Source: Methanomassiliicoccales archaeon PtaU1.Bin124 (lineage in GTDB: Archaea; Thermoplasmatota; Thermoplasmata; Methanomassiliicoccales; UBA472). From it: a stretch of DNA of 64,000 nt. The stretch is from NCBI GenBank assembly GCA_002067865.1, contig MVRC01000012.1, positions 1 through 64,000 on the forward strand. Direction: 5' to 3'. This document shows, piece by piece, positions 1 to 64,000 of this stretch. The translations under genes were made by a program, and so were the position numbers. How positions within the stretch are numbered: the first letter of the stretch is position 1; every line of letters begins with the position of its first letter. The notes below the pieces were generated by a model. The model saw only the letters and a list, made by a program, of their open reading frames with translations, was not told the DNA's origin and made no database searches.

Positions 1-1
1 T

Positions 2-532
2 CGAAATGGCGACAAACAGGCCGGTGACGATGGAGCCCACAAGCACGCCGCCGAGGGTCTGGACAAGCTGAGGCAGCTTTCGGACATGTGCGTGGTGCTG
101 GAGAACGATGGACTGGCAAAGGCGGCCCCGCAGATGCAGTTCCGCAAGGCGTTCAGGGTGATGGACCAGGTGATGAACTTCATACCGGAGGAGATGAAGA
201 TGGTCCTCACGAAGGAATCGCTGAAGGACATCAAGGAGCACTTCCGCACCTGCCGTGAGTGCCGCTTGGGGGTGGGCATCGGGAAGGGCGTCTACGCCGA
301 ACGCCAGGCGTTGCAGGAGGCGTTCGAATCGCCCTGGTTCGACCACCGGCTGGAAGAATCGCCGGCATGTCTGGCACTGATCGCCACCGGTATTGGGATG
401 GAACATCTGGTGGAGCCGTTGCTTCAGGACCTGGCGAGCCGTATGCCGGCCACATCCGTCATATACACATCGCGCACCGACCCAGACCTGCAGGACCGGG
501 TCCAGGCCACCGTGCTGATCGGACTGAAGTGA
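2..532 (+). CDS. FtsZ/tubulin-like GTPase family protein, C-terminal part (5' end outside window)
   Basis: The frame is open from the left edge, so the gene starts before the window; the first ATG at 86 is probably internal. About 176 residues remain. They resemble the C-terminal subdomain of FtsZ-family proteins: a VVLENDGL stretch like the FtsZ IPNDKL loop, then an RKAFRVMDQVM helix, a DIKEHF segment, a GVGIGKGVYAERQALQEAF stretch like the FtsZ mGiG..RA..A region, and a final strand ending DLQDRVQATVLIGL. The GTP-binding N-terminal half cannot be seen. The match is remote, so it may be a divergent FtsZ or CetZ-like paralogue rather than the main division FtsZ. The gene converges on dphB with no gap. 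Confidence 0.55.
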   Translation, partial: RNGDKQAGDDGAHKHAAEGLDKLRQLSDMCVVLENDGLAKAAPQMQFRKAFRVMDQVMNFIPEEMKMVLTKESLKDIKEHFRTCRECRLGVGIGKGVYAERQALQEAFESPWFDHRLEESPACLALIATGIGMEHLVEPLLQDLASRMPATSVIYTSRTDPDLQDRVQATVLIGLK

Positions 533-1327
533 TCACTCTTCCTTGGCGATCTCCTTCGGAGCCCCGGCCAATGTGACCAGGGCCATGGCCTCCATGAAGT
601 GCAGTTTTCCCGGAATGACCAGTGTATGGAGCGGAGCGCCCATGTCGACCGAAACGATATCGTCAGGGTATCCTGCCAGAACCTTCTCGTCCCTGGCACC
701 CAACCTGGCGCAGGCGCATATGATGGTGTCGTCGGCGATCAGGCCGGAACCGGCCCTCTGTTCGGCGTCCATGAGCCAGCGCACCGCCTGCTGTGAGGTC
801 ATGTACCTGCCCTCCTCCTCCCTTATGTCCAGCAGCACCAGCGTATGCAACCCCCGCTGCTTGTTCTCCAGGATCCTCTCGTAAGGGCTGAGCGGGGTAT
901 ATCCCGGTTCGGGGAACGGCAGCGTGACCGTCCTGCCGAACTTGTACGGCTGGAGGCCCAGCGATGAGGGGGCGGCGGAGAATATGGACGTGCCATGGAT
1001 CAATCTGGTCTTGATCCCCGCCTCTTCCGCCCGTATGCGGATGTCCACATGGGTGGTGGCGGCCATGGTATCACCGGCGGTGACGAACGCCACCTTCTTC
1101 GATCCAGCGGCCTCGATCATCTGCTCCCCTTCCTCCACATCGACCCGGCGGAGGCGGATGACCTTCTTGCCGATGAGCGTCTCCAGGTCCTCGACCGAGG
1201 AATCGATGAGCTTCGACGTGTAGAACTCGCCGTAGACGGCATCACAGGAACGTAGCTCCTGCAGCGCCTTCAGGCTCATGTCCTGGGCAGACCCCAGCCC
1301 TAAACCAACAAATAGCAATTCTCCCAT
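533..1327 (-). CDS. dphB: Diphthine synthase (Dph5/DphB)
   Basis: A 264-residue protein of the tetrapyrrole-methylase fold. It opens with the SAM-site strand GELLFVGLGLGSAQDMSLKAL and contains the AFVTAGDTMAATTHVDIRIRAEE and LIHGTSIFSAAPSSLGLQPYKFG segments typical of diphthine synthase. In archaea this enzyme uses S-adenosylmethionine to methylate the modified histidine of elongation factor 2 in the second step of diphthamide synthesis. Length and motifs match the archaeal family. The start lies only 9 bases from the divergent trm5 start, so the two promoters must overlap the neighbouring coding regions or the two genes must share a very short control region. Confidence 0.95.
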   Translation of the reverse strand: MGELLFVGLGLGSAQDMSLKALQELRSCDAVYGEFYTSKLIDSSVEDLETLIGKKVIRLRRVDVEEGEQMIEAAGSKKVAFVTAGDTMAATTHVDIRIRAEEAGIKTRLIHGTSIFSAAPSSLGLQPYKFGRTVTLPFPEPGYTPLSPYERILENKQRGLHTLVLLDIREEEGRYMTSQQAVRWLMDAEQRAGSGLIADDTIICACARLGARDEKVLAGYPDDIVSVDMGAPLHTLVIPGKLHFMEAMALVTLAGAPKEIAKEE

Positions 1328-1336
1328 GGCAACACC

Positions 1337-2353
1337 GTGCGCTCCCTGTGCATAAGGGTACGAAAGAGTGAAGGGGAATCGACCCGAAAAAAGCTTCTAG
1401 ACGCGGGAGTGCTCGACGTCGGCCTTAAGGTCGGCAGGAACGAGGACTCTGTCCTTCTTCCGGTCACCAGCGTTCCCGAGGGCATGGATCTGCTGGCCTG
1501 CGAGGAGGATTTCGAGGAGCGCAGGCTGGGCGAGACCGATTACAAGAAGAAGGTCCAACTGCCAGATGAGCTGAGGGAGCTGTTGCCCACATCCTTCGAT
1601 ATCATCGGGGACATCGGTATCATCCGCCTGCCCGACGAGCTTGTGCCATATAGAAACGAGGTCGGCCGGGCTTTGAAGGAGGTATTCCCCAGGCTCCGCA
1701 CGGTCGCTCTTGACGCAGGGGTCAAGGGAGAATACCGGGTGAGGGACCTGGAAGTTATCGCAGGGGACCCCGAGCTGGAGACGGTCCACCTCGAGTATGG
1801 GCTCAGGCTTTACATCGACCCCAGCAAGGCGTACTTCAATCCCCGTTTGGCCAACGAACGCAAACGCGTGGCATCGCTGGTCCAACCTGGAGAGTTCGTG
1901 GTCGATATGTTCGCCGGCGTCGGGCCGTTCGCCCTGATGATAGCGAAATACTCCCAGGCTCAGGCTGTGGCGGCGATCGACATCAACCATGATGCCGTGG
2001 AACTGATGAGGCGGAACATTGCCACCAATCACATCACCAACGTCCACCCCATCGAGGGGGATTCCCGCCAGGCCGTGTTCGATCTGCCCTGCTCCGACCG
2101 TTTGGTGATGAACCTACCGCATACCGCCAGGGAGTTCTTCGCAGACGCCCTTACCCGATTGAATTTCAACGGCACCATGCACCTCTATCACATATGCGAG
2201 CGGGATGAGATCGGCCAGGTCATCGACGGACTGATCACTGAGGCGTTGGGCATGGGGGTGGTGGTCAAGGTCGAGTCGCTGCTGGAGCTGAAGACCTACT
2301 CGCCGACCGCCAGCGTCTACGCCATCGACCTAAGGCTTGTTGCCTGGGCATAA
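1337..2353 (+). CDS. trm5: tRNA (guanine37-N1)-methyltransferase Trm5
   Basis: A 338-residue protein with a GTG start. The N-terminal D1/D2 region spans roughly residues 1-150. The class I Rossmann methyltransferase follows, with EFVVDMFAGVGPFALMIAK (SAM motif I, about 187-205), AIDINHDAVELMRRNI (motif II) and the diagnostic NLPHTA catalytic loop near 259. Archaeal Trm5 methylates G37 next to the anticodon to prevent frameshifting. The length fits Trm5b or the long archaeal form. No clear ribosome-binding site precedes the GTG, and a downstream start cannot be excluded. Its 3' end overlaps the convergent gene at 2330 by 24 bases. Confidence 0.92.
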   Translation: MRSLCIRVRKSEGESTRKKLLDAGVLDVGLKVGRNEDSVLLPVTSVPEGMDLLACEEDFEERRLGETDYKKKVQLPDELRELLPTSFDIIGDIGIIRLPDELVPYRNEVGRALKEVFPRLRTVALDAGVKGEYRVRDLEVIAGDPELETVHLEYGLRLYIDPSKAYFNPRLANERKRVASLVQPGEFVVDMFAGVGPFALMIAKYSQAQAVAAIDINHDAVELMRRNIATNHITNVHPIEGDSRQAVFDLPCSDRLVMNLPHTAREFFADALTRLNFNGTMHLYHICERDEIGQVIDGLITEALGMGVVVKVESLLELKTYSPTASVYAIDLRLVAWA

Positions 2354-2821
2354 TGTGATGCCCTTCTGGCCCTGATAATTCCCGCTGCGCTTCTCGTAGG
2401 TCATGTCGACCGGGCTGTGCATGTACTCGAAGACGATCTGCACGAAACGGGAGCCGATCGGTATCTCCACTGGCAAGGACGAGGCGTTGAATCCCATGAA
2501 CGTGAGGGTGCCATGGAAGCCAGCATCGACCTTGCCCAGACCTACCAGCAACCCTTTCCTGATCCAGCTGGTCCTGGTCCACAGCTGGGCTGCGACGTCA
2601 TCAGGCAGCTCGACCCTTTCGATCGTGCTGATGTAGAACATGGACTGGGGCGGGATCGTGGCGGTACCTTCCTTCTGCGTCACGTCTGTCGTGGCCAGCC
2701 GAACCTCGGCCACTCTCAGGTCGTATCCGTTCGGAGTAAGCCCCTGCTCGGAAAAATCGACGATGCGAAGTTTACCTATCTCCATCATGCTCAGCAGTTC
2801 ATGGTCAGGGACCAGGCACAT
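2330..2821 (-). CDS. dUTPase / dCTP deaminase family protein
   Basis: A 163-residue protein of the trimeric dCTP deaminase/dUTPase fold. The N-terminus contains LTPNGYDLRV. The active-site region reads WTRTSWIRKGLLV (usually RSSxxRxGL), followed by GKVDAGFHGTLTFMGFN, and the protein ends with the family signature YQGQKGI. In dCTP deaminases the catalytic glutamate sits in the stretch aligned with TLTFMGFN. Here that position appears to be methionine, so deamination is doubtful and dUTP hydrolysis is the likelier activity. The enzyme would keep uracil out of DNA or supply dUMP. The gene overlaps the end of trm5. Confidence 0.8.
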   Translation of the reverse strand: MCLVPDHELLSMMEIGKLRIVDFSEQGLTPNGYDLRVAEVRLATTDVTQKEGTATIPPQSMFYISTIERVELPDDVAAQLWTRTSWIRKGLLVGLGKVDAGFHGTLTFMGFNASSLPVEIPIGSRFVQIVFEYMHSPVDMTYEKRSGNYQGQKGITLCPGNKP

Positions 2822-2927
2822 GACCCTGGAAATGGCGGGCTAGGGTATTATCCTTAGGGTCAGGAAGTTTTCTCGCTCATAGAATTCGGGCAAAAGGATT
2901 ATTATCAGAAAAGATAAGGAAACAAGG

Positions 2928-4028
2928 ATGAGCCTCACGCCCGATCTCATCAGGGCGAACATGTCGTTGGAGGAGATCGAAACCCATGACCATGTGGCCC
3001 TGTTCTATGCCGATGATGACGAGCGGGACCGCCAGTCGGCCCGTCTATGCTCGATCGGATACGAGAGGGGGGAGCAGATCGTCCTGCTGGCGACACCGGA
3101 CGTGCTGGAGGGGCTGCGGCGGCATCTCACCATCCCGGGAAGGTCTTTGGCGGAACTGGAGGCGGGCGGCAACCTTCGTGCCGTTCTTTTCGACGAAGGG
3201 GAATCGTACGATGAGGAGAAGGCCCTCCTCTTGCTGGAGAAGCTGGTCCACGACGGGGTAGCAAAAGGGTTCCCAGCGGTCAGGATCATCACCTATGCTT
3301 CATCGCTGGCCCGATGGTGGGACATGAAGGCGCTGCTCCGCATCGAATCTTTGTGCAACGAGATCTTCGAAGAGACCGCGGCGGTCAGCGTGTGCTTGTG
3401 GCAGGCCAACGAACCGATGGTGATGTCTGTCGTGGCCCGCCATCCTTTCCTGGTGGTCCGGGGGTTCCTGTGCAGCAACTACTTCTACATGGCCCCGGCA
3501 GACGTGGCGAAGGACGAAAGGGCCATACCGGTAGGGCCGGCGTTCTTGGACCGGTTGTTGGACATACAAATGAACGAGCTTTCCCTGAAGCAGCAGGATG
3601 AACGGATGAAGGAGGTGAATTGTCGTCTGGCCGATGAGATGGAACAGCGGCAGAAGGTCGAATGGGCGCTGGTCCTGTCGGAGAACAATTATCGTAACGC
3701 TCTGAACGCCATGGCCGACATGGTGCACGTCATCGACAGGGAAGGGAAGGTGGTCCTGGCCAACCACGTCTTCATCGACAAGGTGAAGCAACTGGGCTAC
3801 CCTGGGAACGTGATCGGCGATAGGCTGAGCGATATGCTGCCATACCTTTGTCAGGAGAACCTGGAGGATAATGAACGGGTGTTCAACACCGGCTGTTCAT
3901 TGAAGAAGGAGGAGATGGTGCGAATCGCCGGGCACGACATCTGCATCGAGGTACGTAAGATACCGGTGATGAACGGTCCCTCGGCGTACAACGTTCTGAC
4001 CATAGCGCGAGAAGTGGAACAGCGTTGA
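2928..4028 (+). CDS. MEDS-domain plus PAS-domain sensory protein without output domain
   Basis: A 366-residue soluble protein. Residues about 15-190 look like a MEDS (methanogen/methylotroph DcmR sensory) domain, with HDHVALFYADDDERDRQSARLCSIGYERGEQIVLLA at its start. A helical, probably coiled-coil linker follows (about 205-245, NELSLKQQDERMKEVNCRLADEMEQRQKVEWAL). The C-terminal PAS domain (about 250-366) includes ALNAMADMVHVIDREGKVVLANHVFIDKVKQLG. No histidine kinase, HTH or cyclase follows, so it must signal through a partner or act as a ligand sensor only. The gene is monocistronic; a TATA-like AT-rich stretch lies just upstream (2890-2915) and ACAAGG precedes the ATG. Confidence 0.8.
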   Translation: MSLTPDLIRANMSLEEIETHDHVALFYADDDERDRQSARLCSIGYERGEQIVLLATPDVLEGLRRHLTIPGRSLAELEAGGNLRAVLFDEGESYDEEKALLLLEKLVHDGVAKGFPAVRIITYASSLARWWDMKALLRIESLCNEIFEETAAVSVCLWQANEPMVMSVVARHPFLVVRGFLCSNYFYMAPADVAKDERAIPVGPAFLDRLLDIQMNELSLKQQDERMKEVNCRLADEMEQRQKVEWALVLSENNYRNALNAMADMVHVIDREGKVVLANHVFIDKVKQLGYPGNVIGDRLSDMLPYLCQENLEDNERVFNTGCSLKKEEMVRIAGHDICIEVRKIPVMNGPSAYNVLTIAREVEQR

Positions 4029-4112
4029 TGGGGAGGAATCCCCCTCCACAGTTTTACTGGCTAGGCAAATGATGTTCTGTCGCCCACTCCTCCCCCGGGC
4101 ATCGAAAAGTGA

Positions 4113-4119
4113 TTTATAT
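4113..4119 (+). promoter_or_regulatory. TATA box of the corrinoid uptake/salvage operon
   Basis: TTTATAT in an otherwise GC-rich stretch, about 20 bases before the perfect dyad at 4134. Expected archaeal spacing puts the transcription start at about 4138-4142, inside the dyad. Confidence 0.55.
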
Positions 4120-4133
4120 GATGACGCTGTTTA

Positions 4134-4154
4134 AGTTGGATGATATATCCAACT
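4134..4154. promoter_or_regulatory. Candidate operator 1 of the corrinoid operon (perfect 8+5+8 dyad)
   Basis: AGTTGGAT-N5-ATCCAACT with spacer GATAT. This 21-bp site is identical to the one before the peptide gene (50975-50995) and has the same arms as the one before cobT (12827-12847). It overlaps the predicted transcription start, which suits a repressor. Confidence 0.8.
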
Positions 4155-4167
4155 GACACATATATTC

Positions 4168-4188
4168 GGTGGGATATACCATCCAATG
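4168..4188. promoter_or_regulatory. Candidate operator 2 of the corrinoid operon (degenerate copy)
   Basis: GGTGGGAT-N5-ATCCAATG matches 12 of the 16 arm positions of the perfect dyad. It ends 12 bases before the btuF ATG at 4201, the same distance as the single sites before cobT (12) and the peptide gene (13). Two sites may allow cooperative repression of the operon. Confidence 0.55.
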
Positions 4189-4200
4189 GGGAGGACTGAA

Positions 4201-5226
4201 ATGGAAAGCAAGGGAAAGGCGCTGGCGGCAATAGCCGTCGTTGCTCTGCTGCTGATCGCAGGAATGTGGGTGCTGCTCGGGAGCGGCAAGAAGGATACAT
4301 CCGTAACGTTGACTGATGCCATGGGCCGTGAGGTCACAGTGGCCACCAAACCTGATTCGGTCGTCTCCTGCTCCCCCGCCATCACTGAAATGATCTACTC
4401 CTTTGGAGCCGGTGACATCCTCCTTGGGTGCACTTCATACTGTGACTATCCCTCTCAGGTCGTCTCCGCCAAGGAGAATGGAACTGTAAAGGTCATTGGT
4501 AACTTCTATACCAACCTCAACACTGAGATGATCATAGGTCTCTCCCCCGATATCGTGTTCATGGAGGAGTCGGTCGAGAACAGCATCCAGCAGATATCCA
4601 AGCTGGATGATGCCGGGATCAAGGTCGTGGTTCTGAAGACTGCCAGCGGTTTCGAGGCCATCAACGACAACTTCGACCTCATGGGCAAGGCCCTCCACCT
4701 CGAATCCAAGGCTAGCCAGCTCTCCCAGAACATGGATCTCAAGCTGAAGTCCGTGGCTACCAAGGTGGCCGGGGAGACCGTCAAGCCCTCCGTCATGATC
4801 GCGGTATACTGGAACAGCAACTCCATATGGGTGGCCGGTAATGGGACCTCCATCGACGAGATCCTGGCCAGCGCAGGTGGGAACAACGCGTTCCACAGCA
4901 GTAACTCATATGATCAGGTGAACGCCGAGGACATCCTCGCCGCCGACCCCGATATCATCGTCCTGTGCGGCATGGCGCTCGGGAACGCCGATGTTGCCCT
5001 GAGCCAGTTGCAGAACGACCCGGTGCTGAAGGATCTTAATGCAGTAAAGAACGGCAAGGTGTACGTCCTCCTGGACCAGTCCGAGAACACCCTCGTAAGG
5101 CAGGGTGAGCGCATGGTCGAAGGCGCCTATCTCTTGGCCATGATCATGTATCCGGAGCTGTTCACCAAGACGCTGCCGAAGACGCTCTACGATGACTATA
5201 AGAGCTACCTACCCAGCACATGGTGA
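4201..5226 (+). CDS. btuF: Corrinoid ABC transporter substrate-binding protein (BtuF-like)
   Basis: A 341-residue type III periplasmic-binding protein. The start at 4201 is preferred because GGGGAGGACTGA sits just before it; the ATG at 4186 lies inside the second operator. Residues 7-27 form a membrane anchor, with no lipobox cysteine seen. The binding domain follows, with TDAMGREVTV, SCSPAITEMIYSFGAGDILLGCTSYCDYP and SPDIVFME, all typical of BtuF/FecB-like proteins. Its position ahead of btuC, btuD and cobinamide-salvage genes argues for cobamide or cobinamide as the ligand rather than a siderophore. First gene of the operon; controlled by the dyads at 4134 and 4168. Confidence 0.9.
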   Translation: MESKGKALAAIAVVALLLIAGMWVLLGSGKKDTSVTLTDAMGREVTVATKPDSVVSCSPAITEMIYSFGAGDILLGCTSYCDYPSQVVSAKENGTVKVIGNFYTNLNTEMIIGLSPDIVFMEESVENSIQQISKLDDAGIKVVVLKTASGFEAINDNFDLMGKALHLESKASQLSQNMDLKLKSVATKVAGETVKPSVMIAVYWNSNSIWVAGNGTSIDEILASAGGNNAFHSSNSYDQVNAEDILAADPDIIVLCGMALGNADVALSQLQNDPVLKDLNAVKNGKVYVLLDQSENTLVRQGERMVEGAYLLAMIMYPELFTKTLPKTLYDDYKSYLPSTW

Positions 5227-5243
5227 GATCGGAGGCGTAAAGG

Positions 5244-6284
5244 TTGGAGCAATCCCACGTAGGGAGAACGAAATCGCGCCTATGGCTCATTCTGGGCCTG
5301 GGAACGGTTTCCCTTTTCATCCTTTTCCTCATATCACTCAGCGTAGGCTCGTATAACATGAGCTGGAGCGATGCGCTCCAGGCGTTCATCAACTCGGTGA
5401 TGATGGGGGGCGATACCTCCGCAATGAACACCCAGGAGAAGATCGTCTTCCTGGTGAGGTTCCCTCGATTCCTCGCCGCCATCGCCGTTGGCATAGGCCT
5501 GGCGATCGCAGGCGCCATCATGCAGGCCATCGTCAGGAACCCTCTGGTCGACCCGTATATCACCGGCGTCGCTTCTGGGGCTTCGTTCGGCGCCATCGCT
5601 CTCACTATGCTCGGTTTTGCCTCTGGGACGCTCGCCGTCTACCTTCTCCCGATGTCTGCTTTCATCGGGGCCATCTTGGCATTCATCATCACCATGTCCA
5701 TCTCCGAGGCCGCGGGCGGGAAGGCCATCGCGTTCGTCCTCAGCGGCGTGGTCGTTGCCTACGCCTTCTCCGCTTTCACCAACATCATCATCGTCAGCAA
5801 CCCGGACCAGCACAAGAGCATCATGTTCTGGATGTTCGGCAGCTTGGCATCGGCCGATCTGACCCAGGATGCCATAATGCTGATCGCCCTGTTCTTCATC
5901 GGGGCGGCGGCGCTGCTCTACGCCCGCGAGCTGAACGTCCTTCTCTTGGGGGATGAGCAGGCGAACCAGCTAGGCGTCAACTCCCGCCGGCTCAAGTTGA
6001 CCATGATGGTCTTGGCCTCGGTCATGACCGCCGTGTGCGTCGCATTCACCGGCGTCATCGCCTTCCTGGGCCTGCTGGTGCCTCATATCGCCCGCATCAT
6101 CGTGGGCAGCGACCATCGCTTGCTGCTTCCAGCGTCGATGATGATCGGCGCGAACTTCCTGCTCGTTACGGATATCGTCACCAAGATGAACGGAGACCTG
6201 CCCATCGGAGCGGTGATCTCGCTCATCGGCGCTCCGTTCTTCGGTTACCTGCTCATATCCCGGGGGAGGGACTATGGCTCCTGA
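5244..6284 (+). CDS. btuC: Corrinoid ABC transporter permease (BtuC-like)
   Basis: A 346-residue FecCD/BtuC-family permease with about ten hydrophobic segments. Family landmarks are VRFPRFLAAIAVGIGLAIAGAIMQAIVRNPLVDPYITGVASGASFGA near the N-terminus and FTGVIAFLGLLVPHIARIIVGSDHRLLLP plus GDLPIGAVISLIGAPFFGYLL near the C-terminus. The start is TTG at 5244, with GGAGG at 5231-5235 as ribosome-binding site. It forms the membrane channel with BtuF and the ATPase BtuD. The last 11 bases overlap btuD. Confidence 0.93.
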   Translation: MEQSHVGRTKSRLWLILGLGTVSLFILFLISLSVGSYNMSWSDALQAFINSVMMGGDTSAMNTQEKIVFLVRFPRFLAAIAVGIGLAIAGAIMQAIVRNPLVDPYITGVASGASFGAIALTMLGFASGTLAVYLLPMSAFIGAILAFIITMSISEAAGGKAIAFVLSGVVVAYAFSAFTNIIIVSNPDQHKSIMFWMFGSLASADLTQDAIMLIALFFIGAAALLYARELNVLLLGDEQANQLGVNSRRLKLTMMVLASVMTAVCVAFTGVIAFLGLLVPHIARIIVGSDHRLLLPASMMIGANFLLVTDIVTKMNGDLPIGAVISLIGAPFFGYLLISRGRDYGS

Positions 6285-7059
6285 TGCGATGGTTACGATC
6301 TCAGACGTCCATTTCACCTACGGGGGAAAGGAGACGCTCAAGGGGATAACCTTTGATGCCAGGGCAGGCGAGTTCATCGGCCTGATCGGTCCGAACGGTT
6401 CCGGGAAGACGACTCTGATGCGCTGCATCAATTCCATGCTGCGGCCTCAGAAGGGAACGATCATAGTCGATGGGAAGGATGTGTCGAAGCTGAAGGTGAA
6501 GGAGGTGGCCCGCATCTGCGCCAACGTCCCGGCCGACTGCAACGAGGACTTCAACCTCTCCGTGCAGGAGCTGGTGTTCCTTGGCAGATACCCGCATGTG
6601 GACGGGATGTGGTGGGAGAGCAAGAGGGACGAGTCCGTGGTCAAGGAGACCATGCACAAGTTCGAGCTGGACAACCTCGCCGGCAGGAAGCTGTCCGAGC
6701 TGAGCAGCGGGGAGAAGGCCAGGGCTTTGCTGGCCAAGGCCGTGGTGCAGGCCCCCAAGGTGCTGTTGGCGGATGAGCCTAGCGCCCACCTGGACCTCAG
6801 ATATCAGCTGGAGGTCATGGAGCGGCTACGGGAACTGTCTCGGCAGGGGGTATGCGTCATCACCGTGTCGCATGACATGAACCTCACTTCGAAATATTGT
6901 GACAGGGTGCTGATGCTGGACCAGGGGAACATAGCGGCGATGGGCCGTCCCTCGGAGGTCATCACCGCGGAACGGATCAGGGACGTTTATGGGGTGGAGG
7001 TCTCGGTCTTCAGGGACGGGGACGAGATATTCGCCATCCCGCGCAAGGCGATAAGGTGA
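6274..7059 (+). CDS. btuD: Corrinoid ABC transporter ATP-binding protein (BtuD-like)
   Basis: A 261-residue ABC ATPase. It has Walker A GPNGSGKT (about residues 37-44), the signature loop LSSGEKARALLAKA (S in place of the usual second-position G), Walker B VLLADEPSAHLD and H-loop VSHDMN. It powers the BtuC channel for corrinoid uptake. GGGGGAGGG lies just before the ATG at 6274, so the start overlapping btuC is preferred over the later ATG at 6289. It is translationally coupled to btuC and followed 4 bases later by cobD. Confidence 0.93.
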   Translation: MAPDAMVTISDVHFTYGGKETLKGITFDARAGEFIGLIGPNGSGKTTLMRCINSMLRPQKGTIIVDGKDVSKLKVKEVARICANVPADCNEDFNLSVQELVFLGRYPHVDGMWWESKRDESVVKETMHKFELDNLAGRKLSELSSGEKARALLAKAVVQAPKVLLADEPSAHLDLRYQLEVMERLRELSRQGVCVITVSHDMNLTSKYCDRVLMLDQGNIAAMGRPSEVITAERIRDVYGVEVSVFRDGDEIFAIPRKAIR

Positions 7060-7063
7060 GCAA

Positions 7064-8167
7064 TTGGACCCGAACGAGCTAGCCAGGATCGAAGTGCAGA
7101 GATCGGCCCGCCCGGTCCACGGCGGACTGGGATGGAAATATCCCGGAGTGGAGGACTTCAGTTCCAACCTCAACCCGTATGGCCCCCCCGCACAGCTGGC
7201 CCAGTACATCGACGAGGCCCGCGACAGGCTCATCTGGTATCCCGACGACCATTCCACGGAGTTCCGCAATGCCATATGCTCCCGGCTCGGGGTTGCCCCG
7301 GACCAGGTGATAGCAGGGGCGGGCAGCGCCGAGCTGATCAGGCTTTTCCCCGAGACGTTCCTGGACCGGGGGGACAAGGTGCTGATGCCCCGTCCCACCT
7401 TCGCTGAATATGGCTATGGCTGCCGTCTGCGCGGAGCTGAAGTGATCGAAGTGCCGCTCAGGGAGGACAACGACCTCAGGATCGATCTGACAGAGATGAT
7501 GTCCCGCCTGCAGGGATGCAAGGCGGCCTACATCTGCAATCCCAATAACCCCACTGGCAGGGTGCTTTCCCGGAAGGAGGTGCTGGAGTTCGCCTCGGAA
7601 TGCGAGCGGCGCAAGGCGCTGCTCTTCCTGGACGAGACGCTGCTGGAGCTGGTCCCGGGCTCGAAGGACATCACCTGCATCGCCGAGGTCGGTTCCAGGG
7701 ACAACATCTTCCTCATCCGCTCCCTGACGAAATGCTTCGCCATGCCTGGCATGCGCATCGGCTATGGCATAGGGAACGACCGGATCGTTCGCCTTATGGA
7801 CTCGGCCAGGCTCTCCTGGAACCTGGGGCAGCTGGAGCAGCACGTGGGCGCCAAGCTGCTCACCGATTGCTATGGTCACATCTCCAAGGCGGCCGAGATG
7901 ATGGGAAAGGAGAGGTCCAGGATGGCCAAGGAGATATCGGCGACTGGCCTGGTGAACATCCGTGAGCCAGACTCGTTCTTCTTCTTTGGCAGGTGCAACG
8001 GCCGTACCGGCCTCGAAATGCAGGAGGAGCTGCTGGGCCAGAATGTGCTGGTGAGGGACTGCGCGTCCTTCGGGCATCCTTTCGAGCACTATGTGCGCTT
8101 CTCAGTGAAGACGCCCGAGCGCAATTCCTCGCTGATCGAGGCGTTCAGGAGAGCGGGAGGCGTATGA
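7064..8167 (+). CDS. cobD: L-threonine-O-3-phosphate decarboxylase (CobD-like)
   Basis: A 367-residue fold-type I PLP enzyme of the HisC/CobD group. It shows FSSNLNPYGPP near residue 30, YICNPNNPTGRVLS, FLDETLLELVPG, and the PLP-lysine stretch RSLTKCFAMPGMRIGYG. CobD makes (R)-1-amino-2-propanol phosphate, the aminopropanol arm of cobamides. HisC also has this fold, but a dedicated hisC lies at 27669-28724 and this copy sits between btuD and cbiB, which supports CobD. The start is TTG at 7064 after AAGGTGAGCAA. No CobD/PduX-type kinase for threonine is present in the window. Confidence 0.88.
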   Translation: MDPNELARIEVQRSARPVHGGLGWKYPGVEDFSSNLNPYGPPAQLAQYIDEARDRLIWYPDDHSTEFRNAICSRLGVAPDQVIAGAGSAELIRLFPETFLDRGDKVLMPRPTFAEYGYGCRLRGAEVIEVPLREDNDLRIDLTEMMSRLQGCKAAYICNPNNPTGRVLSRKEVLEFASECERRKALLFLDETLLELVPGSKDITCIAEVGSRDNIFLIRSLTKCFAMPGMRIGYGIGNDRIVRLMDSARLSWNLGQLEQHVGAKLLTDCYGHISKAAEMMGKERSRMAKEISATGLVNIREPDSFFFFGRCNGRTGLEMQEELLGQNVLVRDCASFGHPFEHYVRFSVKTPERNSSLIEAFRRAGGV

Positions 8168-8168
8168 A

Positions 8169-9155
8169 ATGGAACTGATACTGTACGGTCTTCTCATCGC
8201 GGCGCTGGGCCTGGCGCTCGACCTTACCCTGGGCGAGCCACCGAACGCGCTCCATCCGGTCGTTTGGATCGGCAAGGTCATCGGCTTCCTGGACAAGCGC
8301 ATCAAGCGCACCGGTCAAAAGGCGGACAGGCGTAAGGGCGTCCTAATGGCATTGACCCCGTTGATCCTGTTCCCGCTAGTCTTCACGCTGCTGCTGGCCA
8401 TCATCCATGACATCTTTGGAGCGTTGGTCTGGGCCATCGCCTGCGCCATCGTCATGAAGACCATGTTCGCCATCACTGCCATGGAACGCCATGTAAAACC
8501 GATCATGAAGGCCCTGGAGAACAACGACCTGGAGAAGGCCAGGCATGGGGCGAGCATGATCGTCTCCCGCGACGTCTCCAAGCTCGACAAGGAGCATATC
8601 ATCTCCTGCGCGGCCGAATCTGCGGCGGAGAACACGGTCGACTCGGCCTTCTCCCCGCTGTTCTTCTTCGGCCTCGGTGGCATACCCCTCATGGTCTTCT
8701 ATCGGGTGTCGAACACCCTGGACGCCATGGTTGGATACATGACGCCGAAGCACATCGACGTGGGCAGGTTCAGCGCCATACTGGACGATTACACGAACTG
8801 GATCTGCGCCAGACTGAGCGTGCCGTTCTTATTGCTGGCCATGATGCTCCTCCGCCTTGACTGGAGGCAGGGGTGGGCCATGGCCAAAAAGTACAAGCAT
8901 GCCACGAAGTCGCCCAACAAGGGCTGGTCCATGAGCGCCTTCGCAGGGGGCATGGGCATCCGGTTCGAGAAGTACGATTATTATCAGCTGGGGGACGGAC
9001 CGCTGCCGTCCGACCCCAAGGTGATAGGGCAGACGATCGCCATCATGAAGGTGTCCACCATCCTTTTCTTCCTGATAGTGGTTCTACCTCTGTTCCTGTT
9101 CATCGGCATGAACGTGCAACTGTTCGTGGAGGGGTTGCTGACCTGGTGGCTGTAG
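8169..9155 (+). CDS. cbiB: Adenosylcobinamide-phosphate synthase CbiB
   Basis: A 328-residue polytopic membrane protein. LALDLTLGEPPNALHPVVWIGKVIG near the N-terminus is diagnostic for CbiB/CobD(Pseudomonas nomenclature). Further family segments are SRDVSKLDKEHIISCAAESAAENTVDSAFSPLFFFGLGGIPL and DDYTNWICARLS. It amidates adenosylcobyric acid with aminopropanol phosphate, the product of CobD encoded just upstream. GGGAGGCG precedes the ATG, which comes one base after the cobD stop. With CbiS it forms the salvage route: cobinamide is cleaved to cobyric acid and rebuilt here. Confidence 0.95.
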   Translation: MELILYGLLIAALGLALDLTLGEPPNALHPVVWIGKVIGFLDKRIKRTGQKADRRKGVLMALTPLILFPLVFTLLLAIIHDIFGALVWAIACAIVMKTMFAITAMERHVKPIMKALENNDLEKARHGASMIVSRDVSKLDKEHIISCAAESAAENTVDSAFSPLFFFGLGGIPLMVFYRVSNTLDAMVGYMTPKHIDVGRFSAILDDYTNWICARLSVPFLLLAMMLLRLDWRQGWAMAKKYKHATKSPNKGWSMSAFAGGMGIRFEKYDYYQLGDGPLPSDPKVIGQTIAIMKVSTILFFLIVVLPLFLFIGMNVQLFVEGLLTWWL

Positions 9156-9166
9156 GGGGGATCGAA

Positions 9167-10306
9167 ATGAGAGCAAAGGACATCAAGATCGAATTCAAGA
9201 CATCACAGGGATACAAGGTGATGCTGGTGCATCTGCCCAAGCGCATGCACGTACTGAGCACCACCGTCCGCAACGGGGCCTTCACCGTGGCCGACACCAT
9301 CATGATGGTGCAGGTGCCGATCAGCTACAACGGCAACGACCCGGAGGGCGAGCTGGAGAACATCGTGAAGGAGCTAGGGCTGAACGAGCACACGGTGGGC
9401 TTCATGACCGCTGCCGACATGGAAAGGGTCATCACCGTGGTGGAGCAGGAGTATCACGACGAACGGGCCGTGGCCATCGTCACCGCCGGCGTGAAGAACT
9501 GCGTCTATGCCGGCGAGCTGATCCCGGACCATATCCAGGCCCAGCTGGGCGGGGGGATGGCCCACACCATCAACACGATGGTGGTATTGGCCCGCCCGCT
9601 TCACGATACCGGCATGGTCAACGCGGTCATCACTGCCACAGAGGCCAAGTCCGCGGCATTGAAGGACTGTGCGGTGCGGGGCACGGGCACGACCAGCGAC
9701 GCCGTGGCGATCATCTGCCCCATCGGCGATGGGGAGAAGTACGCCGGAACGGCCACAGACATAGGCATCTGCCTGTCGCGGGCGGTCCGCCAGGCTGTGA
9801 AGGAATCGACCCTGAAATGGTACCAGCGTCCTCCTGCCATCGACTTCATCGCGCAGCTGGACGACCTGGGCATCACGGTCGACAACATGTGGGAGGCGGC
9901 GAAGAAGCTGGTCTTCCCCAACGAACAATGGAGCGATGAGTTCCTGAAGCAGAAGTTCGTGGACCGGCTGAACATTCTGCGGCAGGATGTCAACGTGAAC
10001 GCGCTCATCAGCGGCGCCATCATGCTGGAGGACCGCGGCTACCGCAACGAGCTGTACGGGCTGGACAACGACCGCTTCAAGGCGGACCCCGTCCACCTGC
10101 TGGCCGACGAGGTGCTCGGAATCGGTCTGGCGGAGTACATCACCGGGACCAAGGGACTGTTCGAGTACATCCGTTACGACAAGAAGAAACCAGGCATACT
10201 GGCCGACCTGGGCCCGTTCATGGACGACATCATCGCGTCGCTCATCGGAAGCATTATGTCGGTCATATACTCTGAACTGCTGGAGGGGGAAGGATCACTG
10301 CAATAG
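9167..10306 (+). CDS. cbiS: Bifunctional adenosylcobinamide amidohydrolase / alpha-ribazole-phosphate phosphatase CbiS
   Basis: A 379-residue fusion. Residues 1-about 230 match CbiZ adenosylcobinamide amidohydrolase, including ERAVAIVTAGVKNCVYAG and TGTTSDAVAIICP. Residues about 275-379 match CobZ, the PgpA-like alpha-ribazole-phosphate phosphatase, with ALISGAIMLEDRGYRNE, DPVHLLADEVLGIGLAEYI and KPGILADLGPFMDDIIASL. The same fusion is known as CbiS in Methanopyrus kandleri. It would remove the aminopropanol arm from salvaged cobinamide and dephosphorylate the lower-ligand nucleotide or its cobamide phosphate. The start at 9167 follows GGGGGGATCGAA; a longer open frame from 8873 runs inside cbiB and has no family similarity. 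Confidence 0.92.
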   Translation: MRAKDIKIEFKTSQGYKVMLVHLPKRMHVLSTTVRNGAFTVADTIMMVQVPISYNGNDPEGELENIVKELGLNEHTVGFMTAADMERVITVVEQEYHDERAVAIVTAGVKNCVYAGELIPDHIQAQLGGGMAHTINTMVVLARPLHDTGMVNAVITATEAKSAALKDCAVRGTGTTSDAVAIICPIGDGEKYAGTATDIGICLSRAVRQAVKESTLKWYQRPPAIDFIAQLDDLGITVDNMWEAAKKLVFPNEQWSDEFLKQKFVDRLNILRQDVNVNALISGAIMLEDRGYRNELYGLDNDRFKADPVHLLADEVLGIGLAEYITGTKGLFEYIRYDKKKPGILADLGPFMDDIIASLIGSIMSVIYSELLEGEGSLQ

Positions 10307-10329
10307 GAGCGGTAAAGGCCGCATTTTCG

Positions 10330-11088
10330 ATGTTCACCCTCGTCCCCATCGACGTGGAGGGCGAGGACGTGATGGAGCTGTCAAAGAGGTTCTACCTGGT
10401 GGTATTGGTCGGCCTGGTGCTGGGCCTGATCGGCGGGACGGCGATGTTCCTGCTGACCGAGGTCTACTCGCCCTTCGTCTGCGCCATCATCGTGGTCTTC
10501 CTGCTGATGGGGCTGAACCGCTTCCTGCATCTGGACGGCCTGACGGACATGGGCGACGGGCTCATGGTGCTGGGGGACCAGGAGAGGAAGATGACGGTCA
10601 TGAAGGACTCGCACATCGGCGCGGGCGGTATGGCATACGCCATGCTCTTCACCCTGCTGTCGGTCGGTGCCCTGTCCGGCGTCGGCCATGACTTCTACTT
10701 CCTGGCGCCGCTCACTGCCGAGGTCATGATCAAGGTGTCGATGGTCGCATGCGCATCGGTGGGAGATGCGAAGGAGGGAATGGGTGGCATCTTCGTACGC
10801 AACACCGACGGCAACAACCTGCTGATCGCCGTGGCGCTGGCCCTCATCATCATCGTTCCGGCCTGGATCTGGCTGAGCCCTGATTGGATAAGTGCAATGG
10901 GAAAGACGCTGACATTGGTGCTGATCGTCCTGGTGACGACGATCACCGGTGCGTACGTCGCCAGGCTGGCCATGAAGCATTTCGGATGCGTCAACGGCGA
11001 CATATTGGGCGCAACGAACGAGATCGCCAGACCGATCGTTCTGTTGGCGATATCTGGTGCCATATGGGCCGCCAGCTATCTGCATTGA
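10330..11088 (+). CDS. cobS: Cobamide (cobalamin) synthase CobS
   Basis: At least 252 residues, strongly hydrophobic. LNRFLHLDGLTDMGDGLMVLG is the CobS metal-binding signature, and MKDSHIGAGGMAYAM and CVNGDILGATNEIARP are further family motifs. It joins adenosylcobinamide-GDP with alpha-ribazole (phosphate). In-frame codons just before the ATG at 10330 (GAVKAAFS) look like the conserved CobS N-terminus, yet no ATG, GTG or TTG lies there. The real start may be a rare codon such as the ATA at 10303 behind GGAGGGGG at 10282. The coordinate given is the conservative one. The 3' end overlaps cobY. Confidence 0.92.
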   Translation: MFTLVPIDVEGEDVMELSKRFYLVVLVGLVLGLIGGTAMFLLTEVYSPFVCAIIVVFLLMGLNRFLHLDGLTDMGDGLMVLGDQERKMTVMKDSHIGAGGMAYAMLFTLLSVGALSGVGHDFYFLAPLTAEVMIKVSMVACASVGDAKEGMGGIFVRNTDGNNLLIAVALALIIIVPAWIWLSPDWISAMGKTLTLVLIVLVTTITGAYVARLAMKHFGCVNGDILGATNEIARPIVLLAISGAIWAASYLH

Positions 11089-11690
11089 TCACCGCCGGCG
11101 GCAGGGGCTCCCGCCTCGCCTCCCTCGGCCAAGAGAAACCGTTGGTCCAGGTGCTGGGGGAGCGCATGGTCGACAGGGCGATCTCCACCGCTTTGGCAGT
11201 GAAGGGGGTGCGGACCGTTTATGTCAGCACGTCCCACTGGGCGCCGCGGACCGAGGATCATGTGAGGAAGGGGCCGGCCAAGGTGGTCCGGACCGCTGGC
11301 AAGGGGTACGTGGAGGATCTCCATGACATCATGTCGGTCATCGAGGAGGATGACGTCCTCATCATGCCATCCGATATGCCGCTGGTGCGTTCCGCCTCGC
11401 TGGACGAGGTCATCGCCGAATACTATCGTCTCGGTATGCCATCTCTCACCGTCACGATCGACCCCCAGGTGCTAAGGGACAAGGGTCTGGCCGTCACGCA
11501 CACCGAGGTCATGGACGGGCGGGAGGTCACTTTCTGCGGGGTGAGCGTGCTGGACAGGAAGGAGATGCTGAAGGACGATTACATCGCCGGCAGCTACATC
11601 TTCATGTCCGGGGAGGAGTTCGCCATAAACGTGAACACGCCGTCGGACCTGGACATCGCCGAGGCGGCGTTGAAAAGAAGGGAAAGGTAA
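11064..11690 (+). CDS. cobY: GTP:adenosylcobinamide-phosphate guanylyltransferase CobY
   Basis: About 208 residues of the nucleotidyltransferase fold. The N-terminus carries ALITAGGRGSRLASLGQEKPLVQVLGERMVD, the GTP-binding signature, followed by VLIMPSDMPLV with the metal-binding aspartates. CobY is the archaeal replacement for bacterial CobU and produces adenosylcobinamide-GDP for CobS. The start at 11064 lies inside the end of cobS (25-base overlap); a TTG at 11085 is an alternative. Last gene of the rightward corrinoid operon. Confidence 0.88.
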   Translation: MGRQLSALITAGGRGSRLASLGQEKPLVQVLGERMVDRAISTALAVKGVRTVYVSTSHWAPRTEDHVRKGPAKVVRTAGKGYVEDLHDIMSVIEEDDVLIMPSDMPLVRSASLDEVIAEYYRLGMPSLTVTIDPQVLRDKGLAVTHTEVMDGREVTFCGVSVLDRKEMLKDDYIAGSYIFMSGEEFAINVNTPSDLDIAEAALKRRER

Positions 11691-11694
11691 GTGG

Positions 11695-11700
11695 TTTTTT
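11695..11700 (+). terminator. Oligo-T stop after the corrinoid operon
   Basis: Six T residues start 5 bases after the cobY stop codon, with no gene following on this strand. Archaeal RNA polymerase can terminate at such tracts. Confidence 0.45.
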
Positions 11701-11704
11701 CGGC

Positions 11705-12814
11705 TCACTTCTTGTGGGCCATGAGGCGTTCGTAGTTATGCTCGATCTCTGCCAACAGTCCGGCAGCATCGATACGTCCCTCGCTCTGGGCGATTGCAGC
11801 TATGGACGATCCGCCCGCCCCCACACCTTCCTTGACCAGTCCGGTCTCGTAGATCTTCAGTCCGTCATACTTCGACCTTGAGAAGTCCAGGTTGGCCCCC
11901 ATCACTGGAACGGACCCGATCTGTTTCACCAGGCTCTTCAGGTCGGACGTCTTGTCGTTCAGGATCCACCTGGTCGTTCCCAACGCCACGTTCTTCAGCA
12001 CCGCCGGTTCCATTCCCTTGACGATGCTGAGGACCGCAGCCATCTGGGTTCCCCCGGCCAACATGACCGGGATGGTCCTGGCCGCTCCGACGATAAGTCC
12101 GGCCGCGGCCGGCATCATCGGGTCCCCGACCGCTGCTACTGCGGCCATCGGGTCGCGCTTCATCTCGTCCGCCTTGAACTTTGTCTTCCCCAATCCTTCC
12201 CTGGCCACCTTGGTCTTCTGGCTGTGAGGGTTCGCGGGGAAGGTGCTGGACACCTTTCCCTCGGCGTCATAGCCCTGGGCCAGTAGGACAGCCAATGCGG
12301 TTGTCGTCCCGCCGGGTATGCTCTCACCCACGACCAGGTACTCGGCCTTCTTGGCCAGGTTCTCCCCTGCCACGACCGCGCTCTCATAGACCTTCAGTGG
12401 GTCCTTGACCGCCGCTCCCGTGCGAATGTCCTCCCCCCCGGCGCCGTCCAGTTCGAAATAAGGCGCGATGGGGCGGACCCTGACCCCGCCGTTCACGGCG
12501 AAGACCGGCATCTTGGTCAGCCCTACCGCGCTCATGGTGATGATGCCCGGGGTAGGTATGCCATCGGGCGTGATGGGCACTCCAGGGATGCACTTGCACT
12601 TGCCGTAGAACAGCAGCTCCACATCGGCCGCGGGGGTGAAATCGGTGGCCGCGGGATTCGCTCCGGCGGCGGAAAGGCCAGGGATCTTGGCGGTCTCGGT
12701 GTTGCCGATCGTGCACACGAAGGTGGGGGTCTTGCCCCAGATCTTCCCTAAAAATTCAGTGGCCTGTTTCTCCTCGGCGGCTATGGTGATGCTCTCTGGA
12801 ACCTTAGACTTCAT
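11705..12814 (-). CDS. cobT: Nicotinate mononucleotide-dependent phosphoribosyltransferase CobT (archaeal type)
   Basis: A 369-residue protein of the archaeal CobT group. Motifs include GNTETAKIPGLSAAGANPAATDFTPAAD near the N-terminus, VGESIPGGTTTALAVLLAQG, DPMAAVAAVGDPMMPAAAGL and the C-terminal VKEGVGAGGSSIAA with the catalytic-type glutamate. It transfers ribose phosphate from NaMN to the lower-ligand base, giving alpha-ribazole phosphate for CobS/CbiS. It converges on the btuF-cobY operon. Its ribosome-binding site AGGTGA directly abuts the dyad at 12827-12847, so binding there would affect both operons of the pathway. Confidence 0.93.
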   Translation of the reverse strand: MKSKVPESITIAAEEKQATEFLGKIWGKTPTFVCTIGNTETAKIPGLSAAGANPAATDFTPAADVELLFYGKCKCIPGVPITPDGIPTPGIITMSAVGLTKMPVFAVNGGVRVRPIAPYFELDGAGGEDIRTGAAVKDPLKVYESAVVAGENLAKKAEYLVVGESIPGGTTTALAVLLAQGYDAEGKVSSTFPANPHSQKTKVAREGLGKTKFKADEMKRDPMAAVAAVGDPMMPAAAGLIVGAARTIPVMLAGGTQMAAVLSIVKGMEPAVLKNVALGTTRWILNDKTSDLKSLVKQIGSVPVMGANLDFSRSKYDGLKIYETGLVKEGVGAGGSSIAAIAQSEGRIDAAGLLAEIEHNYERLMAHKK

Positions 12815-12826
12815 ATTGTCACCTAA

Positions 12827-12847
12827 AGTTGGATGTATAATCCAACT
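12827..12847. promoter_or_regulatory. Candidate cobT operator (perfect 8+5+8 dyad)
   Basis: AGTTGGAT-N5-ATCCAACT with spacer GTATA. It ends 12 bases before the cobT start and begins about 20 bases after the TATA-like box at 12866-12874, so it covers the predicted transcription start. Arms are identical to those at 4134 and 50975. Confidence 0.8.
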
Positions 12848-12865
12848 CTGAAAACGGCAGGGCTG

Positions 12866-12874
12866 TATTTAATT
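12866..12874 (-). promoter_or_regulatory. TATA box of cobT
   Basis: On the minus strand the sequence reads AATTAAATA, an AT-rich box about 52-60 bases before the cobT ATG, correctly spaced for a start inside the dyad. Confidence 0.5.
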
Positions 12875-12893
12875 CATTGCGCATTCCGCATCA

Positions 12894-13955
12894 TCAGAAC
12901 CTGTAGATCTGTTCCAGCAGCTGGGGCAGCTCGCTCCTCTCCCAGCCGTTCTCCGCGTAGCTTCTGGAAGTTCCGAACGGGGTGAGCTTGTCGCTGATCG
13001 CGTAGGGCACCTCCATGCGGATGTGGTCGCCGGAAAGGGATGAGGCGCCATGGTCCACCAGTAATACCAGGCGGCACTGGGAGAAGTCCTTCACATGCCG
13101 GTTCAGTTCCTTATCGATGGCCTCGATGATCTCCACCTTCTCCCTGGGGGAGCGCTTGTGGGAGATGTCGTCGGTCTCCTCGATGTGGAGGAAGACATCC
13201 TCCTTTTTGATGAGGTCCTTGGCGAGCTTGATGCCCTGCTTGAAACCGGCCACCCTTTCCCTCTTTATATTGAGGAACGCCGCCACGCCCAAGGCCGACG
13301 GCGATTTCGATATCATGGTCATCGGCGGGATCGGCCTGACGCTCTTCCGGAATGATTCGGCCTCCTTGCCGGAGCCGCCGCCCCATGGCAGCAGGGTGAT
13401 GCCGCCCATCATGTCGGCGATGGACTCGGCGAAGGGACCGAAGTCGCCCAGGTCGTGCGGCTGAACATCGGCCGGAGCTGGTGGTTTAGGCAGGTTCAGC
13501 ACCTCCGTCCCCTTGACGGTCATGACGGCCTTTCCGCCGTTGTAGAAGTAGACCTTCGGGTCCATCTCCCGGATCTTGTCCCTGGACTTGAGCACGGCCT
13601 TCTGCAGGTTCATCTCGTCCTGGCAGCTGATCTTGTAGTACCACTCGGCCTTGCCGTTCTCGATCTTGGCGGGGCTCATGCGGTACGCCACCCTCCTATC
13701 ATCCAGGGGGAGTTCCATGCCATAGGCCTCGATGACCCCGCGGGGGATCTCCGCCTTTACGCCGGTGAACAGCTCCAGGAGGTAGAAGTGGGTGTAGTCC
13801 CTGGACATGGTGCAGCCCATCGTCCCGTTGGATGCGATGGAATCGATGAACGGTTTGTTGGACGCCTGGAGCGGTGTCTTGCCGTTCAGCAACGGGATCG
13901 GATCATCTGTGGCGCCGTCGAGGAAAATGACCAGGACGCGCTTCGTGGACTGCAT
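12894..13955 (-). CDS. Phosphoglycerate-mutase-like protein (ApgM-related, alkaline phosphatase superfamily)
   Basis: About 353 residues from the ATG at 13955 (TTGGGGCGC upstream); a longer frame to 14045 has no similarity. RVLVIFLDGATDDPIPLLNGKTPLQ resembles the N-terminus of archaeal cofactor-independent phosphoglycerate mutase. VFLHIEETDDISHKRSPREKVEIIEAID and LVLLVDHGASSLSGDHIRMEVPYAI match its metal-binding segments. The nucleophile motif of ApgM (PGSDxAN) is not recognisable; the corresponding stretch reads SRDYTHFYLLELFTG. It may be a paralogue with another phosphoryl substrate, or use threonine as nucleophile. It lies 41 bases downstream of hypF on the same strand. Confidence 0.7.
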   Translation of the reverse strand: MQSTKRVLVIFLDGATDDPIPLLNGKTPLQASNKPFIDSIASNGTMGCTMSRDYTHFYLLELFTGVKAEIPRGVIEAYGMELPLDDRRVAYRMSPAKIENGKAEWYYKISCQDEMNLQKAVLKSRDKIREMDPKVYFYNGGKAVMTVKGTEVLNLPKPPAPADVQPHDLGDFGPFAESIADMMGGITLLPWGGGSGKEAESFRKSVRPIPPMTMISKSPSALGVAAFLNIKRERVAGFKQGIKLAKDLIKKEDVFLHIEETDDISHKRSPREKVEIIEAIDKELNRHVKDFSQCRLVLLVDHGASSLSGDHIRMEVPYAISDKLTPFGTSRSYAENGWERSELPQLLEQIYRF

Positions 13956-13996
13956 GCGCCCCAAATAGGCATGACCGTATATCAAAAGTAGCCTGG

Positions 13997-16183
13997 CTAT
14001 CTCAATGTAGCCAATGCTGCGAGGCATTGCCCGGCGGAAATGCAACCATCTCCGTTAGGCAGTTCCTCCGGCAGGAGGACCGTGAGCCCGTTCTCCCTGG
14101 CCGCCTCCTCCACCCAACGGACTATGGTGGAGTTGTATGACACCCCTCCGGTCAGGCCGATATCCTCGGCACCCTTCTCCCTCGCCCTCTCCGCTGCCAT
14201 CTGGACCAGGCCGCGCACGACCGAGTTGACGTAGGTCGCGGCGATGTCCTGCTTCTTGCCCTTTTGGTCCAGGACATAGGAGAACATATCGACCGATCGG
14301 ACCACGCCTTCCTGAACAATAGGAGCGAACCTCCTGTCCACCCTCCCCTCTTCCAGCCAGCGCTCCAGTTTCATCGCTGGCTCGCCGTCGTAGCTGCGGT
14401 ATTGGCATATGTCCAGGGCGCAGGCGGTCGCGTCCAGCACCCTTCCCAGACCGGTGCTGCTGGTGCTCTTGGGCATCATCTTGTCGAACAGCGTTCTTTC
14501 TTCTTCTGTGAAGTAACCGCCTTCCCGGCCCAGTACCTTCCTGGCAGCATAGACGAGGCGGCGGACATCATGCACGGCCTTCTCCCCGCCCAGCAGTGGC
14601 AGCTCCTGCAGGTGCCCCACACGTTCGAAGCCATCAAATGTGGAGTCCAGTACCTCTCCGCCCCACGCCTTTCCGTCGGTCCCGTAGCCAGTACCGTCGA
14701 TGGCTATGACCACCATCTCCGACCTCTTCCTCTCGAGCATCAGCGCCAGCGCGTGAGCCCAGTGATGCTGCACCTCCACCACATTGGCGTCCAGCTCCTT
14801 GGCCATCTGCATACCGAGCCTCCTGGTGGAGTAGGCAGGGTGGAGGTCGATCCCGATGGCGTCGATCCTCTCCGCTCCGATCATCGTGCGCAGATGTTCC
14901 AACGCCGACCTTAGGAACTCCAGCACTCCCGCCGAAGCGCTGTCGCCGATGTACTGGGTGCAGTGCAGCCTGCCGTTGAATGCCAGGGACCCAGCGATGT
15001 TCTCCTGTGCCCCCAGCCCGATGGCAGAACCTTTCAGCGGGAACGGCAGGTCGAACGGGACGCTACCCCTCGACCTTCTGATGTAAGAGATATGGCCGTT
15101 GTGAGATCGAACCACGGAGTCATCGCAGCGGTTGATTATGGCCCGATCGTGCATCAGGTAGACGTCCGCTCCGAGGGTCAGGGCCTCCTCGTCCCGAAGC
15201 ACCATCGGTTCTCCCGGAACGTTGGCCGATGTCATGATCAGCGCGTCGACCTTCAGCCGCTTGAACAGGATACGTTGCATCTCGGTATACGGCAGGAAGA
15301 TGCCGATGTTCCCCAGACCTGGCGAGATGAGATCGGTCGTTTCGCCGTCCCTCTTTCTCACCAGCACGATCGGTCTATGTCCAGATGTTAAGAGTTCTAT
15401 CTCGTGAACAGTGGGAGCGGCATACTTACGCACAGCCTCCAAGTCCCGCACCATGATGGCGAACGGTTTCTGTGCCCGGTGGTACCACGTTCTGAGGTGG
15501 GGCAGGTTGTCCAGTGAGGCACATATGTGCATCCCGCCCCAGCTCTTGATGATCCCAATGCCACCCGCCTCGATGACCTTGGCGAACCCATCGACCGGTT
15601 CGCCCATCAGTTCCTTTCCATCCTTGTTCAATAAATAGTATCTCGGGCCGCAGCGGGGGCAGGAGATGGTCTGATGATGGAACCGCCTGTTGGACGGGTC
15701 CAGGTATTCCCTGCGGCAGTCGTCGCACATGGGGAACTCCCTCATCGTGGTCTTGTCCCTATCGTAAGGGAGGTCCTCGATGATGGTGAACCTGGCACCG
15801 CAATCGGTGCAATTTGTGAACGGGAAGAGATAACGGCGGTCCTTGGGATCGAACATCTCCCTGGCGCAGTTCTCGCAGACAGCTGTGTCCGTGGGGATGG
15901 CCACCCCCTTGCTGCCAGACTGACTCTGCACGATGACGAATCCCATTCGTTCCAGCTCTTCATCCGTTCGTCCCGTGCCGATCTCCACGCGGTCCATCCT
16001 CGCCAGCGGGGGCAAGCTGGCCTTCAGTTCCTGGAGGAAGACGTCCGGGTCGCCCGTGACCTCGATGACCACGTTGGATCCATTGTTCTGAACGTATCCA
16101 TGGACGCCGAGCTTAACGGCGATGCGGTGCACGGTAGGACGGAATCCCACTCCCTGCACAATCCCATAGATGACGATCCTCAT
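13997..16183 (-). CDS. hypF: Carbamoyltransferase HypF, [NiFe]-hydrogenase maturation
   Basis: About 728 residues. Order: acylphosphatase domain (IYGIVQGVGFRPTVHR, residues 1-90), two zinc-finger units with CENC, CTDC, CDDC and CPRC, a YrdC-like domain (about 200-380, SWGGMHICASLDNLPHLRTW and LIMTSANVPGEPMV), and a Kae1-like carbamoyltransferase domain (VQHHWAHALALMLE, VVIAIDGTGYGTDGKAWGGEVL, GLTGGVSYNSTIV). It makes the thiocarbamate on HypE that becomes the cyanide ligand of the hydrogenase iron. The ATG at 16183 is chosen over TTG at 16198 because a TATA-like box at 16207-16216 would give a nearly leaderless message. No other hyp gene is in the window. Confidence 0.95.
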   Translation of the reverse strand: MRIVIYGIVQGVGFRPTVHRIAVKLGVHGYVQNNGSNVVIEVTGDPDVFLQELKASLPPLARMDRVEIGTGRTDEELERMGFVIVQSQSGSKGVAIPTDTAVCENCAREMFDPKDRRYLFPFTNCTDCGARFTIIEDLPYDRDKTTMREFPMCDDCRREYLDPSNRRFHHQTISCPRCGPRYYLLNKDGKELMGEPVDGFAKVIEAGGIGIIKSWGGMHICASLDNLPHLRTWYHRAQKPFAIMVRDLEAVRKYAAPTVHEIELLTSGHRPIVLVRKRDGETTDLISPGLGNIGIFLPYTEMQRILFKRLKVDALIMTSANVPGEPMVLRDEEALTLGADVYLMHDRAIINRCDDSVVRSHNGHISYIRRSRGSVPFDLPFPLKGSAIGLGAQENIAGSLAFNGRLHCTQYIGDSASAGVLEFLRSALEHLRTMIGAERIDAIGIDLHPAYSTRRLGMQMAKELDANVVEVQHHWAHALALMLERKRSEMVVIAIDGTGYGTDGKAWGGEVLDSTFDGFERVGHLQELPLLGGEKAVHDVRRLVYAARKVLGREGGYFTEEERTLFDKMMPKSTSSTGLGRVLDATACALDICQYRSYDGEPAMKLERWLEEGRVDRRFAPIVQEGVVRSVDMFSYVLDQKGKKQDIAATYVNSVVRGLVQMAAERAREKGAEDIGLTGGVSYNSTIVRWVEEAARENGLTVLLPEELPNGDGCISAGQCLAALATLR

Positions 16184-16661
16184 GTCCCATTCGTACAAAT
16201 CCGTCGTTATTTATTGTTTGTTCTTCACCCAGTCGTGTCATTCCTATCAGATGTTTAGGAATATTCAATGGTCAAGATATATTACTGGATGATGCGGTTT
16301 CGCATCTGGCTGAAAAATGATGTACAGATATGTGACGTCCACTTTTTTAACCGTTCTTGGATACTATTTCTATTTTTTCAATTTTTAAGAATTACCGTCT
16401 TAACACCCTTCAATCATATTCGCAGCCATGATATTGTTTAACGTTTTTCATGGGCTGGTCCTCATTTTGATAATAATGTTTTATATTTATGATGCACATT
16501 TGTTTTATAAGATAATCTTTGGGACCAAGGATTATCTCAAAGAAAGGGGGAGAGCCTTTGGGGCGCAATTCAATCGGAGGGATGGGGCCTGACAGCACAT
16601 CTTCCATTGACCACTGCATTCCCACGGGGTCTTCGATTTGGAAGAATGTTGGAGGGAAATT
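16184..16661. other. AT-rich intergenic region between hypF and a membrane-protein gene
   Basis: 478 bases with several stops in all frames and much lower GC than the neighbours. It holds the hypF TATA-like box (16207-16216), another TATA-like stretch (TTATATTTAT, 16481-16490) suited to the rightward gene, and the 28-bp dyad at 16510. No tRNA or convincing ORF was found. Confidence 0.6.
16510..16537. promoter_or_regulatory. 28-bp inverted repeat in the leader of the 16662 gene
   Basis: Arms AGATAATC and GATTATCT are perfect. The inner bases (TTTGG and CCAAG) also pair apart from one T-G, leaving a two-base centre. It starts about 25 bases after the TATA-like box at 16481-16490, so it lies at the transcription start or forms an RNA hairpin at the extreme 5' end. 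Confidence 0.55.
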
Positions 16662-17231
16662 ATGACAGAAGAATCGAATGTACACGCGAAAGTGGCAATG
16701 GCCGACGTTTTGGCCCTCTTCGGAATCGCTATGTTCACAATGGCGGTTGCAGGTTTCGGTCTGGCAGCAAATGGTCACCAGACCCTAGCCCTTGTGGCCA
16801 ACATTGGTATGCCAGTGGCCATCATCTGCTTGATCGCCACAGTTATGGCATTCTTGAACGAAAACCTGCTCGGGACCGCGATCTTCGGGCCATTGGCTAT
16901 CTTCTTCCTCAGCATCGTGCTGGTAACGGATCCAAGTGCTAATGCCTGGCTATGCATGGTCATCGGTATTATCATCCTGGTCGATGCCATAGTTGCGTTC
17001 GCTCAGCCGGTCAAGCTCTTGCCGATTCTGTTGATTGTAGCCGCTATAGCGTTCTTTGTGACCTCGGTCTTCTATGACAGTCTGGCGAATGGCAAGACCG
17101 GTGAGGACTACAGGGCGATGGTTGGTGCCTTGTGGCTGATCTACTCACTGATCTCGTTCTACATGGCCGCTGCGATCATGTTGCTGGTCATGAAGGGCAA
17201 GCAGGTTCTGCCTCTGTTGATCAAGGCATAA
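16662..17231 (+). CDS. Six-helix membrane protein, possibly GPR1/FUN34/YaaH (acetate transporter)-like
   Basis: A 189-residue protein with about six hydrophobic segments. The ATG at 16662 follows GGAGGG with ideal spacing; the earlier ATG at 16638 lacks such a site. MADVLALFGIAMFTMAVAGFGLA and VMAFLNENLLGTAIFGPLAIFFLSIVLV loosely resemble the NPaPLGL opening and the GNTFgatvF segment of the YaaH/SatP acetate-ammonium channel family, but the signature is weak. Substrate is unknown. It stands alone, preceded by a roughly 150-base leader with a strong dyad, and is followed by AT-rich sequence. Confidence 0.6.
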   Translation: MTEESNVHAKVAMADVLALFGIAMFTMAVAGFGLAANGHQTLALVANIGMPVAIICLIATVMAFLNENLLGTAIFGPLAIFFLSIVLVTDPSANAWLCMVIGIIILVDAIVAFAQPVKLLPILLIVAAIAFFVTSVFYDSLANGKTGEDYRAMVGALWLIYSLISFYMAAAIMLLVMKGKQVLPLLIKA

Positions 17232-17346
17232 TCAACGAAAGGATGATCAAAACATCTCAAACCTCTTCCTTTAATAATTTTTAAATTTTCTTTTGTCCAC
17301 GCAAAGTATTTTTGTATTCCAGTCGGTTCTAGGGTCTGGAGAGAAG

Positions 17347-17739
17347 ATGAGCGAAGTCAAGGACGGGCTGAGATATTCCAAGGACCATGAATGGGTGAAG
17401 GTCGAGGGCGGAAACGCCCGCATAGGCATCAGCGACCACGCCCAGCACCAGCTGACCGAGCTGGCGTTCATCCAGCTGCCCCAGATGGGCCAGAAGGTCA
17501 AGGCCGGTGATGTCCTGGCTATCGTGGAGAGCGTGAAGAACACCGCGGACGTTTACTCACCGGTCAGCGGAGAGGTCGTGGAGGTGAACTCTCCATTGGA
17601 GGACGACCCCCAGGTGATCAACAAATCTCCCTACGATAATGGCTGGATCGCAGTGGTCAAGATGTCCAACCCTTCCGAGGTCAACTCGCTCATGGACGCC
17701 GCTGCCTACAAGAGGTTTCTGGCCGAGACCAAGAAGTGA
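17347..17739 (+). CDS. gcvH: Glycine cleavage system H-like lipoyl protein
   Basis: A 130-residue protein covering the full H-protein domain: LRYSKDHEWVKVEGGNARIGISDHAQHQLTELAFIQLP, then the lipoylation loop VLAIVESVKNTADVYSPVSGEV with the expected lysine at about residue 62, and DNGWIAVVKMSNPSEVNSLMD. H protein shuttles the aminomethyl group on a lipoyl arm. No gcvT, gcvP or lipoate ligase is nearby, so in this location it is an orphan; a role in lipoyl transfer is also possible. The ATG at 17347 follows GGAGAGAAG. Confidence 0.9.
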   Translation: MSEVKDGLRYSKDHEWVKVEGGNARIGISDHAQHQLTELAFIQLPQMGQKVKAGDVLAIVESVKNTADVYSPVSGEVVEVNSPLEDDPQVINKSPYDNGWIAVVKMSNPSEVNSLMDAAAYKRFLAETKK

Positions 17740-17748
17740 GCGAGCGGC

Positions 17749-17958
17749 TCACTTCAATTCCTTTCTCAATTTTTCGATAAACCCGGCCCGGTCGTTCTGC
17801 ATTTCCAGCTTGACGGCCTTCCATGCGTCCGGGCAGTGCTTGTACTCCACCTCTACGATCCTGTGGACCGCCTCATCCACAGCCTTACGATTCTCCTTGG
17901 TCAGCTCGATCCCAGCTTCTTTCAGCAGATCGTCCATGTGGCGCAGGTAGCAGGACAT
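17749..17958 (-). CDS. Small conserved-looking archaeal protein of unknown function
   Basis: A 69-residue soluble protein predicted to be mostly helical: MDDLLKEAGIELTKENRKAVDEAVHRIVEVEYKHCPDAWKAVK in the middle, lysine-rich at the end. Two cysteines (positions 3 and about 42). Codon use matches the neighbours, and it fills the space between gcvH (9 bases away, convergent) and the divergent bcp. I do not recognise the family with certainty. An internal start at the second Met (residue 8) is possible. Confidence 0.6.
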   Translation of the reverse strand: MSCYLRHMDDLLKEAGIELTKENRKAVDEAVHRIVEVEYKHCPDAWKAVKLEMQNDRAGFIEKLRKELK

Positions 17959-18037
17959 GTTCGCACCAAGGCAGAATCAAGCCCCGTCTGCATAGTATTA
18001 TGCCTAGGATGCTCAAGATTTCTCAAGGGTGGTTATC

Positions 18038-18493
18038 ATGGCAGTCATGATCGGTGATGAGGCCCCCCTGTTCTCGCTCCCGGACCAGGATGGGAAGATG
18101 TTCGATCTGGGGAGCATGATCGGAAAGAAGGTCATGGTCGTTTACTTCTATCCAAAGGATGAAACGCCTGGATGTACCAAGGAGGCGTGCTATTTCCGCG
18201 ACCGCTATGAGGACTTCGTCAGCCTGGGCGCGGACGTGGTCGGAATCAGCTCAGACCCGCAGAGATCGCATCAGGAGTTCGCCACCAAGCACAACCTTCC
18301 GTTCCGCATACTGAGCGACGTGGATGAGAAGGTAAGGGAGATGTACGGCGCGACCGGCCTGCTAGGTCCAGGCCGGGTCACGTACGTCATCGACAAGAAA
18401 GGGGTGGTGCGTCACATCTTCAGCTCGCAGATGCAGGCGACCAAGCACATCGACGAAGCGTTCGCCATGGTGGAAAAGCTGGCAAAAGGGTAG
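18038..18493 (+). CDS. bcp: Peroxiredoxin, Bcp/PrxQ type
   Basis: A 151-residue thiol peroxidase. VMIGDEAPLFSLPDQDGKMFDLGSMIGKKVMVVYFYPKDETPGCTKEACYFRDRY contains the peroxidatic cysteine in PGCT and the resolving cysteine five residues later, the PrxQ arrangement. VVGISSDPQRSHQEFATKHNLPFRILSDVDEKV and GRVTYVIDKKGVVRHIF complete the fold. It reduces hydrogen or organic peroxides at the cost of thioredoxin. The ATG at 18038 follows CAAGGG; a GTG at 18029 is an alternative. Confidence 0.93.
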   Translation: MAVMIGDEAPLFSLPDQDGKMFDLGSMIGKKVMVVYFYPKDETPGCTKEACYFRDRYEDFVSLGADVVGISSDPQRSHQEFATKHNLPFRILSDVDEKVREMYGATGLLGPGRVTYVIDKKGVVRHIFSSQMQATKHIDEAFAMVEKLAKG

Positions 18494-18501
18494 GAAGCGG
18501 T

Positions 18502-19287
18502 TTAGGCCCCGGCCGCCTTCAGGACGTCCGGGCACTGGCACTTCTTGCGCTGCTCCGGGATCTTCGGGACGGCGGCGGTGATGAGCGTGCGGATCTTGTC
18601 CATGTTCTCGGACATGATCTTCAGCACCGTGGCGGTGTCGACCGGATGATCGGCCCAGACATCGTAGTCGGTGATCATGGCCAGGCTGCAGTAGCACATC
18701 TCCATCTCCCTGGCCAGCTGGCACTCCGGGACGAGGGTCATGCCGATGATGTCCGCGAAGGCGCGGTACATCTGGCTCTCCGCCCTGGTGCTGAACCTGG
18801 GCCCTTCGATGCAGACGTAGGTGCCCTTCTGATGGACCTTGATCTTGGCCTTCTTGGCCTCCTTGATGAACAATGCGTTCAGCTCAGGGCAGAACGGGTC
18901 GGCCGTGGAGATATGGACGGTCTTCGGTCCGTCGTAGAAGGTGTAATCCCTGGTCTTGGTGAAATCGATGAACTGGTCAACCACGGCGATATCGCCTGGC
19001 TCGTACTCTTCCTGCAGCGAGCCGACGGCGCAGGGCGAGATGATCCTCTCCACCCCGACCTCCTTGAGCGCCCAGATGTTGGCGCGGTAGTTCACCTTGT
19101 GGGGCGGATAGATGTGCCCCTTGCCGTGGCGGGGCAAAAAGGCCACAGGAACGCCCTTCATGGTCCCGATCTGGATCTCATCGGACGGGCAGCCATACGG
19201 GGTGAAGGGACGGACGGTCTCCTTCAGCTCGAACATGTCAGGGTCATACACTCCGGTTCCGCCAATGATGCCTATCCTGGCCTTCAT
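18502..19287 (-). CDS. mtnP: S-methyl-5'-thioadenosine (or thioinosine) phosphorylase
   Basis: A 261-residue purine nucleoside phosphorylase-fold enzyme. [95 protein letters not shown] and [27 protein letters not shown] match MTAP; the TDYD motif reads adenine-type bases. It cleaves methylthioadenosine, the by-product of polyamine and radical SAM chemistry. Some methanogens use a methylthioinosine-specific version, which cannot be told apart here. The C-terminal tail holds CQCPD. A TATA-like box on the minus strand (about 19310-19322) lies just upstream. Confidence 0.92.
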
Positions 19288-19361
19288 GTGATCGAATAGG
19301 GATTATCCTAGAATATTTAAAGGATACCAGATAAGAGCATTCAAGAGATTTTTACCGATAC

Positions 19362-19373
19362 TAACTATAGTTA
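19362..19373. repeat. 12-bp perfect palindrome in the 19.3-19.45 kb intergenic region
   Basis: TAACTATAGTTA, between divergent mtnP and the first flavin reductase gene. It could bind a regulator, but short AT-rich palindromes also arise by chance. Confidence 0.3.
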
Positions 19374-19456
19374 ACGAACTTCACTCTCTTTCGCGTTTCA
19401 CGAATCTTTTTCGAAAGTATTATTTTAAGTAGGTCGCAATTCCGGAAGCTGAGGAT

Positions 19457-19990
19457 ATGGGGCAGAAGAACGAAGTTAACCCGATATGGGCATGTCGGGG
19501 TTTCCCTGCGTTCCCGGTCGTGCTTGCGGCCATGGGGGATGGCAACGGGGACGGGGAGAAGAACATCATCACTGTTGTCCTATGCCATATGTTCTCGTTC
19601 AACCCGCCGGTGCTGGGCATCGGTGTATCACCTTCCCGCCACAGCTATGCTCTTCTGGACAAGTCCGATGATTTCTCCATCAACGTTCCCGGGAAGGAGC
19701 TGGTGGAGGAGGTCTTGTTCTGCGGACAAAAGTCCGGCAAGGACATCAACAAGTTCGAGGAGTGCGGCTTCACCTACACCAAAGGAAAGAAGATCAAGTC
19801 GCCCGTGCTGCCCGAATGCATGGTGAACCTGGAGTGCAAGAAGGTGAACAAGATCGACGCGGGGGACCACACCTGGTTCCTGGGCGAGGTCGTCCATGCC
19901 GAGATGGAGAACGGGATCGACAGGACCAGGGCACTGATGTACTGGTCCGGCGAGTTCCGCGTCATTGGCGACATCATCAGGCGGCGCTGA
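19457..19990 (+). CDS. Flavin reductase-like protein (FMN-binding split barrel), copy 1
   Basis: A 177-residue protein with the flavin reductase/split-barrel pattern: NIITVVLCHMFSFNPPVLGIGVSPSRHSYALLDKSDDFSINVPG, then DKFEECGFT-like and GDHTWFLGEVVHAE segments. Archaeal members are flavoproteins or flavin:NAD(P)H reductases that also serve as ferric reductases. It has a close paralogue starting 54 bases downstream on the same strand. It carries more cysteines than copy 2. The partner oxidoreductase is not known. Start at 19457 follows GAAGCTGAGGAT. Confidence 0.85.
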   Translation: MGQKNEVNPIWACRGFPAFPVVLAAMGDGNGDGEKNIITVVLCHMFSFNPPVLGIGVSPSRHSYALLDKSDDFSINVPGKELVEEVLFCGQKSGKDINKFEECGFTYTKGKKIKSPVLPECMVNLECKKVNKIDAGDHTWFLGEVVHAEMENGIDRTRALMYWSGEFRVIGDIIRRR

Positions 19991-20043
19991 GCATCGAAAA
20001 CTAGTTATTCAATCTCCATCCAATAGGAACCGGAGTTATTCTT

Positions 20044-20586
20044 ATGGCAGGATCTGACAAGATCGACGTCCAGCACATGGATGCTGTGCAGATGTTGCCT
20101 CCGGCCCCGGTCATGCTGGTCTCGGTCGGGGACAAGGAGGGGAAGGAGAGGAACATCATCACGGTAGGTCTGTTCAACCTCTTCTCGCTGAAGCCACCCA
20201 TCCTGGGCATAGCGGTCATGACGTCCAGGCAGTCCTACAAACTGCTTGAGGAGAACGACGACTTCGTCATCAATGTTCCTGGAGATGATATGCTGGATGC
20301 GGTCATCACCTGCGGAACGAAGAGCGGAAAGAAGACCGACAAGTTCGCCGAGGCCAAATTGACCCCGGTCCCAGGTAAGAAGGTGAAATCCCCGGCCATA
20401 AAAGAGGCGCTGATGAACATCGAGTGCAGGAAGCTGGAATCGTTCGAGAAGGGGGACCACACCTGGTATCTGGCCAAGATAGTCCACACCGATGCGACGA
20501 CAGATTACGACAGGTCGAATGCGCTCCTCTACTGGGACGGAGAGTTCCGTACCGCCGGATCGGTCCTGAAGAAGGTCGAGCAGTAG
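20044..20586 (+). CDS. Flavin reductase-like protein (FMN-binding split barrel), copy 2
   Basis: A 180-residue paralogue of the preceding gene. NIITVGLFNLFSLKPPILGIAVMTSRQSYKLLEENDDFVINVPGDDMLDAVITCGTKSGKKTDKFAEAKLTPVPGKKVKSPAIKEALMNIECRKLESFEKGDHTWYLAKIVH follows copy 1 segment by segment. The tandem arrangement implies local duplication and probable subunit or substrate divergence. A short stem-loop follows 22 bases after its stop codon. Confidence 0.85.
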   Translation: MAGSDKIDVQHMDAVQMLPPAPVMLVSVGDKEGKERNIITVGLFNLFSLKPPILGIAVMTSRQSYKLLEENDDFVINVPGDDMLDAVITCGTKSGKKTDKFAEAKLTPVPGKKVKSPAIKEALMNIECRKLESFEKGDHTWYLAKIVHTDATTDYDRSNALLYWDGEFRTAGSVLKKVEQ

Positions 20587-20607
20587 CCGTGACAAACTCT
20601 ATCATGG

Positions 20608-20621
20608 GCGCTTGTTAGCGC
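20608..20621 (+). terminator. Short stem-loop after the flavin reductase pair
   Basis: GCGCT-TGTT-AGCGC, a 5-bp GC stem with a 4-base loop, followed by a C/T-rich stretch with TTTT. A weak terminator candidate. Confidence 0.3.
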
Positions 20622-20743
20622 TCAAATCCCCTTTTCATCCATCATTGTTTGATTCTAAACTGCAATTTTGTGCTGGTACGATTAGTTCAAATATCGTCAA
20701 ACGAAAGGAATCATAAACATCTTCATCTGGGGAGGCTAAAAAA

Positions 20744-21529
20744 ATGGAATACGTCATGAATCAACCACAGCACAGGGCCGCTAAGGCCCAGTCTAGCTGG
20801 GACTTTCTGACGCCAGCCTTCCCATCGTTCGACCAAATGACCGTTGGATCGAACACGAGGGTCCTTGTCCTCGCCCCCCACCAGGACGACGAGGTCGTAG
20901 GATGCGGTGGAACCATATGTCAGTTCGGCAAGCATGGGGCCCATGTCAAGGTGGTGTACATGACAGGGTTCAGCAACGGCGAGAACTCCGCCTATCTCAA
21001 GTCCCTTGTTCCCATGGACAAGAGCGAGTCGGACGTGGCCCTCAGGGCCATCCGTTGTTTCGAATCCGAGACCATCCACCTCGAATCGAAAGGGGTCCGT
21101 TGCGACAAGAAGAGCTATGAAAGGGTGGCCAGGATAATGAACCAGTATGAGCCAGACATACTGTTCGTGCCATGCTTCGACGAGTCCCGGACCGACTACA
21201 TCAAGACCGCGGCGATAGCCGCCAACGCCTTGCAGAGCTATGTCTACAAGGTGGAATGCTATTGCTACTCGTTCGGTGGAGTGAGCAGGCCGAATACCCT
21301 TGTGGACATCACGGACGTCATCGATGACAAGATCGAGGCGGTCCGGGAGCACAAGTCCCAACGCAAGACCGTCGACGATGGGGAACTGATCCGGCAGATG
21401 CACCAGTACAGGCTGTCGTCTACGCAGGACAAGGACCGCTATTGCGAATGTTTCCACCGATACCCGAAAGAGCTCTATCTCGAGTTCGCCAGGGACCTTG
21501 GACTGCTGGAACGATTTAGCCAGTTATGA
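20744..21529 (+). CDS. PIG-L/LmbE-family deacetylase-like protein
   Basis: A 261-residue protein. RVLVLAPHQDDEVVGCGGTICQFGKHGAHVKVVYMTGF is the PIG-L signature (family form PHxDDE), supplying two zinc ligands and the catalytic aspartate. The third zinc ligand is normally a His in a later sDH.at motif; the matching stretch here reads DESRTDYIKTAAIAANAL, with Tyr in that place. The enzyme may therefore be altered or use another ligand. Family members remove acetyl groups from N-acetylglucosamine conjugates. GGGGAGG lies 8 bases before the ATG. No glycosyltransferase is adjacent. Confidence 0.8.
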   Translation: MEYVMNQPQHRAAKAQSSWDFLTPAFPSFDQMTVGSNTRVLVLAPHQDDEVVGCGGTICQFGKHGAHVKVVYMTGFSNGENSAYLKSLVPMDKSESDVALRAIRCFESETIHLESKGVRCDKKSYERVARIMNQYEPDILFVPCFDESRTDYIKTAAIAANALQSYVYKVECYCYSFGGVSRPNTLVDITDVIDDKIEAVREHKSQRKTVDDGELIRQMHQYRLSSTQDKDRYCECFHRYPKELYLEFARDLGLLERFSQL

Positions 21530-21591
21530 ACAAGGAAGCAAACGATAGATCATAGGGGTCGTTCGGGGGACCGGCCCCTTTTCACATTTCT

Positions 21592-22440
21592 TCAATCCGT
21601 CCTTTCATCCGGCAGCGGCGCCTTCTGATACGAGCCGAAGATCTTGACGAAGGAGGCCTTGCGCATCAGGTCTATCAGCGCCTCCTTGACGTTCGGATCG
21701 GAGACCTGGCCATCGATGTCGATGTAGAACACGTATTCCCAGGTGCGCTCCTTCCGCGGCCTCGATTCCAGCTTGGTGATGTTGACCCCGTGGTCGGCGA
21801 AGGCACCGATGCAGCGGTGCAACGCCCCAGGCACGTTCTTGGTAGTGAACGCCAGCGATGTCTTGTCGCCCGGAAAATTCATGGGCGGGTTCTTGTCCAG
21901 CACGAAGAAGCGGGTGAAGTTGCGGGAGGAGTTCTGGATGTCGGCGCGCAGCACCTTCATCCCATAGTACTCGGCCGCCCGGCCGGAGGCGATGGCCGCC
22001 TCCTCCTTCAGCCCCCTCTCTTTTATCATCTTGACGCTGCCAGCAGTATCGTATGAAGGGATCTTTTCCCATTCGGCGTGGCTGGTGAGGAACTTGCTGC
22101 ACTGCCCCAGCGCCTGCGGGTGGCTGTAGACCTTGCGCACGTCCTTCATCTCCGCGCCCGGGTGGCCGATGAGGCAGTGGCGGACCCATACCAGCACCTC
22201 TCCGACGACGGTGAGGTCGCTCTCCAGAAGGAGGTCGTTGGCCAGCGTCACCGAGCCCTCGATGGAGTTCTCCACCGGGATCACCCCATGTGTCGCCTGA
22301 CCCTTATCGACCGCTGCCAGCAGGTCACGGAACTCTGCGCACGGCAGCGTCACGACATCCTCCCCGAAGAACTGGTGTATGGCATCCTCGCTGTACGCGC
22401 CATGCACTCCCTGGAACGCCACCACCTTCTTCGCTACCAT
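21592..22440 (-). CDS. pheA: Prephenate dehydratase with ACT domain
   Basis: A 282-residue monofunctional enzyme. The catalytic domain (1-about 185) has AFQGVHGAYSEDAIHQFF, GVIPVENSIEGSVTLANDLLL, YSHPQALGQCSKFL and the catalytic NFTRFFVL (Thr-Arg-Phe). The ACT domain (about 195-275) has SLAFTTKNVPGALHRCIGAFADHGVNITKLESRPRK, including the ESRP phenylalanine-binding motif. It makes phenylpyruvate and is presumably inhibited by phenylalanine. Last gene of the leftward hisG-pheA operon, 1 base after lysC. Start at 22440 may be GTG-free ATG as given. Confidence 0.95.
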   Translation of the reverse strand: MVAKKVVAFQGVHGAYSEDAIHQFFGEDVVTLPCAEFRDLLAAVDKGQATHGVIPVENSIEGSVTLANDLLLESDLTVVGEVLVWVRHCLIGHPGAEMKDVRKVYSHPQALGQCSKFLTSHAEWEKIPSYDTAGSVKMIKERGLKEEAAIASGRAAEYYGMKVLRADIQNSSRNFTRFFVLDKNPPMNFPGDKTSLAFTTKNVPGALHRCIGAFADHGVNITKLESRPRKERTWEYVFYIDIDGQVSDPNVKEALIDLMRKASFVKIFGSYQKAPLPDERTD

Positions 22441-22441
22441 G

Positions 22442-23809
22442 TCAGCACCCGAAGAACTCCTGATGCACCGCCCTCGTGGCCCTCTCCAGGTCCTTGAGGT
22501 GCACGGTGAAGTGATATGCCACCAGCGATGCTCCGGCAGATATCAGCCCTACGCTGACGTTCTCCATCGCCACGGCGTTGAACACCCTGCTGGCGATGCC
22601 CTTGCTCTGGCCCAGGCCTTCTCCGACTATGCAAAGCAGGGCCCAGTCCTCGCTCGTCTCGATGCGGGAGATGAAGCCCTCCTTGATGTCCTCCAGCAGC
22701 TTCCTGGAGAGACCGAGGTCCTTCTTATCGATGAGCAGCGCGATGCAGGTCTGCGACGTGACCGCGGAGTAGATGTTCACGTCGGCATCGCTCAGCTTCT
22801 GCGATATGACGGTCATGACCCCGGTGCGGTATCCGGCCCCCTCGCCGAACACCTTGATGATGGCCAGGTTCCGCATGCAGGAGATGCTCTTGATGCACTC
22901 GATCTGTTCGTCCCCCTTCTGCTGGATCGACGTCCCCTCGGCCTTGGGGTTGAAGACGTTCTTGACCTTGATGACGATGTTCTTCGCCCTGGCCGGTTCC
23001 ACGGTCATGGGGTGCAGGACCTTGGCCCCGAAGTAGGCCAGCTCGGCCGCCTCGTCGTACGAGAGGGTCTTGATCGGCACCGCCTTCGGGACGATCTTCG
23101 GGTCGACAGATAGGAATCCGTCCACATCCTTCCAGATCTCCAGCACCTCGGCATCGAGGGCGTTGGCGATGGCCGCGGCCGAATAGTCGGAACCGTTGCG
23201 GCCGAACACGGTGACGGAGCCGTCCTGACCCACGCCGAAGAAACCTGTCACGATGGGCATCTCGCCGTTGTAGAACATCTCCTGGATCTTGGGCACGATG
23301 GACCATCTGGTGGCGTCCAGGTCGGCCGTGGCCGCACCGAACACGCCGTCGGTCATGATGCCCAGCTCGTCCGCGTCGCACGGGACGGCCTTCACCCCCT
23401 GGTCCTTTAACATGGCCGCGACCAAGATGACGCTGAGTCTCTCGCCGTAGCATTGCACGAAGTCCTTGGTCTTCGGGGTGACCTCTTCCAGGTAGGAGAT
23501 GCCGTAGAGCATGCGCTCCAGCTTTTCCAGCTTCTTGTCCAGCCGGGCCGCCGCATCCTCCTTGATCTTCTCCGATCGGACCGCCTCGTCGATGAGCTTG
23601 GCGTGGAGGTCCCTGGTCTTCTTGATGAACTCCCTCACCTCGGCCTCCTTGCGGGGCTGGGCGATGAACTGCAGCAACGATTCCGTGACGCCGGAGACCG
23701 CGCTGACCACGACCACCTTGCGCTCCTTGTCGGTCATGATGATCTGTCCGACCTCCAGCATGGATGGGGCGGTCTTCAGGGAGCTGCCCCCGAACTTCAG
23801 CACGCGCAT
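22442..23809 (-). CDS. lysC: Aspartate kinase
   Basis: A 455-residue enzyme. RVLKFGGSSLKTAPSML at the N-terminus is the ATP/aspartate signature; FGRNGSDYSAAAIANALDAEVLEIWKDVDGFLSVDPKIV and YDEAAELAYFGAKVLHPMTVEPA complete the kinase domain (1-about 295). Two C-terminal ACT repeats (about 310-455) likely bind a product amino acid. It feeds aspartyl phosphate to Asd (31988-33049), which in turn supports the homocysteine and aromatic branches in this window. Its ATG overlaps the stop of the PHP gene by one base, within one long operon. Confidence 0.95.
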   Translation of the reverse strand: MRVLKFGGSSLKTAPSMLEVGQIIMTDKERKVVVVSAVSGVTESLLQFIAQPRKEAEVREFIKKTRDLHAKLIDEAVRSEKIKEDAAARLDKKLEKLERMLYGISYLEEVTPKTKDFVQCYGERLSVILVAAMLKDQGVKAVPCDADELGIMTDGVFGAATADLDATRWSIVPKIQEMFYNGEMPIVTGFFGVGQDGSVTVFGRNGSDYSAAAIANALDAEVLEIWKDVDGFLSVDPKIVPKAVPIKTLSYDEAAELAYFGAKVLHPMTVEPARAKNIVIKVKNVFNPKAEGTSIQQKGDEQIECIKSISCMRNLAIIKVFGEGAGYRTGVMTVISQKLSDADVNIYSAVTSQTCIALLIDKKDLGLSRKLLEDIKEGFISRIETSEDWALLCIVGEGLGQSKGIASRVFNAVAMENVSVGLISAGASLVAYHFTVHLKDLERATRAVHQEFFGC

Positions 23810-24465
23810 CAGGCACGCCTCCGCTTGATGATGTCGTACGGGTTCACCAGGACCGCCGTCTCAGCCTCGGACTTGGTCAGACCTGCCGCCTGGGCGATGG
23901 TCAACGCGGTGGCGGTGTCGATGAGGTCGCCTGGAGCGTGCGTGTCCGAGTTGACCACCATCTTCGCCCCGACCTTCTTGGCCAGGGCGGCCACGTGTCC
24001 GTTGGTCTTGCAGTGGGATGCGCGGGAGGTGATCTCCAGGTAGACGCCGTTCCTCTTGGCCAGCTCCACCTCCTCCTCAGTGATGAAACCAGGGTGGGCC
24101 AGTATGTCCACCTCAGGGTTCGATACGGACGCCAGGTTCGTGCCCTTCTCCACCGGCTCGCTGATCGTCTCGCCGTGTATGACGACTATCTCAGCGCCGA
24201 GCTTCCTGGCCCTGGCGACGACCATATCGATCTTGGACGCGGGCACATGGGTGATCTCCACCCCGGTCAGGACCTGGATGCCCCAGACCTCGGCTAGCTC
24301 CGCATCTTTCCGGGCCTCGTCGATGATGCGGTCCATGGTGGAGAGCGAAGCATGGTCTGTAAAAGCCAGCGCCTTGTGCCCTTTGACGAACGCCCTGCGC
24401 GCCAGTTCGATGGGGAGCAGCTCGCCGTCGCTCAGTATCGTGTGAGTGTGCAGGTCGGCCCTCAT
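23809..24465 (-). CDS. PHP-domain phosphoesterase, candidate histidinol-phosphatase
   Basis: A 218-residue PHP protein. Metal-binding motifs are [15 protein letters not shown] (HTH), [22 protein letters not shown] and NSDTHAPGD, a complete set. PHP proteins include HisK-type histidinol-phosphate phosphatase and DNA polymerase-associated domains. Its place inside the his operon, overlapping hisIE by 4 bases, makes histidinol-phosphatase the best guess, since no other such phosphatase is in the operon. It is shorter than HisK of Bacillus (about 265 residues), so the assignment rests on context. Confidence 0.78.
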
Positions 24466-25067
24466 TTTCTCCTCTCCGAAAGCTTGCGGTAGACGTCCTC
24501 CATCGGCATGTCCGTGGCCTCCAGCACCACCATCAGGTGGTAGATCAGGTCCGCCACTTCCCAGGCCAATGCCTTCTGATCGTGACCCTTCGCCGCAAGG
24601 ATGACCTCTCCTGCCTCCTCGACCACCTTCTTCAGCCGCTTGTCCTCATCGGACAGTAGCTTGTTGGTGTAGCTGCCCTCCTTGGGGTGCAGCTTGCGGT
24701 CCTCGATGACGCGGCGCAGCTCGGGGATGATGGACATCGTGGCGTCCAGATCGCCGTACATCACCTCATCGAAGCACGATGCGCGATCGAGGTGGCAGGC
24801 GACCCCCTCCTGCTTCACCCTGACCAGCAGGGTGTCGGCGTCGCAGTCCAGCTGGACCGATACGACCTTCTGCACGTGGCCGGAGGTCTCCCCCTTCTTC
24901 CACAGCGCCTGCCTGGAGCGGGACCAGAAATGGGTGTATCCGCTCTGCAGCGTCAGGTCGTACGACTGCTGGTTCATGTACGCCATCATCAGGACCTCGT
25001 TCGTTTCCGCGTCCTGCACGATGGCCGGTATCAATCCTTCCGAGTTGAACTTGAGAGGCGTGGTCAT
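24462..25067 (-). CDS. hisI: Phosphoribosyl-AMP cyclohydrolase / phosphoribosyl-ATP pyrophosphatase fusion HisIE
   Basis: A 201-residue fusion. HisI domain (1-about 110): [81 protein letters not shown] with zinc cysteines. HisE domain (about 115-201): [32 protein letters not shown] and [16 protein letters not shown]. It performs steps 2 and 3 of histidine synthesis. Separate hisI and hisE are common in archaea, so the fusion is a noteworthy state. It overlaps hisF and the PHP gene by 4 bases each. Confidence 0.95.
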
Positions 25068-25816
25068 CTCACTCTCACACCCTTTTCCCTCAGCTCCTTC
25101 TTCACATCGGCCACGCTGAGCTGGCCGTAGTGGAATATGGAAGCGGCCAGCGCCGCCTCCGCCTTCGTCTTGGTCAGCACCTCATAGATGTGCTGCGTGT
25201 TGCCGCAGCCGCCAGAGGCGATGACCGGTATGGTCACTGCCTCCGCCACCGCAGCCGTCAGTTCGATGTCATATCCGTCCTTGGTGCCGTCGGCGTCCAT
25301 GCTGGTGAGGAGGATCTCTCCCGCTCCCAGCTCCTGCGCCTTCACGGCCCACTTGATCGCGTCCAGTTCGGTCGGCCGGCGACCGCCGTGGGTATAGACG
25401 CGCCACATGTCCCCGTCCCGCTTGGCGTCGATCGCCACGACCACGCACTGCGAGCCGAAGTCCTTGGCGCACTCGCCGATGACATGGGGGTGCTGCACCG
25501 CCATGCTGTTGACCGAGACCTTGTCGGCGCCAGCGTTCAGCGCCAATCTCATGTCGTCCCGGCTGCGGATGCCCCCGCCGACCGTCAATGGAACGAACAG
25601 GCTCTGGGCCGTCCTCTCCACCACGTGCAGCAGCGTCTTCCGACCTTCGGCCGAGGCGGAGATGTCCAGGAAGACGATCTCGTCCGCCCCCTGCCTCTCA
25701 TATTCGCTGGCCATCTGGGGCGGGTCGCCCACGTCCTGCAGGTTGAGGAACTTGATCCCCTTGACCACCTTGCCGTCCTTGACGTCCAGGCAGGGGATGA
25801 TGCGCTTCGCCAGCAC
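25064..25816 (-). CDS. hisF: Imidazole glycerol phosphate synthase subunit HisF
   Basis: A 250-residue TIM barrel. [28 protein letters not shown] begins the barrel with the catalytic Asp in [35 protein letters not shown] holds a phosphate site, and [20 protein letters not shown] holds the second catalytic Asp. [18 protein letters not shown] completes the phosphate-binding region. It uses ammonia from HisH to make IGP and AICAR. It lies between hisB and hisIE with overlapping ends. Confidence 0.97.
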
Positions 25817-25817
25817 C

Positions 25818-26375
25818 TTACTTTCCCCTCCTCACTTGCGGCTTCGCCTTGGTGCTGAGGAGGGTGGCCCTGGCGGTGGTGGCCTTCCTCATGGCCGTGC
25901 CCAGCGCCTTGAAGGTGGCCTCGACCACATGGTGCTCGTCGAAGCCCCTCTTGACGATGACGTGCAGAGTGATGCCAGAGGACATGGCGAAGGAGCGGAA
26001 GAAGTGGTGCCACAGCGGGTCCGGGCAGTCGATGTCGGCGTACGGCCGGTCGATGATGTCCAGGGTGACCTCTACCAGCGCGTCGTCCATCGGCACGACC
26101 GCCGAGGCGATGCGCTCCACCGGGGCATCCCCCATGGCCTGGCGCACGGCAGAGCCCAGGGTGATGGCGACGTCCTCCACCAGGTGGTGCTCGTTATCTC
26201 CCACGGCCATCACATCGAGGTCGTAGGAGGAGTATTTGGAGAAGGTCTCCAGCATGTGGCGCAGGAACTGTTCCTGGCATGAAATGGCATACTTACCGCT
26301 GCCGTCCAGGTCGATCGAGATCTTGACGTCCGTCTCCTTGGTCTTGCGCTCCACCGATGCCTTCCTTCCGCTCAT
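25818..26375 (-). CDS. hisB: Imidazoleglycerol-phosphate dehydratase HisB
   Basis: A 185-residue monofunctional [65 protein letters not shown] with the metal-binding histidine cluster DNEHHLVED, and [20 protein letters not shown] with the second cluster EHHVVEA. The N-terminus lacks a fused histidinol-phosphatase, which explains the need for a separate enzyme such as the PHP protein. The 4-base overlap with hisA implies translational coupling. Confidence 0.95.
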
Positions 26376-27082
26376 CTCTTACGCCCCCATAGCTGATTGG
26401 GATTGAGTTTGCCAGTATAAAGTGCTAGTCCGACGACCGCCTCCGGGACGCCCATTCCGGTAAGGACGTCCAGGTCCCTCTGGTCCGTGACGCCGCCGGA
26501 GGCGATGACCTTGTGCGGGCAGGCGGAAACGAACGAACGGACAGCGCCCTCGTCGATGCCCTTGCCCTGGCCTTCCACGTCCACGTTGGTGTAGAGGACG
26601 CCCGCCAAAGGCAGCGGTTTTATAATCTCGAACATCTGCGCCAGCGACAGCGGCGCGGCTTCCTGCCAGCCCTTCACCTGCACATGTCCGCCCTTGACGT
26701 CCAACGCCAGGACGACCTTGCCCGGGTTAGCGTTGGCCAGACTCTTCAGCCATTCCGGGTCCTTGATGGCCTTGGTGCCCACGATGACCCTTGCCGCCCC
26801 GCAGTCCAGCAGATACTGTGCCGTCTCGGTGGTGCGTATGCCTCCGCCGACCTGCACCGGGACCTTGCTGGAGGCGATGATGGAGCGCATGGTCTGGACG
26901 TTAATGCCCTTGCCCAGCGCCGCATCCAGGTCGATCACGTGGAGCATCTCCGCTCCGGCGTCCTGCCAGCGCTTGGCCGCGGCCATGGGGTCGGGCAGTT
27001 TGACCTGCTCCGTGCCGGGAACGCCGCCCACCAGCTGCACCACCTGGCCGTCGAGTATGTCAATGGCCGGCAGCACCTTCAT
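26372..27082 (-). CDS. hisA: ProFAR isomerase HisA
   Basis: A 236-residue TIM barrel starting at the ATG 27082, where the sequence reads MKVLPAIDILDGQVVQLVGG. The catalytic Asp is in PAIDI; VQVGGGIRTTETAQYLLDCGAARVIVGTKAI and YTNVDVEGQGKGIDEGAV supply the second active-site Asp and phosphate loops. A longer open frame to 27607 is out-of-frame hisH sequence. It isomerises ProFAR to PRFAR. Start codon overlaps the end of hisH by 4 bases. Confidence 0.96.
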   Translation of the reverse strand: MKVLPAIDILDGQVVQLVGGVPGTEQVKLPDPMAAAKRWQDAGAEMLHVIDLDAALGKGINVQTMRSIIASSKVPVQVGGGIRTTETAQYLLDCGAARVIVGTKAIKDPEWLKSLANANPGKVVLALDVKGGHVQVKGWQEAAPLSLAQMFEIIKPLPLAGVLYTNVDVEGQGKGIDEGAVRSFVSACPHKVIASGGVTDQRDLDVLTGMGVPEAVVGLALYTGKLNPNQLWGRKR

Positions 27083-27678
27083 ATCTGGTCCTCCGCGAAC
27101 GCCACGAAGTTGCGCAGGAACGCCAGTCCCGAGGCGGAGGACTTCTCCGGATGGAACTGGGTGCCGTAGGTGTTGTTCTTGCGGAACAGCGTCGGTATGC
27201 GGCCGAAGTAGTCGGTCGTGCCGATGGTGACGTCCTCCTTCGGACTGCCGTGGAACGAGTGGGCGAAATAGAAGTAAGGCGAGGATATGCCACGGAACAG
27301 CTTGTCGTTGCACTGCACCTGGTTCCAGCCCATGTGCGGCACGCGCTCCGCGCTCAGGCGGACCACCCGGCCTCCCAGGTAGCCCAGTCCTTTCTCGGCG
27401 CCCTCCTCGCTCGATTCGTACATGATCTGCATGCCTATGCATATGCCCAGGCAGGGCGTGCCGGCATTGAGCTTCTTGACGATTTCCGAGCGGTAGGGCT
27501 GGAGGCGCTCCATGGTCTTGTCGAACGCTCCCACCCCAGGCAGGACGATGCATTCCGCATCCAGCAGGCGCTTCATGTCCGTGACCACTTCCACCTCGGC
27601 GCCGCATATCTCCAGCGCCTTCTTGATGGAGTGGAGGTTGCCGACGCCGTAGTCGGCCATCGTGATGTTCAGAGCCAT
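27079..27678 (-). CDS. hisH: Imidazole glycerol phosphate synthase glutamine amidotransferase HisH
   Basis: A 199-residue class I amidotransferase. It opens ITMADYGVGNLHSIKKALEICGAEVEVV, contains the oxyanion/nucleophile stretch GTPCLGICIGMQIMYESSEE with the catalytic Cys, and ends with TYGTQFHPEKSSASGLAFLRNFV, giving the His-Glu pair. It channels ammonia to HisF. It overlaps hisC by 10 bases. Confidence 0.96.
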   Translation of the reverse strand: MALNITMADYGVGNLHSIKKALEICGAEVEVVTDMKRLLDAECIVLPGVGAFDKTMERLQPYRSEIVKKLNAGTPCLGICIGMQIMYESSEEGAEKGLGYLGGRVVRLSAERVPHMGWNQVQCNDKLFRGISSPYFYFAHSFHGSPKEDVTIGTTDYFGRIPTLFRKNNTYGTQFHPEKSSASGLAFLRNFVAFAEDQI

Positions 27679-28724
27679 TCCTTCATCACCTCACCCAGGC
27701 GGAGCAGGAGCTCATCGTTCTGCTCCCTGGTACCGATGGTGGTGCGGGCGCAGTTCTCCAGCATGCGCTTCTTGCCGAAATCGCGGATGAGGACGTGCTT
27801 CACGGCCAGGCGCTTCACCGTCTCGGCCGAGTCCCTAGGACAGCGGAACAGGATGAAGTTGGCCTCGGACGGGAACACATGGAAGCCCAGATCGGTCAGG
27901 CCCTTCTCCAGCCTCTTCCTCTCCGAGTTTACCACGGACACGGTCTTGCGCACGAACTCCTGGTCCTGCAAGGCCTTCACGCCGATGTGCTCGGCCACCT
28001 TGTTCAGGGAATAGGGTATCTTGACCTTCTGCATGGCCAGCGTCATCTCCTTGTTCGAGACGGCGTAGCCGATGCGCATCCCTGCCAGGGCATAGGCCTT
28101 GGAGAAGGTGCGGGTCACGATCAGATTGGGGTACTTGTCGACCAGGGGGATGAACGACTCACCGGCGAACTCGCCATACGCCTCGTCCACCACGACCGGG
28201 CGCTTCGACTCCTCCACCAGACGCAGCACGTCGTCCTTCTTGAACGTGTTCGACGTCGGGTTGTTGGGCGTGCAGACGATGACCAAGTTACCTTTCGCCC
28301 TCAGCATGGCATCCACGTCCAGCTGGAAGTTGGGCTTTAGGTCGACCTCCACCGCCCCACCGCCGTTCACGATGGCGAACCAGCCGTGCAACGAGTAGGC
28401 CGGGTAGGCCATGACCACGTTCCCGCCCGGTTCCATGAACGTCTTGAAGAGGATGTCCAGCACCTCATCCGAGCCGTTGCCTACCACGAAGTTGTCCCGG
28501 TGCAGGTTGTAGAAGTTGGCCAGTTCCTGCCTCAGCTTGTCGCCGTAGGTGGAAGGGTATTGCTCCAGGTCCATGTCCAGACATTCCTTCAGGGCCTGCT
28601 TGCATGCCGGGTTCTCACCCAAAGGGTTCGTGTTGGTGTCCATCCGCAACGGGGAGCCCTGGATGTTCGGGTTGTAATAGAGCTGCAGGTCCGTCACGGT
28701 GGATCTAAGCCACTTGCGGTCCAT
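27669..28724 (-). CDS. hisC: Histidinol-phosphate aminotransferase HisC
   Basis: A 351-residue PLP aminotransferase. DTNTNPLGENPACKQALKECLDMDLEQYPSTYGDKLRQELANFY, VGNGSDEVLDILFKTF, VCTPNNPTSNTF, VVVDEAYGEFAGESF and VTRTFSKAYALAGMRIGY (PLP lysine in SKAY) are all HisC features. It forms histidinol phosphate. Located second in the operon after hisG. GAGGTGAAGAA precedes the ATG, a full match to the 16S 3' end. Confidence 0.95.
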   Translation of the reverse strand: MDRKWLRSTVTDLQLYYNPNIQGSPLRMDTNTNPLGENPACKQALKECLDMDLEQYPSTYGDKLRQELANFYNLHRDNFVVGNGSDEVLDILFKTFMEPGGNVVMAYPAYSLHGWFAIVNGGGAVEVDLKPNFQLDVDAMLRAKGNLVIVCTPNNPTSNTFKKDDVLRLVEESKRPVVVDEAYGEFAGESFIPLVDKYPNLIVTRTFSKAYALAGMRIGYAVSNKEMTLAMQKVKIPYSLNKVAEHIGVKALQDQEFVRKTVSVVNSERKRLEKGLTDLGFHVFPSEANFILFRCPRDSAETVKRLAVKHVLIRDFGKKRMLENCARTTIGTREQNDELLLRLGEVMKEWL

Positions 28725-28733
28725 TTCTTCACC

Positions 28734-29597
28734 TCAAGGTACCATGCGGTCGATGGGAGTGATGAGTATGCCCGAGGCCCCCATCTTCTTCAGCTTGATG
28801 ATGGCATCGTAAACCTTGTCCTTGTCGATGACCACGTGGATGGCGACGACGTCCTCCCGGCCCATGATGTTCATGACGGTCGGTCCGGCGATGCCGGGGA
28901 AGAACCTGCGCACCTCGTCCAGCGATGCTGTCGGCACGTCGGCCATGAGGTACTTCTTGTTCTCCGCGTCCAGCACGCTCTTGATGGCCGAGACGAGCTC
29001 GTCGATGCGCTCCTTCTCCCGCTTGTACGCCTTCTCGTTGGCGATGACCACTGCCTGAGACTCCGCTATGACGGCGATCTCGCTCATGTGGTTCATCTTC
29101 AGGGTCGAACCGGACGATACCAGGTCCACGATGATGTCGGCGACCCCTAAGTGCGGGGTGATCTCTGCCGCCCCGGAGATCTCCTCGATCTCCACCTTCT
29201 TGCCGTGGGCGGCGAAGTACTTGCGCGTCATGTTGGGGAAGGAGGTCGCCACTATGGTGCCGTCCTTCACCTTGTCCACGCTGTCGATGCCGGATGAATC
29301 TGGAGATGCAACAGATAATCGGCACTGGCCGAAGTTCAGGTCCTGGACCGTCCTCACGTCCACGCCTGCCTCCAGCACCAGGTCCCTGCCGGTTATGCCC
29401 ATGTCGACGGCCCCCGAATGCACGAAGCGGACGATATCGCTGGCGCGGAGGAACATGACCGATAGGTCTCTCCGCTTCACGTTCGCGTAGAGCTTACGCT
29501 CCCCCGCGTCATCGAAGTCCAGGCCCGCTTGTTTCAGGATCTGAACGGCTTTCTCGTTCAGCCTGCCCTTGTTCGGTATGGCCAATTTCAATGCCAT
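28734..29597 (-). CDS. hisG: ATP phosphoribosyltransferase HisG, long form
   Basis: 287 residues from the ATG at 29597, where the family N-terminus LKLAIPNKGRLNEKAVQILKQAGLDF begins. Catalytic region shows RASDIVRFVHSGAVDMGITGRDLVLE, and ADIIVDLVSSGSTLKMNHM gives the PRPP loop. Residues about 210-287 form the C-terminal regulatory domain (TASLDEVRRFFPGIAGPTVMNIMGREDVVAIHVVIDKDKVYDAI), so histidine feedback is likely and HisZ is not needed. It is the first gene of the histidine operon; a TATA-like box at 29643-29653 precedes it. hisD is not in the operon. Confidence 0.96.
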   Translation of the reverse strand: MALKLAIPNKGRLNEKAVQILKQAGLDFDDAGERKLYANVKRRDLSVMFLRASDIVRFVHSGAVDMGITGRDLVLEAGVDVRTVQDLNFGQCRLSVASPDSSGIDSVDKVKDGTIVATSFPNMTRKYFAAHGKKVEIEEISGAAEITPHLGVADIIVDLVSSGSTLKMNHMSEIAVIAESQAVVIANEKAYKREKERIDELVSAIKSVLDAENKKYLMADVPTASLDEVRRFFPGIAGPTVMNIMGREDVVAIHVVIDKDKVYDAIIKLKKMGASGILITPIDRMVP

Positions 29598-29642
29598 TAG
29601 CTCACCGGTCTCATGGCCGACAATGGGGACAGCGTACTTCAA

Positions 29643-29653
29643 GCTTTTTATAG
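29643..29653 (-). promoter_or_regulatory. TATA box of the hisG-pheA operon
   Basis: Minus-strand sequence CTATAAAAAGC about 50 bases before the hisG ATG, in the 88-base gap after the UPF0280 gene. It implies the histidine operon has its own promoter rather than relying on read-through from the upstream operon. Confidence 0.55.
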
Positions 29654-29685
29654 TCCAGGCATGACGGGCAGGCAGAGTGGCAGGA

Positions 29686-30411
29686 TTACAATTGCACTTC
29701 CGACACCTTGCTGCGGGTCTCGCCGCACCGCACCAGTTCCGGGACCCTGCCCCTCATGGCCATCTTCGAACCGATCATGGCCACGCAGCCGTCCACCCCA
29801 TCCAGCCCGGCGACCAATTTGACCGCTGCGCCGAGGGTGTCCTCCCTTTCGTCCTTGACGAGATTGCCCAGGCGGGTGGCGCATGCGTCCGCCAACGAAA
29901 CGTTCTTGGCGAACACCGTGGCCGCATCGGCGGCGCCCAACGATATGGACGGTCCGACCGTGCCAGACGAGGTGCAAACCCCGTAGATGCCATCTGTACG
30001 GGGCATGAGGTATGCCAGCCCCTTGAACTGCGACTGTCCGGCGTAGATGCCGATCGGTGTCTCCTCTCTGAGGATGAGAGCGATGTCGCCACCGTTGTCG
30101 ACGATGGCATGGTCCGCTCCCTGGTCCACCATCGCCTGCACGGCAGATCCTGCGATGGTGCCGGCCACAGCGGCCATTGGACCTACATCAGCGATCCTGG
30201 CGGCATGGCACATGCGCTTCACGATCTCCGGGGCCGACTCGGGCTCATCGTACGGCTCGAAGGTGAGCTGGAAGAAAGGGTCCCTCTCGATGAACTTGAC
30301 CAGTTCCGCGCGGCGTTCGAAGATAGCCTGTTCCGCATACCAGATCAGCTCCTCCTCCGCCACGATGGTGACGGCCGTCTCGCCGATCTCAAAATGCTTG
30401 CGGACGATCAT
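29686..30411 (-). CDS. UPF0280 family protein, associated with homocysteine synthesis
   Basis: 241 residues from the ATG at 30411. ARIADVGPMAAVAGTIAGSAVQAMVDQGADHAIVDNGGDIALIL is the hallmark of UPF0280, a relative of ApbE flavin transferases. GVCTSSGTVGPSISLGAADAATVFAKNVSLADACATRLGN follows. In Methanosarcina acetivorans the same family (MA1820) lies beside the DUF39 and NIL-ferredoxin genes that make homocysteine, as here. Its own reaction is not established; a role in flavin or cofactor handling for the pathway is inference. Start codon overlaps the ferredoxin stop. Confidence 0.85.
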   Translation of the reverse strand: MIVRKHFEIGETAVTIVAEEELIWYAEQAIFERRAELVKFIERDPFFQLTFEPYDEPESAPEIVKRMCHAARIADVGPMAAVAGTIAGSAVQAMVDQGADHAIVDNGGDIALILREETPIGIYAGQSQFKGLAYLMPRTDGIYGVCTSSGTVGPSISLGAADAATVFAKNVSLADACATRLGNLVKDEREDTLGAAVKLVAGLDGVDGCVAMIGSKMAMRGRVPELVRCGETRSKVSEVQL

Positions 30412-30812
30412 CAGCCCTGCTTCATAGCTCCGGTCGGGCAGGCGTCCATGCACATGCCGCAGGCGATGCACTTGTCGCTCAGGAAGACGATCTTCCAGGA
30501 GGGCTTCTCCACCACGAACGCGCTCACCGGGCAGATGGAGATGCAGGCGCCGCAATCAGTGCACTTCTCCGCATCCTTGCGGACGTACTCGTTCAGCTCC
30601 TGGATCTGCACCTTGTTGTCGGTGAGGTACTTCAGGGCGCTCTTGATCTGCGACGGGCTGCCTTCGAAGGAGATGATGAGGCGGCCGCCGGTGTCGTCGA
30701 TCTCCGCCCTGAGGATGTTGATCATGAGGTCGAAGTCCTTGACCATGCGGTACGTGATCGGCTCGTTGATCAGGTCCGGGCTGAAATAGAGCATGTAGCG
30801 GCTGACGCTCAT
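30411..30812 (-). CDS. NIL-domain ferredoxin of the homocysteine pathway
   Basis: A 133-residue protein. Residues 1-about 75 form an NIL (ACT-like) domain: YFSPDLINEPITYRMVKDFDLMINILRAEIDDTGGRLIISFEG. Two 4Fe-4S motifs follow: CTDCGACISICP and CIACGMCMDACP. It matches MA1822 of Methanosarcina, which together with the DUF39 protein converts aspartate semialdehyde to homocysteine. It likely supplies electrons for sulfur insertion. Flanked by the two partner genes with overlapping ends. Confidence 0.9.
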   Translation of the reverse strand: MSVSRYMLYFSPDLINEPITYRMVKDFDLMINILRAEIDDTGGRLIISFEGSPSQIKSALKYLTDNKVQIQELNEYVRKDAEKCTDCGACISICPVSAFVVEKPSWKIVFLSDKCIACGMCMDACPTGAMKQG

Positions 30813-31991
30813 CTACTCCACCTCCTCCCTGGTGTGCACGTCGAGGGGCTTCATGGCCCTCTCCTCCGGCATGCTCTGGACCATCTGGGTGAGGAAGAAC
30901 TCCTTCTCCGCGATCTGCCTCTTAAGCTCCTCCGCCACCTGTCTCGCCTTGTGGTACGAGGACAGGGGCGAGGTGCGGCATTTCTTCCCTTTGAGCATGA
31001 ACTGACCGGAGCGCAGGTCTGCGTAGGAGACCTCCTGCAACGGCTTGCGGTTACGGGACGCCAGGGCATAATCGACCACCGGGGCGAACAGCTGATCGTC
31101 GCCCATGCCGCAATTCTTCATGACGTCCTCGTCCAGCACCGGTATGGGGACACCGATTCCGATGGCCAGCGTGGCGCCGTAGTTGTGCATGTAGATGCCC
31201 CGGACATAGTCAGGGGACATCTGCTTCATGTCTCCTATGACCGCCAGCGTGCGGGCGGAGGCGGAGGGCACTCCATTCTTCATGGGCACGTTGGTCTTGT
31301 ACTGGGTACCTTCCCAGCTGACATATCCCTGAGCGCCGCCGACGAATATCCTGGTCCCCACGCCGATGGTGCGCAGCTTCGGGTCCTTCAGCAGCGGGGA
31401 CAGCTGTCCAGCGCTGGAGTAGGAGGCGTTCTTGCAGTTCGGCAGCAGCTTGCCCATGTACGTGAAGAGCGTGCGGTCGGAGGAGTTCGTCGCCACGGCA
31501 TAGTTCTGGTACAGGTTGCGGGGGTTGAACAGGTAGGCCTGGTTCATCGACTTGAGCGACACGAAGGTCTCGATGGAGCGGCGCGGATAGCAGTCCGTGC
31601 CATAGCTGGTCGCCTTGAGCTTCACGGCCTTTCCGGCCACCAGCTCTTCTATGACATGGGCACCGCCGTAGTTCTTCTTCCCGTTCTCGCCCAGTTCCGT
31701 GGCGCCGATGTAGGCGTCCACGGCAGCGAGACCGCCATAGGCCGGCACATCGTTGAGCCAGACCTTCTGCATCTTGATGGGCGGGTCCGAATGGCCGAAG
31801 TTGAGGAACGCGCCTGAGGAACACATGGCGCCGAAGGTACCGGTCGTAACGACATCCACCTCACGGGTGGCCTTTTCCACGCCCTCCTTCTTGACCAGCT
31901 CGACGACCTCCTCGGCCGTCATGACGACGGCGTCGCCCTTGCCGATCTTTGCGTTGATCTCCTCCACGGTACGCTTCATGTTCTCCCTCAC
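30813..31991 (-). CDS. DUF39 (COG1900) homocysteine biosynthesis protein
   Basis: A 392-residue member of the DUF39 family. TVEEINAKIGKGDAVVMTAEEVVELVKKEG opens it, and VDVVTTGTFGAMCSSGAFLNFGHSDPPIKMQKVWLNDVPAYGGLAAVDAYIGAT carries the conserved cysteine thought to hold the sulfur. Known family role (MA1821 of Methanosarcina): with the NIL-ferredoxin it makes homocysteine from aspartate semialdehyde and a sulfur donor. The gene directly follows asd, whose product is the substrate. A start at the Met at 31979 is an alternative. Confidence 0.9.
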   Translation of the reverse strand: MRENMKRTVEEINAKIGKGDAVVMTAEEVVELVKKEGVEKATREVDVVTTGTFGAMCSSGAFLNFGHSDPPIKMQKVWLNDVPAYGGLAAVDAYIGATELGENGKKNYGGAHVIEELVAGKAVKLKATSYGTDCYPRRSIETFVSLKSMNQAYLFNPRNLYQNYAVATNSSDRTLFTYMGKLLPNCKNASYSSAGQLSPLLKDPKLRTIGVGTRIFVGGAQGYVSWEGTQYKTNVPMKNGVPSASARTLAVIGDMKQMSPDYVRGIYMHNYGATLAIGIGVPIPVLDEDVMKNCGMGDDQLFAPVVDYALASRNRKPLQEVSYADLRSGQFMLKGKKCRTSPLSSYHKARQVAEELKRQIAEKEFFLTQMVQSMPEERAMKPLDVHTREEVE

Positions 31992-33049
31992 AGCAGCTTC
32001 TTGGCCTTTGCCAGTTCAGCGTTGATGACCGATCCGCCGGCCCCGCCGCGGATGGTGTTGTGGGACAGGACCCACATCTTGGTGTACTTGCCGCTCTGCC
32101 TCACCCTGCCGACCGTCACGGCCATGCCCCTGGCCCTGGCCGGCTCGCCGGCATAAACGTCGCAAAGGGGCTGCGGGCGGTCCGCCTCGTCCCTGACGAT
32201 GATGGGACGGACGGGCGCGGTGGGCAGCTCCAGCTTCTGCGGGGCGGGCTTGAAGGCGCGCAGCTTCTTGACGATGGCCTCGACCGAGGCATCCTTGCCC
32301 AGCCTCATGGCCGCGGACTCGGTGTGGCCGTCGATGACCGGGACCCTGGCGCAGGAGGCGACCATGTCGAACTCGGCGAACTTGACGCCCTTGGAGGTCT
32401 TCTTGCCGAGCATCTTGTGGATCTCCTCCTCCATCTTCTCCTCCTCGTTCTTTATGAACGGGACGACGTTGCCCAGGATGTCCAGCGATGGTACGCCGGG
32501 ATAACCGGCTCCGGACACGGCCTGATATGTGGACACGCAGACCAGGTCCAGGCCGTAGGCCTCGTAGATGGCCTTGAGCGGCACTGCCAGTCCGGTGGTG
32601 GAGCAGTTGGCGTTGGTGACGATGAACCCGCCATCCTTGTATGTGGACTGGACCTTGATCAGGTCCAGGTGCTCCGGGTTGACCTCCGGGATGAGGAGAG
32701 GGACGTCAGGCCTCATGCGGTGCGAGGCGGCGTTGGAGAAGACCGCGCACCCAGCGTCCGCCAGGGCGGACTCGGTGTCCTTCGCCACGTCGGTGGGAAG
32801 TCCAGAGAACGCAACGCGGCAGCGCTTGGCGATGGCCTTCGGCTCCAGCTGCTCGATCTTGCGGTCCAGGGTGTCCTGCATGAACTGCACGTCCTTCACC
32901 TTGAGGACGTCGCCCAGCCTCTTGCCCTCGGACCTCTCCGAGGCATACAGCCCGCCGATCTCGAACCAAGGGTGGTCCTCCAACAGCTGAACGAACCGCT
33001 GTCCGATCATTCCAGTCGCGCCTAGCACGGCCACCTGTATCTTCGCCAA
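31988..33049 (-). CDS. asd: Aspartate-semialdehyde dehydrogenase
   Basis: 353 residues from a TTG at 33049 with GGAGAGGA 6 bases upstream; the longer frame to 33535 is tyrA in another frame. KIQVAVLGATGMIGQRFVQLLEDHPWF gives the NADP site; GGFIVTNANCSTTGLAVPLKAI holds the catalytic Cys, and ARVPVIDGHTESAAMRL the His motif. It belongs to the archaeal/fungal type. Its product feeds DUF39-dependent homocysteine synthesis immediately downstream and ADTH synthase (39815-40606) at the head of the same operon. Confidence 0.95.
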   Translation of the reverse strand: MAKIQVAVLGATGMIGQRFVQLLEDHPWFEIGGLYASERSEGKRLGDVLKVKDVQFMQDTLDRKIEQLEPKAIAKRCRVAFSGLPTDVAKDTESALADAGCAVFSNAASHRMRPDVPLLIPEVNPEHLDLIKVQSTYKDGGFIVTNANCSTTGLAVPLKAIYEAYGLDLVCVSTYQAVSGAGYPGVPSLDILGNVVPFIKNEEEKMEEEIHKMLGKKTSKGVKFAEFDMVASCARVPVIDGHTESAAMRLGKDASVEAIVKKLRAFKPAPQKLELPTAPVRPIIVRDEADRPQPLCDVYAGEPARARGMAVTVGRVRQSGKYTKMWVLSHNTIRGGAGGSVINAELAKAKKLL

Positions 33050-33051
33050 AT

Positions 33052-34140
33052 TCAATCCTCTCCGTAATACTCTCTGCCTTCCTTCATGATCTTGATGAAC
33101 TTCTCCCTCTCCTCGTCGGTCGCAGCCTCCTTGAACGCCCGCAGGGCCTGCTGGAACTGTTCCAGCATGAGGTCCGTATAGGGGTTCTCGTGCTGTATCT
33201 CGTAATAGAGGTCGGGGTTCTCCCTGGCCACCTTGCGGCTGGTCGTGGCCTGGTTCCTGAAGGTAGTGGAGGCGATGACCTCCAAGCTCTTGAACTCTGT
33301 GCCGGAAAGACGCAGGGTCTCGAAGAATGCGATGTTGGCCGCGTGGCTTAGGCCAAGGACGTAGGCGATCAGCTTGTCGTGCTCGTCCAGCGGCATCTCC
33401 GTCACATTGCAGCCCATGCCCTCGACCAGGGGAAGGAACTCCTCCACCGCCTTGTGGGAGCCGCAGTCGCATACGATGATGTTGCGGCTGTACATGGACA
33501 GCGCGGACGGTCCGAACATGGGATGGACGCTGCACACCGTCAGGCCCTCCTCCACCGCCCTCTTCAGGTGCGGTATGAGGGGTTCCTTGACCGACATGAT
33601 GTCGAACACCAGCCCCCTAGGCTCCGCCTCGACTATCCGGTCGATGATGCCTGGAGCCTGGGATATCGGCACTGCGATGATGATGACGTCGGCCCTCTTC
33701 ACCGCCGGTGCCAGTTCCGTCACGTGGGGGTAGTCCTTCACCGGTCTGGGGTCGTACACCTTCACATCGTTGCCCCTCATGGCCATGTAGCGGGCGAACC
33801 ACAGCCCCATCTGGCCGGCGCCTCCGATGATGAGCACCTCCTTCTTCATCTTCATGGGACGGGTCAGTCTGGCCTGGGCCTCGACCGACTCCCTGATCAG
33901 TATCTGGGCGATCTCGGTGGCCCCCTCGATCGATATGCCCGCCTCGTCGGCCCTGGCGGTGTACCTGCCGATGACCTCGTCCTCCACCCGCAGGTTCCTG
34001 ACTGGCATGGCCTTCTCGACCTTGGTCTTGCCCATCTTCAACGCCGCTTCCATCCTCTTCTTGATGAGGTCCATGATCTGGCTGTCGAGCTCCTCGATCA
34101 TCCAGCGGATCCCGTCCACTTTCTCAGTCAATGAAACCAC
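33052..34140 (-). CDS. tyrA: Chorismate mutase / prephenate dehydrogenase fusion
   Basis: About 362 residues. An AroQ-type chorismate mutase (residues 1-about 90) has DGIRWMIEELDSQIMDLIKKRMEAALKMGKTKVEKAMPVRNLRVEDEVI. The dehydrogenase follows with EVLIIGGAGQMGLWFARYMAMRGNDVKVYD as NAD(P) fold, FDIMSVKEPLIPHLKRAV and CSVHPMFGPSALSM with the catalytic His. The layout is like enterobacterial T-protein. GTG at 34140 overlaps aroC by 17 bases; TTG at 34131 behind GGTGG is an equally good start. It supplies tyrosine precursor and also prephenate for PheA. Confidence 0.94.
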   Translation of the reverse strand: MVSLTEKVDGIRWMIEELDSQIMDLIKKRMEAALKMGKTKVEKAMPVRNLRVEDEVIGRYTARADEAGISIEGATEIAQILIRESVEAQARLTRPMKMKKEVLIIGGAGQMGLWFARYMAMRGNDVKVYDPRPVKDYPHVTELAPAVKRADVIIIAVPISQAPGIIDRIVEAEPRGLVFDIMSVKEPLIPHLKRAVEEGLTVCSVHPMFGPSALSMYSRNIIVCDCGSHKAVEEFLPLVEGMGCNVTEMPLDEHDKLIAYVLGLSHAANIAFFETLRLSGTEFKSLEVIASTTFRNQATTSRKVARENPDLYYEIQHENPYTDLMLEQFQQALRAFKEAATDEEREKFIKIMKEGREYYGED

Positions 34141-35203
34141 CTCTGACCATCAGATCCGCCAGCACCAGCGCCGCGGCCGCCTCGACCACCGAGACCGCCC
34201 TCGGCACTATGCATGGATCATGTCTGCCTTCGATCATGAGCTCCCTCTCGCTCATCTCCCGCAGGTCCACCGTGCGCTGCGGTTTTGAAATTGACGCGGT
34301 CGGCTTGAACGCCACGCGGAACTCCACTGGCATGCCGTTGGTGATGCCCCCCAGCACGCCGCCGGCATCGTTCTTGGACGTGCGCAGCCGGCCGTCGACC
34401 ACTATGAATGGGTCGTTGCATTCCGAGCCCCTCATGCCGACCGCGCGGAAGCCCGCGCCGAACTCGATTCCCTTCACGGCGGGTATGGCGAACATCATCT
34501 TGGCCAGTTCCCCTTCGACCGTATCGAAGAACGGCTCTCCCACCCCGACCGGCAGGCCTTCCACGACGCAGCGGACGGTCCCGCCCACGCTATCACCCTC
34601 CGCCTTTGCGTCCAGGATCTCTTGGCGCATGAGCTCGGCCGTGTCCATGGCGGCCGCCCTGACGTCGTTCGTCCTTCCGAAGGAGACGATCTCCTGGAGG
34701 GTGCGGGGCTTGGCATCGATGACCCTCCCCACGCTCTCGGTGTAAGCGCCGATCGTCACCCCATGCTCCGTCAGCAGCTTCCTCGCCACCGCCCCGGCGG
34801 CCACGATAGGAGCGGTCAGCCTGCCGGAGAACTGTCCCCCGCCGCGGATGTCGTGGCTGTCGCCGTACTTCTGCACGGCGGTGTAATCGGCATGCCCTGG
34901 CCGGGGCATGTCCCTGAACTTGAGATATTTGGAGCTGTCCCTGTCCTTGTTGGCGATGAAGAGCGTTATGGCGCCACCCGTGGCCAGGCCGTCCTTGGAC
35001 CCGGAGAGCACCTGCACCATGTCCTCCTCATGTCTCGGTGTCCCGATCCCTTCGGCCGGCCTGCGGAGGTCGACCTCCTTCTGGATCTCCTCCACGGTGA
35101 TGGGCAGTCCTGGCGGTACCCCGTCGAGCACACAGCCCACGCCCTCTCCATGGCTGGAACCGAAAATGGTCAGCCGCAACGATTTGCCAATGGTGTTCAT
35201 CAC
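34124..35203 (-). CDS. aroC: Chorismate synthase
   Basis: A 359-residue enzyme. NTIGKSLRLTIFGSSHGEGVGCVLDGVPPGLPI at the start, RPGHADYTAVQKYGDSHDIRGGGQFSGRLTAPIVAAGAVARKLL in the middle (FMN site with the conserved His), and RTVDLREMSERELMIEGRHDPCIVPRAVSVVEAAAALVLADLM near the end. It closes the shikimate pathway by removing phosphate from EPSP using reduced FMN. It overlaps aroA by 4 bases. Confidence 0.96.
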   Translation of the reverse strand: MMNTIGKSLRLTIFGSSHGEGVGCVLDGVPPGLPITVEEIQKEVDLRRPAEGIGTPRHEEDMVQVLSGSKDGLATGGAITLFIANKDRDSSKYLKFRDMPRPGHADYTAVQKYGDSHDIRGGGQFSGRLTAPIVAAGAVARKLLTEHGVTIGAYTESVGRVIDAKPRTLQEIVSFGRTNDVRAAAMDTAELMRQEILDAKAEGDSVGGTVRCVVEGLPVGVGEPFFDTVEGELAKMMFAIPAVKGIEFGAGFRAVGMRGSECNDPFIVVDGRLRTSKNDAGGVLGGITNGMPVEFRVAFKPTASISKPQRTVDLREMSERELMIEGRHDPCIVPRAVSVVEAAAALVLADLMVRGGFID

Positions 35204-36465
35204 TTCAGCTCCAGGTCCGCTCCCAGCGACCTCATGTCCTCAACGAAACCAGGATAAGATATCTTAAAGCAATCGCCGTCCCCGATGACCGTCTCCCCCT
35301 CGGCCATCAGCGCTGCGACCGCTGCGGCCATGAGGATGCGGTGGTCGTCCCTGGGGTCGATCGATGCGCCGTGCAAACGGCACGGTCCCTTTATGGCGCA
35401 CCCGTCCTTCCGCTCCTCCACCTCCGCCCCCATGCGGGACAGGAACTCGGTGGTGGTTGAGATGCGGTCGCTCTCCTTGTGCCTCACATGTTCGGCGTTC
35501 ACCAGCAGGCTCTCCCCTTCGGCCTGGGTGGCCACCACTGCCACGATGGGGAAGAGGTCAGGCGCGTCGCCCAGGTCGATCTTCGCCCCTTTCAGCCTGG
35601 CCTTGGAGACGGTGAAGCTTCCGCCCTTGGACGTGACCTTGGCGCCAAACCTTTTCAGGATGTCCAGGACGACCTTGTCGCCCTGCGGGTCGCGCGGGTC
35701 CAGGTTGTTCACGGTCGCGCTTCCGGTCAATGCCCCGGCCGCCAACGGGAACGCCGCGGAGGAATAGTCGCCTGGAATGGTGTAATCGGAGGCGGAGTAC
35801 CTCTGCCCCCCCGGCACATGGAACCCGTCCTTCGTCGTTGCCGCCTTCGCACCGAACTTGGCCATCATCTCGATGGTCATCTCGACGTATGGCCTGGACT
35901 TCAGTTCGGTCGTGAGATGGATATCGGTATCACACTCCTTCAGCGGGGATGAGATCAGGAGGGAGGAGATGAACTGCGAGCTGACATCACCAGGGATGGA
36001 CACCTCGGTCCCCTTGTTCGGCCCTTTCACGATCAGCGGAGCCAGCCCCTTCCCCTGGGTCGAATGGCATTCCACCCCAAGTTGGTTCAGGGCATCGATG
36101 AGCGGCTGCATGGGGCGGCGGCGGATGGAGCTGTCGCCCGTAAGAACTGTATAGCATGGAATGAGGGATGCGACCCCCGCCATGATCCTGATGGTCGTGC
36201 CGGAGTTGGCCGCGTCGATCACGTTGTCTGGGCAGCGAAGCGTGCCGCCGTTCACGACGAGATCATCGCCGATCCGCTCCACCTTGGCGCCAAACGCCTC
36301 GATCGCCGCCAGGGTAGCCAGAGTGTCACCGCTCAGCAAGGGCCTGCGAAGCCGGGAGGCGCCGTCGGCCAAAAGGGCCAGCGTCATGGCCCGGTGCGAA
36401 TAGCTCTTGGACGGCGATGCCAGTAGTTCACCGCTCACTCTTCCCGGTCTGACCTTGAGCTGCAT
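35200..36465 (-). CDS. aroA: 5-enolpyruvylshikimate-3-phosphate synthase
   Basis: A 421-residue EPSP synthase. LLASPSKSYSHRAMTLALLADGASRLRRPLLSGDT gives the shikimate-phosphate Lys/Ser-Arg loop; ANSGTTIRIMAGVASLI is the PEP-site motif; IPGDVSSQFISSLLIS and YTIPGDYSSAAFPLAAGAL follow; and HKESDRISTTTEFL with DPRDDHRILMAAAVAALMAEG complete the active site. It lies between shikimate kinase and chorismate synthase in pathway-compatible order. Confidence 0.96.
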   Translation of the reverse strand: MQLKVRPGRVSGELLASPSKSYSHRAMTLALLADGASRLRRPLLSGDTLATLAAIEAFGAKVERIGDDLVVNGGTLRCPDNVIDAANSGTTIRIMAGVASLIPCYTVLTGDSSIRRRPMQPLIDALNQLGVECHSTQGKGLAPLIVKGPNKGTEVSIPGDVSSQFISSLLISSPLKECDTDIHLTTELKSRPYVEMTIEMMAKFGAKAATTKDGFHVPGGQRYSASDYTIPGDYSSAAFPLAAGALTGSATVNNLDPRDPQGDKVVLDILKRFGAKVTSKGGSFTVSKARLKGAKIDLGDAPDLFPIVAVVATQAEGESLLVNAEHVRHKESDRISTTTEFLSRMGAEVEERKDGCAIKGPCRLHGASIDPRDDHRILMAAAVAALMAEGETVIGDGDCFKISYPGFVEDMRSLGADLELK

Positions 36466-36466
36466 T

Positions 36467-37309
36467 TCATCCCTCGTTGCAATTGTAGATGTCGGCCATG
36501 ATCAGGTCCCTGCCGAGCGCGGAACGCAGGTCCTCTGCCCTTCCCTTCTCGGCCAGAATGACTATGGCAGGACCGGTTCCGCTCAATCCGGCGGTCACCG
36601 CCCCCTTGGCCAGCGCTTCGTGCATGACCGAGGCGTCGGCGCCCATGATCGAGGCCCACATCATGCCGTTCAGCTTCATGGCGATGCCATACTGCTTCTG
36701 AGAGGCTAGGATGAACGCCAGTTCCGCCAGGTCCCGGTTAGCCTTGATCTTCTCCATCGGCAGGGCGGTCTTCCGCACCTGGTAATCGGGAGCATAGATC
36801 AGCGCTGCCAGCGTCTCGTCCATCGGCTCCCTGTCCATGAGATCGAAGTGCAGATTGTCAGTGAGAACGATGCCGCCTAGCAGGGAGGCGCACGCATCGT
36901 CGTACGCGCCCGTCACCGAAACCTTGGCCTGGATGGCGCATTCGCATCCCAGGCGGATGGCGTCCATGACCTGCATGTCCTCCCCGATGGCTCTGAGGGT
37001 GGCCTTGATGACGGCGTTGGCGGCCGCGCTGCTGCTCTTGAGGCCCTTGGAGATCGGTATCTGGGATCGGGTGGTGACCTTGGCCCCCATCCCTTCCCTG
37101 CCGAACTCCTTCAGCACGCGCTCGACGCACAGCCTGACCAGCGTGCTGTCCTCTCCCGGGCTGCCCTCGATCGTCACTTCGAACTTGCCAGATTCGTTCA
37201 ATTCGACATCCGCCTCAGTGCGCAGGTCGATGCCGAACGCACAGCCCCTGCCGGCGGCGATGGCGTTCACCACGGTCCCGGCGCTCCTGGCCACACCGCT
37301 CCCCCTCAT
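36467..37309 (-). CDS. Shikimate kinase, archaeal GHMP type
   Basis: 280 residues from the ATG at 37309, which overlaps the aroDE stop by 4 bases. AGTVVNAIAAGRGCAFGIDL at the N-terminus and ISKGLKSSSAAANAVIKATLRAIG (the GHMP ATP loop, usually PxGxGLxSSxA) identify the GHMP superfamily. SVTGAYDDACASLLGGIVLTDN and GLSGTGPAIVILAEKG complete it. Archaea use this type in place of the P-loop AroK of bacteria. It phosphorylates shikimate at O3. Operon context is decisive against homoserine kinase. Confidence 0.93.
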   Translation of the reverse strand: MRGSGVARSAGTVVNAIAAGRGCAFGIDLRTEADVELNESGKFEVTIEGSPGEDSTLVRLCVERVLKEFGREGMGAKVTTRSQIPISKGLKSSSAAANAVIKATLRAIGEDMQVMDAIRLGCECAIQAKVSVTGAYDDACASLLGGIVLTDNLHFDLMDREPMDETLAALIYAPDYQVRKTALPMEKIKANRDLAELAFILASQKQYGIAMKLNGMMWASIMGADASVMHEALAKGAVTAGLSGTGPAIVILAEKGRAEDLRSALGRDLIMADIYNCNEG

Positions 37310-38772
37310 CGGTTCATCCCCTCCTCGAACCCCTGGGCCATCACTTCGAAGCGAGGGGTCGCTCCGGTCCATATGTCGAAGGCCTTCATGGCCTGGTAGA
37401 TCAGCATGTCCTTGCCGGACACAGCCTTGGCACCCTTGGCCTCCGCCTCGGCGACCAGCCTTGTCCTGGCAGGATTGTAGATGGTGTCCATGACGAACTG
37501 ACCTGGGCCGAGGACATCGGCCTGCACCGACAGTTGGTCGGGATAACCTTTCATGCCCAGCGGGGTGCAGTTGACCACGATGTCATATGATCGAGACGAG
37601 ACGATCGAGGGATCGATTACCTCCACTCCAGTGAAGCGGTCGGCCAGCACCTTCGCCTTGTCCTTGGTTCGGTTGGCCAAAACGATCCTCGCCCCGGTCT
37701 TTGACAGATAGGCGCAGACCGACCTGGCCGCGCCTCCCGCGCCCATGACCAATGCGACCTTGTCCTCGGGGTCGATGCCTGCGTTCTGGAAGGTCATCTC
37801 CACGCCGTAGACATCGGTGTTGTAACCGGCCATCTCCCCGTCCTCGTTCTTGACGGTGTTCACCGCCCCGATGCGCTCGGCCTCGGGGTCCAGGCGGTCG
37901 AGGTACTGGATGATCTCCTCCTTGTAGGGGATGGTGATGTTGCTGCCGCGGATCCCCAGCGTGGCGATGAGATCGAGCAGATTGGGGAGGTCGTGCTTCT
38001 CCGATTGGAACTTGAAGTAGCGGCCGGGAATGTCCAGGTCCTTGTAGGCGGCATTGTGCATCCATGGTGACAGAGAATGGGAGAGGGATTGGCCACAAAC
38101 TCCTGTGATGACTACGTCCCCTTCCAGCCTCTTCAGCGATGCCAGGTCGATCTGACCTGGAGCGACCTCCTTCCCTGGCTGTAACGATGCATATGTGAAG
38201 CTGGAGCCGATCCGGTCGTGCAGCGCCCTGGTGACGCCGCCTATCTCGCCCATGCCGATGGCCAGGAACTCGTTCTCCGTGGCCGAGTAGGCCTGAGCGG
38301 CCTCTACCAACGAAAGGACGTCGCCAGGGCCGTTGGTGCGGTACGCCACCTTGACGATGTCGCCCTTGGCGGCCATGGACACCATCGCCTCGACGATGGC
38401 AGATGTCCTCGGGGTCCTCTCGAAGTCATGATAGGAGATGATCAGCTTGGCTCCCTTCAGCAGACGGGGCGCCTCGGAAAGCAATGGGAAGTCATGCTCC
38501 AGATCGACATAGGCGAAACCGCTTCGGACCGCCTTCTGCAGGAAGTGCAGCTTCTCCTCGTCGGAGCCTTGCCACTCCCCGCCCTGCCCCCTGGAACGGA
38601 GCGTGGCGATGGTCGGAACGCCCGCGGCGGCCAGCTGGTCCACTTCATCTGGCAGGCTGGCCATGGCATCGAAGCGCACCTCGATGAGGTCCGCTCCGCC
38701 CGCCACCCCCTCCTCGCTGGCCTTCAGGGCCGAGGCGGCATCCTTCTCCGCCACTGCAACGCACACCCGCAT
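37306..38772 (-). CDS. aroDE: 3-dehydroquinate dehydratase (type I) / shikimate dehydrogenase fusion AroDE
   Basis: A 488-residue fusion. AroD type I (1-about 215): GGADLIEVRFDAMASLPDEV, LIISYHDFERTP with the catalytic His, and GDIVKVAYRTNGPGD with the Schiff-base lysine. AroE (about 220-488): GVCGQSLSHSLSPWMHNAAYKDLDI, GSNITIPYKEEI with the catalytic Lys, ALVMGAGGAARSVCAYLSKTGARIVLANRT (NADP site) and VVNCTPLGMKG. Such fusions are usual in plants; here it couples two consecutive steps. It follows dehydroquinate synthase by 4 bases. Confidence 0.95.
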   Translation of the reverse strand: MRVCVAVAEKDAASALKASEEGVAGGADLIEVRFDAMASLPDEVDQLAAAGVPTIATLRSRGQGGEWQGSDEEKLHFLQKAVRSGFAYVDLEHDFPLLSEAPRLLKGAKLIISYHDFERTPRTSAIVEAMVSMAAKGDIVKVAYRTNGPGDVLSLVEAAQAYSATENEFLAIGMGEIGGVTRALHDRIGSSFTYASLQPGKEVAPGQIDLASLKRLEGDVVITGVCGQSLSHSLSPWMHNAAYKDLDIPGRYFKFQSEKHDLPNLLDLIATLGIRGSNITIPYKEEIIQYLDRLDPEAERIGAVNTVKNEDGEMAGYNTDVYGVEMTFQNAGIDPEDKVALVMGAGGAARSVCAYLSKTGARIVLANRTKDKAKVLADRFTGVEVIDPSIVSSRSYDIVVNCTPLGMKGYPDQLSVQADVLGPGQFVMDTIYNPARTRLVAEAEAKGAKAVSGKDMLIYQAMKAFDIWTGATPRFEVMAQGFEEGMNR

Positions 38773-38776
38773 CTGT

Positions 38777-39808
38777 TCACCTCTCGGTGATGGTCTCCTC
38801 GATGGCGTGGCCGAAGTGCCTGCCGCCCCTCTCCAATTTCACCAGGATGTCCATGCCCGGCTGAAGCTCCGTGACGGATATCGAGCCGTCCTTGGTGCAC
38901 AGCCTGATGGTCTCGGCGTTCTGCAGTATGATGGTGTGGGGGTGCGATGGCGTTTCCACCTCGATCAGCAGCAGCGGACGCACCTCGACCTTGGACCTGC
39001 CGACCACGACCGGTCTCGTCCTTCCGGCAGAGTCGACGGCCAGCAGTTCGTCCCCGGCCTTGACCTCCGACAGGTACTTGGTCCTGCCGTCGCTGCACAT
39101 GACATAGGCATGCACGGGTCCGGCGTTCACCCGGAACGGCCTGGCCGCGACGTACTCGCTCTCCAGGCTCTCCGAATGGATCAGGAAGAGGCAGTTGCTC
39201 TGCGATCCGATGAGCATGCCCTCGCCCACCTTCAGCAGCGAGCAGGTATCGATGCAGACCCTGTCGCCGATGCCCAGCGGCTTCACCTTGCTGACCTTGA
39301 CCGCCGTCAGTTCCTGCTTGCCCTCTGCACCGGATGTCAGGTCGGAAAAGTCCTTGATCTTCTCCGGCGAAAGAGGCTCGATGGCGATGCCGTCGACCCC
39401 TACCTCCAGCGTCTCGGCGAACAGCTTCGCCTCCTCTGGCGTCCTGGCCCCGGCGATGATATCGGTCTTGGAACGCTGGAACTCCGCTATGAGGTTCTCC
39501 AGCGGGATGACCTTCCAGTCGTTCGCGGCGATCAGCAGGAAGTCCACCTTGTCCTTCCAGGCGGAGGCCTTCTTCAGGTCCTCGGGACGGTTGATCTCGA
39601 TGACCTTGCCCACCACCTTGTCGTCCACCAGCAGGTCCATGCCCGATATGATGATGGCATCGAACCTTCCCAGCTTGAGCAGCCCCGCGTCCTCCTTGCG
39701 GACCACGATGTCGACCAGGCCCGCTTCCAGCGCGGTTGTCACTACCTGTTTCCTTTCGTCATATGTAGGGAGGTGGTCGCTCCTCACCCACACCAGCTTC
39801 TCAGCCAT
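38777..39808 (-). CDS. aroB': 3-dehydroquinate synthase II (AroB')
   Basis: A 343-residue member of the archaeal DHQ synthase II family. LVWVRSDHLPTYDERKQVVTTALEAGLVDIVV begins it; ARPFRVNAGPVHAYVMCSDGRTKYLSEVKAGDELLAVDSAGRTRPVVVGRSKVEVRPLLLIEVE and the ending LKLERGGRHFGHAIEE-like segment are characteristic. It converts ADTH, made by the neighbouring enzyme, to 3-dehydroquinate by oxidative deamination with NAD. It replaces the DAHP/AroB entry route, which is not present here. Confidence 0.95.
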   Translation of the reverse strand: MAEKLVWVRSDHLPTYDERKQVVTTALEAGLVDIVVRKEDAGLLKLGRFDAIIISGMDLLVDDKVVGKVIEINRPEDLKKASAWKDKVDFLLIAANDWKVIPLENLIAEFQRSKTDIIAGARTPEEAKLFAETLEVGVDGIAIEPLSPEKIKDFSDLTSGAEGKQELTAVKVSKVKPLGIGDRVCIDTCSLLKVGEGMLIGSQSNCLFLIHSESLESEYVAARPFRVNAGPVHAYVMCSDGRTKYLSEVKAGDELLAVDSAGRTRPVVVGRSKVEVRPLLLIEVETPSHPHTIILQNAETIRLCTKDGSISVTELQPGMDILVKLERGGRHFGHAIEETITER

Positions 39809-39814
39809 GGGAGC

Positions 39815-40606
39815 TCACTTGAGGATCTTCAGGGCTTCCTCGACGTCCATGTCCTCCAGGACGATGCCGCTGATGGCCTTGGTGATGCCGATGATGTTGC
39901 GGTGCTGGAAGACGTTGCGCCCGATGCTCACGCCCTTCCCGCCCGCATCCATGGAATCCTTCACCATCTGCAGGACGCGCTCGTCGGAGTCCATCTTCGG
40001 ACCGCCGGCGATGATGACCGGGGCCTCTGCCCCGCGCACCACTTCCTTGAAGGTGTCGATGTCGCCCGTGTAATTGGTCTTGATCAGGTCCGCGCCCAGC
40101 TCAGTGGCGGTCCTGGCGCACTTCTTCACCAGCTCCACGTCGTAGGCGTCCTTGATGTCCTTGCCGCGGGGGTAGATCATGACCATCAGCGGCATGGACC
40201 ATTCGTTGCACTTACGGGACACTTCGCCGAAGTCCCGCAGCATCTCCGGTTCGTGGTCATCGCCTAGATTGATATGGATCGAGACCGCGTCCGCACCGGT
40301 CTTGATGGCCTCCTCCACCGTGGTCACGATGACCTTGTAATTGGAATGAGGGGACAGGCCAGTGCTTGCAGAGAGATGCACGATGAGCCCGATGTCCCGG
40401 CCGAAGGAACGGTGCGAATACGGGATTATCCCCTTGTGCAGCACCACAGCTGTGGCGCCTCCCTGGGATACTTTGTCGATCGTCGACCTCATGTCGATAA
40501 GCCCCTCGATGGGGCCCATGGTAATGCCGTGGTCCATAGGAACGATGACGGCCCGTCCAGTGGATCGGTCCATGATTCGTTCCATCCTTACGTTCTTACC
40601 TAGCAC
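39815..40606 (-). CDS. aroA': ADTH synthase (2-amino-3,7-dideoxy-D-threo-hept-6-ulosonate synthase, AroA')
   Basis: A 263-residue class I aldolase/transaldolase-type barrel with a GTG start at 40606 behind GAGGTGAAAAG. GRAVIVPMDHGITMGPIEGLIDM is the active-site Asp motif, MPLMVMIYPRGKD and LIKTNYTGDIDTFKEVVRGAEAPVIIAGGPK hold the catalytic tyrosine and Schiff-base lysine. It condenses aspartate semialdehyde with 6-deoxy-5-ketofructose 1-phosphate. It is the first gene of the eleven-gene leftward operon. Family relatives include archaeal FBP aldolase, but the next gene (DHQ synthase II) fixes the role. Confidence 0.93.
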   Translation of the reverse strand: MLGKNVRMERIMDRSTGRAVIVPMDHGITMGPIEGLIDMRSTIDKVSQGGATAVVLHKGIIPYSHRSFGRDIGLIVHLSASTGLSPHSNYKVIVTTVEEAIKTGADAVSIHINLGDDHEPEMLRDFGEVSRKCNEWSMPLMVMIYPRGKDIKDAYDVELVKKCARTATELGADLIKTNYTGDIDTFKEVVRGAEAPVIIAGGPKMDSDERVLQMVKDSMDAGGKGVSIGRNVFQHRNIIGITKAISGIVLEDMDVEEALKILK

Positions 40607-40643
40607 CTTTTCACCTCGGTGAACCGTGTCAAGTTATAGCACG

Positions 40644-40658
40644 CATTTAATCCTTTCG
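40644..40658 (-). promoter_or_regulatory. BRE/TATA region of the aromatic-homocysteine operon
   Basis: Minus-strand GAAAGGATTAAATG-like stretch about 40-50 bases before the GTG at 40606, in the 209-base divergent gap. Confidence 0.5.
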
Positions 40659-40782
40659 CAGCCCAGCGGAATCGCCCGATTACGAATGGAATAATGCGGA
40701 CATGATGTTATGCCGTCCAATCCCAATAAGCCTTTCTGAAATGCCAGGACATTTCGATGGACAAATAGGTACAACGGGAAAT

Positions 40783-40793
40783 CCTTTTATGTG
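40783..40793 (+). promoter_or_regulatory. TATA box of the ACT-regulator gene
   Basis: TCCTTTTATGTG about 28 bases before the ATG at 40816, so the message should be almost leaderless. Confidence 0.45.
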
Positions 40794-40815
40794 ATAGGCT
40801 CATCCCCCAACTGTT

Positions 40816-41316
40816 ATGTGGAAGCAGATCGCCAATCATTTCGGCAGGTATCCCTCGCAGGCCAAGGTGGCCAAGCTCCTGCTGGAACAGGGCTTCAGGG
40901 TACACCAGGGCAGGATCTATGCCGGAGATGTGGAGTTGGGAGACGTGGCCATTGGTAAGGCCGTGGGCGTCGACCGCCGCATAGTGAAGTCTGCCGTCGA
41001 GACCATCGAGTCCACCCCGGAGCTGATGCGCGTGTTCTCCAAGCTCAGACCGACCTCCTTCCTGATCGAAGTGGCCTCGGAGATGGGCTGGAGCGCCATC
41101 GAGATCATCGCCCAGAACGCTGGGACGCCGGGCATCGTGGCAGAGGTGACGGGGGTCGTCGCCAACGCCGGCATCTCCATCCGCCAGGCGATCGTCACCG
41201 ACCCCGACCTGAGCACCGAGCCCCGGCTGTACATCATCACCGAGAGCCCGGTCCCGCCAGAGCTCATTCCGGTGATGAAGAACTGCCGCGGCGTGAAGTC
41301 GATCATCCTCCTCTGA
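40816..41316 (+). CDS. ACT-domain protein with N-terminal helix-turn-helix, predicted amino-acid-responsive regulator
   Basis: A 166-residue protein. Residues about 10-75 (RYPSQAKVAKLLLEQGFRVHQGRIYAGDVELGDVAIGKAVGVDRRIVKSAVETI) look like a helix-turn-helix that reads a DNA site. Residues about 90-166 form an ACT domain (GTPGIVAEVTGVVANAGISIRQAIVTDPDLSTEPRLYIITE). It resembles COG2061-type regulators described near homoserine dehydrogenase. It diverges from the aromatic/aspartate operon, which makes it the prime candidate for regulating that operon in response to an amino acid. It could instead be a purely allosteric subunit. Confidence 0.8.
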   Translation: MWKQIANHFGRYPSQAKVAKLLLEQGFRVHQGRIYAGDVELGDVAIGKAVGVDRRIVKSAVETIESTPELMRVFSKLRPTSFLIEVASEMGWSAIEIIAQNAGTPGIVAEVTGVVANAGISIRQAIVTDPDLSTEPRLYIITESPVPPELIPVMKNCRGVKSIILL

Positions 41317-41320
41317 TACG

Positions 41321-42205
41321 ATGGCCCTGGTCCTAAACGAGAAAGGTTCCGGTCCGTACCTCGGCGTGCTCATCGCCGTGGTAAGCGTTTCGTTCGCTTC
41401 CATTTTCATCGTCTGGAGCACCGCTCCTCCCATCGTCATCGCCGCCTACCGCATGCTCTTCGCGGCGCTGATCCTTTTGCCGTTCGCTTCCGGCCCATGC
41501 AGGAAGCAGTGCGCCCAGTTGAAGCGTCCCACCGTGCTCATCCTGGCGGGCATCGGCCTCGTCCTTGCATTGCATTTCCTCACCTGGACCACCTCGCTCA
41601 CCATGACGACCGTGGCGGCATCGACGCTTCTCGTCACGGCCCATCCTTTGATCATCGGGCTGGTGTCAGTATTTTATCTAAAGGAGACAGATAAAAAAGC
41701 GATCGTCGGCATGATGCTGGGCTTCTCCGGCATCGTCCTCATCTCGCTATCTGGCTTCGAGGCCGGCGACCTGGGCGGCGACATTCTCGCCTTCATCGGC
41801 TGCCTCTTCGCCGCCGTCTACATCATCGGCGGGAGGGTCATGAGGCAGAAGGTGGACATCGTCCCCTACGCGTTCTTCGTCTACGCCTTCGCCGCGGCGT
41901 TCCTGTTCGCCGGGGCGTTCGCCAGCGGGGCGCAGGTGCTACCAGTTTCGACCGAGAATCTCGTCCTGTTCCTGCTGCTGGCCGGGGTATCGACCATCAT
42001 GGGCCATACCGTCTACAACTGGAGCCTGAAGTACGTCTCCGCGTCATTCGTATCGATCTCGCTTCTAGGCGAGCCGATACTGGCGTCGGTGCTGGCGCTG
42101 TTCTTCTTCAATCAGGTGCCATCGCCGGTGCTGATCGTCAGCGGCATACTGCTTCTGGCCGGCGTGGTGATCGTGGCAAAATACGAGATCAAGTTCGAGT
42201 CCTGA
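41321..42205 (+). CDS. DMT-superfamily (EamA) transporter
   Basis: A 294-residue protein with ten predicted membrane helices in two EamA repeats. The first repeat has VSVSFASIFIVWSTAPPIVIAAYRMLFAALILLPFA and MTTVAASTLLVTAHPLIIGLVSVFYLKE; the second has GGDILAFIGCLFAAVYIIGGRVM and YVSASFVSISLLGEPILASVLALFFFNQVPSPVLIVSGILLLAGVVIVA. Such proteins export metabolites, often amino acids. It begins 4 bases after the ACT regulator stop, so an amino-acid exporter under the same control is plausible. It converges on carB with no spacing. Confidence 0.85.
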   Translation: MALVLNEKGSGPYLGVLIAVVSVSFASIFIVWSTAPPIVIAAYRMLFAALILLPFASGPCRKQCAQLKRPTVLILAGIGLVLALHFLTWTTSLTMTTVAASTLLVTAHPLIIGLVSVFYLKETDKKAIVGMMLGFSGIVLISLSGFEAGDLGGDILAFIGCLFAAVYIIGGRVMRQKVDIVPYAFFVYAFAAAFLFAGAFASGAQVLPVSTENLVLFLLLAGVSTIMGHTVYNWSLKYVSASFVSISLLGEPILASVLALFFFNQVPSPVLIVSGILLLAGVVIVAKYEIKFES

Positions 42206-45200
42206 TCACACCACTGGCTCATGGTAGGAGGAGATGTCGCTCACGCCCACATCCCCCTGCCTGGCCCTTCTGATCGCACCGACAGTTGCCTTGGCGGCCT
42301 GGATGGTCGTCAGGAACGGGATCTCCAGCTCGACCGCCAGGCGGCGCATCATCGCCCCGTCCCGGACCGAACCGGAGGCATATGTCGGTGTGTTGATGAT
42401 GAGGTTGATCTGGCCCATGCGCATCAGGCCCAGCGCGTCCGGCGAGGTGTTCTCCCTCACCTTGTAGACGGTCGTGGCTGGGACGTTATGGTCCTTGAGG
42501 AAGGTGGCGGTTCCCTTGGTGGCATAGATGGTGAATCCCATCTCCTGCAGGCACTTCGCGACCACCAGCATGTCCTTCTTGTCGCTATCGGCCACGGTGA
42601 TGTACACCCCGCCCTTCAGCGGCAGCTTCATGCCGGCCGAGACCAGCGCCTTGTAGATGGCCGAGTTGAAGTCGCTGTCGATGCCCATGACCTCGCCGGT
42701 GCTCTTCATCTCCGGCCCGAGGATGGAATCGACGCCTGGCAGTTTCAGGAACGGGAAGACCGATGCCTTGACGGCGATGTGCTTGAACTCCGCCACGCCC
42801 ACATAGCCCAGGTCCTTAAGCTTCTTGCCCAGCATGACCTTGGTGGCCAGCTTGGCCAGCGGCACGCCGATGGCCTTGGAGACGAACGGGACCGTTCGGG
42901 AGGCCCTGGGGTTGGCCTCCAGCATATAGACCTCGTTGTCCTTGACGGCCAGCTGCAGGTTCATCAGACCCTTGATCTGCAGGGCCTTGGCGGTCTTGAT
43001 GGTGATCTCGATGATGCGGTCCATCACATACGAGGGGATGGTGTGCGCAGGCATGACCATGGTCGCGTCGCCGGAGTGGACGCCCGCCTCCTCGATGTGC
43101 TCCAGTATGCCGCCGATGAAGACGTCCTCGCCGTCGCAGATGGCATCGACGTCGATCTCGATGGCGTGGGAGAGGTACTTGTCGATGAGGACCGGGTGGG
43201 ACTTGCTGACCCTGACCGCCGTCTCGACGTAGGTCTTCAGCTCCTCCTCGTTGTAGATGATCTCCATGCCCCTCCCGCCCAGTACGTATGAGGGACGGAG
43301 CAGCACGGGGTAGCCGATGCGGTCGGCCGCCTCCTTGACCTCCTGATGAGAATGTCCGGTGCCAGAGTCCGGTTGCTTTATGCCCAGTTCCCGCATGAGG
43401 TGGGTCCAGCGCTTCCGGTCCTCGGCTATGTCGATCATGTCCGGGTCGGTGCCGAGCACCTTGGCCTTCTTGCCCTTCAGCGCCTTCTCCAGCGGAACGG
43501 CCAGGTTGACGGAGGTCTGCCCTCCGAACTGCACCACGACCCCGTCCGCGTCCTCCTTCTCGATCACATTGAGGACGTCCTCGAGCGTGAGAGGCTCGAA
43601 GTACAGGCGGTCGGAGATGTCATAGTCGGTCGAGACCGTCTCCGGGTTGTTGTTGATGACGATGGCATCGACGCCTTCCTCCTGGCAGGCCATGACGCCG
43701 TGCACGCAGCAGTAGTCGAACTCGATTCCCTGGCCGATCCGTATCGGTCCAGCACCGACGATGATGACCTTCTTCCGGGGAGAGCGCTTGGCCTCGCACT
43801 GCTCCTCATAGGTCGAGTAGAAGTAAGGTGTGGCCGCTTCGAACTCGGCGGCGCAGGTGTCGACCATCTTGTAGGTCGGGACGATCCCGTGCTTCAGCCG
43901 CATCTCCCTGACATGCTCTTCGCTCATGCGGGCGAACTTGCCGATGCTCTCGTCCGGGAAGCCCAGGCGTTTGGCGCGGCGCAACAGGTCCTTGTCCAAA
44001 GGTCCCGCGGCCAGCTCCTTCTCCATGTCCACCAGGTTCCTCACCTTGCGCACGAAGAACTCGTCCCAGGCGGTCCACTCGGCCAGCTTTTGTAGCGGAA
44101 TGTTGCGGCGGATGCCTTCGGCGATGGCGTAAAGGCGCTTGTCAGTGGCCACCTTCAGCTCCTTCTCCAGTTCGACATCGTTCCACCGTTCCGGCTCGAG
44201 GTCGATCTTGTCCGTCTCGAGGGAGCGGATGGCCTTCATGATGCCTTCCTCAATGCTGCGGCCGATGGCCATGACCTCCCCGGTGCTCTTCATCTGGGTG
44301 CCGAGGGTCTTGTCGACCGTGCGGAACTTGTCGAAGGGCCAGCGGGGGATCTTGATGACACAGTAGTCGATGGTCGGTTCGAAGGCGGCGGAGGTCTTGC
44401 CGGTGATCTTGTTCTGGATCTCGTCCAGCGTCTTTCCGATGGCGATCTTGGCCGCCACCCTGGCGATGGGATAGCCAGTCGCCTTGGACGCTAGGGCGGA
44501 GGAACGGGACACTCTCGGGTTCACTTCGATGACACGATACTCCTTCGTCAGCGGATCGAAGGCGAACTGGACGTTGCAGCCTCCCTCGATGCCCAGTGCC
44601 CTGATGATCTTGATGGAAGCGGTCCTGAGGCGCTGATGGTCCACATCGTTCAGCGTCTGGACAGGCGCCACGACGATGCTCTCGCCGGTATGGATGCCCA
44701 TGGCGTCCAGGTTCTCCATGGAACAGATGATGATGCAGTTGTCGTTCTTGTCCCGCATCACCTCGTACTCGAACTCCTTCCAGCCGATGACGCTCTCTTC
44801 GATCAGCACCTGGTGGATGCGGGAGTAGATCAGTCCGCGTCCCACGATGGGGACGAGCTCCTCCTCGCTATAGGCGATGCCGCCGCCAGTGCCTCCCAGC
44901 GTGTAGGCGGGGCGGATGAGGACCGGGTACTTCCCGATGAGCTTGACGGCCTCCTTGGCCTCCTCGATATTGTGGCAGGTCTTCGACACCGGGACCGGTT
45001 CGCCGATGTCGATCATGGTCTGCTTGAACAGCTCCCTGTCCTCGCTCAGGGCGATGGCGCGGGGCTGCGTGCCGAGCAGGCGGCAGTTGAGCCGTTCCAG
45101 ATAACCTTTCTCGGCCAGTTCGGAGCAGAGGTTGAGCGCGGTCTGGCCTCCCATGCCGGAGAGGACGCCCTGCACCTTCTCCCTCTCGATGATCTTGGCG

Positions 45201-45421
45201 ATCGTCTCCACATTGAGCGGTTCGATGTAGACGATATCGGCCATCTCCAGGTCCGTCTGGATGGTGGCCGGGTTGGAGTTCACCAGCACCGTCTCATAAC
45301 CCTCCTCGCGGAGGGAGCGGCACGCCTGGGAGCCGGAGAAGTCGAACTCCGCCGCCTGCCCGATGACGATCGGCCCGGAGCCGATGACCATGAGCTTCCC
45401 CTTCTTGGGCTTCTTGCTCAC
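42206..45421 (-). CDS. carB: Carbamoyl-phosphate synthase large subunit
   Basis: A 1071-residue protein of normal length. Two homologous ATP-grasp halves start at LMVIGSGPIVIGQAAEFDFSGSQACRSLREEGYETVLVNSNPATIQTD and at IIVGAGPIRIGQGIEFDYCCVHGVMACQEEGVDAIVINNNPETVSTDYD. A C-terminal MGS-like allosteric domain (about 930-1071) contains IYATKGTATFLKDHNVPATTVYKV and FLTTIQAAKATVGAIRRARQ. It makes carbamoyl phosphate for pyrimidine and arginine synthesis. It overlaps carA by 4 bases. Confidence 0.97.
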   Translation of the reverse strand: MSKKPKKGKLMVIGSGPIVIGQAAEFDFSGSQACRSLREEGYETVLVNSNPATIQTDLEMADIVYIEPLNVETIAKIIEREKVQGVLSGMGGQTALNLCSELAEKGYLERLNCRLLGTQPRAIALSEDRELFKQTMIDIGEPVPVSKTCHNIEEAKEAVKLIGKYPVLIRPAYTLGGTGGGIAYSEEELVPIVGRGLIYSRIHQVLIEESVIGWKEFEYEVMRDKNDNCIIICSMENLDAMGIHTGESIVVAPVQTLNDVDHQRLRTASIKIIRALGIEGGCNVQFAFDPLTKEYRVIEVNPRVSRSSALASKATGYPIARVAAKIAIGKTLDEIQNKITGKTSAAFEPTIDYCVIKIPRWPFDKFRTVDKTLGTQMKSTGEVMAIGRSIEEGIMKAIRSLETDKIDLEPERWNDVELEKELKVATDKRLYAIAEGIRRNIPLQKLAEWTAWDEFFVRKVRNLVDMEKELAAGPLDKDLLRRAKRLGFPDESIGKFARMSEEHVREMRLKHGIVPTYKMVDTCAAEFEAATPYFYSTYEEQCEAKRSPRKKVIIVGAGPIRIGQGIEFDYCCVHGVMACQEEGVDAIVINNNPETVSTDYDISDRLYFEPLTLEDVLNVIEKEDADGVVVQFGGQTSVNLAVPLEKALKGKKAKVLGTDPDMIDIAEDRKRWTHLMRELGIKQPDSGTGHSHQEVKEAADRIGYPVLLRPSYVLGGRGMEIIYNEEELKTYVETAVRVSKSHPVLIDKYLSHAIEIDVDAICDGEDVFIGGILEHIEEAGVHSGDATMVMPAHTIPSYVMDRIIEITIKTAKALQIKGLMNLQLAVKDNEVYMLEANPRASRTVPFVSKAIGVPLAKLATKVMLGKKLKDLGYVGVAEFKHIAVKASVFPFLKLPGVDSILGPEMKSTGEVMGIDSDFNSAIYKALVSAGMKLPLKGGVYITVADSDKKDMLVVAKCLQEMGFTIYATKGTATFLKDHNVPATTVYKVRENTSPDALGLMRMGQINLIINTPTYASGSVRDGAMMRRLAVELEIPFLTTIQAAKATVGAIRRARQGDVGVSDISSYHEPVV

Positions 45422-46503
45422 TTCGATCCCTCCAGCATCTTGGCGAAGTCATCAAAGAGGAAGGTCGTGTCCCTCGGTCCAGGACAGGCCTCGGGATGAT
45501 ATTGGACCGAGAATATGGGCAGTTCCTTGTGGGTCATGCCTTCCACCGTGCCGTCGTTGGCATTGATGTGGGTCACTTCGAAGCCGGTGCCGTCCAGGCT
45601 GTCCGGGTCGACCGCATACCCGTGGTTCTGCGAGGTGATGTAGACCCGGTTCTTGTGCTTCACCGGTTGGTTGGCGCCCCTATGGCCGAACTTCAGCTTG
45701 AACGTCCTTCCGCCGAAGGCCAGGGAGAGCAGCTGGTTGCCCATGCATATTCCCATGATGGGATACTCCTCCTTGATCTGGTGGATGGTGTCGATGGTCG
45801 TCCTCTTCAACTCCGGATGGGCGGGGTCGCCCGGTCCGTTGGAGATCATGACCCCATCGATCTCGTTGTCGCGGAACCATTTCCGCGGGGTGTCGTTCGG
45901 CAATTGGATGAGATTGAAGCGTTTCTGCAGTTCCCGCAGGATGTTGTTCTTCACCCCGCAGTCGAACAGCGCCACGGTCTTGGCGTTCTTGCGGGGAGAG
46001 GGAAGGTGTACGACCTTCTTCACCGATGCCTGCCCGACCAGGTTCTCCTCCGACGGGAAGGCCATGCGGCGCACCTTTTCCAGCACGTCCTCGGGTTTCT
46101 CATCGAAGACGATCGCCCCCCTCGGCGTCCCCTTCTCCCTGATCTTGATGATGGCGCACCTGGTGTCCAGTTCACAGATGCCGGGCACCTTGTTCTCCTT
46201 GAGGTAGGCGTCCAGGGTCATACCGTGGTACTGGTCGCTGGGTTCGAGGCAGTTCTGCCTCACGGCAAAGCCCCGCACCTGCACGTGGTCCGACTCGACG
46301 TCATGCTGGTTGGTGCCATAGTTGCCTATGAGAGGGTAAGACATGATGAGGATCTGGCCCAGGTAGGACGGGTCTGTGAGACTTTCCTGGTAGCCGGTCA
46401 TCCCGGTGTTGAAGACGACCTCTCCATATGTCGTCCTCTCAAAACCAAAACCCGTGCCCTCCAGAATCGTCCCGTCCTCGAGCACAAGGTAGCATTTCTT
46501 CAT
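45418..46503 (-). CDS. carA: Carbamoyl-phosphate synthase small (glutaminase) subunit
   Basis: A 361-residue protein. N-terminal domain: YLVLEDGTILEGTGFGFERTTYGEVVFNTGMTGYQESLTDPSYLGQIL. The class I glutamine amidotransferase domain has the nucleophile in YPIMGICMGNQLLSLAFGG and the His/Glu in FSVQYHPEACPGPRDT. It hydrolyses glutamine and tunnels ammonia to CarB. A TATA-like box at 46527-46540 sits about 25-35 bases before the ATG, suggesting a leaderless or nearly leaderless transcript. Confidence 0.97.
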   Translation of the reverse strand: MKKCYLVLEDGTILEGTGFGFERTTYGEVVFNTGMTGYQESLTDPSYLGQILIMSYPLIGNYGTNQHDVESDHVQVRGFAVRQNCLEPSDQYHGMTLDAYLKENKVPGICELDTRCAIIKIREKGTPRGAIVFDEKPEDVLEKVRRMAFPSEENLVGQASVKKVVHLPSPRKNAKTVALFDCGVKNNILRELQKRFNLIQLPNDTPRKWFRDNEIDGVMISNGPGDPAHPELKRTTIDTIHQIKEEYPIMGICMGNQLLSLAFGGRTFKLKFGHRGANQPVKHKNRVYITSQNHGYAVDPDSLDGTGFEVTHINANDGTVEGMTHKELPIFSVQYHPEACPGPRDTTFLFDDFAKMLEGSK

Positions 46504-46827
46504 TAAGAGTCGATGGTAATTTTACTATGTATTTAACCTTACTCAAGGGCCACGTACACGGGTTGGTGTTTTTGTCGCCGATTGGACATTGAAGGATATG
46601 TTTGTTCAAACCCATTTGAATCCCGGTGGGTGATGTATTTTCCGACCGATCGAAGGGTCTTGGATCGCCCAACCGGACTCTTTACAAACGTCATGATGCC
46701 GGGTCAGCCGGTATGCTCCGTAACCGCATCTTTAAATATGGGAATCACAACCACCTTTCTGAAATTAATCTCGTCTGCAGCTCCGCAGTTCGTTTTTCTT
46801 TTCATCAAAAACTCAAAGGTTGAGAAC
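46504..46827. other. Divergent intergenic region between carA and a DEAD-box helicase gene
   Basis: 324 bases. It contains the carA TATA (minus strand, 46527-46540, AAGGTTAAATACAT) and the helicase TATA (TTTAAATAT, 46731-46739) with a leader of about 70 bases. GTTTG-TT-CAAAC is a small dyad near 46608-46620. I looked for tRNA or C/D-box features here and found none convincing. Confidence 0.5.
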
Positions 46828-48126
46828 GTGACAGGTTTCACAGATCTAAAGATCTCCAACGAGATCATCAAGGCAATGAAGGATATGGGGTGGCAGGAGC
46901 CGACCCCCATCCAGGTGGAGGCCATTCCGGCGGGCCTCAACGGCAAGGACATGTTCGCCCTGGCCCAGACCGGCACCGGCAAGACAGGCGCTTTCGGAAC
47001 GATCATCCTGGAGAACATCCAGCCAGGTTATAGGACCCCCTCTGCATTGGTGCTTGTCCCGACCAGGGAGCTGGCCAATCAGGTGTTCGAGGAACTGAAC
47101 AAGCTGGCGAAATACTCAGAGCATCTCACGGTCCCCATCTACGGTGGAGTGGGTCTCGACAACCAGATCCAGAAGTTGAGGCGAGGGACAGACATCGTGG
47201 TCGCCACCCCGGGAAGGGCCGTGGACCTACTTAACCGCCGTGAGCTGGACCTGCGAGACATCTCAGTGGTCGTGCTGGACGAGGCCGACCGCATGCTCGA
47301 CATGGGTTTCGCCAAGGACCTGAACTTCATTCTCGCCAAGTTGCCGAAGAAGAGGCAGTCGCTCATGTTCTCCGCCACCATGTCCCCCGACATCAGGCAG
47401 CTGGCCAAGCGCCACATGGTGGACCCGATGGAGATCCTGGTCTCCAAGGACGAACCGGTGCTGGACCTGACCAAGCAATATTTCCTCATCGCCGACAAGG
47501 ACACCAAGCGTGATGCGCTCTGCACCATCCTGGACATGTACAAGCCCAAGGCCATTGTGTTCTGCCACACCAAGCGCAAGGTGGACCAGCTGACCAAGAA
47601 GCTGAAGGCCGACAACTACCTAGTCGGTGCCATCCACGGCGATGTGGCCCAGAACAAGAGGGAGAGGGTGCTCAAGGCCTTCAAGGATGGAACGATCAAC
47701 ATCATGGTCGCCACCGATGTGGCGGCAAGGGGATTGGACATCGATGCGGTCGACTATGTCTTCAACTACGATGCCCCGGTCGACCCGGACACCTACGTTC
47801 ACAGGATAGGAAGGACCGGAAGGGCCGGCGCGGAAGGGACGGCAGTGGCGTTCTTCACCCCCGAGGAGAAGGGCATGGTCAAATCCATCGAGAAGAAGAC
47901 CGGCAAGCCCATCGCTCCGCTGGAGATCGAGATCGTGCGAAGGCCTAGGCCAGAGGGGGAAAGCGTGGTCCACCACAGACCGCCAGCGAGGCCGAAGCAA
48001 GGCGGACAGAGGGAAGGTCACAAGGCCCATCCGTCCGCAGGGAGGAGGCCATCCTCCAGGCCGTCGCCCAACCGGCAGCACCCCCACAGGGAGCGGGCGG
48101 GCAACGATCAAGGGAGAGGCAACTGA
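46828..48126 (+). CDS. DEAD-box ATP-dependent RNA helicase
   Basis: 432 residues from GTG 46828, where the Q-motif region FTDLKISNEIIKAMKDMGWQEPTPIQVEAIP begins; the longer open frame from 46582 has no similarity. Motifs in order: AQTGTGKT (I), PTRELA (Ia), TPGR (Ib), DEAD (II), SAT (III), ARGLDID (V) and HRIGRTGRAG (VI). The C-terminal 60 residues are rich in Pro, Arg, Gly and His (about 370-432) and probably bind RNA. Likely roles are ribosome assembly or cold-related RNA unfolding. Confidence 0.92.
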   Translation: MTGFTDLKISNEIIKAMKDMGWQEPTPIQVEAIPAGLNGKDMFALAQTGTGKTGAFGTIILENIQPGYRTPSALVLVPTRELANQVFEELNKLAKYSEHLTVPIYGGVGLDNQIQKLRRGTDIVVATPGRAVDLLNRRELDLRDISVVVLDEADRMLDMGFAKDLNFILAKLPKKRQSLMFSATMSPDIRQLAKRHMVDPMEILVSKDEPVLDLTKQYFLIADKDTKRDALCTILDMYKPKAIVFCHTKRKVDQLTKKLKADNYLVGAIHGDVAQNKRERVLKAFKDGTINIMVATDVAARGLDIDAVDYVFNYDAPVDPDTYVHRIGRTGRAGAEGTAVAFFTPEEKGMVKSIEKKTGKPIAPLEIEIVRRPRPEGESVVHHRPPARPKQGGQREGHKAHPSAGRRPSSRPSPNRQHPHRERAGNDQGRGN

Positions 48127-48158
48127 CCGCTCTCCCATCAAGCCCGATATTGCATCGA

Positions 48159-48167
48159 TTAAATATA
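48159..48167 (+). promoter_or_regulatory. TATA box of pelota
   Basis: TTAAATATA about 25-33 bases before the ATG at 48192; the message is probably nearly leaderless. Confidence 0.5.
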
Positions 48168-48191
48168 CTGGCATAGTCGTTCTGAGGGCCG

Positions 48192-49232
48192 ATGCGCATC
48201 CTCCACCAGGACCGGTTCAAGGGTGAGATCAAGCTGCAGGTCGAGATCGCTGACGACCTCTGGCATCTCTACAACATCATCAGGCCTGGCGATCTTGTCT
48301 TTTCCCCCACCTACCGCCGCGATGAGACCAAGACCGACAAGATCAGGGCGGAGAGGGCAGAGAAGAAGAAGATGACGCTGGGCATTCGCGTCGAGAAGCT
48401 GGAGTTCCACGAGTTCGACAACCGGCTGAGGATACTGGGCGTCATAGAGGACGGACTCAAGGACATCGGTTCCTACCATACGCTGGCGATGGAAGAAGGC
48501 GAGTGGATTGCGATAATCAAGCAACACTGGACCGATACCGACCTGGACCGGGTGAGGCGCTCGGTCGAGGACTCGAAGAAACCGATGATCATCTTCGTCG
48601 CATTGGAGCAGGACGAGGCGGTCGTGGCGGCGCTGAGGCAGTACGGCATAAAGAGACTGGCGGAGATAGCCGGTCCGACCGGCGGAAAGATGTACGAACA
48701 GAAGGAGTCGGGAGACTTCTATGGTGAGATCATCGCCAAGGTGAAGCAGGCGGCGGTGGAGGGCGTTCCCATAGTCATCCTGGGCCCGGGGTTCGCCAAG
48801 GAGACGCTCCAGGCAGAGGGCAAACGCCGAGAGCCGGAGCTGTTCAAGCGGTCCTTCATATTCCATACTGGCCAAGCAGGGATGACCGGGATCCATGAAC
48901 TGATGAAGCGGGGCTTGGGGGCGGAGGTCCTGAAGGATTCCCGCGTGGCCGAGGAGATCAACCTCGTGGAGAAGGTGCTGGAGGAGATCGCCAAGGAGGA
49001 GCTGGCGACCTACGGCCCCAAGCAAGTGCGACAGGCCGCCGATGCAGGCGCAGTCGAACTCTTACTTGTGCTGGACACGAAGGTGCGCGAGGCGAACATG
49101 GAGCCGGTCATGAAGGCGGTGGAACAGTCTCGCGGCCGCGTCATCGTCGTCAGCGAGCATCACGAGGGCGGAAAGAAGCTGGAATCACTGGGCGGAATGG
49201 CCGCACTGCTGCGCTATAAGATGCCGGCCTGA
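48192..49232 (+). CDS. pelA: mRNA surveillance protein Pelota (Dom34)
   Basis: A 346-residue protein of the normal archaeal length. N-terminal Sm-like domain: DDLWHLYNIIRPGDLVFSPTYRRDETKTDKIRAERAEKKKMTLGIRVEKLEFHEFDNRLRILGVI. Central eRF1-like domain: KKPMIIFVALEQDEAVVAALRQYGIKRLAEIAG and GVPIVILGPGFAKE. C-terminal domain: LATYGPKQVRQAADAGAVELLLVLDTKVRE. With aEF1A it rescues stalled ribosomes. It follows the helicase on the same strand after 65 bases but has its own TATA. Confidence 0.95.
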   Translation: MRILHQDRFKGEIKLQVEIADDLWHLYNIIRPGDLVFSPTYRRDETKTDKIRAERAEKKKMTLGIRVEKLEFHEFDNRLRILGVIEDGLKDIGSYHTLAMEEGEWIAIIKQHWTDTDLDRVRRSVEDSKKPMIIFVALEQDEAVVAALRQYGIKRLAEIAGPTGGKMYEQKESGDFYGEIIAKVKQAAVEGVPIVILGPGFAKETLQAEGKRREPELFKRSFIFHTGQAGMTGIHELMKRGLGAEVLKDSRVAEEINLVEKVLEEIAKEELATYGPKQVRQAADAGAVELLLVLDTKVREANMEPVMKAVEQSRGRVIVVSEHHEGGKKLESLGGMAALLRYKMPA

Positions 49233-49237
49233 TGGCG

Positions 49238-49978
49238 TCAGTTCACCGATAGCTGCCTGACCAATCCTTCCAACGCTCCCAACGCCAACTCCCCTTTCTT
49301 CGTCAGGGAGTATTGGCGGGTCGCCTTGTCCAACGAAATGTAACCGGAATTGACCAGGGACCTCATATGGAACTGAAGGTGGCCCTTCTGCATGTCCAGG
49401 GACCGCCCCAGGTCCGTCAGCCCTCTTTCACGGACCTTCAATGTGACCATGATGTCATATCGAACGGCACTTGCCAGCGGGCTCAGGACGCTTTCGACCA
49501 GGGAGCCGCTGATCGGTTCCGGTATCATCTCGTTCTGACCTTTGCCGGTCCCTATCTCCAGGTCCTTGTCGATGATGCTCGACGTGGAAAAATATTCGGT
49601 CATCTGCGCTACGAGGTCGGCCAGAATCCTTTCGCTGGGACTTCCTTCGAGCAGACGGAACCGGTCCCTGATCTCCTTTGCCCCCTGGTCCAGCACCTGT
49701 TCTGCCCAGACCAGGTCGAAGCGCTGATACACTGATAATGTACGCTCGACGAGTTCGTACATTGAAGCCTCAAGCGCCGCCGAGGCGCGTCCCTGCAGCG
49801 TCCCCTCCCTTTCCGCGTTCTCGAACCAGCGTTTTACGTTCTGGAGGATGATCGGACGGATCTGCTCACCGAACACCCAACGGACATCGTCCTCCCTGAC
49901 CCTGTCCAGCGATCTGCTCATGCGCCGGACCTCGTCCCTCAACGAATCCAGTTGCTGTTGGATCTCCTCAGATCTCAT
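49238..49978 (-). CDS. Winged-helix (ArsR-like) transcriptional regulator with N-terminal helical domain
   Basis: A 246-residue protein. Residues 1-25 form a short coiled-coil-like helix (EEIQQQLDSLRDEVRRMSRSLDRV); residues 30-150 are helical and unlike any family I know. Residues about 165-246 form a winged helix: ESVLSPLASAVRYDIMVTLKVRERGLTDLGRSLDMQKGHLQFHMRSLVNSGYISLDKATRQYSLTKKGELAL. A perfect 6+3+6 dyad at 49999-50013 lies just upstream, consistent with autoregulation. Target genes are unknown. It could be the controller of a neighbouring gene but its site differs from the corrinoid dyads. Confidence 0.8.
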   Translation of the reverse strand: MRSEEIQQQLDSLRDEVRRMSRSLDRVREDDVRWVFGEQIRPIILQNVKRWFENAEREGTLQGRASAALEASMYELVERTLSVYQRFDLVWAEQVLDQGAKEIRDRFRLLEGSPSERILADLVAQMTEYFSTSSIIDKDLEIGTGKGQNEMIPEPISGSLVESVLSPLASAVRYDIMVTLKVRERGLTDLGRSLDMQKGHLQFHMRSLVNSGYISLDKATRQYSLTKKGELALGALEGLVRQLSVN

Positions 49979-49998
49979 GCTTCCTCGTAATAGAATAA

Positions 49999-50013
49999 TA
50001 TTACAAGGTAATA
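49999..50013. promoter_or_regulatory. Candidate autoregulatory operator of the winged-helix gene
   Basis: TATTAC-AAG-GTAATA, perfect 6+3+6, 21 bases before the start at 49978. A further GTAATA arm at 49987-49992 forms an overlapping second dyad with the TATTAC arm. Confidence 0.5.
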
Positions 50014-50106
50014 CTTTAATATTGCGTAGGCCCTAATCGTTCTCAACCAACATCGCGACAGAACCACTCCCCAAATGGTCCCGTGGCGATTTCAAGGATG
50101 GATCAA

Positions 50107-50736
50107 ATGCGGATAGCCATAGTGGCCTGTGACACCTTCAAGCGCGAGCTGGAGGAGCTGACCCATGATGACGATGATTTCGTCTACCACGAATATCTGG
50201 AGTTCGGCTTGCACGAGTTCCCAAAGGAACTGAAGGTCGCCGTCATCGAAAAGGTGAACTCCCTGGAAGGGAAGGTGGACGCGGTACTGCTAGGCTATGG
50301 CACCTGCCAGTCCCTCAAGGACATCGAGAAGGAACTGAAGGTGCCTACCGTCACTTTTCATGAGGACGATTGTATCGGCGTGTTCCTCACTCAGGATGAG
50401 TATAACCTTGAGAGGAAGAAGTGCGCCGGAACGTTCTATGCCATACCATACTTCGCTGAAATGGGAATGGACTTCTTCACCAAGAACTGGGAGAAGAGGA
50501 TGGGGGACGCCGCCAAAGAGATAGACATCAATCAGATCGTCCGATTCATGTTCGACGGCTATTCCCGCAGCCTGTATGTCCATACCACCGGTGACAGGGA
50601 ACATTACGAATGCTGCGCCAAGAAGTTCGCGGACGACCTGTCATTGCGGCATGAATCGCGAGACGGGACATTGAAGGTCATGAAGGATGCGATCGAACAG
50701 GTCAAGGAGCTTGCGTCCATCCAACAGGCCGTATGA
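50107..50736 (+). CDS. DUF1638 family protein
   Basis: 209 residues from the ATG at 50107 (AAGGA nine bases upstream); ATG 50098 and GTG 50083 are alternatives. RIAIVACDTFKRELEEL, DAVLLGYGTCQ, TVTFHEDDCIGVFLTQDEY and YECCAKKFADDLSL recall the DUF1638 family. In methanogens and acetogens these genes often lie among corrinoid methyltransferase genes, which would fit the corrinoid-linked dyad 240 bases downstream. That association is from memory. Several cysteines (residues 9, 76, 95 and later CC) could bind a metal. It ends with a T6 tract. Confidence 0.7.
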   Translation: MRIAIVACDTFKRELEELTHDDDDFVYHEYLEFGLHEFPKELKVAVIEKVNSLEGKVDAVLLGYGTCQSLKDIEKELKVPTVTFHEDDCIGVFLTQDEYNLERKKCAGTFYAIPYFAEMGMDFFTKNWEKRMGDAAKEIDINQIVRFMFDGYSRSLYVHTTGDREHYECCAKKFADDLSLRHESRDGTLKVMKDAIEQVKELASIQQAV

Positions 50737-50745
50737 TAATGTCTC

Positions 50746-50751
50746 TTTTTT
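50746..50751 (+). terminator. Oligo-T stop after the DUF1638 gene
   Basis: T6 ten bases after the stop codon, followed by a long AT-rich island. Confidence 0.4.
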
Positions 50752-50869
50752 CTCATTTATTTCACTATTATTAATAAATGATATTCTATATTAATTAATT
50801 TAATATTATCTAATTATTTTATCGAATTCCGGGTTGGTTTGTACATCATTCTTTGAACAGAGATATCAG

Positions 50870-50884
50870 TGGATGGTCCATCCA
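50870..50884. repeat. Perfect 7+1+7 dyad with operator-like half sites
   Basis: TGGATGG-T-CCATCCA. The TGGAT/ATCCA core is shared with the operator arms but the spacing differs. Confidence 0.45.
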
Positions 50885-50942
50885 TTCCGTTCATATGCTT
50901 GGATGGATACAGGTACCACTGGACATCATCCATCCCGTAAAA

Positions 50943-50952
50943 TTATTAATAT
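50943..50952 (+). promoter_or_regulatory. TATA box of the peptide/radical SAM cassette
   Basis: TTATTAATAT, about 25-30 bases before the dyad at 50975, so transcription should begin in the dyad. Confidence 0.5.
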
Positions 50953-50974
50953 CGTTACCCGGCATCCTCGATGC

Positions 50975-50995
50975 AGTTGGATGATATATCCAACT
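50975..50995. promoter_or_regulatory. Candidate operator of the peptide cassette, identical to btuF operator 1
   Basis: AGTTGGAT-N5-ATCCAACT with spacer GATAT, all 21 bases the same as 4134-4154. It ends 13 bases before the peptide ATG. Confidence 0.8.
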
Positions 50996-51008
50996 AAGAG
51001 GAATGAAC

Positions 51009-51113
51009 ATGAGCGCAAAGATGTGCAGGATGAACTGCAAGGTCGACGGCAACGGATTGTCTCACTACATAATCTATGCCGGCGACAACGAAGGGGATGA
51101 GTTCCCCTTCTAA
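51009..51113 (+). CDS. 34-residue precursor peptide of a radical-SAM-modified (RiPP-like) product
   Basis: A short ORF too small for routine calling. GAGGA (50998-51002) lies six bases before the ATG at 51009; ATG 51003 in the same frame is poorly placed. The peptide has Cys6 and Cys10 (CxxxC), a GNG at 14-16, His19, Tyr20, Tyr23, and an acidic tail ending GDEFPF. It lacks a signal sequence or double-Gly leader. Directly downstream is a SPASM radical SAM enzyme, the usual arrangement for modified peptides. It may correspond to a peptide/radical SAM pair catalogued in TIGRFAMs as CbpA/CbpB, but I cannot verify that. The dyad at 50975 ties its expression to corrinoid genes. Confidence 0.8.
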   Translation: MSAKMCRMNCKVDGNGLSHYIIYAGDNEGDEFPF

Positions 51114-51116
51114 ACC

Positions 51117-51124
51117 TTTTTTTT
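51117..51124 (+). terminator. T8 tract between precursor and enzyme genes, possible partial terminator
   Basis: TAAACC followed by eight T. The same AAACC-plus-T-run pattern follows the radical SAM gene (52558) and pstS (58857). Partial stopping here would make more peptide message than enzyme message. Confidence 0.4.
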
Positions 51125-51138
51125 CAGGAGAGAATCAC

Positions 51139-52548
51139 ATGACACCCACAGAATCAACGGTCAAACCCTCCTATCCTATCATTCCGACCAACCTCAACTC
51201 CGGAAACGGACCGAGGCTAGGCATGATCGATGTCGGCAACAACTACGTTCTCATCGATCCCGACAGCATGTTCTGGGCGCTCGTCCCCAAGGGTGCCGAC
51301 ATGAACAGCGTCATCGAAGAGGAGGTGCTTCCCATGTACCACGAGCACGCCAACGCAATGGCAGAGGAGATGAAGGAGTTCCGCATGAGCGAGAGGTTCA
51401 GCGCCGTCTACTTCAATCCGACCGGTTCCTGCAATGCCAACTGCGCCTACTGTTACCTTCCGGACGACCTCCGGTCCAAGGGCAAGAACATGTCCCTTAA
51501 CGAGATCTCCCTCGCATTGGACAATCTCCATGATTTCTTCGAGAACTACCCAGGCAGCGTGGCCAAGGACGGTAAGAGGCCCGTGATAGTCTTCCACGGC
51601 TCCGAGCCGATGCTGGTAAAGGAGGAGATCAAGAAGGCGGTGGCACTGTACGAGGACCGATTCCTCTTCGGCGTACAGACCAACGGATATCACCTGGACG
51701 ACGCCACCATGGACTATTTCATGGACCACAAGGTCAGCGTCGGGATCTCACTGGATGCCCCATTCAAAGCTGTCCATGACAAGATACGTCCGCTCCGCGG
51801 AGGCGGCGGGACATATGACCGAGCGGTCCACTGCATCGACTACCTGGACGGATACCGTAACATGAGCGTCATTTGCACGATATCTTCCATGAACGTGAAG
51901 ACGCTCCCAGACATGGTCGACTTCCTGGTCGGAAAAAAGGTGCCCAGCGTTCTCATGAACCCAGTTCGTGGAACGCAGGAGGTGGCCAGGGCCATTAGGC
52001 CGAAGAACGACGACCTGATCCCGAACTTCACCATGGCGATCGAACGGGCCATCGAGCACACCAAGGCCGGTCATCGCATCACCATCGCAGATTTCTCCAA
52101 TCTGGTGCTTGGCATCGTTGCACCGATGGGCCGCCGGCTGATGTGCGACATCACCCCCTGTGGCGGAGCACGCTGCTTCGTCTCCGTGGCATCGGACGGC
52201 AGCATCTTCCCCTGCAGCGAGTTCCTCGGACTGGACGCTTGGAAATCCCATAGCGTGTTCGAAAAGGGGGGCGTCGAGAAAGCGGTCAGGTCAGAGAAGC
52301 TGGCAATGGTCCGGGGACGGATGGCCGAACACATACCCACCTGCAATACCTGCCTGCTGCGCAATATCTGCGGAGCGCCTTGCCCAGGCGAGGTGTACAG
52401 CGAGTCAGGGAGCATCATTGGTAAAAGCCCGTACTGCGAGTTCTACGAGGCGATCATACGGTTCGCGTTCAAGCAGGTGGCAGAAGGCAACCTCCCCTAT
52501 CTGATCAAGGAGAAGGACTTCCAGTTCAAGTTCAACACCTTGGAATGA
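51139..52548 (+). CDS. Peptide-modifying radical SAM enzyme with SPASM-type C-terminal domain
   Basis: 469 residues from the ATG at 51139 (AGGAGAG just upstream). Residues 1-90 are a distinct N-terminal region that might recognise the peptide. The radical SAM core carries C98, C102 and C105 (CNANCAYC), FHGSEPML like the GGEP motif, and GVQTNGYHLDD. The C-terminal part holds C336, C341, C346, C359, C402, C405, C411, C415 and C433, enough for auxiliary 4Fe-4S clusters as in anaerobic sulfatase-maturating and other SPASM enzymes. No sulfatase is nearby, and the 34-residue peptide gene 25 bases upstream is the likely substrate. Products could be thioether, C-C or other crosslinks at Cys6/Cys10 or aromatic residues. 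Confidence 0.9.
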   Translation: MTPTESTVKPSYPIIPTNLNSGNGPRLGMIDVGNNYVLIDPDSMFWALVPKGADMNSVIEEEVLPMYHEHANAMAEEMKEFRMSERFSAVYFNPTGSCNANCAYCYLPDDLRSKGKNMSLNEISLALDNLHDFFENYPGSVAKDGKRPVIVFHGSEPMLVKEEIKKAVALYEDRFLFGVQTNGYHLDDATMDYFMDHKVSVGISLDAPFKAVHDKIRPLRGGGGTYDRAVHCIDYLDGYRNMSVICTISSMNVKTLPDMVDFLVGKKVPSVLMNPVRGTQEVARAIRPKNDDLIPNFTMAIERAIEHTKAGHRITIADFSNLVLGIVAPMGRRLMCDITPCGGARCFVSVASDGSIFPCSEFLGLDAWKSHSVFEKGGVEKAVRSEKLAMVRGRMAEHIPTCNTCLLRNICGAPCPGEVYSESGSIIGKSPYCEFYEAIIRFAFKQVAEGNLPYLIKEKDFQFKFNTLE

Positions 52549-52563
52549 TGTCCTCCCCAAACC

Positions 52564-52573
52564 TTTTCTTTTT
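52564..52573 (+). terminator. T-rich stop after the radical SAM gene
   Basis: AAACC followed by TTTTCTTTTT, 16 bases after the stop codon, merging into an AT-rich island. Confidence 0.5.
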
Positions 52574-53011
52574 ATATATTATATATAATTATTAAATATT
52601 ATTTAATATAAATAAATAGATATGGCCTCTCTCTTCGTACCCCTCTACCATGTACCTGGAACTGACCATTTATATTGACATGTTCGACCGATCGTTGAAC
52701 AGAGCAAAACGTTCCTGGTCCTCATGTGGGAAGGATGGCTTGGTGAGAGTACAAGTAATTCCTTGGATCATGATCAAGATGGCCGGCCAGATATCATTCT
52801 AAACCAGTGATTCCGCCAATGCTCGGAATAATGAGGTCTGGGCACGCCTGCTCTGCGAAACACTTTTGTACTGTAGGTTTTATGAACATATCCCGCGTGC
52901 CAGCTCAAGGCATGCCATCCCCGACATTTGTCTATAATGGGACTCGAAAAATCATCATTTGTCGGGAAATTGGCATCCAAAAGAAGTATGGGCATGCGAT
53001 GCACGGCCTAT

Positions 53012-53032
53012 CGGTCTACCGTGGGCAGACCG
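53012..53032 (+). promoter_or_regulatory. Stem-loop in the leader of the AksA-like gene
   Basis: CGGTCT, nine-base loop, AGACCG, ending 34 bases before the ATG at 53067. Confidence 0.3.
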
Positions 53033-53066
53033 GAAGGCGCCAACCCCGAATGGAAAGGGAAATCAG

Positions 53067-54245
53067 ATGAAGGACAGCTCTAAGATCTTCAACAAGTTGA
53101 ACCAGTACCCGCTGGTGATCTGCGACACCACCCTCCGTGATGGAGAGCAGGCCGCAGGGATAGTCTTCGCCAACCTGGAGAAGCTGCGCATAGCTAAGCT
53201 CCTGGATGAGATCGGCGTGCAGCAGATCGAATCTGGCATTCCGGCAATGGGCGGAGATGAGAAGCAGGCAATCAAGAAGATCGCAAAGCTGGGACTGAAC
53301 GCCTCCATCCTCGGATGGAACCGCGCCAACAAGGACGATATCGACCAGAGCATCGATTGCGACGTCGACTCCGTGGCCATATCCATGTCCTCGTCCGATA
53401 TTCACATCCAGCACAAGCTCATGAAGTCCCGCGAGTGGGTCTTGGAGAAGATCACCGAGGCGGTGGAGCACGCCGCCAAGCACGGCCTCTACATCAGCTG
53501 CAACGCTGAGGACGCATCCAGGGCCGACAGGGACTTCCTTGTCACATTCGCAAAGACCGCCAAGGCGGCCGGCGCGCACCGCTTCAGGTACTGCGACACC
53601 ATCGGCATGCAGGACCCGCGCCGCACCTACGACGACATCAAGTACATCATCGAGCACGCCAAGATCGACGTGGAGATGCATACCCACAACGACTTCGGCA
53701 TGGCCACCGCCAACTGCATCGCCGGCATCCAGGCCGGGGCCAAGTTCGCCTCCACCACCATGCTAGGCATCGGGGAGAGGACCGGCAACAGCCCACTGGA
53801 GGAGATCGCCATGGCCGCCAGGCACATCCTGAAGATGGACGTGGAGTTCAATACCCAGCGCTTCCGCGAGGTGGCCGAGTACGTGGCCCGTGCCGCCGGC
53901 AGGACCATACCTGGCTGGAAGCCCATCGTGGGCGAGAACTGCTTCGCGCACGAGGCCGGCATCCACACCGACGGTGTCATCAAGTACCTCTCGAACTACG
54001 AGCCGTACTCTCCCGAGGAGACCGGCCTGAAGCGCAAGATCATCATCGGCAAGCACTCCGGCCGCCACACCTTGAAGGCCACGCTGGCCAAGTATGGACA
54101 TGATATCACCGATGAAGAGGCAGGATTGCTGCTGGAGCACGTCCGCGCCAGTTCCATAGACCTGAAGCGCTCCCTGGAGGAGATCGAGCTGGTCTACATG
54201 TACCTGGACATGCGCGCCGGCAAGCTGGGCAACATATCCGAGTAA
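53067..54245 (+). CDS. Homocitrate synthase family protein (AksA/NifV-like)
   Basis: 392 residues from ATG 53067 (AAAGGGAAATC upstream); the frame back to 52959 looks non-coding. VICDTTLRDGEQAAGIVFANLEKLRIAKLLDEIGVQQIESGIPAMGGDE is the HMGL-type barrel opening, in the form seen in NifV/AksA. EMHTHNDFGMATANCIAGIQAGA gives the metal-binding HxH, and CFAHEAGIHTDGVIKYLSNYEPYSPEETGLKRKIIIGKHSG the second signature. With LeuCD-like homoaconitase genes next door it most likely makes homocitrate for coenzyme B (AksA). NifV or isopropylmalate/citramalate synthase are less likely alternatives. Confidence 0.82.
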   Translation: MKDSSKIFNKLNQYPLVICDTTLRDGEQAAGIVFANLEKLRIAKLLDEIGVQQIESGIPAMGGDEKQAIKKIAKLGLNASILGWNRANKDDIDQSIDCDVDSVAISMSSSDIHIQHKLMKSREWVLEKITEAVEHAAKHGLYISCNAEDASRADRDFLVTFAKTAKAAGAHRFRYCDTIGMQDPRRTYDDIKYIIEHAKIDVEMHTHNDFGMATANCIAGIQAGAKFASTTMLGIGERTGNSPLEEIAMAARHILKMDVEFNTQRFREVAEYVARAAGRTIPGWKPIVGENCFAHEAGIHTDGVIKYLSNYEPYSPEETGLKRKIIIGKHSGRHTLKATLAKYGHDITDEEAGLLLEHVRASSIDLKRSLEEIELVYMYLDMRAGKLGNISE

Positions 54246-54272
54246 TGAAGCTCCAAGAAGAGGAATGATCAC

Positions 54273-55523
54273 ATGGGAACGATTGCAGAGGAGATTCTCT
54301 CCAACCACGCTGGTAAGAAGGTCAAGGCGGGCGAGATCGTCGTCGCCCCGGTCGATTACATGATGAGCCAGGACGGGACCACCCCGCTGACCATCAAGGC
54401 GTTCCAGGACATGGGCGGCAAGAAGGTGCTGGACCCGTCGAAGTACGCCATCGTCATCGACCACAATGTCCCGTCCCCGATCGAGGGCGTATCGAACCTC
54501 CACAAGGGCATGAGGGACTTCGCCACCGCCCATGGCGTCAAGCTCTACGACATCGGCGAGGGCGTCTGCCACACGCTGCTGCCCGAGTCTGGAAAGGTGC
54601 TGCCTGGCATGATCGTCATCGGCGCCGACTCACACACCACCACCTACGGCGCGTTGAACGTGTTCAGCTCCGGTGTCGGCTCGACCGACATGGCCGCCGC
54701 GCTCATCAGCGGCAAGATGTGGTTCAAGGTCCCCCAGACCATCAAGCTCGTCTACAATGGCAAGCTGCAGAAGGGTGTCTACGCCAAGGATGTGGCATTG
54801 CACATGGTCGGCACGCTGACGGCGAACGGCGCCACCTACAAGGCGCTCGAGCTGTACGGCGACGTCATCGACGACATGAGCGTCGAGGGCCGCATGACCA
54901 TCTCCAACCTGGCCGTCGAGACCGGTGCCAAGGCCGGCCTCATGTCCTGCGACGAGAGGACGAAGAAGTACCTGGCGGACAAGACCTCCGCCAAGTTCAA
55001 CCCAGTGTACGCCACCATGGACGCGCAGTACGAGCGTGTCATCGTGGAGGACCTGAGCAAGATGGGCCCGCAGATCGCCTGCCCGCCCGACGTGGACAAC
55101 GTGGCCCCGATCGAGAAGGTCGAGGGCATGCAGTTGGACCAGGTGTACATCGGTACCTGCACCAACGGCCGCTACGAGGACCTGGAGATCGCCGCCAAGA
55201 TATTGGACGGAAAGCAGGTGCACAAGCACACCAGGCTGATCGTTGCGCCATCTTCCAAGATGATCTATCTGAAGGCCCTGGAGAGCGGCATCATCGCCAA
55301 GATGGTGAAGGCCGGGGCGGCCATGCTGGCCCCGTCCTGCGGGCCGTGCGTCGGCACGTGCAACGGCGTCCCCTCCGACGGCGAAAAGGTGCTTTCCACC
55401 GCGAACCGCAACTTCAAGGGAAGGATGGGCAACACCAAGGCCGAGATCTACCTGTCCAGCCCGGCAGTGGCGGCGTACAGCGCCATCAAGGGCTGCATCG
55501 CCGACCCGAGGGAGGTGCTGTGA
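54273..55523 (+). CDS. Homoaconitase/isopropylmalate isomerase-type large subunit (AksD/LeuC-like)
   Basis: A 416-residue large subunit of the archaeal LeuC/AksD type. IVIDHNVPSPIEGVSNLHKGMRDFATAHGVKLYDIGEGVCHTLLPE, VIGADSHTTTYGALNVFSSGVGSTDMAAAL, and the cluster cysteines in IGTCTNGRYEDL and SCGPCVGTCNG are present. It dehydrates and rehydrates 2-hydroxy acids with its small partner. Context after a homocitrate-synthase-like gene suggests homoaconitase of the coenzyme B path. GAGGAATGATC sits before the ATG. Confidence 0.9.
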   Translation: MGTIAEEILSNHAGKKVKAGEIVVAPVDYMMSQDGTTPLTIKAFQDMGGKKVLDPSKYAIVIDHNVPSPIEGVSNLHKGMRDFATAHGVKLYDIGEGVCHTLLPESGKVLPGMIVIGADSHTTTYGALNVFSSGVGSTDMAAALISGKMWFKVPQTIKLVYNGKLQKGVYAKDVALHMVGTLTANGATYKALELYGDVIDDMSVEGRMTISNLAVETGAKAGLMSCDERTKKYLADKTSAKFNPVYATMDAQYERVIVEDLSKMGPQIACPPDVDNVAPIEKVEGMQLDQVYIGTCTNGRYEDLEIAAKILDGKQVHKHTRLIVAPSSKMIYLKALESGIIAKMVKAGAAMLAPSCGPCVGTCNGVPSDGEKVLSTANRNFKGRMGNTKAEIYLSSPAVAAYSAIKGCIADPREVL

Positions 55524-56026
55524 TGAACCCCAAGATGGACGGAAAGGCGCATGTGTTCGGGAACAACATCAACACCGACTACATCATCAGCGGCAAGTAC
55601 AAGTTCAAGAGCACCGACATGAAGGACCTGTCCACCCACCTGATGGAGGACATCCGCCCCAACTTCTACAAGGAGATTGAGCAGGGCGACTTCATCGTGG
55701 GAGGAAGCAACTTCGGCATGGGCTCCAGCAGGGAGCAGGCGCCGTTGGTCATCCAGGCGGCCGGCATCAGCGCGGTCCTGGCCTCTTCCTTCGCCCGCAT
55801 CTTCTTCCGCAACTGCATCAACGTCGGTCTGCCGGTGATCGAGTGCGACACCAGCCAGATATCCGAGGGCGATGAGCTGCACGTGGACCTGGAGAGGGGC
55901 GTCGTGAAGAACAAGACCAAGGGCATCGAGATCAAGGCCGTGCCGCTTCCGCCGGTCATGGTCAAGATCCTCAACGACGGCGGTCTGGCCGAGCACTTCC
56001 AGAAGTACGGCGGCTTCAACCTCTGA
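55523..56026 (+). CDS. Homoaconitase/isopropylmalate isomerase-type small subunit (AksE/LeuD-like)
   Basis: A 167-residue swivelling domain. The ATG at 55523 overlaps the large-subunit stop (TGATG) and follows GGGAGGTGC. VFGNNINTDYIISGKYKFKSTDMKDLSTHLMEDIRPNFY covers the substrate loop; GGSNFGMGSSREQAPLVIQAAGISAVLASSFARIFFRNCINVGLPVIE is the conserved core with the Ser-Arg. The loop after Asp-Tyr-Ile-Ile reads YKFKST, neither the YLRT of isopropylmalate isomerases nor the YLVY-like form of described archaeal homoaconitases, so specificity is open. Confidence 0.9.
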   Translation: MNPKMDGKAHVFGNNINTDYIISGKYKFKSTDMKDLSTHLMEDIRPNFYKEIEQGDFIVGGSNFGMGSSREQAPLVIQAAGISAVLASSFARIFFRNCINVGLPVIECDTSQISEGDELHVDLERGVVKNKTKGIEIKAVPLPPVMVKILNDGGLAEHFQKYGGFNL

Positions 56027-56079
56027 ACAAGGAAACTATCTTCTGGCCAGGCGTTTTTCCTGGCCATCTCCCTTTATTT

Positions 56080-56511
56080 TCAATCATCCATTTTTAGCCG
56101 GCCATCGGCGTCCACCTCGGTGAACGGGTTCCACGCCACCTCCCAGAGATGGCCGTCCGGGTCCTCGAAGTAGGACGAATATCCCCCCCAGAACACCATC
56201 CCCGGCTCCTTGAGGACCTTTGCCCCCAGGGTGCGGGCGGTATCGATCATCCTATCCACCTCTGCCTTGCTGACCATATTCATCGCCAGTACGACGCCGC
56301 CGAACCCCGAGCCTTTGGCGGAGATGGTGGCATCCTCCGCCAATCGGTCCATAGGATAGAGTCCAAGGACAGTTGAGCCGGTCCTGAACCATACGATGCT
56401 CTCATCGCTCTTCTTTGATATTCGGAAACCTAACCCTTGATAGAACTTCATCGATTCTGTCAGGTTCTCAACGCCCAGTGTGACGATGCTGATCTCCCTC
56501 ATCCCGTTCAT
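56080..56511 (-). CDS. Glyoxalase/bleomycin-resistance (VOC) family protein
   Basis: A 143-residue single VOC module pair: ISIVTLGVENLTESMKFYQGLGFRISKKSDESIVWFRTGSTVLGLYPMDRLAED, then GGVVLAMNMVSKAEVDRMIDTARTLGAKVLKEPGMVFWGGYSSYFEDPDGHLWEVAWNPF. The FEDPDGHLWEV ending is typical of glyoxalase-like dioxygenases and resistance proteins. Metal ligands and substrate cannot be fixed from sequence. It stands alone, convergent with the aksE-like gene. Confidence 0.85.
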   Translation of the reverse strand: MNGMREISIVTLGVENLTESMKFYQGLGFRISKKSDESIVWFRTGSTVLGLYPMDRLAEDATISAKGSGFGGVVLAMNMVSKAEVDRMIDTARTLGAKVLKEPGMVFWGGYSSYFEDPDGHLWEVAWNPFTEVDADGRLKMDD

Positions 56512-56568
56512 GAGATGAGCGTTACCTCCTGACGATAAATCACTGTCGAGGGGAGCGTCGAAACAACT

Positions 56569-57579
56569 TCACTTCTCGCTCTCCCGCATGGCGCTGTTGA
56601 TGGCGATCTCGGCCACATCGTTCGCATATCCGGTCAGGCGGACTATGCTGTCAAGGATGGAGGTGTAGATGATGGCGGAGGGGGTGTGCTTGGTCCTTGC
56701 CTCTGCGGACAGGTCCTCGCACCTCTTCACCACCTGCTCGCCTGCATCGATGGCGTCATTGGCGCTCTTGATGTTCTTAAGGAAGAACGATTCGATGGAG
56801 CGGTCTAGAACGCCCAGGGCCGCAGCCGAGATCTTGCGCAGCTCATCGACCTTCTCGATCTTGATGCCCTGCTCCCCCGCCAGGACGATGTTCTTGGCGA
56901 TCTTCTCCGCGTGGTCGCCGATGCGCTCTATGCCTCTGGCCACCAGCATCAGGTTCATGCCAGAAAAGATGTCCACGCCGATCTTCTCGGAGAGTCGGCG
57001 GTCGCTCATGATCAGATTGTACTGCTTGACCGCCATCCAGTAAAGGCGGTCCACATCCGCGTCCCTTTCGACCACGTCCTGGGCCATATCGACGTCGAGC
57101 GGCTGAAGCGCGTCCATAACGTCGCGGTGCATGGAGCTGATTATGAGGTGCATTCGACGCACGCACTTCTCCTGCGGCAGCTCTACGGGATCGGAGAGGT
57201 CGTGCAGCACGAGGCTAGTGGCGGTCTCCTCGATCACTTCAGGACCGATGACCATCTTGGAGATGTCCTTGACGGCATGCTTCGTCTCCGGGTCCAGGCG
57301 GACCTTCGAGCGGATCTCGATGATGTTATAACCTGCCAGATAGGCCCCGATGATCATCCTGGTGACATGCTCCTCAGGCTCGTCCGGTTCGATCCAGATG
57401 GTCCTCTTGGCGGTCTCCCTCTTGCGGTCGGTCTTCGGGTCAACACTGATAGTGCCGTCCGGCAAAGGTATCATGGAGACCGCATCGCCCGGCTTCAAAC
57501 CCTGCTGGTCCACCCAGTCCTTCGGCAGCGAGACCGTCATGGTGGAAGCACCGGTCTTCTGAATGCGCCTGATCTCCAA
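56569..57579 (-). CDS. Phosphate-uptake regulator: SpoVT/AbrB DNA-binding domain fused to PhoU
   Basis: About 336 residues from TTG 57579, chosen because GGAGG lies eight bases upstream; TTG 57594 and GTG 57585 are alternatives. Residues 1-50 are an AbrB-type swapped-hairpin domain (IQKTGASTMTVSLPKDWVDQQGLKPGDAVSMIPLPDGTISV). The rest is two PhoU helical bundles with VARGIERIGDHAEKIAKNIVLAGE. The protein diverges from pstS and has a perfect 16-bp palindrome in its promoter. It probably senses phosphate status and controls the pst operon, replacing the bacterial PhoBR. Confidence 0.88.
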   Translation of the reverse strand: MEIRRIQKTGASTMTVSLPKDWVDQQGLKPGDAVSMIPLPDGTISVDPKTDRKRETAKRTIWIEPDEPEEHVTRMIIGAYLAGYNIIEIRSKVRLDPETKHAVKDISKMVIGPEVIEETATSLVLHDLSDPVELPQEKCVRRMHLIISSMHRDVMDALQPLDVDMAQDVVERDADVDRLYWMAVKQYNLIMSDRRLSEKIGVDIFSGMNLMLVARGIERIGDHAEKIAKNIVLAGEQGIKIEKVDELRKISAAALGVLDRSIESFFLKNIKSANDAIDAGEQVVKRCEDLSAEARTKHTPSAIIYTSILDSIVRLTGYANDVAEIAINSAMRESEK

Positions 57580-57619
57580 GTTCACGACCTCCAAAGTCCG
57601 TACTGTTGTGATATCATTC

Positions 57620-57635
57620 TATTGTATATACAATA
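57620..57635. promoter_or_regulatory. 16-bp perfect palindrome between the PhoU-AbrB gene and pstS
   Basis: TATTGTATATACAATA, 40 bases before the leftward start and about 25 bases after its TATA-like CTATATAG (57645-57652). It is a candidate binding site for the AbrB domain. Confidence 0.6.
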
Positions 57636-57691
57636 CATATCGACTATATAGATACATTTTCAAAATAGTGATATATATTCTATCAACGGAA

Positions 57692-57699
57692 CGTATATA
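57692..57699 (+). promoter_or_regulatory. TATA box of the pst operon
   Basis: CGTATATAA within the divergent gap; predicted transcription start is about 57720-57725. Confidence 0.5.
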
Positions 57700-57725
57700 A
57701 CGACATTGTTAGACTCGACCAAAAC

Positions 57726-57851
57726 GTGAAGAATAGCTCAGTGCAGGATGAACGTAAGGCCAAGGAGAAGCAAGGGTCCTCCATGCTTTCCTCAAGGACG
57801 CTCTCCTCATGCCAGCGCCTGCCTCAGCATCTAAATTCTATGGTGATCTAA
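57726..57851 (+). CDS. Possible 41-codon leader ORF overlapping the pstS start
   Basis: GTG at 57726 lies at the predicted transcription start, and its TAA overlaps the pstS ATG by one base (TAATG). The product would be basic and serine-rich with one Cys and no known domain. It could couple pstS translation to leader translation, or be a chance frame. No ribosome-binding site precedes it, which a leaderless start would not need. Confidence 0.25.
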   Translation: MKNSSVQDERKAKEKQGSSMLSSRTLSSCQRLPQHLNSMVI

Positions 57852-58846
57852 TGGAAAAGAAGACCATGTACATTGCCATCGGGGTGATCGCGATCGTTGT
57901 CATTGCAGCGGTCGGCGCGGCCCTGATGATGGGCAAGGGCAGCAACGACAAGAGCGTCAAGGTCCTGCTGCTCAAGAAGACAAGCTCGTCCGTGGCGTAT
58001 TCCCCCATGGACCAAGAGGCGGTCTACAACGGAAGCTACTCTCTGTCCAGGTACCTCTACCTTTACACTGACGGCGTTCCTTCGACCTCTTCTTCGATCT
58101 ACAAATGGCTATCGTTGATCTACAACACGACCGGACAGCAGATGGTCACCGATGCCGGCTTCTACCCTCTGCAGACCTCTGACCTGAACGCCATGAAGGC
58201 GCAGCTGCAGAACGGCAACAACAGCGCCGTGACCGGTGCCTTCACCGAGTCCGGCTCCACCACCATGACCGAGATCGCTGCCCTGTGGGCCCAGAGCTTC
58301 AAGCAGTCCACTGGCATCACGGTCACCATCAAGACCCCCGGCTCCGGCGCCGGCATCAAGGACTTCTACAACAAGATCGTCGACGTGGCCCAGGCCTCCC
58401 GTGCCATGACCACTGCCGAGAAGGCGACCGCCGCGGCGAACGGCATCACCGTCGTGGAGTGGAAGGTCGCGGTCGATGGGCTGGCGATCATCGTCAACAA
58501 GGACAACCCCGTCACCACCCTGACCCTGTCCCAGCTGGAGGGCATCTTCAACGGCACCTACACCAACTGGAACCAGGTGGGCGGGAATGACAAGGCCATT
58601 TCCCTCTACGGCAGGGACAGCGCCTCTGGCAGCTACGCCTCCTTCAAGGACCTGGTCCTGGTGAACAAGGAGAACTACACCTCGGCCATGCTGCAGTTCA
58701 ACACCAATGCGCTGATCGTCCCCGAGGTGGAGAGCGCCGTGGGCGCCATCGGCTATGTGGGCATCGGATTCGCCAAGGAGGCGTCCGGCACCTCTGCCGA
58801 TACCACCCTGAGCGAGGTATCATCCCCGGTGGCCAGGGTCCTCTGA
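57851..58846 (+). CDS. pstS: Phosphate-binding protein PstS with circularly permuted segment order
   Basis: 331 residues from ATG 57851. Residues 5-27 form a membrane anchor. Residues 35-107 (with GSYSLSRYLYLYTDGVP, then TGQQMVTDAGFYPL) match what normally ends PstS. Residues 127-310 match the normal beginning and middle: GAFTESGSTTMTEIAALWAQSF, TPGSGAGIKDFYN, VAQASRAMT, VAVDGLAIIVNKDNP, LEGIFNGTYTNWNQVGG, GRDSASGSYASFKDLVL and AIGYVGIGFAKE. Only one copy of each segment is present. This gene begins the pstSCAB-phoU operon and would capture phosphate outside the membrane. Confidence 0.88.
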   Translation: MEKKTMYIAIGVIAIVVIAAVGAALMMGKGSNDKSVKVLLLKKTSSSVAYSPMDQEAVYNGSYSLSRYLYLYTDGVPSTSSSIYKWLSLIYNTTGQQMVTDAGFYPLQTSDLNAMKAQLQNGNNSAVTGAFTESGSTTMTEIAALWAQSFKQSTGITVTIKTPGSGAGIKDFYNKIVDVAQASRAMTTAEKATAAANGITVVEWKVAVDGLAIIVNKDNPVTTLTLSQLEGIFNGTYTNWNQVGGNDKAISLYGRDSASGSYASFKDLVLVNKENYTSAMLQFNTNALIVPEVESAVGAIGYVGIGFAKEASGTSADTTLSEVSSPVARVL

Positions 58847-58901
58847 GGCCCATCCAAACCCTTTCTTTCATCTTTACACTCAAAAAGGACGGCAGCTTAA
58901 G

Positions 58902-59813
58902 ATGGTGGCGTTGAAGAGCAAGAAAAACAACCGATACATGCGGAAGATCTTCGAAGGCGGCATGACCGGCCTGCTTCTGGCATGCGCGCTCGTCTCGGTC
59001 CTCGTCCTCCTCATGGTGTTCATGTTCCTGCTGGGCAACTCCCTCCCCTTCCTGCAGAACAACGATATCTGGCAGTTCCTCACCGGGACGCATTGGCTGC
59101 CGTTCGGGGACTTCCCCTCCTATGGCATTCTGCCCTTGTTCGTGGGCACCTTGATGGTCACGCTGGTGGCATCGCTCATCGCCATCCCGGTGGGGCTGGG
59201 CGCCACCATATACCTTTCCGAGATAGCCAGTCCCCAGGTGAGGAACGTACTCAAGCCGGTCATCGAGATCCTGGCCGGCATCCCTTCCGTTATCTACGGT
59301 CTCTTCGCGGCGCTGGTGCTCTCCGACTGGATCATGGTCATCTTCGAGCCGAACACCCGGCTGAACGCCCTGAACGGCGCACTGATCCTGGCGGTGATGA
59401 TGATACCCATCATGGTCTCGGTGGCGGAGGAGGCGCTTAACTCCGTGCCGAGGAACCTGCGCGAAGCATCCCTGGCCCTGGGCGCGACCCGCTGGGAGAC
59501 GCTGAAGATGACGATCGTCCCGGCCGCGCTGCCAGGCATCGTGGCGGCCATAATCCTCTCGATGGGCCGCGCGGTCGGGGAGACCATGGCCGTGATCATG
59601 GCGACCGGAAATTCCACCCAGTTCACTTTCAACATATTGGCCAGCATGAGGCCCCTGACCGCCGCCCTGGCCATCGACGTCCCAGAGGCCACGGTGGGCT
59701 CCATGGCCTACTACTCCCTCTTTGCTGTCGGCCTGGTGCTGTTCATCATCACCTTCGCGCTCAACCTCGTGGCCGAGTATGTCCTGGCCCGGTTCAAGGA
59801 GGCCTACCATTGA
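58902..59813 (+). CDS. pstC: Phosphate ABC transporter permease PstC
   Basis: A 303-residue permease with about six membrane helices. Family signatures are PLFVGTLMVTLVASLIAIPVGLGATIYLSEIASPQVRNVLKPVIEILAGIPSVIYGLFAALVL and the EAA loop region LREASLALGATRWETLKMTIVPAALPGIVAAIILSMGRAVGETMAVIMATGN. It forms half of the phosphate channel with PstA. Start at 58902 is ATG; the GTG right after is not needed. It overlaps pstA by 4 bases. Confidence 0.95.
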   Translation: MVALKSKKNNRYMRKIFEGGMTGLLLACALVSVLVLLMVFMFLLGNSLPFLQNNDIWQFLTGTHWLPFGDFPSYGILPLFVGTLMVTLVASLIAIPVGLGATIYLSEIASPQVRNVLKPVIEILAGIPSVIYGLFAALVLSDWIMVIFEPNTRLNALNGALILAVMMIPIMVSVAEEALNSVPRNLREASLALGATRWETLKMTIVPAALPGIVAAIILSMGRAVGETMAVIMATGNSTQFTFNILASMRPLTAALAIDVPEATVGSMAYYSLFAVGLVLFIITFALNLVAEYVLARFKEAYH

Positions 59814-60667
59814 ACCGGAGATCGAAGGAGGCTCTGTTCTTCAATATCTTCCGGGGCTGCGCCCTGTTCGTGGTGATCGTCCTGGTGGTCATACTGGGCT
59901 ACATCCTCATCAACGGGGTGGGTAAGCTCAGCATCGATCTCTTCACCCAGAACCCCGCGCCCAATAGTCACGGCGCCATGGTGGCGGGCGGCATCCTCAG
60001 CCCCATCGTGGGTACGCTGATGCTCATGGCCATCGTGCTGATCATCGCCGTCCCGGCCGGGGTGTTCGGGGCGGTGTTCCTGGTCGAGTACGGCGGGAAC
60101 AACAGGATATCGCGTGCCTGGTGGATGATCGTCAACAATCTGGCGGGGGTCCCTTCGATCGTCTGGGGGCTGGTGGGCGTCGGCCTGCTGGTCTACTACC
60201 TCAACTTCGGCCTGAGCCTGCTGGCGGCCGGCGTCACATTGAGCTTCGTCATACTGCCGCTGATCATGGTGGCGACCAAGGAGGCTATCGAAGCCATCCC
60301 TCCGTCCATCCGGGAGGCATCGGTCGCACTGGGCGCGACCAAGTGGCAGACCGTGAGGCACCACATCCTGCCCTACTCCGCCTCGGGCATACTGACCGGC
60401 ATCATCCTCTCCCTGTCCAGGGCGGCCGGCGAGACCGCGCCCATCCTGCTGACCGGCGTGGCCGTGAACGCTGCCATCCCCAGCTCGCTTTCGGACTCGG
60501 TGCAGGCGCTCCCGTACTACATCTATCTCATGACCCAGACCTCGGACCGGTCGGCCGCCATCCCCATGGCCTACGCTGCCGCCCTGGTTCTGATCGGGGT
60601 CATCGTGCTGCTGAACCTCGGCGCGATCATACTAAGGAACCGCTACAGACAGAAATACAGGTGGTAA
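59810..60667 (+). CDS. pstA: Phosphate ABC transporter permease PstA
   Basis: A 285-residue permease with a TTG start at 59810 behind [43 protein letters not shown] and [28 protein letters not shown] match PstA; the EAA loop reads [50 protein letters not shown]. It pairs with PstC. It is coupled to pstC by overlapping stop and start. Confidence 0.95.
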
Positions 60668-60671
60668 AGCA

Positions 60672-61451
60672 ATGTCAGATATCGCAGTTCAAGATCTGAA
60701 CGTCTGGTTCGACAAGAACCACGCCCTGAAGAACGTCAACATCACCGTGGGCGGGAACCAGATAACGGCCATCATCGGCCCTTCCGGTTGCGGCAAGTCG
60801 ACCTTCATCCGCTGCATCAACAGGATGAACGACCTGATCGCCGGATGCAAGGTGGAAGGGAAGGTCATCGTCGATGGCAAGGACATCTACGACAAGGACG
60901 TGGACGTGGTCGACATCAGGAAGAGCATCGGCATGGTCTTCCAGAAGCCCAACCCCTTCCCCAAGTCCATCTTCGAGAACATCGCCTACGCGCCGCGCAT
61001 ACACGGCGTGACCGATGAGGATGGCAACGTCCACAAGGCCTCGAAGCAGGAACTGGCGGAGCTGGTGGAATGGTCGCTGAAGCGGGCTGCGCTTTGGGAC
61101 GAGGTGAAGGACCGCCTGGACAAGTCCGCCTACAACCTTTCCGGCGGCCAGCAGCAGAGGCTGTGCATCGCCAGGGCCTTGGCCATCAAGCCGGAGATCA
61201 TCCTGTTCGATGAGCCCTGCTCTGCGCTGGACCCGATCGCCACGGCCAAGATCGAGGACCTTTTGATCGACCTGAAGAACGACTACACCGTGCTGATCGT
61301 CACGCACAACATGCAGCAGGCCGGCAGGGTGGCGGACAAGACCGCCTACTTCTATCTGGGCGACCTGATCGAGTACGGTGAGACGAAGCAGATATTCGAG
61401 AACCCGAAGCAGGAGCTGACCGAGCAGTACATCACTGGTAGGATGGGATGA
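60672..61451 (+). CDS. pstB: Phosphate ABC transporter ATP-binding protein PstB
   Basis: A 259-residue ATPase. Walker [10 protein letters not shown] (about 36-44), Q-loop [23 protein letters not shown] (PstB-specific), signature [15 protein letters not shown], Walker [14 protein letters not shown] and H-loop VTHNM. The KPNPFP stretch is a hallmark of PstB. It couples ATP hydrolysis to phosphate import. Its stop overlaps the phoU start (ATGA). Confidence 0.97.
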
Positions 61452-62218
61452 AAATGACATCGAGGGTACAGTTCACACACGAATTGGAATCATTGGACAG
61501 AGAGGTGGAGGAGATGGCCGGCCTGGCCCGTTCGGCCATCGAGAAGTCGGTGCGGCTGATCGTCACTGGCGATTACGAGCTGAGGGACGAGGTGCGGCGC
61601 CTGGACAAGGAGATCTACCGTTACGACAACATGATCGAGAAGCACTGCTTGGACATAATCGCGCTTCATACGCCGGTAGCTGGCGACCTGCGCAACATCT
61701 CCACCTGCCTGAAGATCATCGAGGACCTGAACCGCATCGGACGATACGCGTGGGACATCGCCGAGGTGGCTGAAGAGTTCGAAGGCCAGAAGTTCAAGCG
61801 GATGGTCAATATCCCCCACATGGCCGACCTGGTGGTCGGAATGGTATCGGACGCGATCGATTGCTTCGTGCGCAGGGACGCGGTCGAGGCGAGGCGGATG
61901 TTCGATCGGGACGACGAGGTCGACGCCCTGTACGATACCGTGTTCCGCGAGACGCTCACCTACCTGTTCGAGGACCCCAGCCGTATAACCGTGGGCATCC
62001 AGTACATCCTTGTCGCCAGATACCTGGAGAGGGTGGCGGATCATGCCTGCAACATCGGCGAGAGGGTGGTGTTCATGGTGACGGGCGAGCGATGGGACCC
62101 GACCCTGCGCAAGAGGAACGGGAATGGCAACGGCCATGCTCCTGTCCGTGGTGGATCGGACCTGTCTGAAGAATTGACCGAAGAGGGGTATAACCAGCAC
62201 GAGCTGTCGGAGAAATGA
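61448..62218 (+). CDS. phoU: Phosphate transport system protein PhoU
   Basis: A 256-residue protein with two three-helix PhoU repeats: [98 protein letters not shown] and a second repeat ending [23 protein letters not shown]. Residues about 218-256 are a low-complexity tail with NGNGNGHAP. PhoU limits phosphate uptake by contacting PstB. A second PhoU module is in the AbrB-fused regulator at 56569, so the two may divide transport control and transcriptional control. Confidence 0.93.
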
Positions 62219-62326
62219 GCGGCCAATTAAACCAACATAAAAATGACCCTGGCCCATCAAGACCGGGTCCAAATCCCCCATAATTATTTTTATTCGGTAC
62301 TCTCAATAGGATGTCCAAGTGATAAG

Positions 62327-62767
62327 ATGAAATCCTGTCCTAAGATGGGGGCCGACGAGGCCGTAGCGAAATTGCACAAGGAGATGGGCGGCTACACGCC
62401 CCAGACGCTTAACCACATCAAGCAGCACCACCCGCAGCTGGCAACGACCATCCATGAAATGGACCGGATCGTGGTGGAGGATGGAGCGCTCGATAGGAAG
62501 ACCAAGCGCCTCATCGCTCTGGCGTGCGTGGCGGTGCGCATGTGCGAGGGCTGCATCTACCCCCAGGCCAAGGTGGCCAAGAACTACGGAGCCACCAGGG
62601 AGGAGATCCTGGAGGCCCTGAACGTGGCCGTGCTGGTGGGCGGCGTGCCGTCCTGGTCGACCTGCAAGTCTGGCATCAGCGAGCTCTTCGCGGAGTGGGA
62701 CGAGGAGGATGCGAAGAAGGCGAAGAAGCCCGCTCCGGCCAAGAAGCCCCGCGCCAAGAAGGTGTGA
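62327..62767 (+). CDS. Carboxymuconolactone decarboxylase (CMD/AhpD-like) family protein
   Basis: About 146 residues from ATG 62327; the earlier frame start at 62243 is outside the conserved region. LDRKTKRLIALACVAVRMCEGCIYPQAKVAKNYGATREEILEALNVAVLVGGVPS is the CMD fold with a CxxC (CEGC). The usual His of the AhpD proton relay, after CxxC, is replaced by Gln (PQ). The last 20 residues are Lys/Ala/Pro-rich (KKAKKPAPAKK). Likely a small redox protein; substrate unknown. Confidence 0.82.
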   Translation: MKSCPKMGADEAVAKLHKEMGGYTPQTLNHIKQHHPQLATTIHEMDRIVVEDGALDRKTKRLIALACVAVRMCEGCIYPQAKVAKNYGATREEILEALNVAVLVGGVPSWSTCKSGISELFAEWDEEDAKKAKKPAPAKKPRAKKV

Positions 62768-62879
62768 GACCGCTTCGATCGCATGGCCTACCACTGGGCA
62801 GGTCATGCGATATATTCATTCTTTCCCATAGATTTATGTAGTAGATAATCGTCTTGCACCATCTATCGGAGACATAATA

Positions 62880-63206
62880 TTGGCCTATAACAAGAAATTT
62901 CAATCCAGGAGCGATAAGTACAAACCGACTTCTAATGACACCACTCGTGTCCCTATGCTCAATCTGCGCCGCATCAACGAATTCAAGTACGACATCAGGG
63001 AAGCGCTGGACTCCAAGCAGATGGATCCCGCAGTGAAGCAGACCCTGATCGCCAGCGTCATCGCCAAGGCATCCCGCCAGTCGATCGTCGAGGCGAAGCA
63101 GTACGTGCGCGAATCCCAGGCGAACGGCATGGTGACGAAGGAAGTGTCGGACAGCATCTGTTATCTGCTGGACCGATACACCAAGTTCCAGTCCCAGATG
63201 GTCTGA
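62880..63206 (+). CDS. Small protein of unknown function
   Basis: 108 residues with a TTG start at 62880, eight bases after CGGAG. Basic N-terminal 30 residues (NKKFQSRSDKYKPTSNDTTRVP), then a helical domain of about 75 residues (RINEFKYDIREALDSKQMDPAVKQTLIASVIAKASRQSIVEAKQYVRESQANGMVTKEVSDSICYLLDRY). No cofactor motif or membrane segment. I do not recognise the family. Codon use is like that of its neighbours, and it has its own TATA-like stretch around 62830. Confidence 0.6.
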   Translation: MAYNKKFQSRSDKYKPTSNDTTRVPMLNLRRINEFKYDIREALDSKQMDPAVKQTLIASVIAKASRQSIVEAKQYVRESQANGMVTKEVSDSICYLLDRYTKFQSQMV

Positions 63207-63298
63207 GAACGTTACAAAGGCCGCATCTGATAGCGTCAGCGCTGCATGGGGCAAGGGCTTATCTGCCCGTAGCTAGAATGTAATCGGCGGTGAATCAA

Positions 63299-64000
63299 TT
63301 GTCACAGCCTCACGGCCGACCCCCGATCCGCATAGCTACGCCTGCCTGGCTAATGCAGCAGGAGGCGCCTCCGATGATCATCGATTGCCAGCCTTGGGTG
63401 AACAATTACATCTCAGGGCACATTCCCGGAGCGGTGCATGCGGAGGAATGCATGATGCGCATGAGCCACTTCGGCCGCCCGGGCGTGCTGGCCCCGACCG
63501 AGATCGTCGAGATGTCATTGAGGCATCTGGGCCTGAAGGCGGGGGATCCTGTGGTGGTGTACGGGGCCGATGGGGCGATCAAGAAGGTCGGGGACGGGGT
63601 GGAGCAGTTCTTCTTCGCCTATGCCCTGGCCAGATATGGCCATGAGGACATCATCATGCTCGACGGGGGCATGCAGGCCTGGACCGAGGCCGGCGGCCAG
63701 CTCGAATCGACCTTGCCCCGCCGCCTGGCAGGCGATTTCCAGGCCTGGCTTCGTCAGGACCTGCAGATCGAGATGGAGGAGCTGAGGGAGATCAAGGACC
63801 ATGGGGAGACGGTCCTCATCGACACCAGGCCGAAGAAGCAGTATGCGGAGCAGGCATATTGGCCCAAGCCCGGTCACATCCCCGGCGCCATCAACATCCC
63901 CTGGACGGAGATGGTCACGAAGGAGAATCCGCGCCTCTTCCGCCCCAAGAAGGAGCTGAAGGAGATTTTCCAGAAGAACCGGGTGGAAAAGGACAAGGAG
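63299..64000 (+). CDS. Tandem rhodanese (thiosulfate sulfurtransferase-like), 3' end outside window
   Basis: An open frame of 234 codons that runs off the right edge. The TTG at 63299 follows GGTGA; ATG 63353 is later. First rhodanese domain (about 8-140) has MIIDCQPWVNNYISGHIPGAVHAEE and MLDGGMQAWTEAGG. The second domain begins about residue 160 with VLIDTRPKKQYAE, GHIPGAINIPWTEM. The catalytic cysteine of the second domain would lie beyond the edge. It likely moves sulfane sulfur, which the homocysteine genes in this window would need, but a link is inference. Confidence 0.85.
   Translation, partial: MSQPHGRPPIRIATPAWLMQQEAPPMIIDCQPWVNNYISGHIPGAVHAEECMMRMSHFGRPGVLAPTEIVEMSLRHLGLKAGDPVVVYGADGAIKKVGDGVEQFFFAYALARYGHEDIIMLDGGMQAWTEAGGQLESTLPRRLAGDFQAWLRQDLQIEMEELREIKDHGETVLIDTRPKKQYAEQAYWPKPGHIPGAINIPWTEMVTKENPRLFRPKKELKEIFQKNRVEKDKE

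Follow-up and report, generated by a model that had tools for sequence, protein, structure and literature searches.

The gene pair cbpA–cbpB of the Methanomassiliicoccales archaeon PtaU1.Bin124 probably forms an intracellular module, producing a radical-SAM-modified peptide, that belongs to a cobalt/corrinoid-limitation regulon and plausibly supplies a cobalt or corrinoid ligand or carrier; on balance, this is the reading we favor. The sequences themselves document the gene pair, its conservation, the selection acting on it, its operator and the surrounding regulon. The pair lies in the window, a stretch covering positions 1–64,000 of contig MVRC01000012.1.

A conserved peptide gene precedes a SPASM maturase gene

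The two genes and their translation signals are arranged as follows:

50,996–51,002, + strand: ribosome-binding site of cbpA, AAGAGGA, read from the sequence
51,009–51,113, + strand: cbpA, a 34-residue precursor peptide, MSAKMCRMNCKVDGNGLSHYIIYAGDNEGDEFPF (34 codons plus stop)
51,126–51,132, + strand: ribosome-binding site of cbpB, AGGAGAG, read from the sequence
51,139–52,548, + strand: cbpB, a radical SAM/SPASM maturase of 469 aa (profile, motif and model evidence)

The initial annotation described a 34-codon ORF, provided with a ribosome-binding site and ending 25 nt before the radical SAM gene; this layout was borne out, the cbpB ATG lying at 51,139. A second candidate start exists, an in-frame ATG at 51,003; the start at 51,009 is preferred because of the ribosome-binding site spacing and the alignment of relatives. 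The same annotation had named the lack of a conserved upstream ORF as the observation that would count against a precursor peptide, and a peptide ORF was found upstream of all 20 full-length cbpB orthologues (nine from Methanomassiliicoccales and 11 from Hydrothermarchaeota). Across 21 alignable codons from nine genomes, the pN/pS of cbpA was 0.09, indicating strong purifying selection and, thus, a translated peptide whose sequence is important. Judged from sequence, the 34-codon ORF is a real gene.

An alignment of 13 representative peptides revealed the invariant residues R7, C10, G16, L17, H19, Y20 and P33 (numbered according to the window peptide), together with near-invariant G14 and F34. 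The conserved core reads R-x2-C-x5-G-L-[S/T]-H-Y, plus P-[F/L] at the C-terminus, and contains a single invariant cysteine. The CxxxC motif originally proposed as a signature did not hold: only its second Cys is invariant, the first is missing from most Hydrothermarchaeota peptides, and the alignment with distant relatives ruled out CxxxC as a family feature.

CbpA matched TIGR04164 as its sole family (24.3 bits, E 1.6e-5), under the curated cutoff of 35 bits, and was identified by position and alignment as a short peptide directly 5' of CbpB with the conserved core present. Its relatives encoded beside over-cutoff CbpB proteins scored 17.8–29.4 bits. Since every CbpA tested falls below the cutoff, even beside such an enzyme, the threshold seems too strict, and automated annotation relying on it would miss cbpA. 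The profile search of 390 genomes with TIGR04164 returned three matches only, the peptide model being too short for searching.

CbpB scored 480.3 bits against TIGR04163 (curated cutoff 375), spanning profile positions 5–423 of 428, and 55 bits against PF04055. The radical SAM CxxxCxxC motif comprises Cys98, Cys102 and Cys105, invariant in 20 orthologues. SPASM domains carry a seven-cysteine motif, Cx9-15Gx4C...Cx2Cx5Cx3C...C, which in CbpB is represented by Cys341, Cys359, Cys402, Cys405, Cys411, Cys415 and Cys433, all invariant in the 20 sequences; Cys336 is a further invariant cysteine in these orthologues. CbpB remained far under the cutoffs of the PapB (116 bits, cutoff 340), DynA, SCIFF maturase and anaerobic sulfatase maturase profiles, and sulfatase maturation was rejected as its activity (TIGR03942, 94 bits vs. 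a cutoff of 349.45).

The folds nearest to the AlphaFold2 model of CbpB (pLDDT 86.9) were CteB and the anaerobic sulfatase maturase anSME, followed by the peptide maturases ChlB, SkfB and SuiB. CteB (PDB 5wgg) gave the best E-value, with 18% identity in the fold alignment, while anSME (PDB 4k36) gave the top TM-score to target among the matches (0.81–0.84), although its substrate context differs from that of CbpB. Residues 28–83 of the model form three strands and a long helix, and residues 1–97 have no Pfam match, which raises the question of an RRE/PqqD-like element. CteB and the ranthipeptide maturase PapB share with CbpB the radical SAM and SPASM fold and a short Cys-containing peptide substrate; unlike their substrates, CbpA has one conserved Cys and lacks a conserved CX3D/E or six-Cys pattern (the PapB substrate motif is taken from PMC9413430).

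Altogether, the conserved upstream peptide and the radical SAM and SPASM motifs support the proposed pairing of a peptide with a SPASM enzyme. The tentative identification of the pair as CbpA/CbpB is supported by the family search, in which CbpB exceeded the TIGR04163 cutoff and CbpA matched the TIGR04164 core; the label "unannotated", in the sense of unknown, has to be dropped, as the pair belongs to a named family. In NCBIfam (TIGR04164, cobo_pep; TIGR04163, rSAM_cobopep) the peptide gene directly precedes the enzyme gene, as it does here, and the names hint that the curators were aware of a cobalt/cobalamin link. A literature search that included the family accessions found no paper on CbpA/CbpB and no described function. 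The family name was already known; new here are the assignment of the pair to a regulon, its conserved peptide core and a candidate regulator, and the operator, regulon and candidate regulator of the present pair are missing from the model descriptions.

The cbpA promoter carries the operator of the corrinoid genes

The regulatory elements and the corrinoid genes of the window are:

4134–4154: operator identical to that of cbpA, before the corrinoid uptake/salvage operon (sequence match)
4186–11,088, + strand: corrinoid operon encoding Peripla_BP_2, FecCD, ABC ATPase, aminotransferase, CbiB, CbiZ and CobS
11,705–12,814, − strand: CobT-like phosphoribosyltransferase (PF02277)
12,827–12,847: operator AGTTGGAT-GTATA-ATCCAACT before the CobT-like gene, with perfect arms and a different spacer
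50,869–50,885: degenerate second dyad GTGGATGGTCCATCCAT, two mismatches, 108 bp 5' of the first, with a presumed operator role
50,942–50,952, + strand: TATA-like ATTATTAATAT, tentatively read from the sequence
50,975–50,995: operator dyad AGTTGGAT-GATAT-ATCCAACT of cbpA, probably over the transcription start (cobalt/corrinoid regulon)

The identity of the cbpA dyad with that of the corrinoid uptake operon, claimed at the outset, is exact: the 21-bp AGTTGGATGATATATCCAACT occurs letter for letter at 50,975–50,995 and 4134–4154. Three operator sites were seen in the window, compared with 0.17 expected (≤3 mismatches). A perfect operator core lies 32–43 bp before the cbpA ATG in 9/9 complete Methanomassiliicoccales loci, and the pair is accordingly counted as a regulon member. 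Seven f5 cbpA loci possess a second dyad 72–73 bp above the first, often degenerate (≤3 mismatches). The TATA region of the f5 loci appears to lie between the paired dyads, a layout that would suit a repressor.

Two other genes of the window were noted nearby. A DUF1638 protein is encoded at 50,083–50,736, 5' of cbpAB, and a DUF1638 homologue also occurs near cbpAB in genome G126, alongside corrinoid-protein-like genes. A MEDS + PAS sensor protein (2928–4028), encoded just 5' of the corrinoid operon, is a possible second regulator.

An order-wide cobalt/corrinoid regulon and its candidate regulator

The operator TTGGAT-N5-ATCCAA was found in 128 of 147 Methanomassiliicoccales genomes, while the reversed control yielded almost no matches; the nine genomes with complete cbpAB contain 7–18 copies each and none of the control. 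In six sampled genomes, the genes next to the operator were mostly related to corrinoid or cobalt, encoding BtuF-type binding proteins, FecCD permease, CbiM, CobT-like, CobQ, CobN, CbiC, CbiX, CobO, HemD, CbiA, a siroheme synthase-like protein and a CbiT-like methyltransferase. Among the remainder, a zinc-type dehydrogenase was found at six loci, alongside secreted proteins with PKD/beta-propeller domains and a small number of genes that could not be assigned. The regulon of the 2.2 Mb PtaU1.Bin124 genome includes the btu operon, the CobT-like gene, cbpAB, the dehydrogenase, cobQ and hemD/cbiA; one of its eight core matches (C18, L042:1397–1417) falls in an apparent tRNA anticodon arm and was discounted as a false positive. 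The predicted co-regulation of cbpAB with corrinoid uptake is thereby supported and can be widened to the cobalt/corrinoid regulon in its entirety. Judging from known archaeal corrinoid or metal operators, a palindrome in the promoter ahead of corrinoid and cobalt genes is the form to be expected. No match to TTGGAT-N5-ATCCAA was found in the literature searched, which does not by itself prove that none has been published.

The zinc-type dehydrogenase (L118:2954–3988, C15; relatives L090, L097, L101, L106 and L111) is a frequent member, present in six genomes and preceded by tandem operators in PtaU1.Bin124; it might provide the aminopropanol linker from threonine. Behind the same operator, L087, L091 and L102 encode large secreted PKD/beta-propeller/dockerin proteins, whose N-terminal part reads as a transcobalamin-type (DUF4430-like) domain. 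These proteins are possible surface corrinoid binders.

The best candidate for the regulator is a Fur-family protein encoded beside cbiM. Its gene lies directly 5' of cbiM in four genomes (G010, G020, G023 and PtaU1.Bin124), with the operator positioned before fur in G010 and between fur and cbiM in G020 and G023. In PtaU1.Bin124 this gene (L139:1489–1875) encodes the only Fur homologue of the genome, and a search of its fur–cbiM promoter revealed no perfect dyad.

Distribution of cbpAB in two archaeal phyla

We surveyed the pair in two archaeal phyla. It is rare: the 147 Methanomassiliicoccales genomes contain nine complete copies and one partial copy, and the cbpB relatives recovered by the enzyme search include those of Methanomassiliicoccus sp. 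UBA6, UBA386 and MXMAG1. Since the regulon is present without cbpAB in the majority of the order's genomes, the pair is dispensable for corrinoid supply. No CbpB was found outside Methanomassiliicoccales among 390 sampled genomes of the same phylum, nor on viral contigs. Among 23 genomes from the phylum that includes Ca. Hydrothermarchaeum profundi, 11 carry the pair. An unrooted CbpB tree separates Methanomassiliicoccales and Ca. H. profundi from the remaining Hydrothermarchaeota, and the CbpA types NGLSHYIIY and GAGLTHY split in the same way. This unrooted tree can plausibly be read as horizontal transfer of cbpAB, after which the pair was captured by the resident corrinoid regulon.

The cbpAB-bearing Hydrothermarchaeota showed no shared corrinoid operator. 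A dyad TTGATT-N4-AATCAA lies at cbpA in three genomes; in G480 it occupies another place, and G495 lacks it. Its single copy per genome argues against a regulon in this phylum. CobS is equally frequent with and without cbpAB; none of the three lines examined, namely gene neighbours, operator and CobS occurrence, independently backed a corrinoid link in Hydrothermarchaeota. A MarR-like + DUF7839 regulator gene adjoins cbpA in two of these genomes (L047:8851–9660 and L127:9634–10,425) and may encode a local cbpAB regulator.

A proposed role and its alternatives

From these observations we infer a modification, a repression mechanism, a regulator and a job for the peptide. The genes cbpA and cbpB would constitute a two-gene RiPP-type module. 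CbpA would be modified by the SAM-radical chemistry of CbpB, and the likeliest product is a cross-link in which its one invariant Cys and the residues G-L-[S/T]-H-Y take part. A Cys cross-link is a first guess because there is one invariant Cys and the nearest relatives of CbpB are thioether-forming; that Cys is compatible with the Cys thioether bond that defines sactipeptides and ranthipeptides, and CX3D/E is not conserved in CbpA. In Methanomassiliicoccales, TTGGAT-N5-ATCCAA would control the pair through a repressor, for which the Fur-family protein beside cbiM is the likeliest candidate; an ample supply of cobalt or corrinoid would keep it bound over the transcription start, and scarcity would release it. 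Consistent with the earlier remark that the pair lacks a nearby exporter or protease gene, neither is conserved next to cbpAB among the neighbours examined across loci; with no signal sequence evident in CbpA and near-zero sequence variation, unlike antibiotics, this suggests that the product stays inside the cell. Mature CbpA would there aid the cell under cobalt/corrinoid limitation, most plausibly as a cobalt or corrinoid ligand or carrier.

That the operator match is coincidental, with cbpAB lying outside the corrinoid regulon, is very improbable: the tRNA-arm match illustrates that single matches can arise by chance, but a perfect site at a near-constant position in every complete cbpA promoter, accompanied in seven by a site 72–73 bp upstream, does not fit such an origin. 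It is still less credible, to the point of being nearly negligible, that CbpB acts on another substrate such as a sulfatase, with the peptide ORF there by chance; the resemblance to the anSME fold speaks for it, but the peptide is kept under purifying selection at 20/20 loci and the sulfatase-maturase score is far under its cutoff.

The initial annotation had offered a chelator, a chaperone or a signal as possible roles of the peptide. The ligand role fits co-regulation with cobalt uptake (cbiM) and corrinoid uptake, and cofactor or signal roles fit almost as well. Modified CbpA could give rise to a small redox cofactor, comparable to PQQ or mycofactocin, for an enzyme used during limitation, its His-Tyr being modified. 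The invariance of G-L-[S/T]-H-Y and of C-terminal P-[F/L] over two phyla, in a single short peptide that hardly varies and has no exporter, agrees with this; yet the pair has no conserved protease, dehydrogenase or glycosyltransferase beside it, and the mycofactocin maturase model fell far under its cutoff for a relative, leaving the cofactor rather unlikely. We give about the same modest chance to CbpA as a signal or regulatory peptide, or an inhibitor, tuning corrinoid enzymes or a regulator under corrinoid scarcity: a very short intracellular peptide co-regulated with the whole regulon would suit such a task, but most genomes have the regulon without cbpAB, and no partner was found. Returning to the ligand reading, its most specific form, in which mature CbpA is a radical-made, non-exported cobalt/corrinoid ligand induced via a Fur-family repressor that senses cobalt and uses a new operator, is doubtful when taken as a whole.

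Overall, a named but functionless gene pair is now linked to cobalt/B12 nutrition, which makes its role testable. Placement in the regulon provides a growth condition for finding the modified peptide and a phenotype for testing, and the operator points to a single candidate regulator. Beyond this pair, TTGGAT-N5-ATCCAA delimits a cobalt/corrinoid regulon for an entire order of methanogens reliant on corrinoid methyltransferases.
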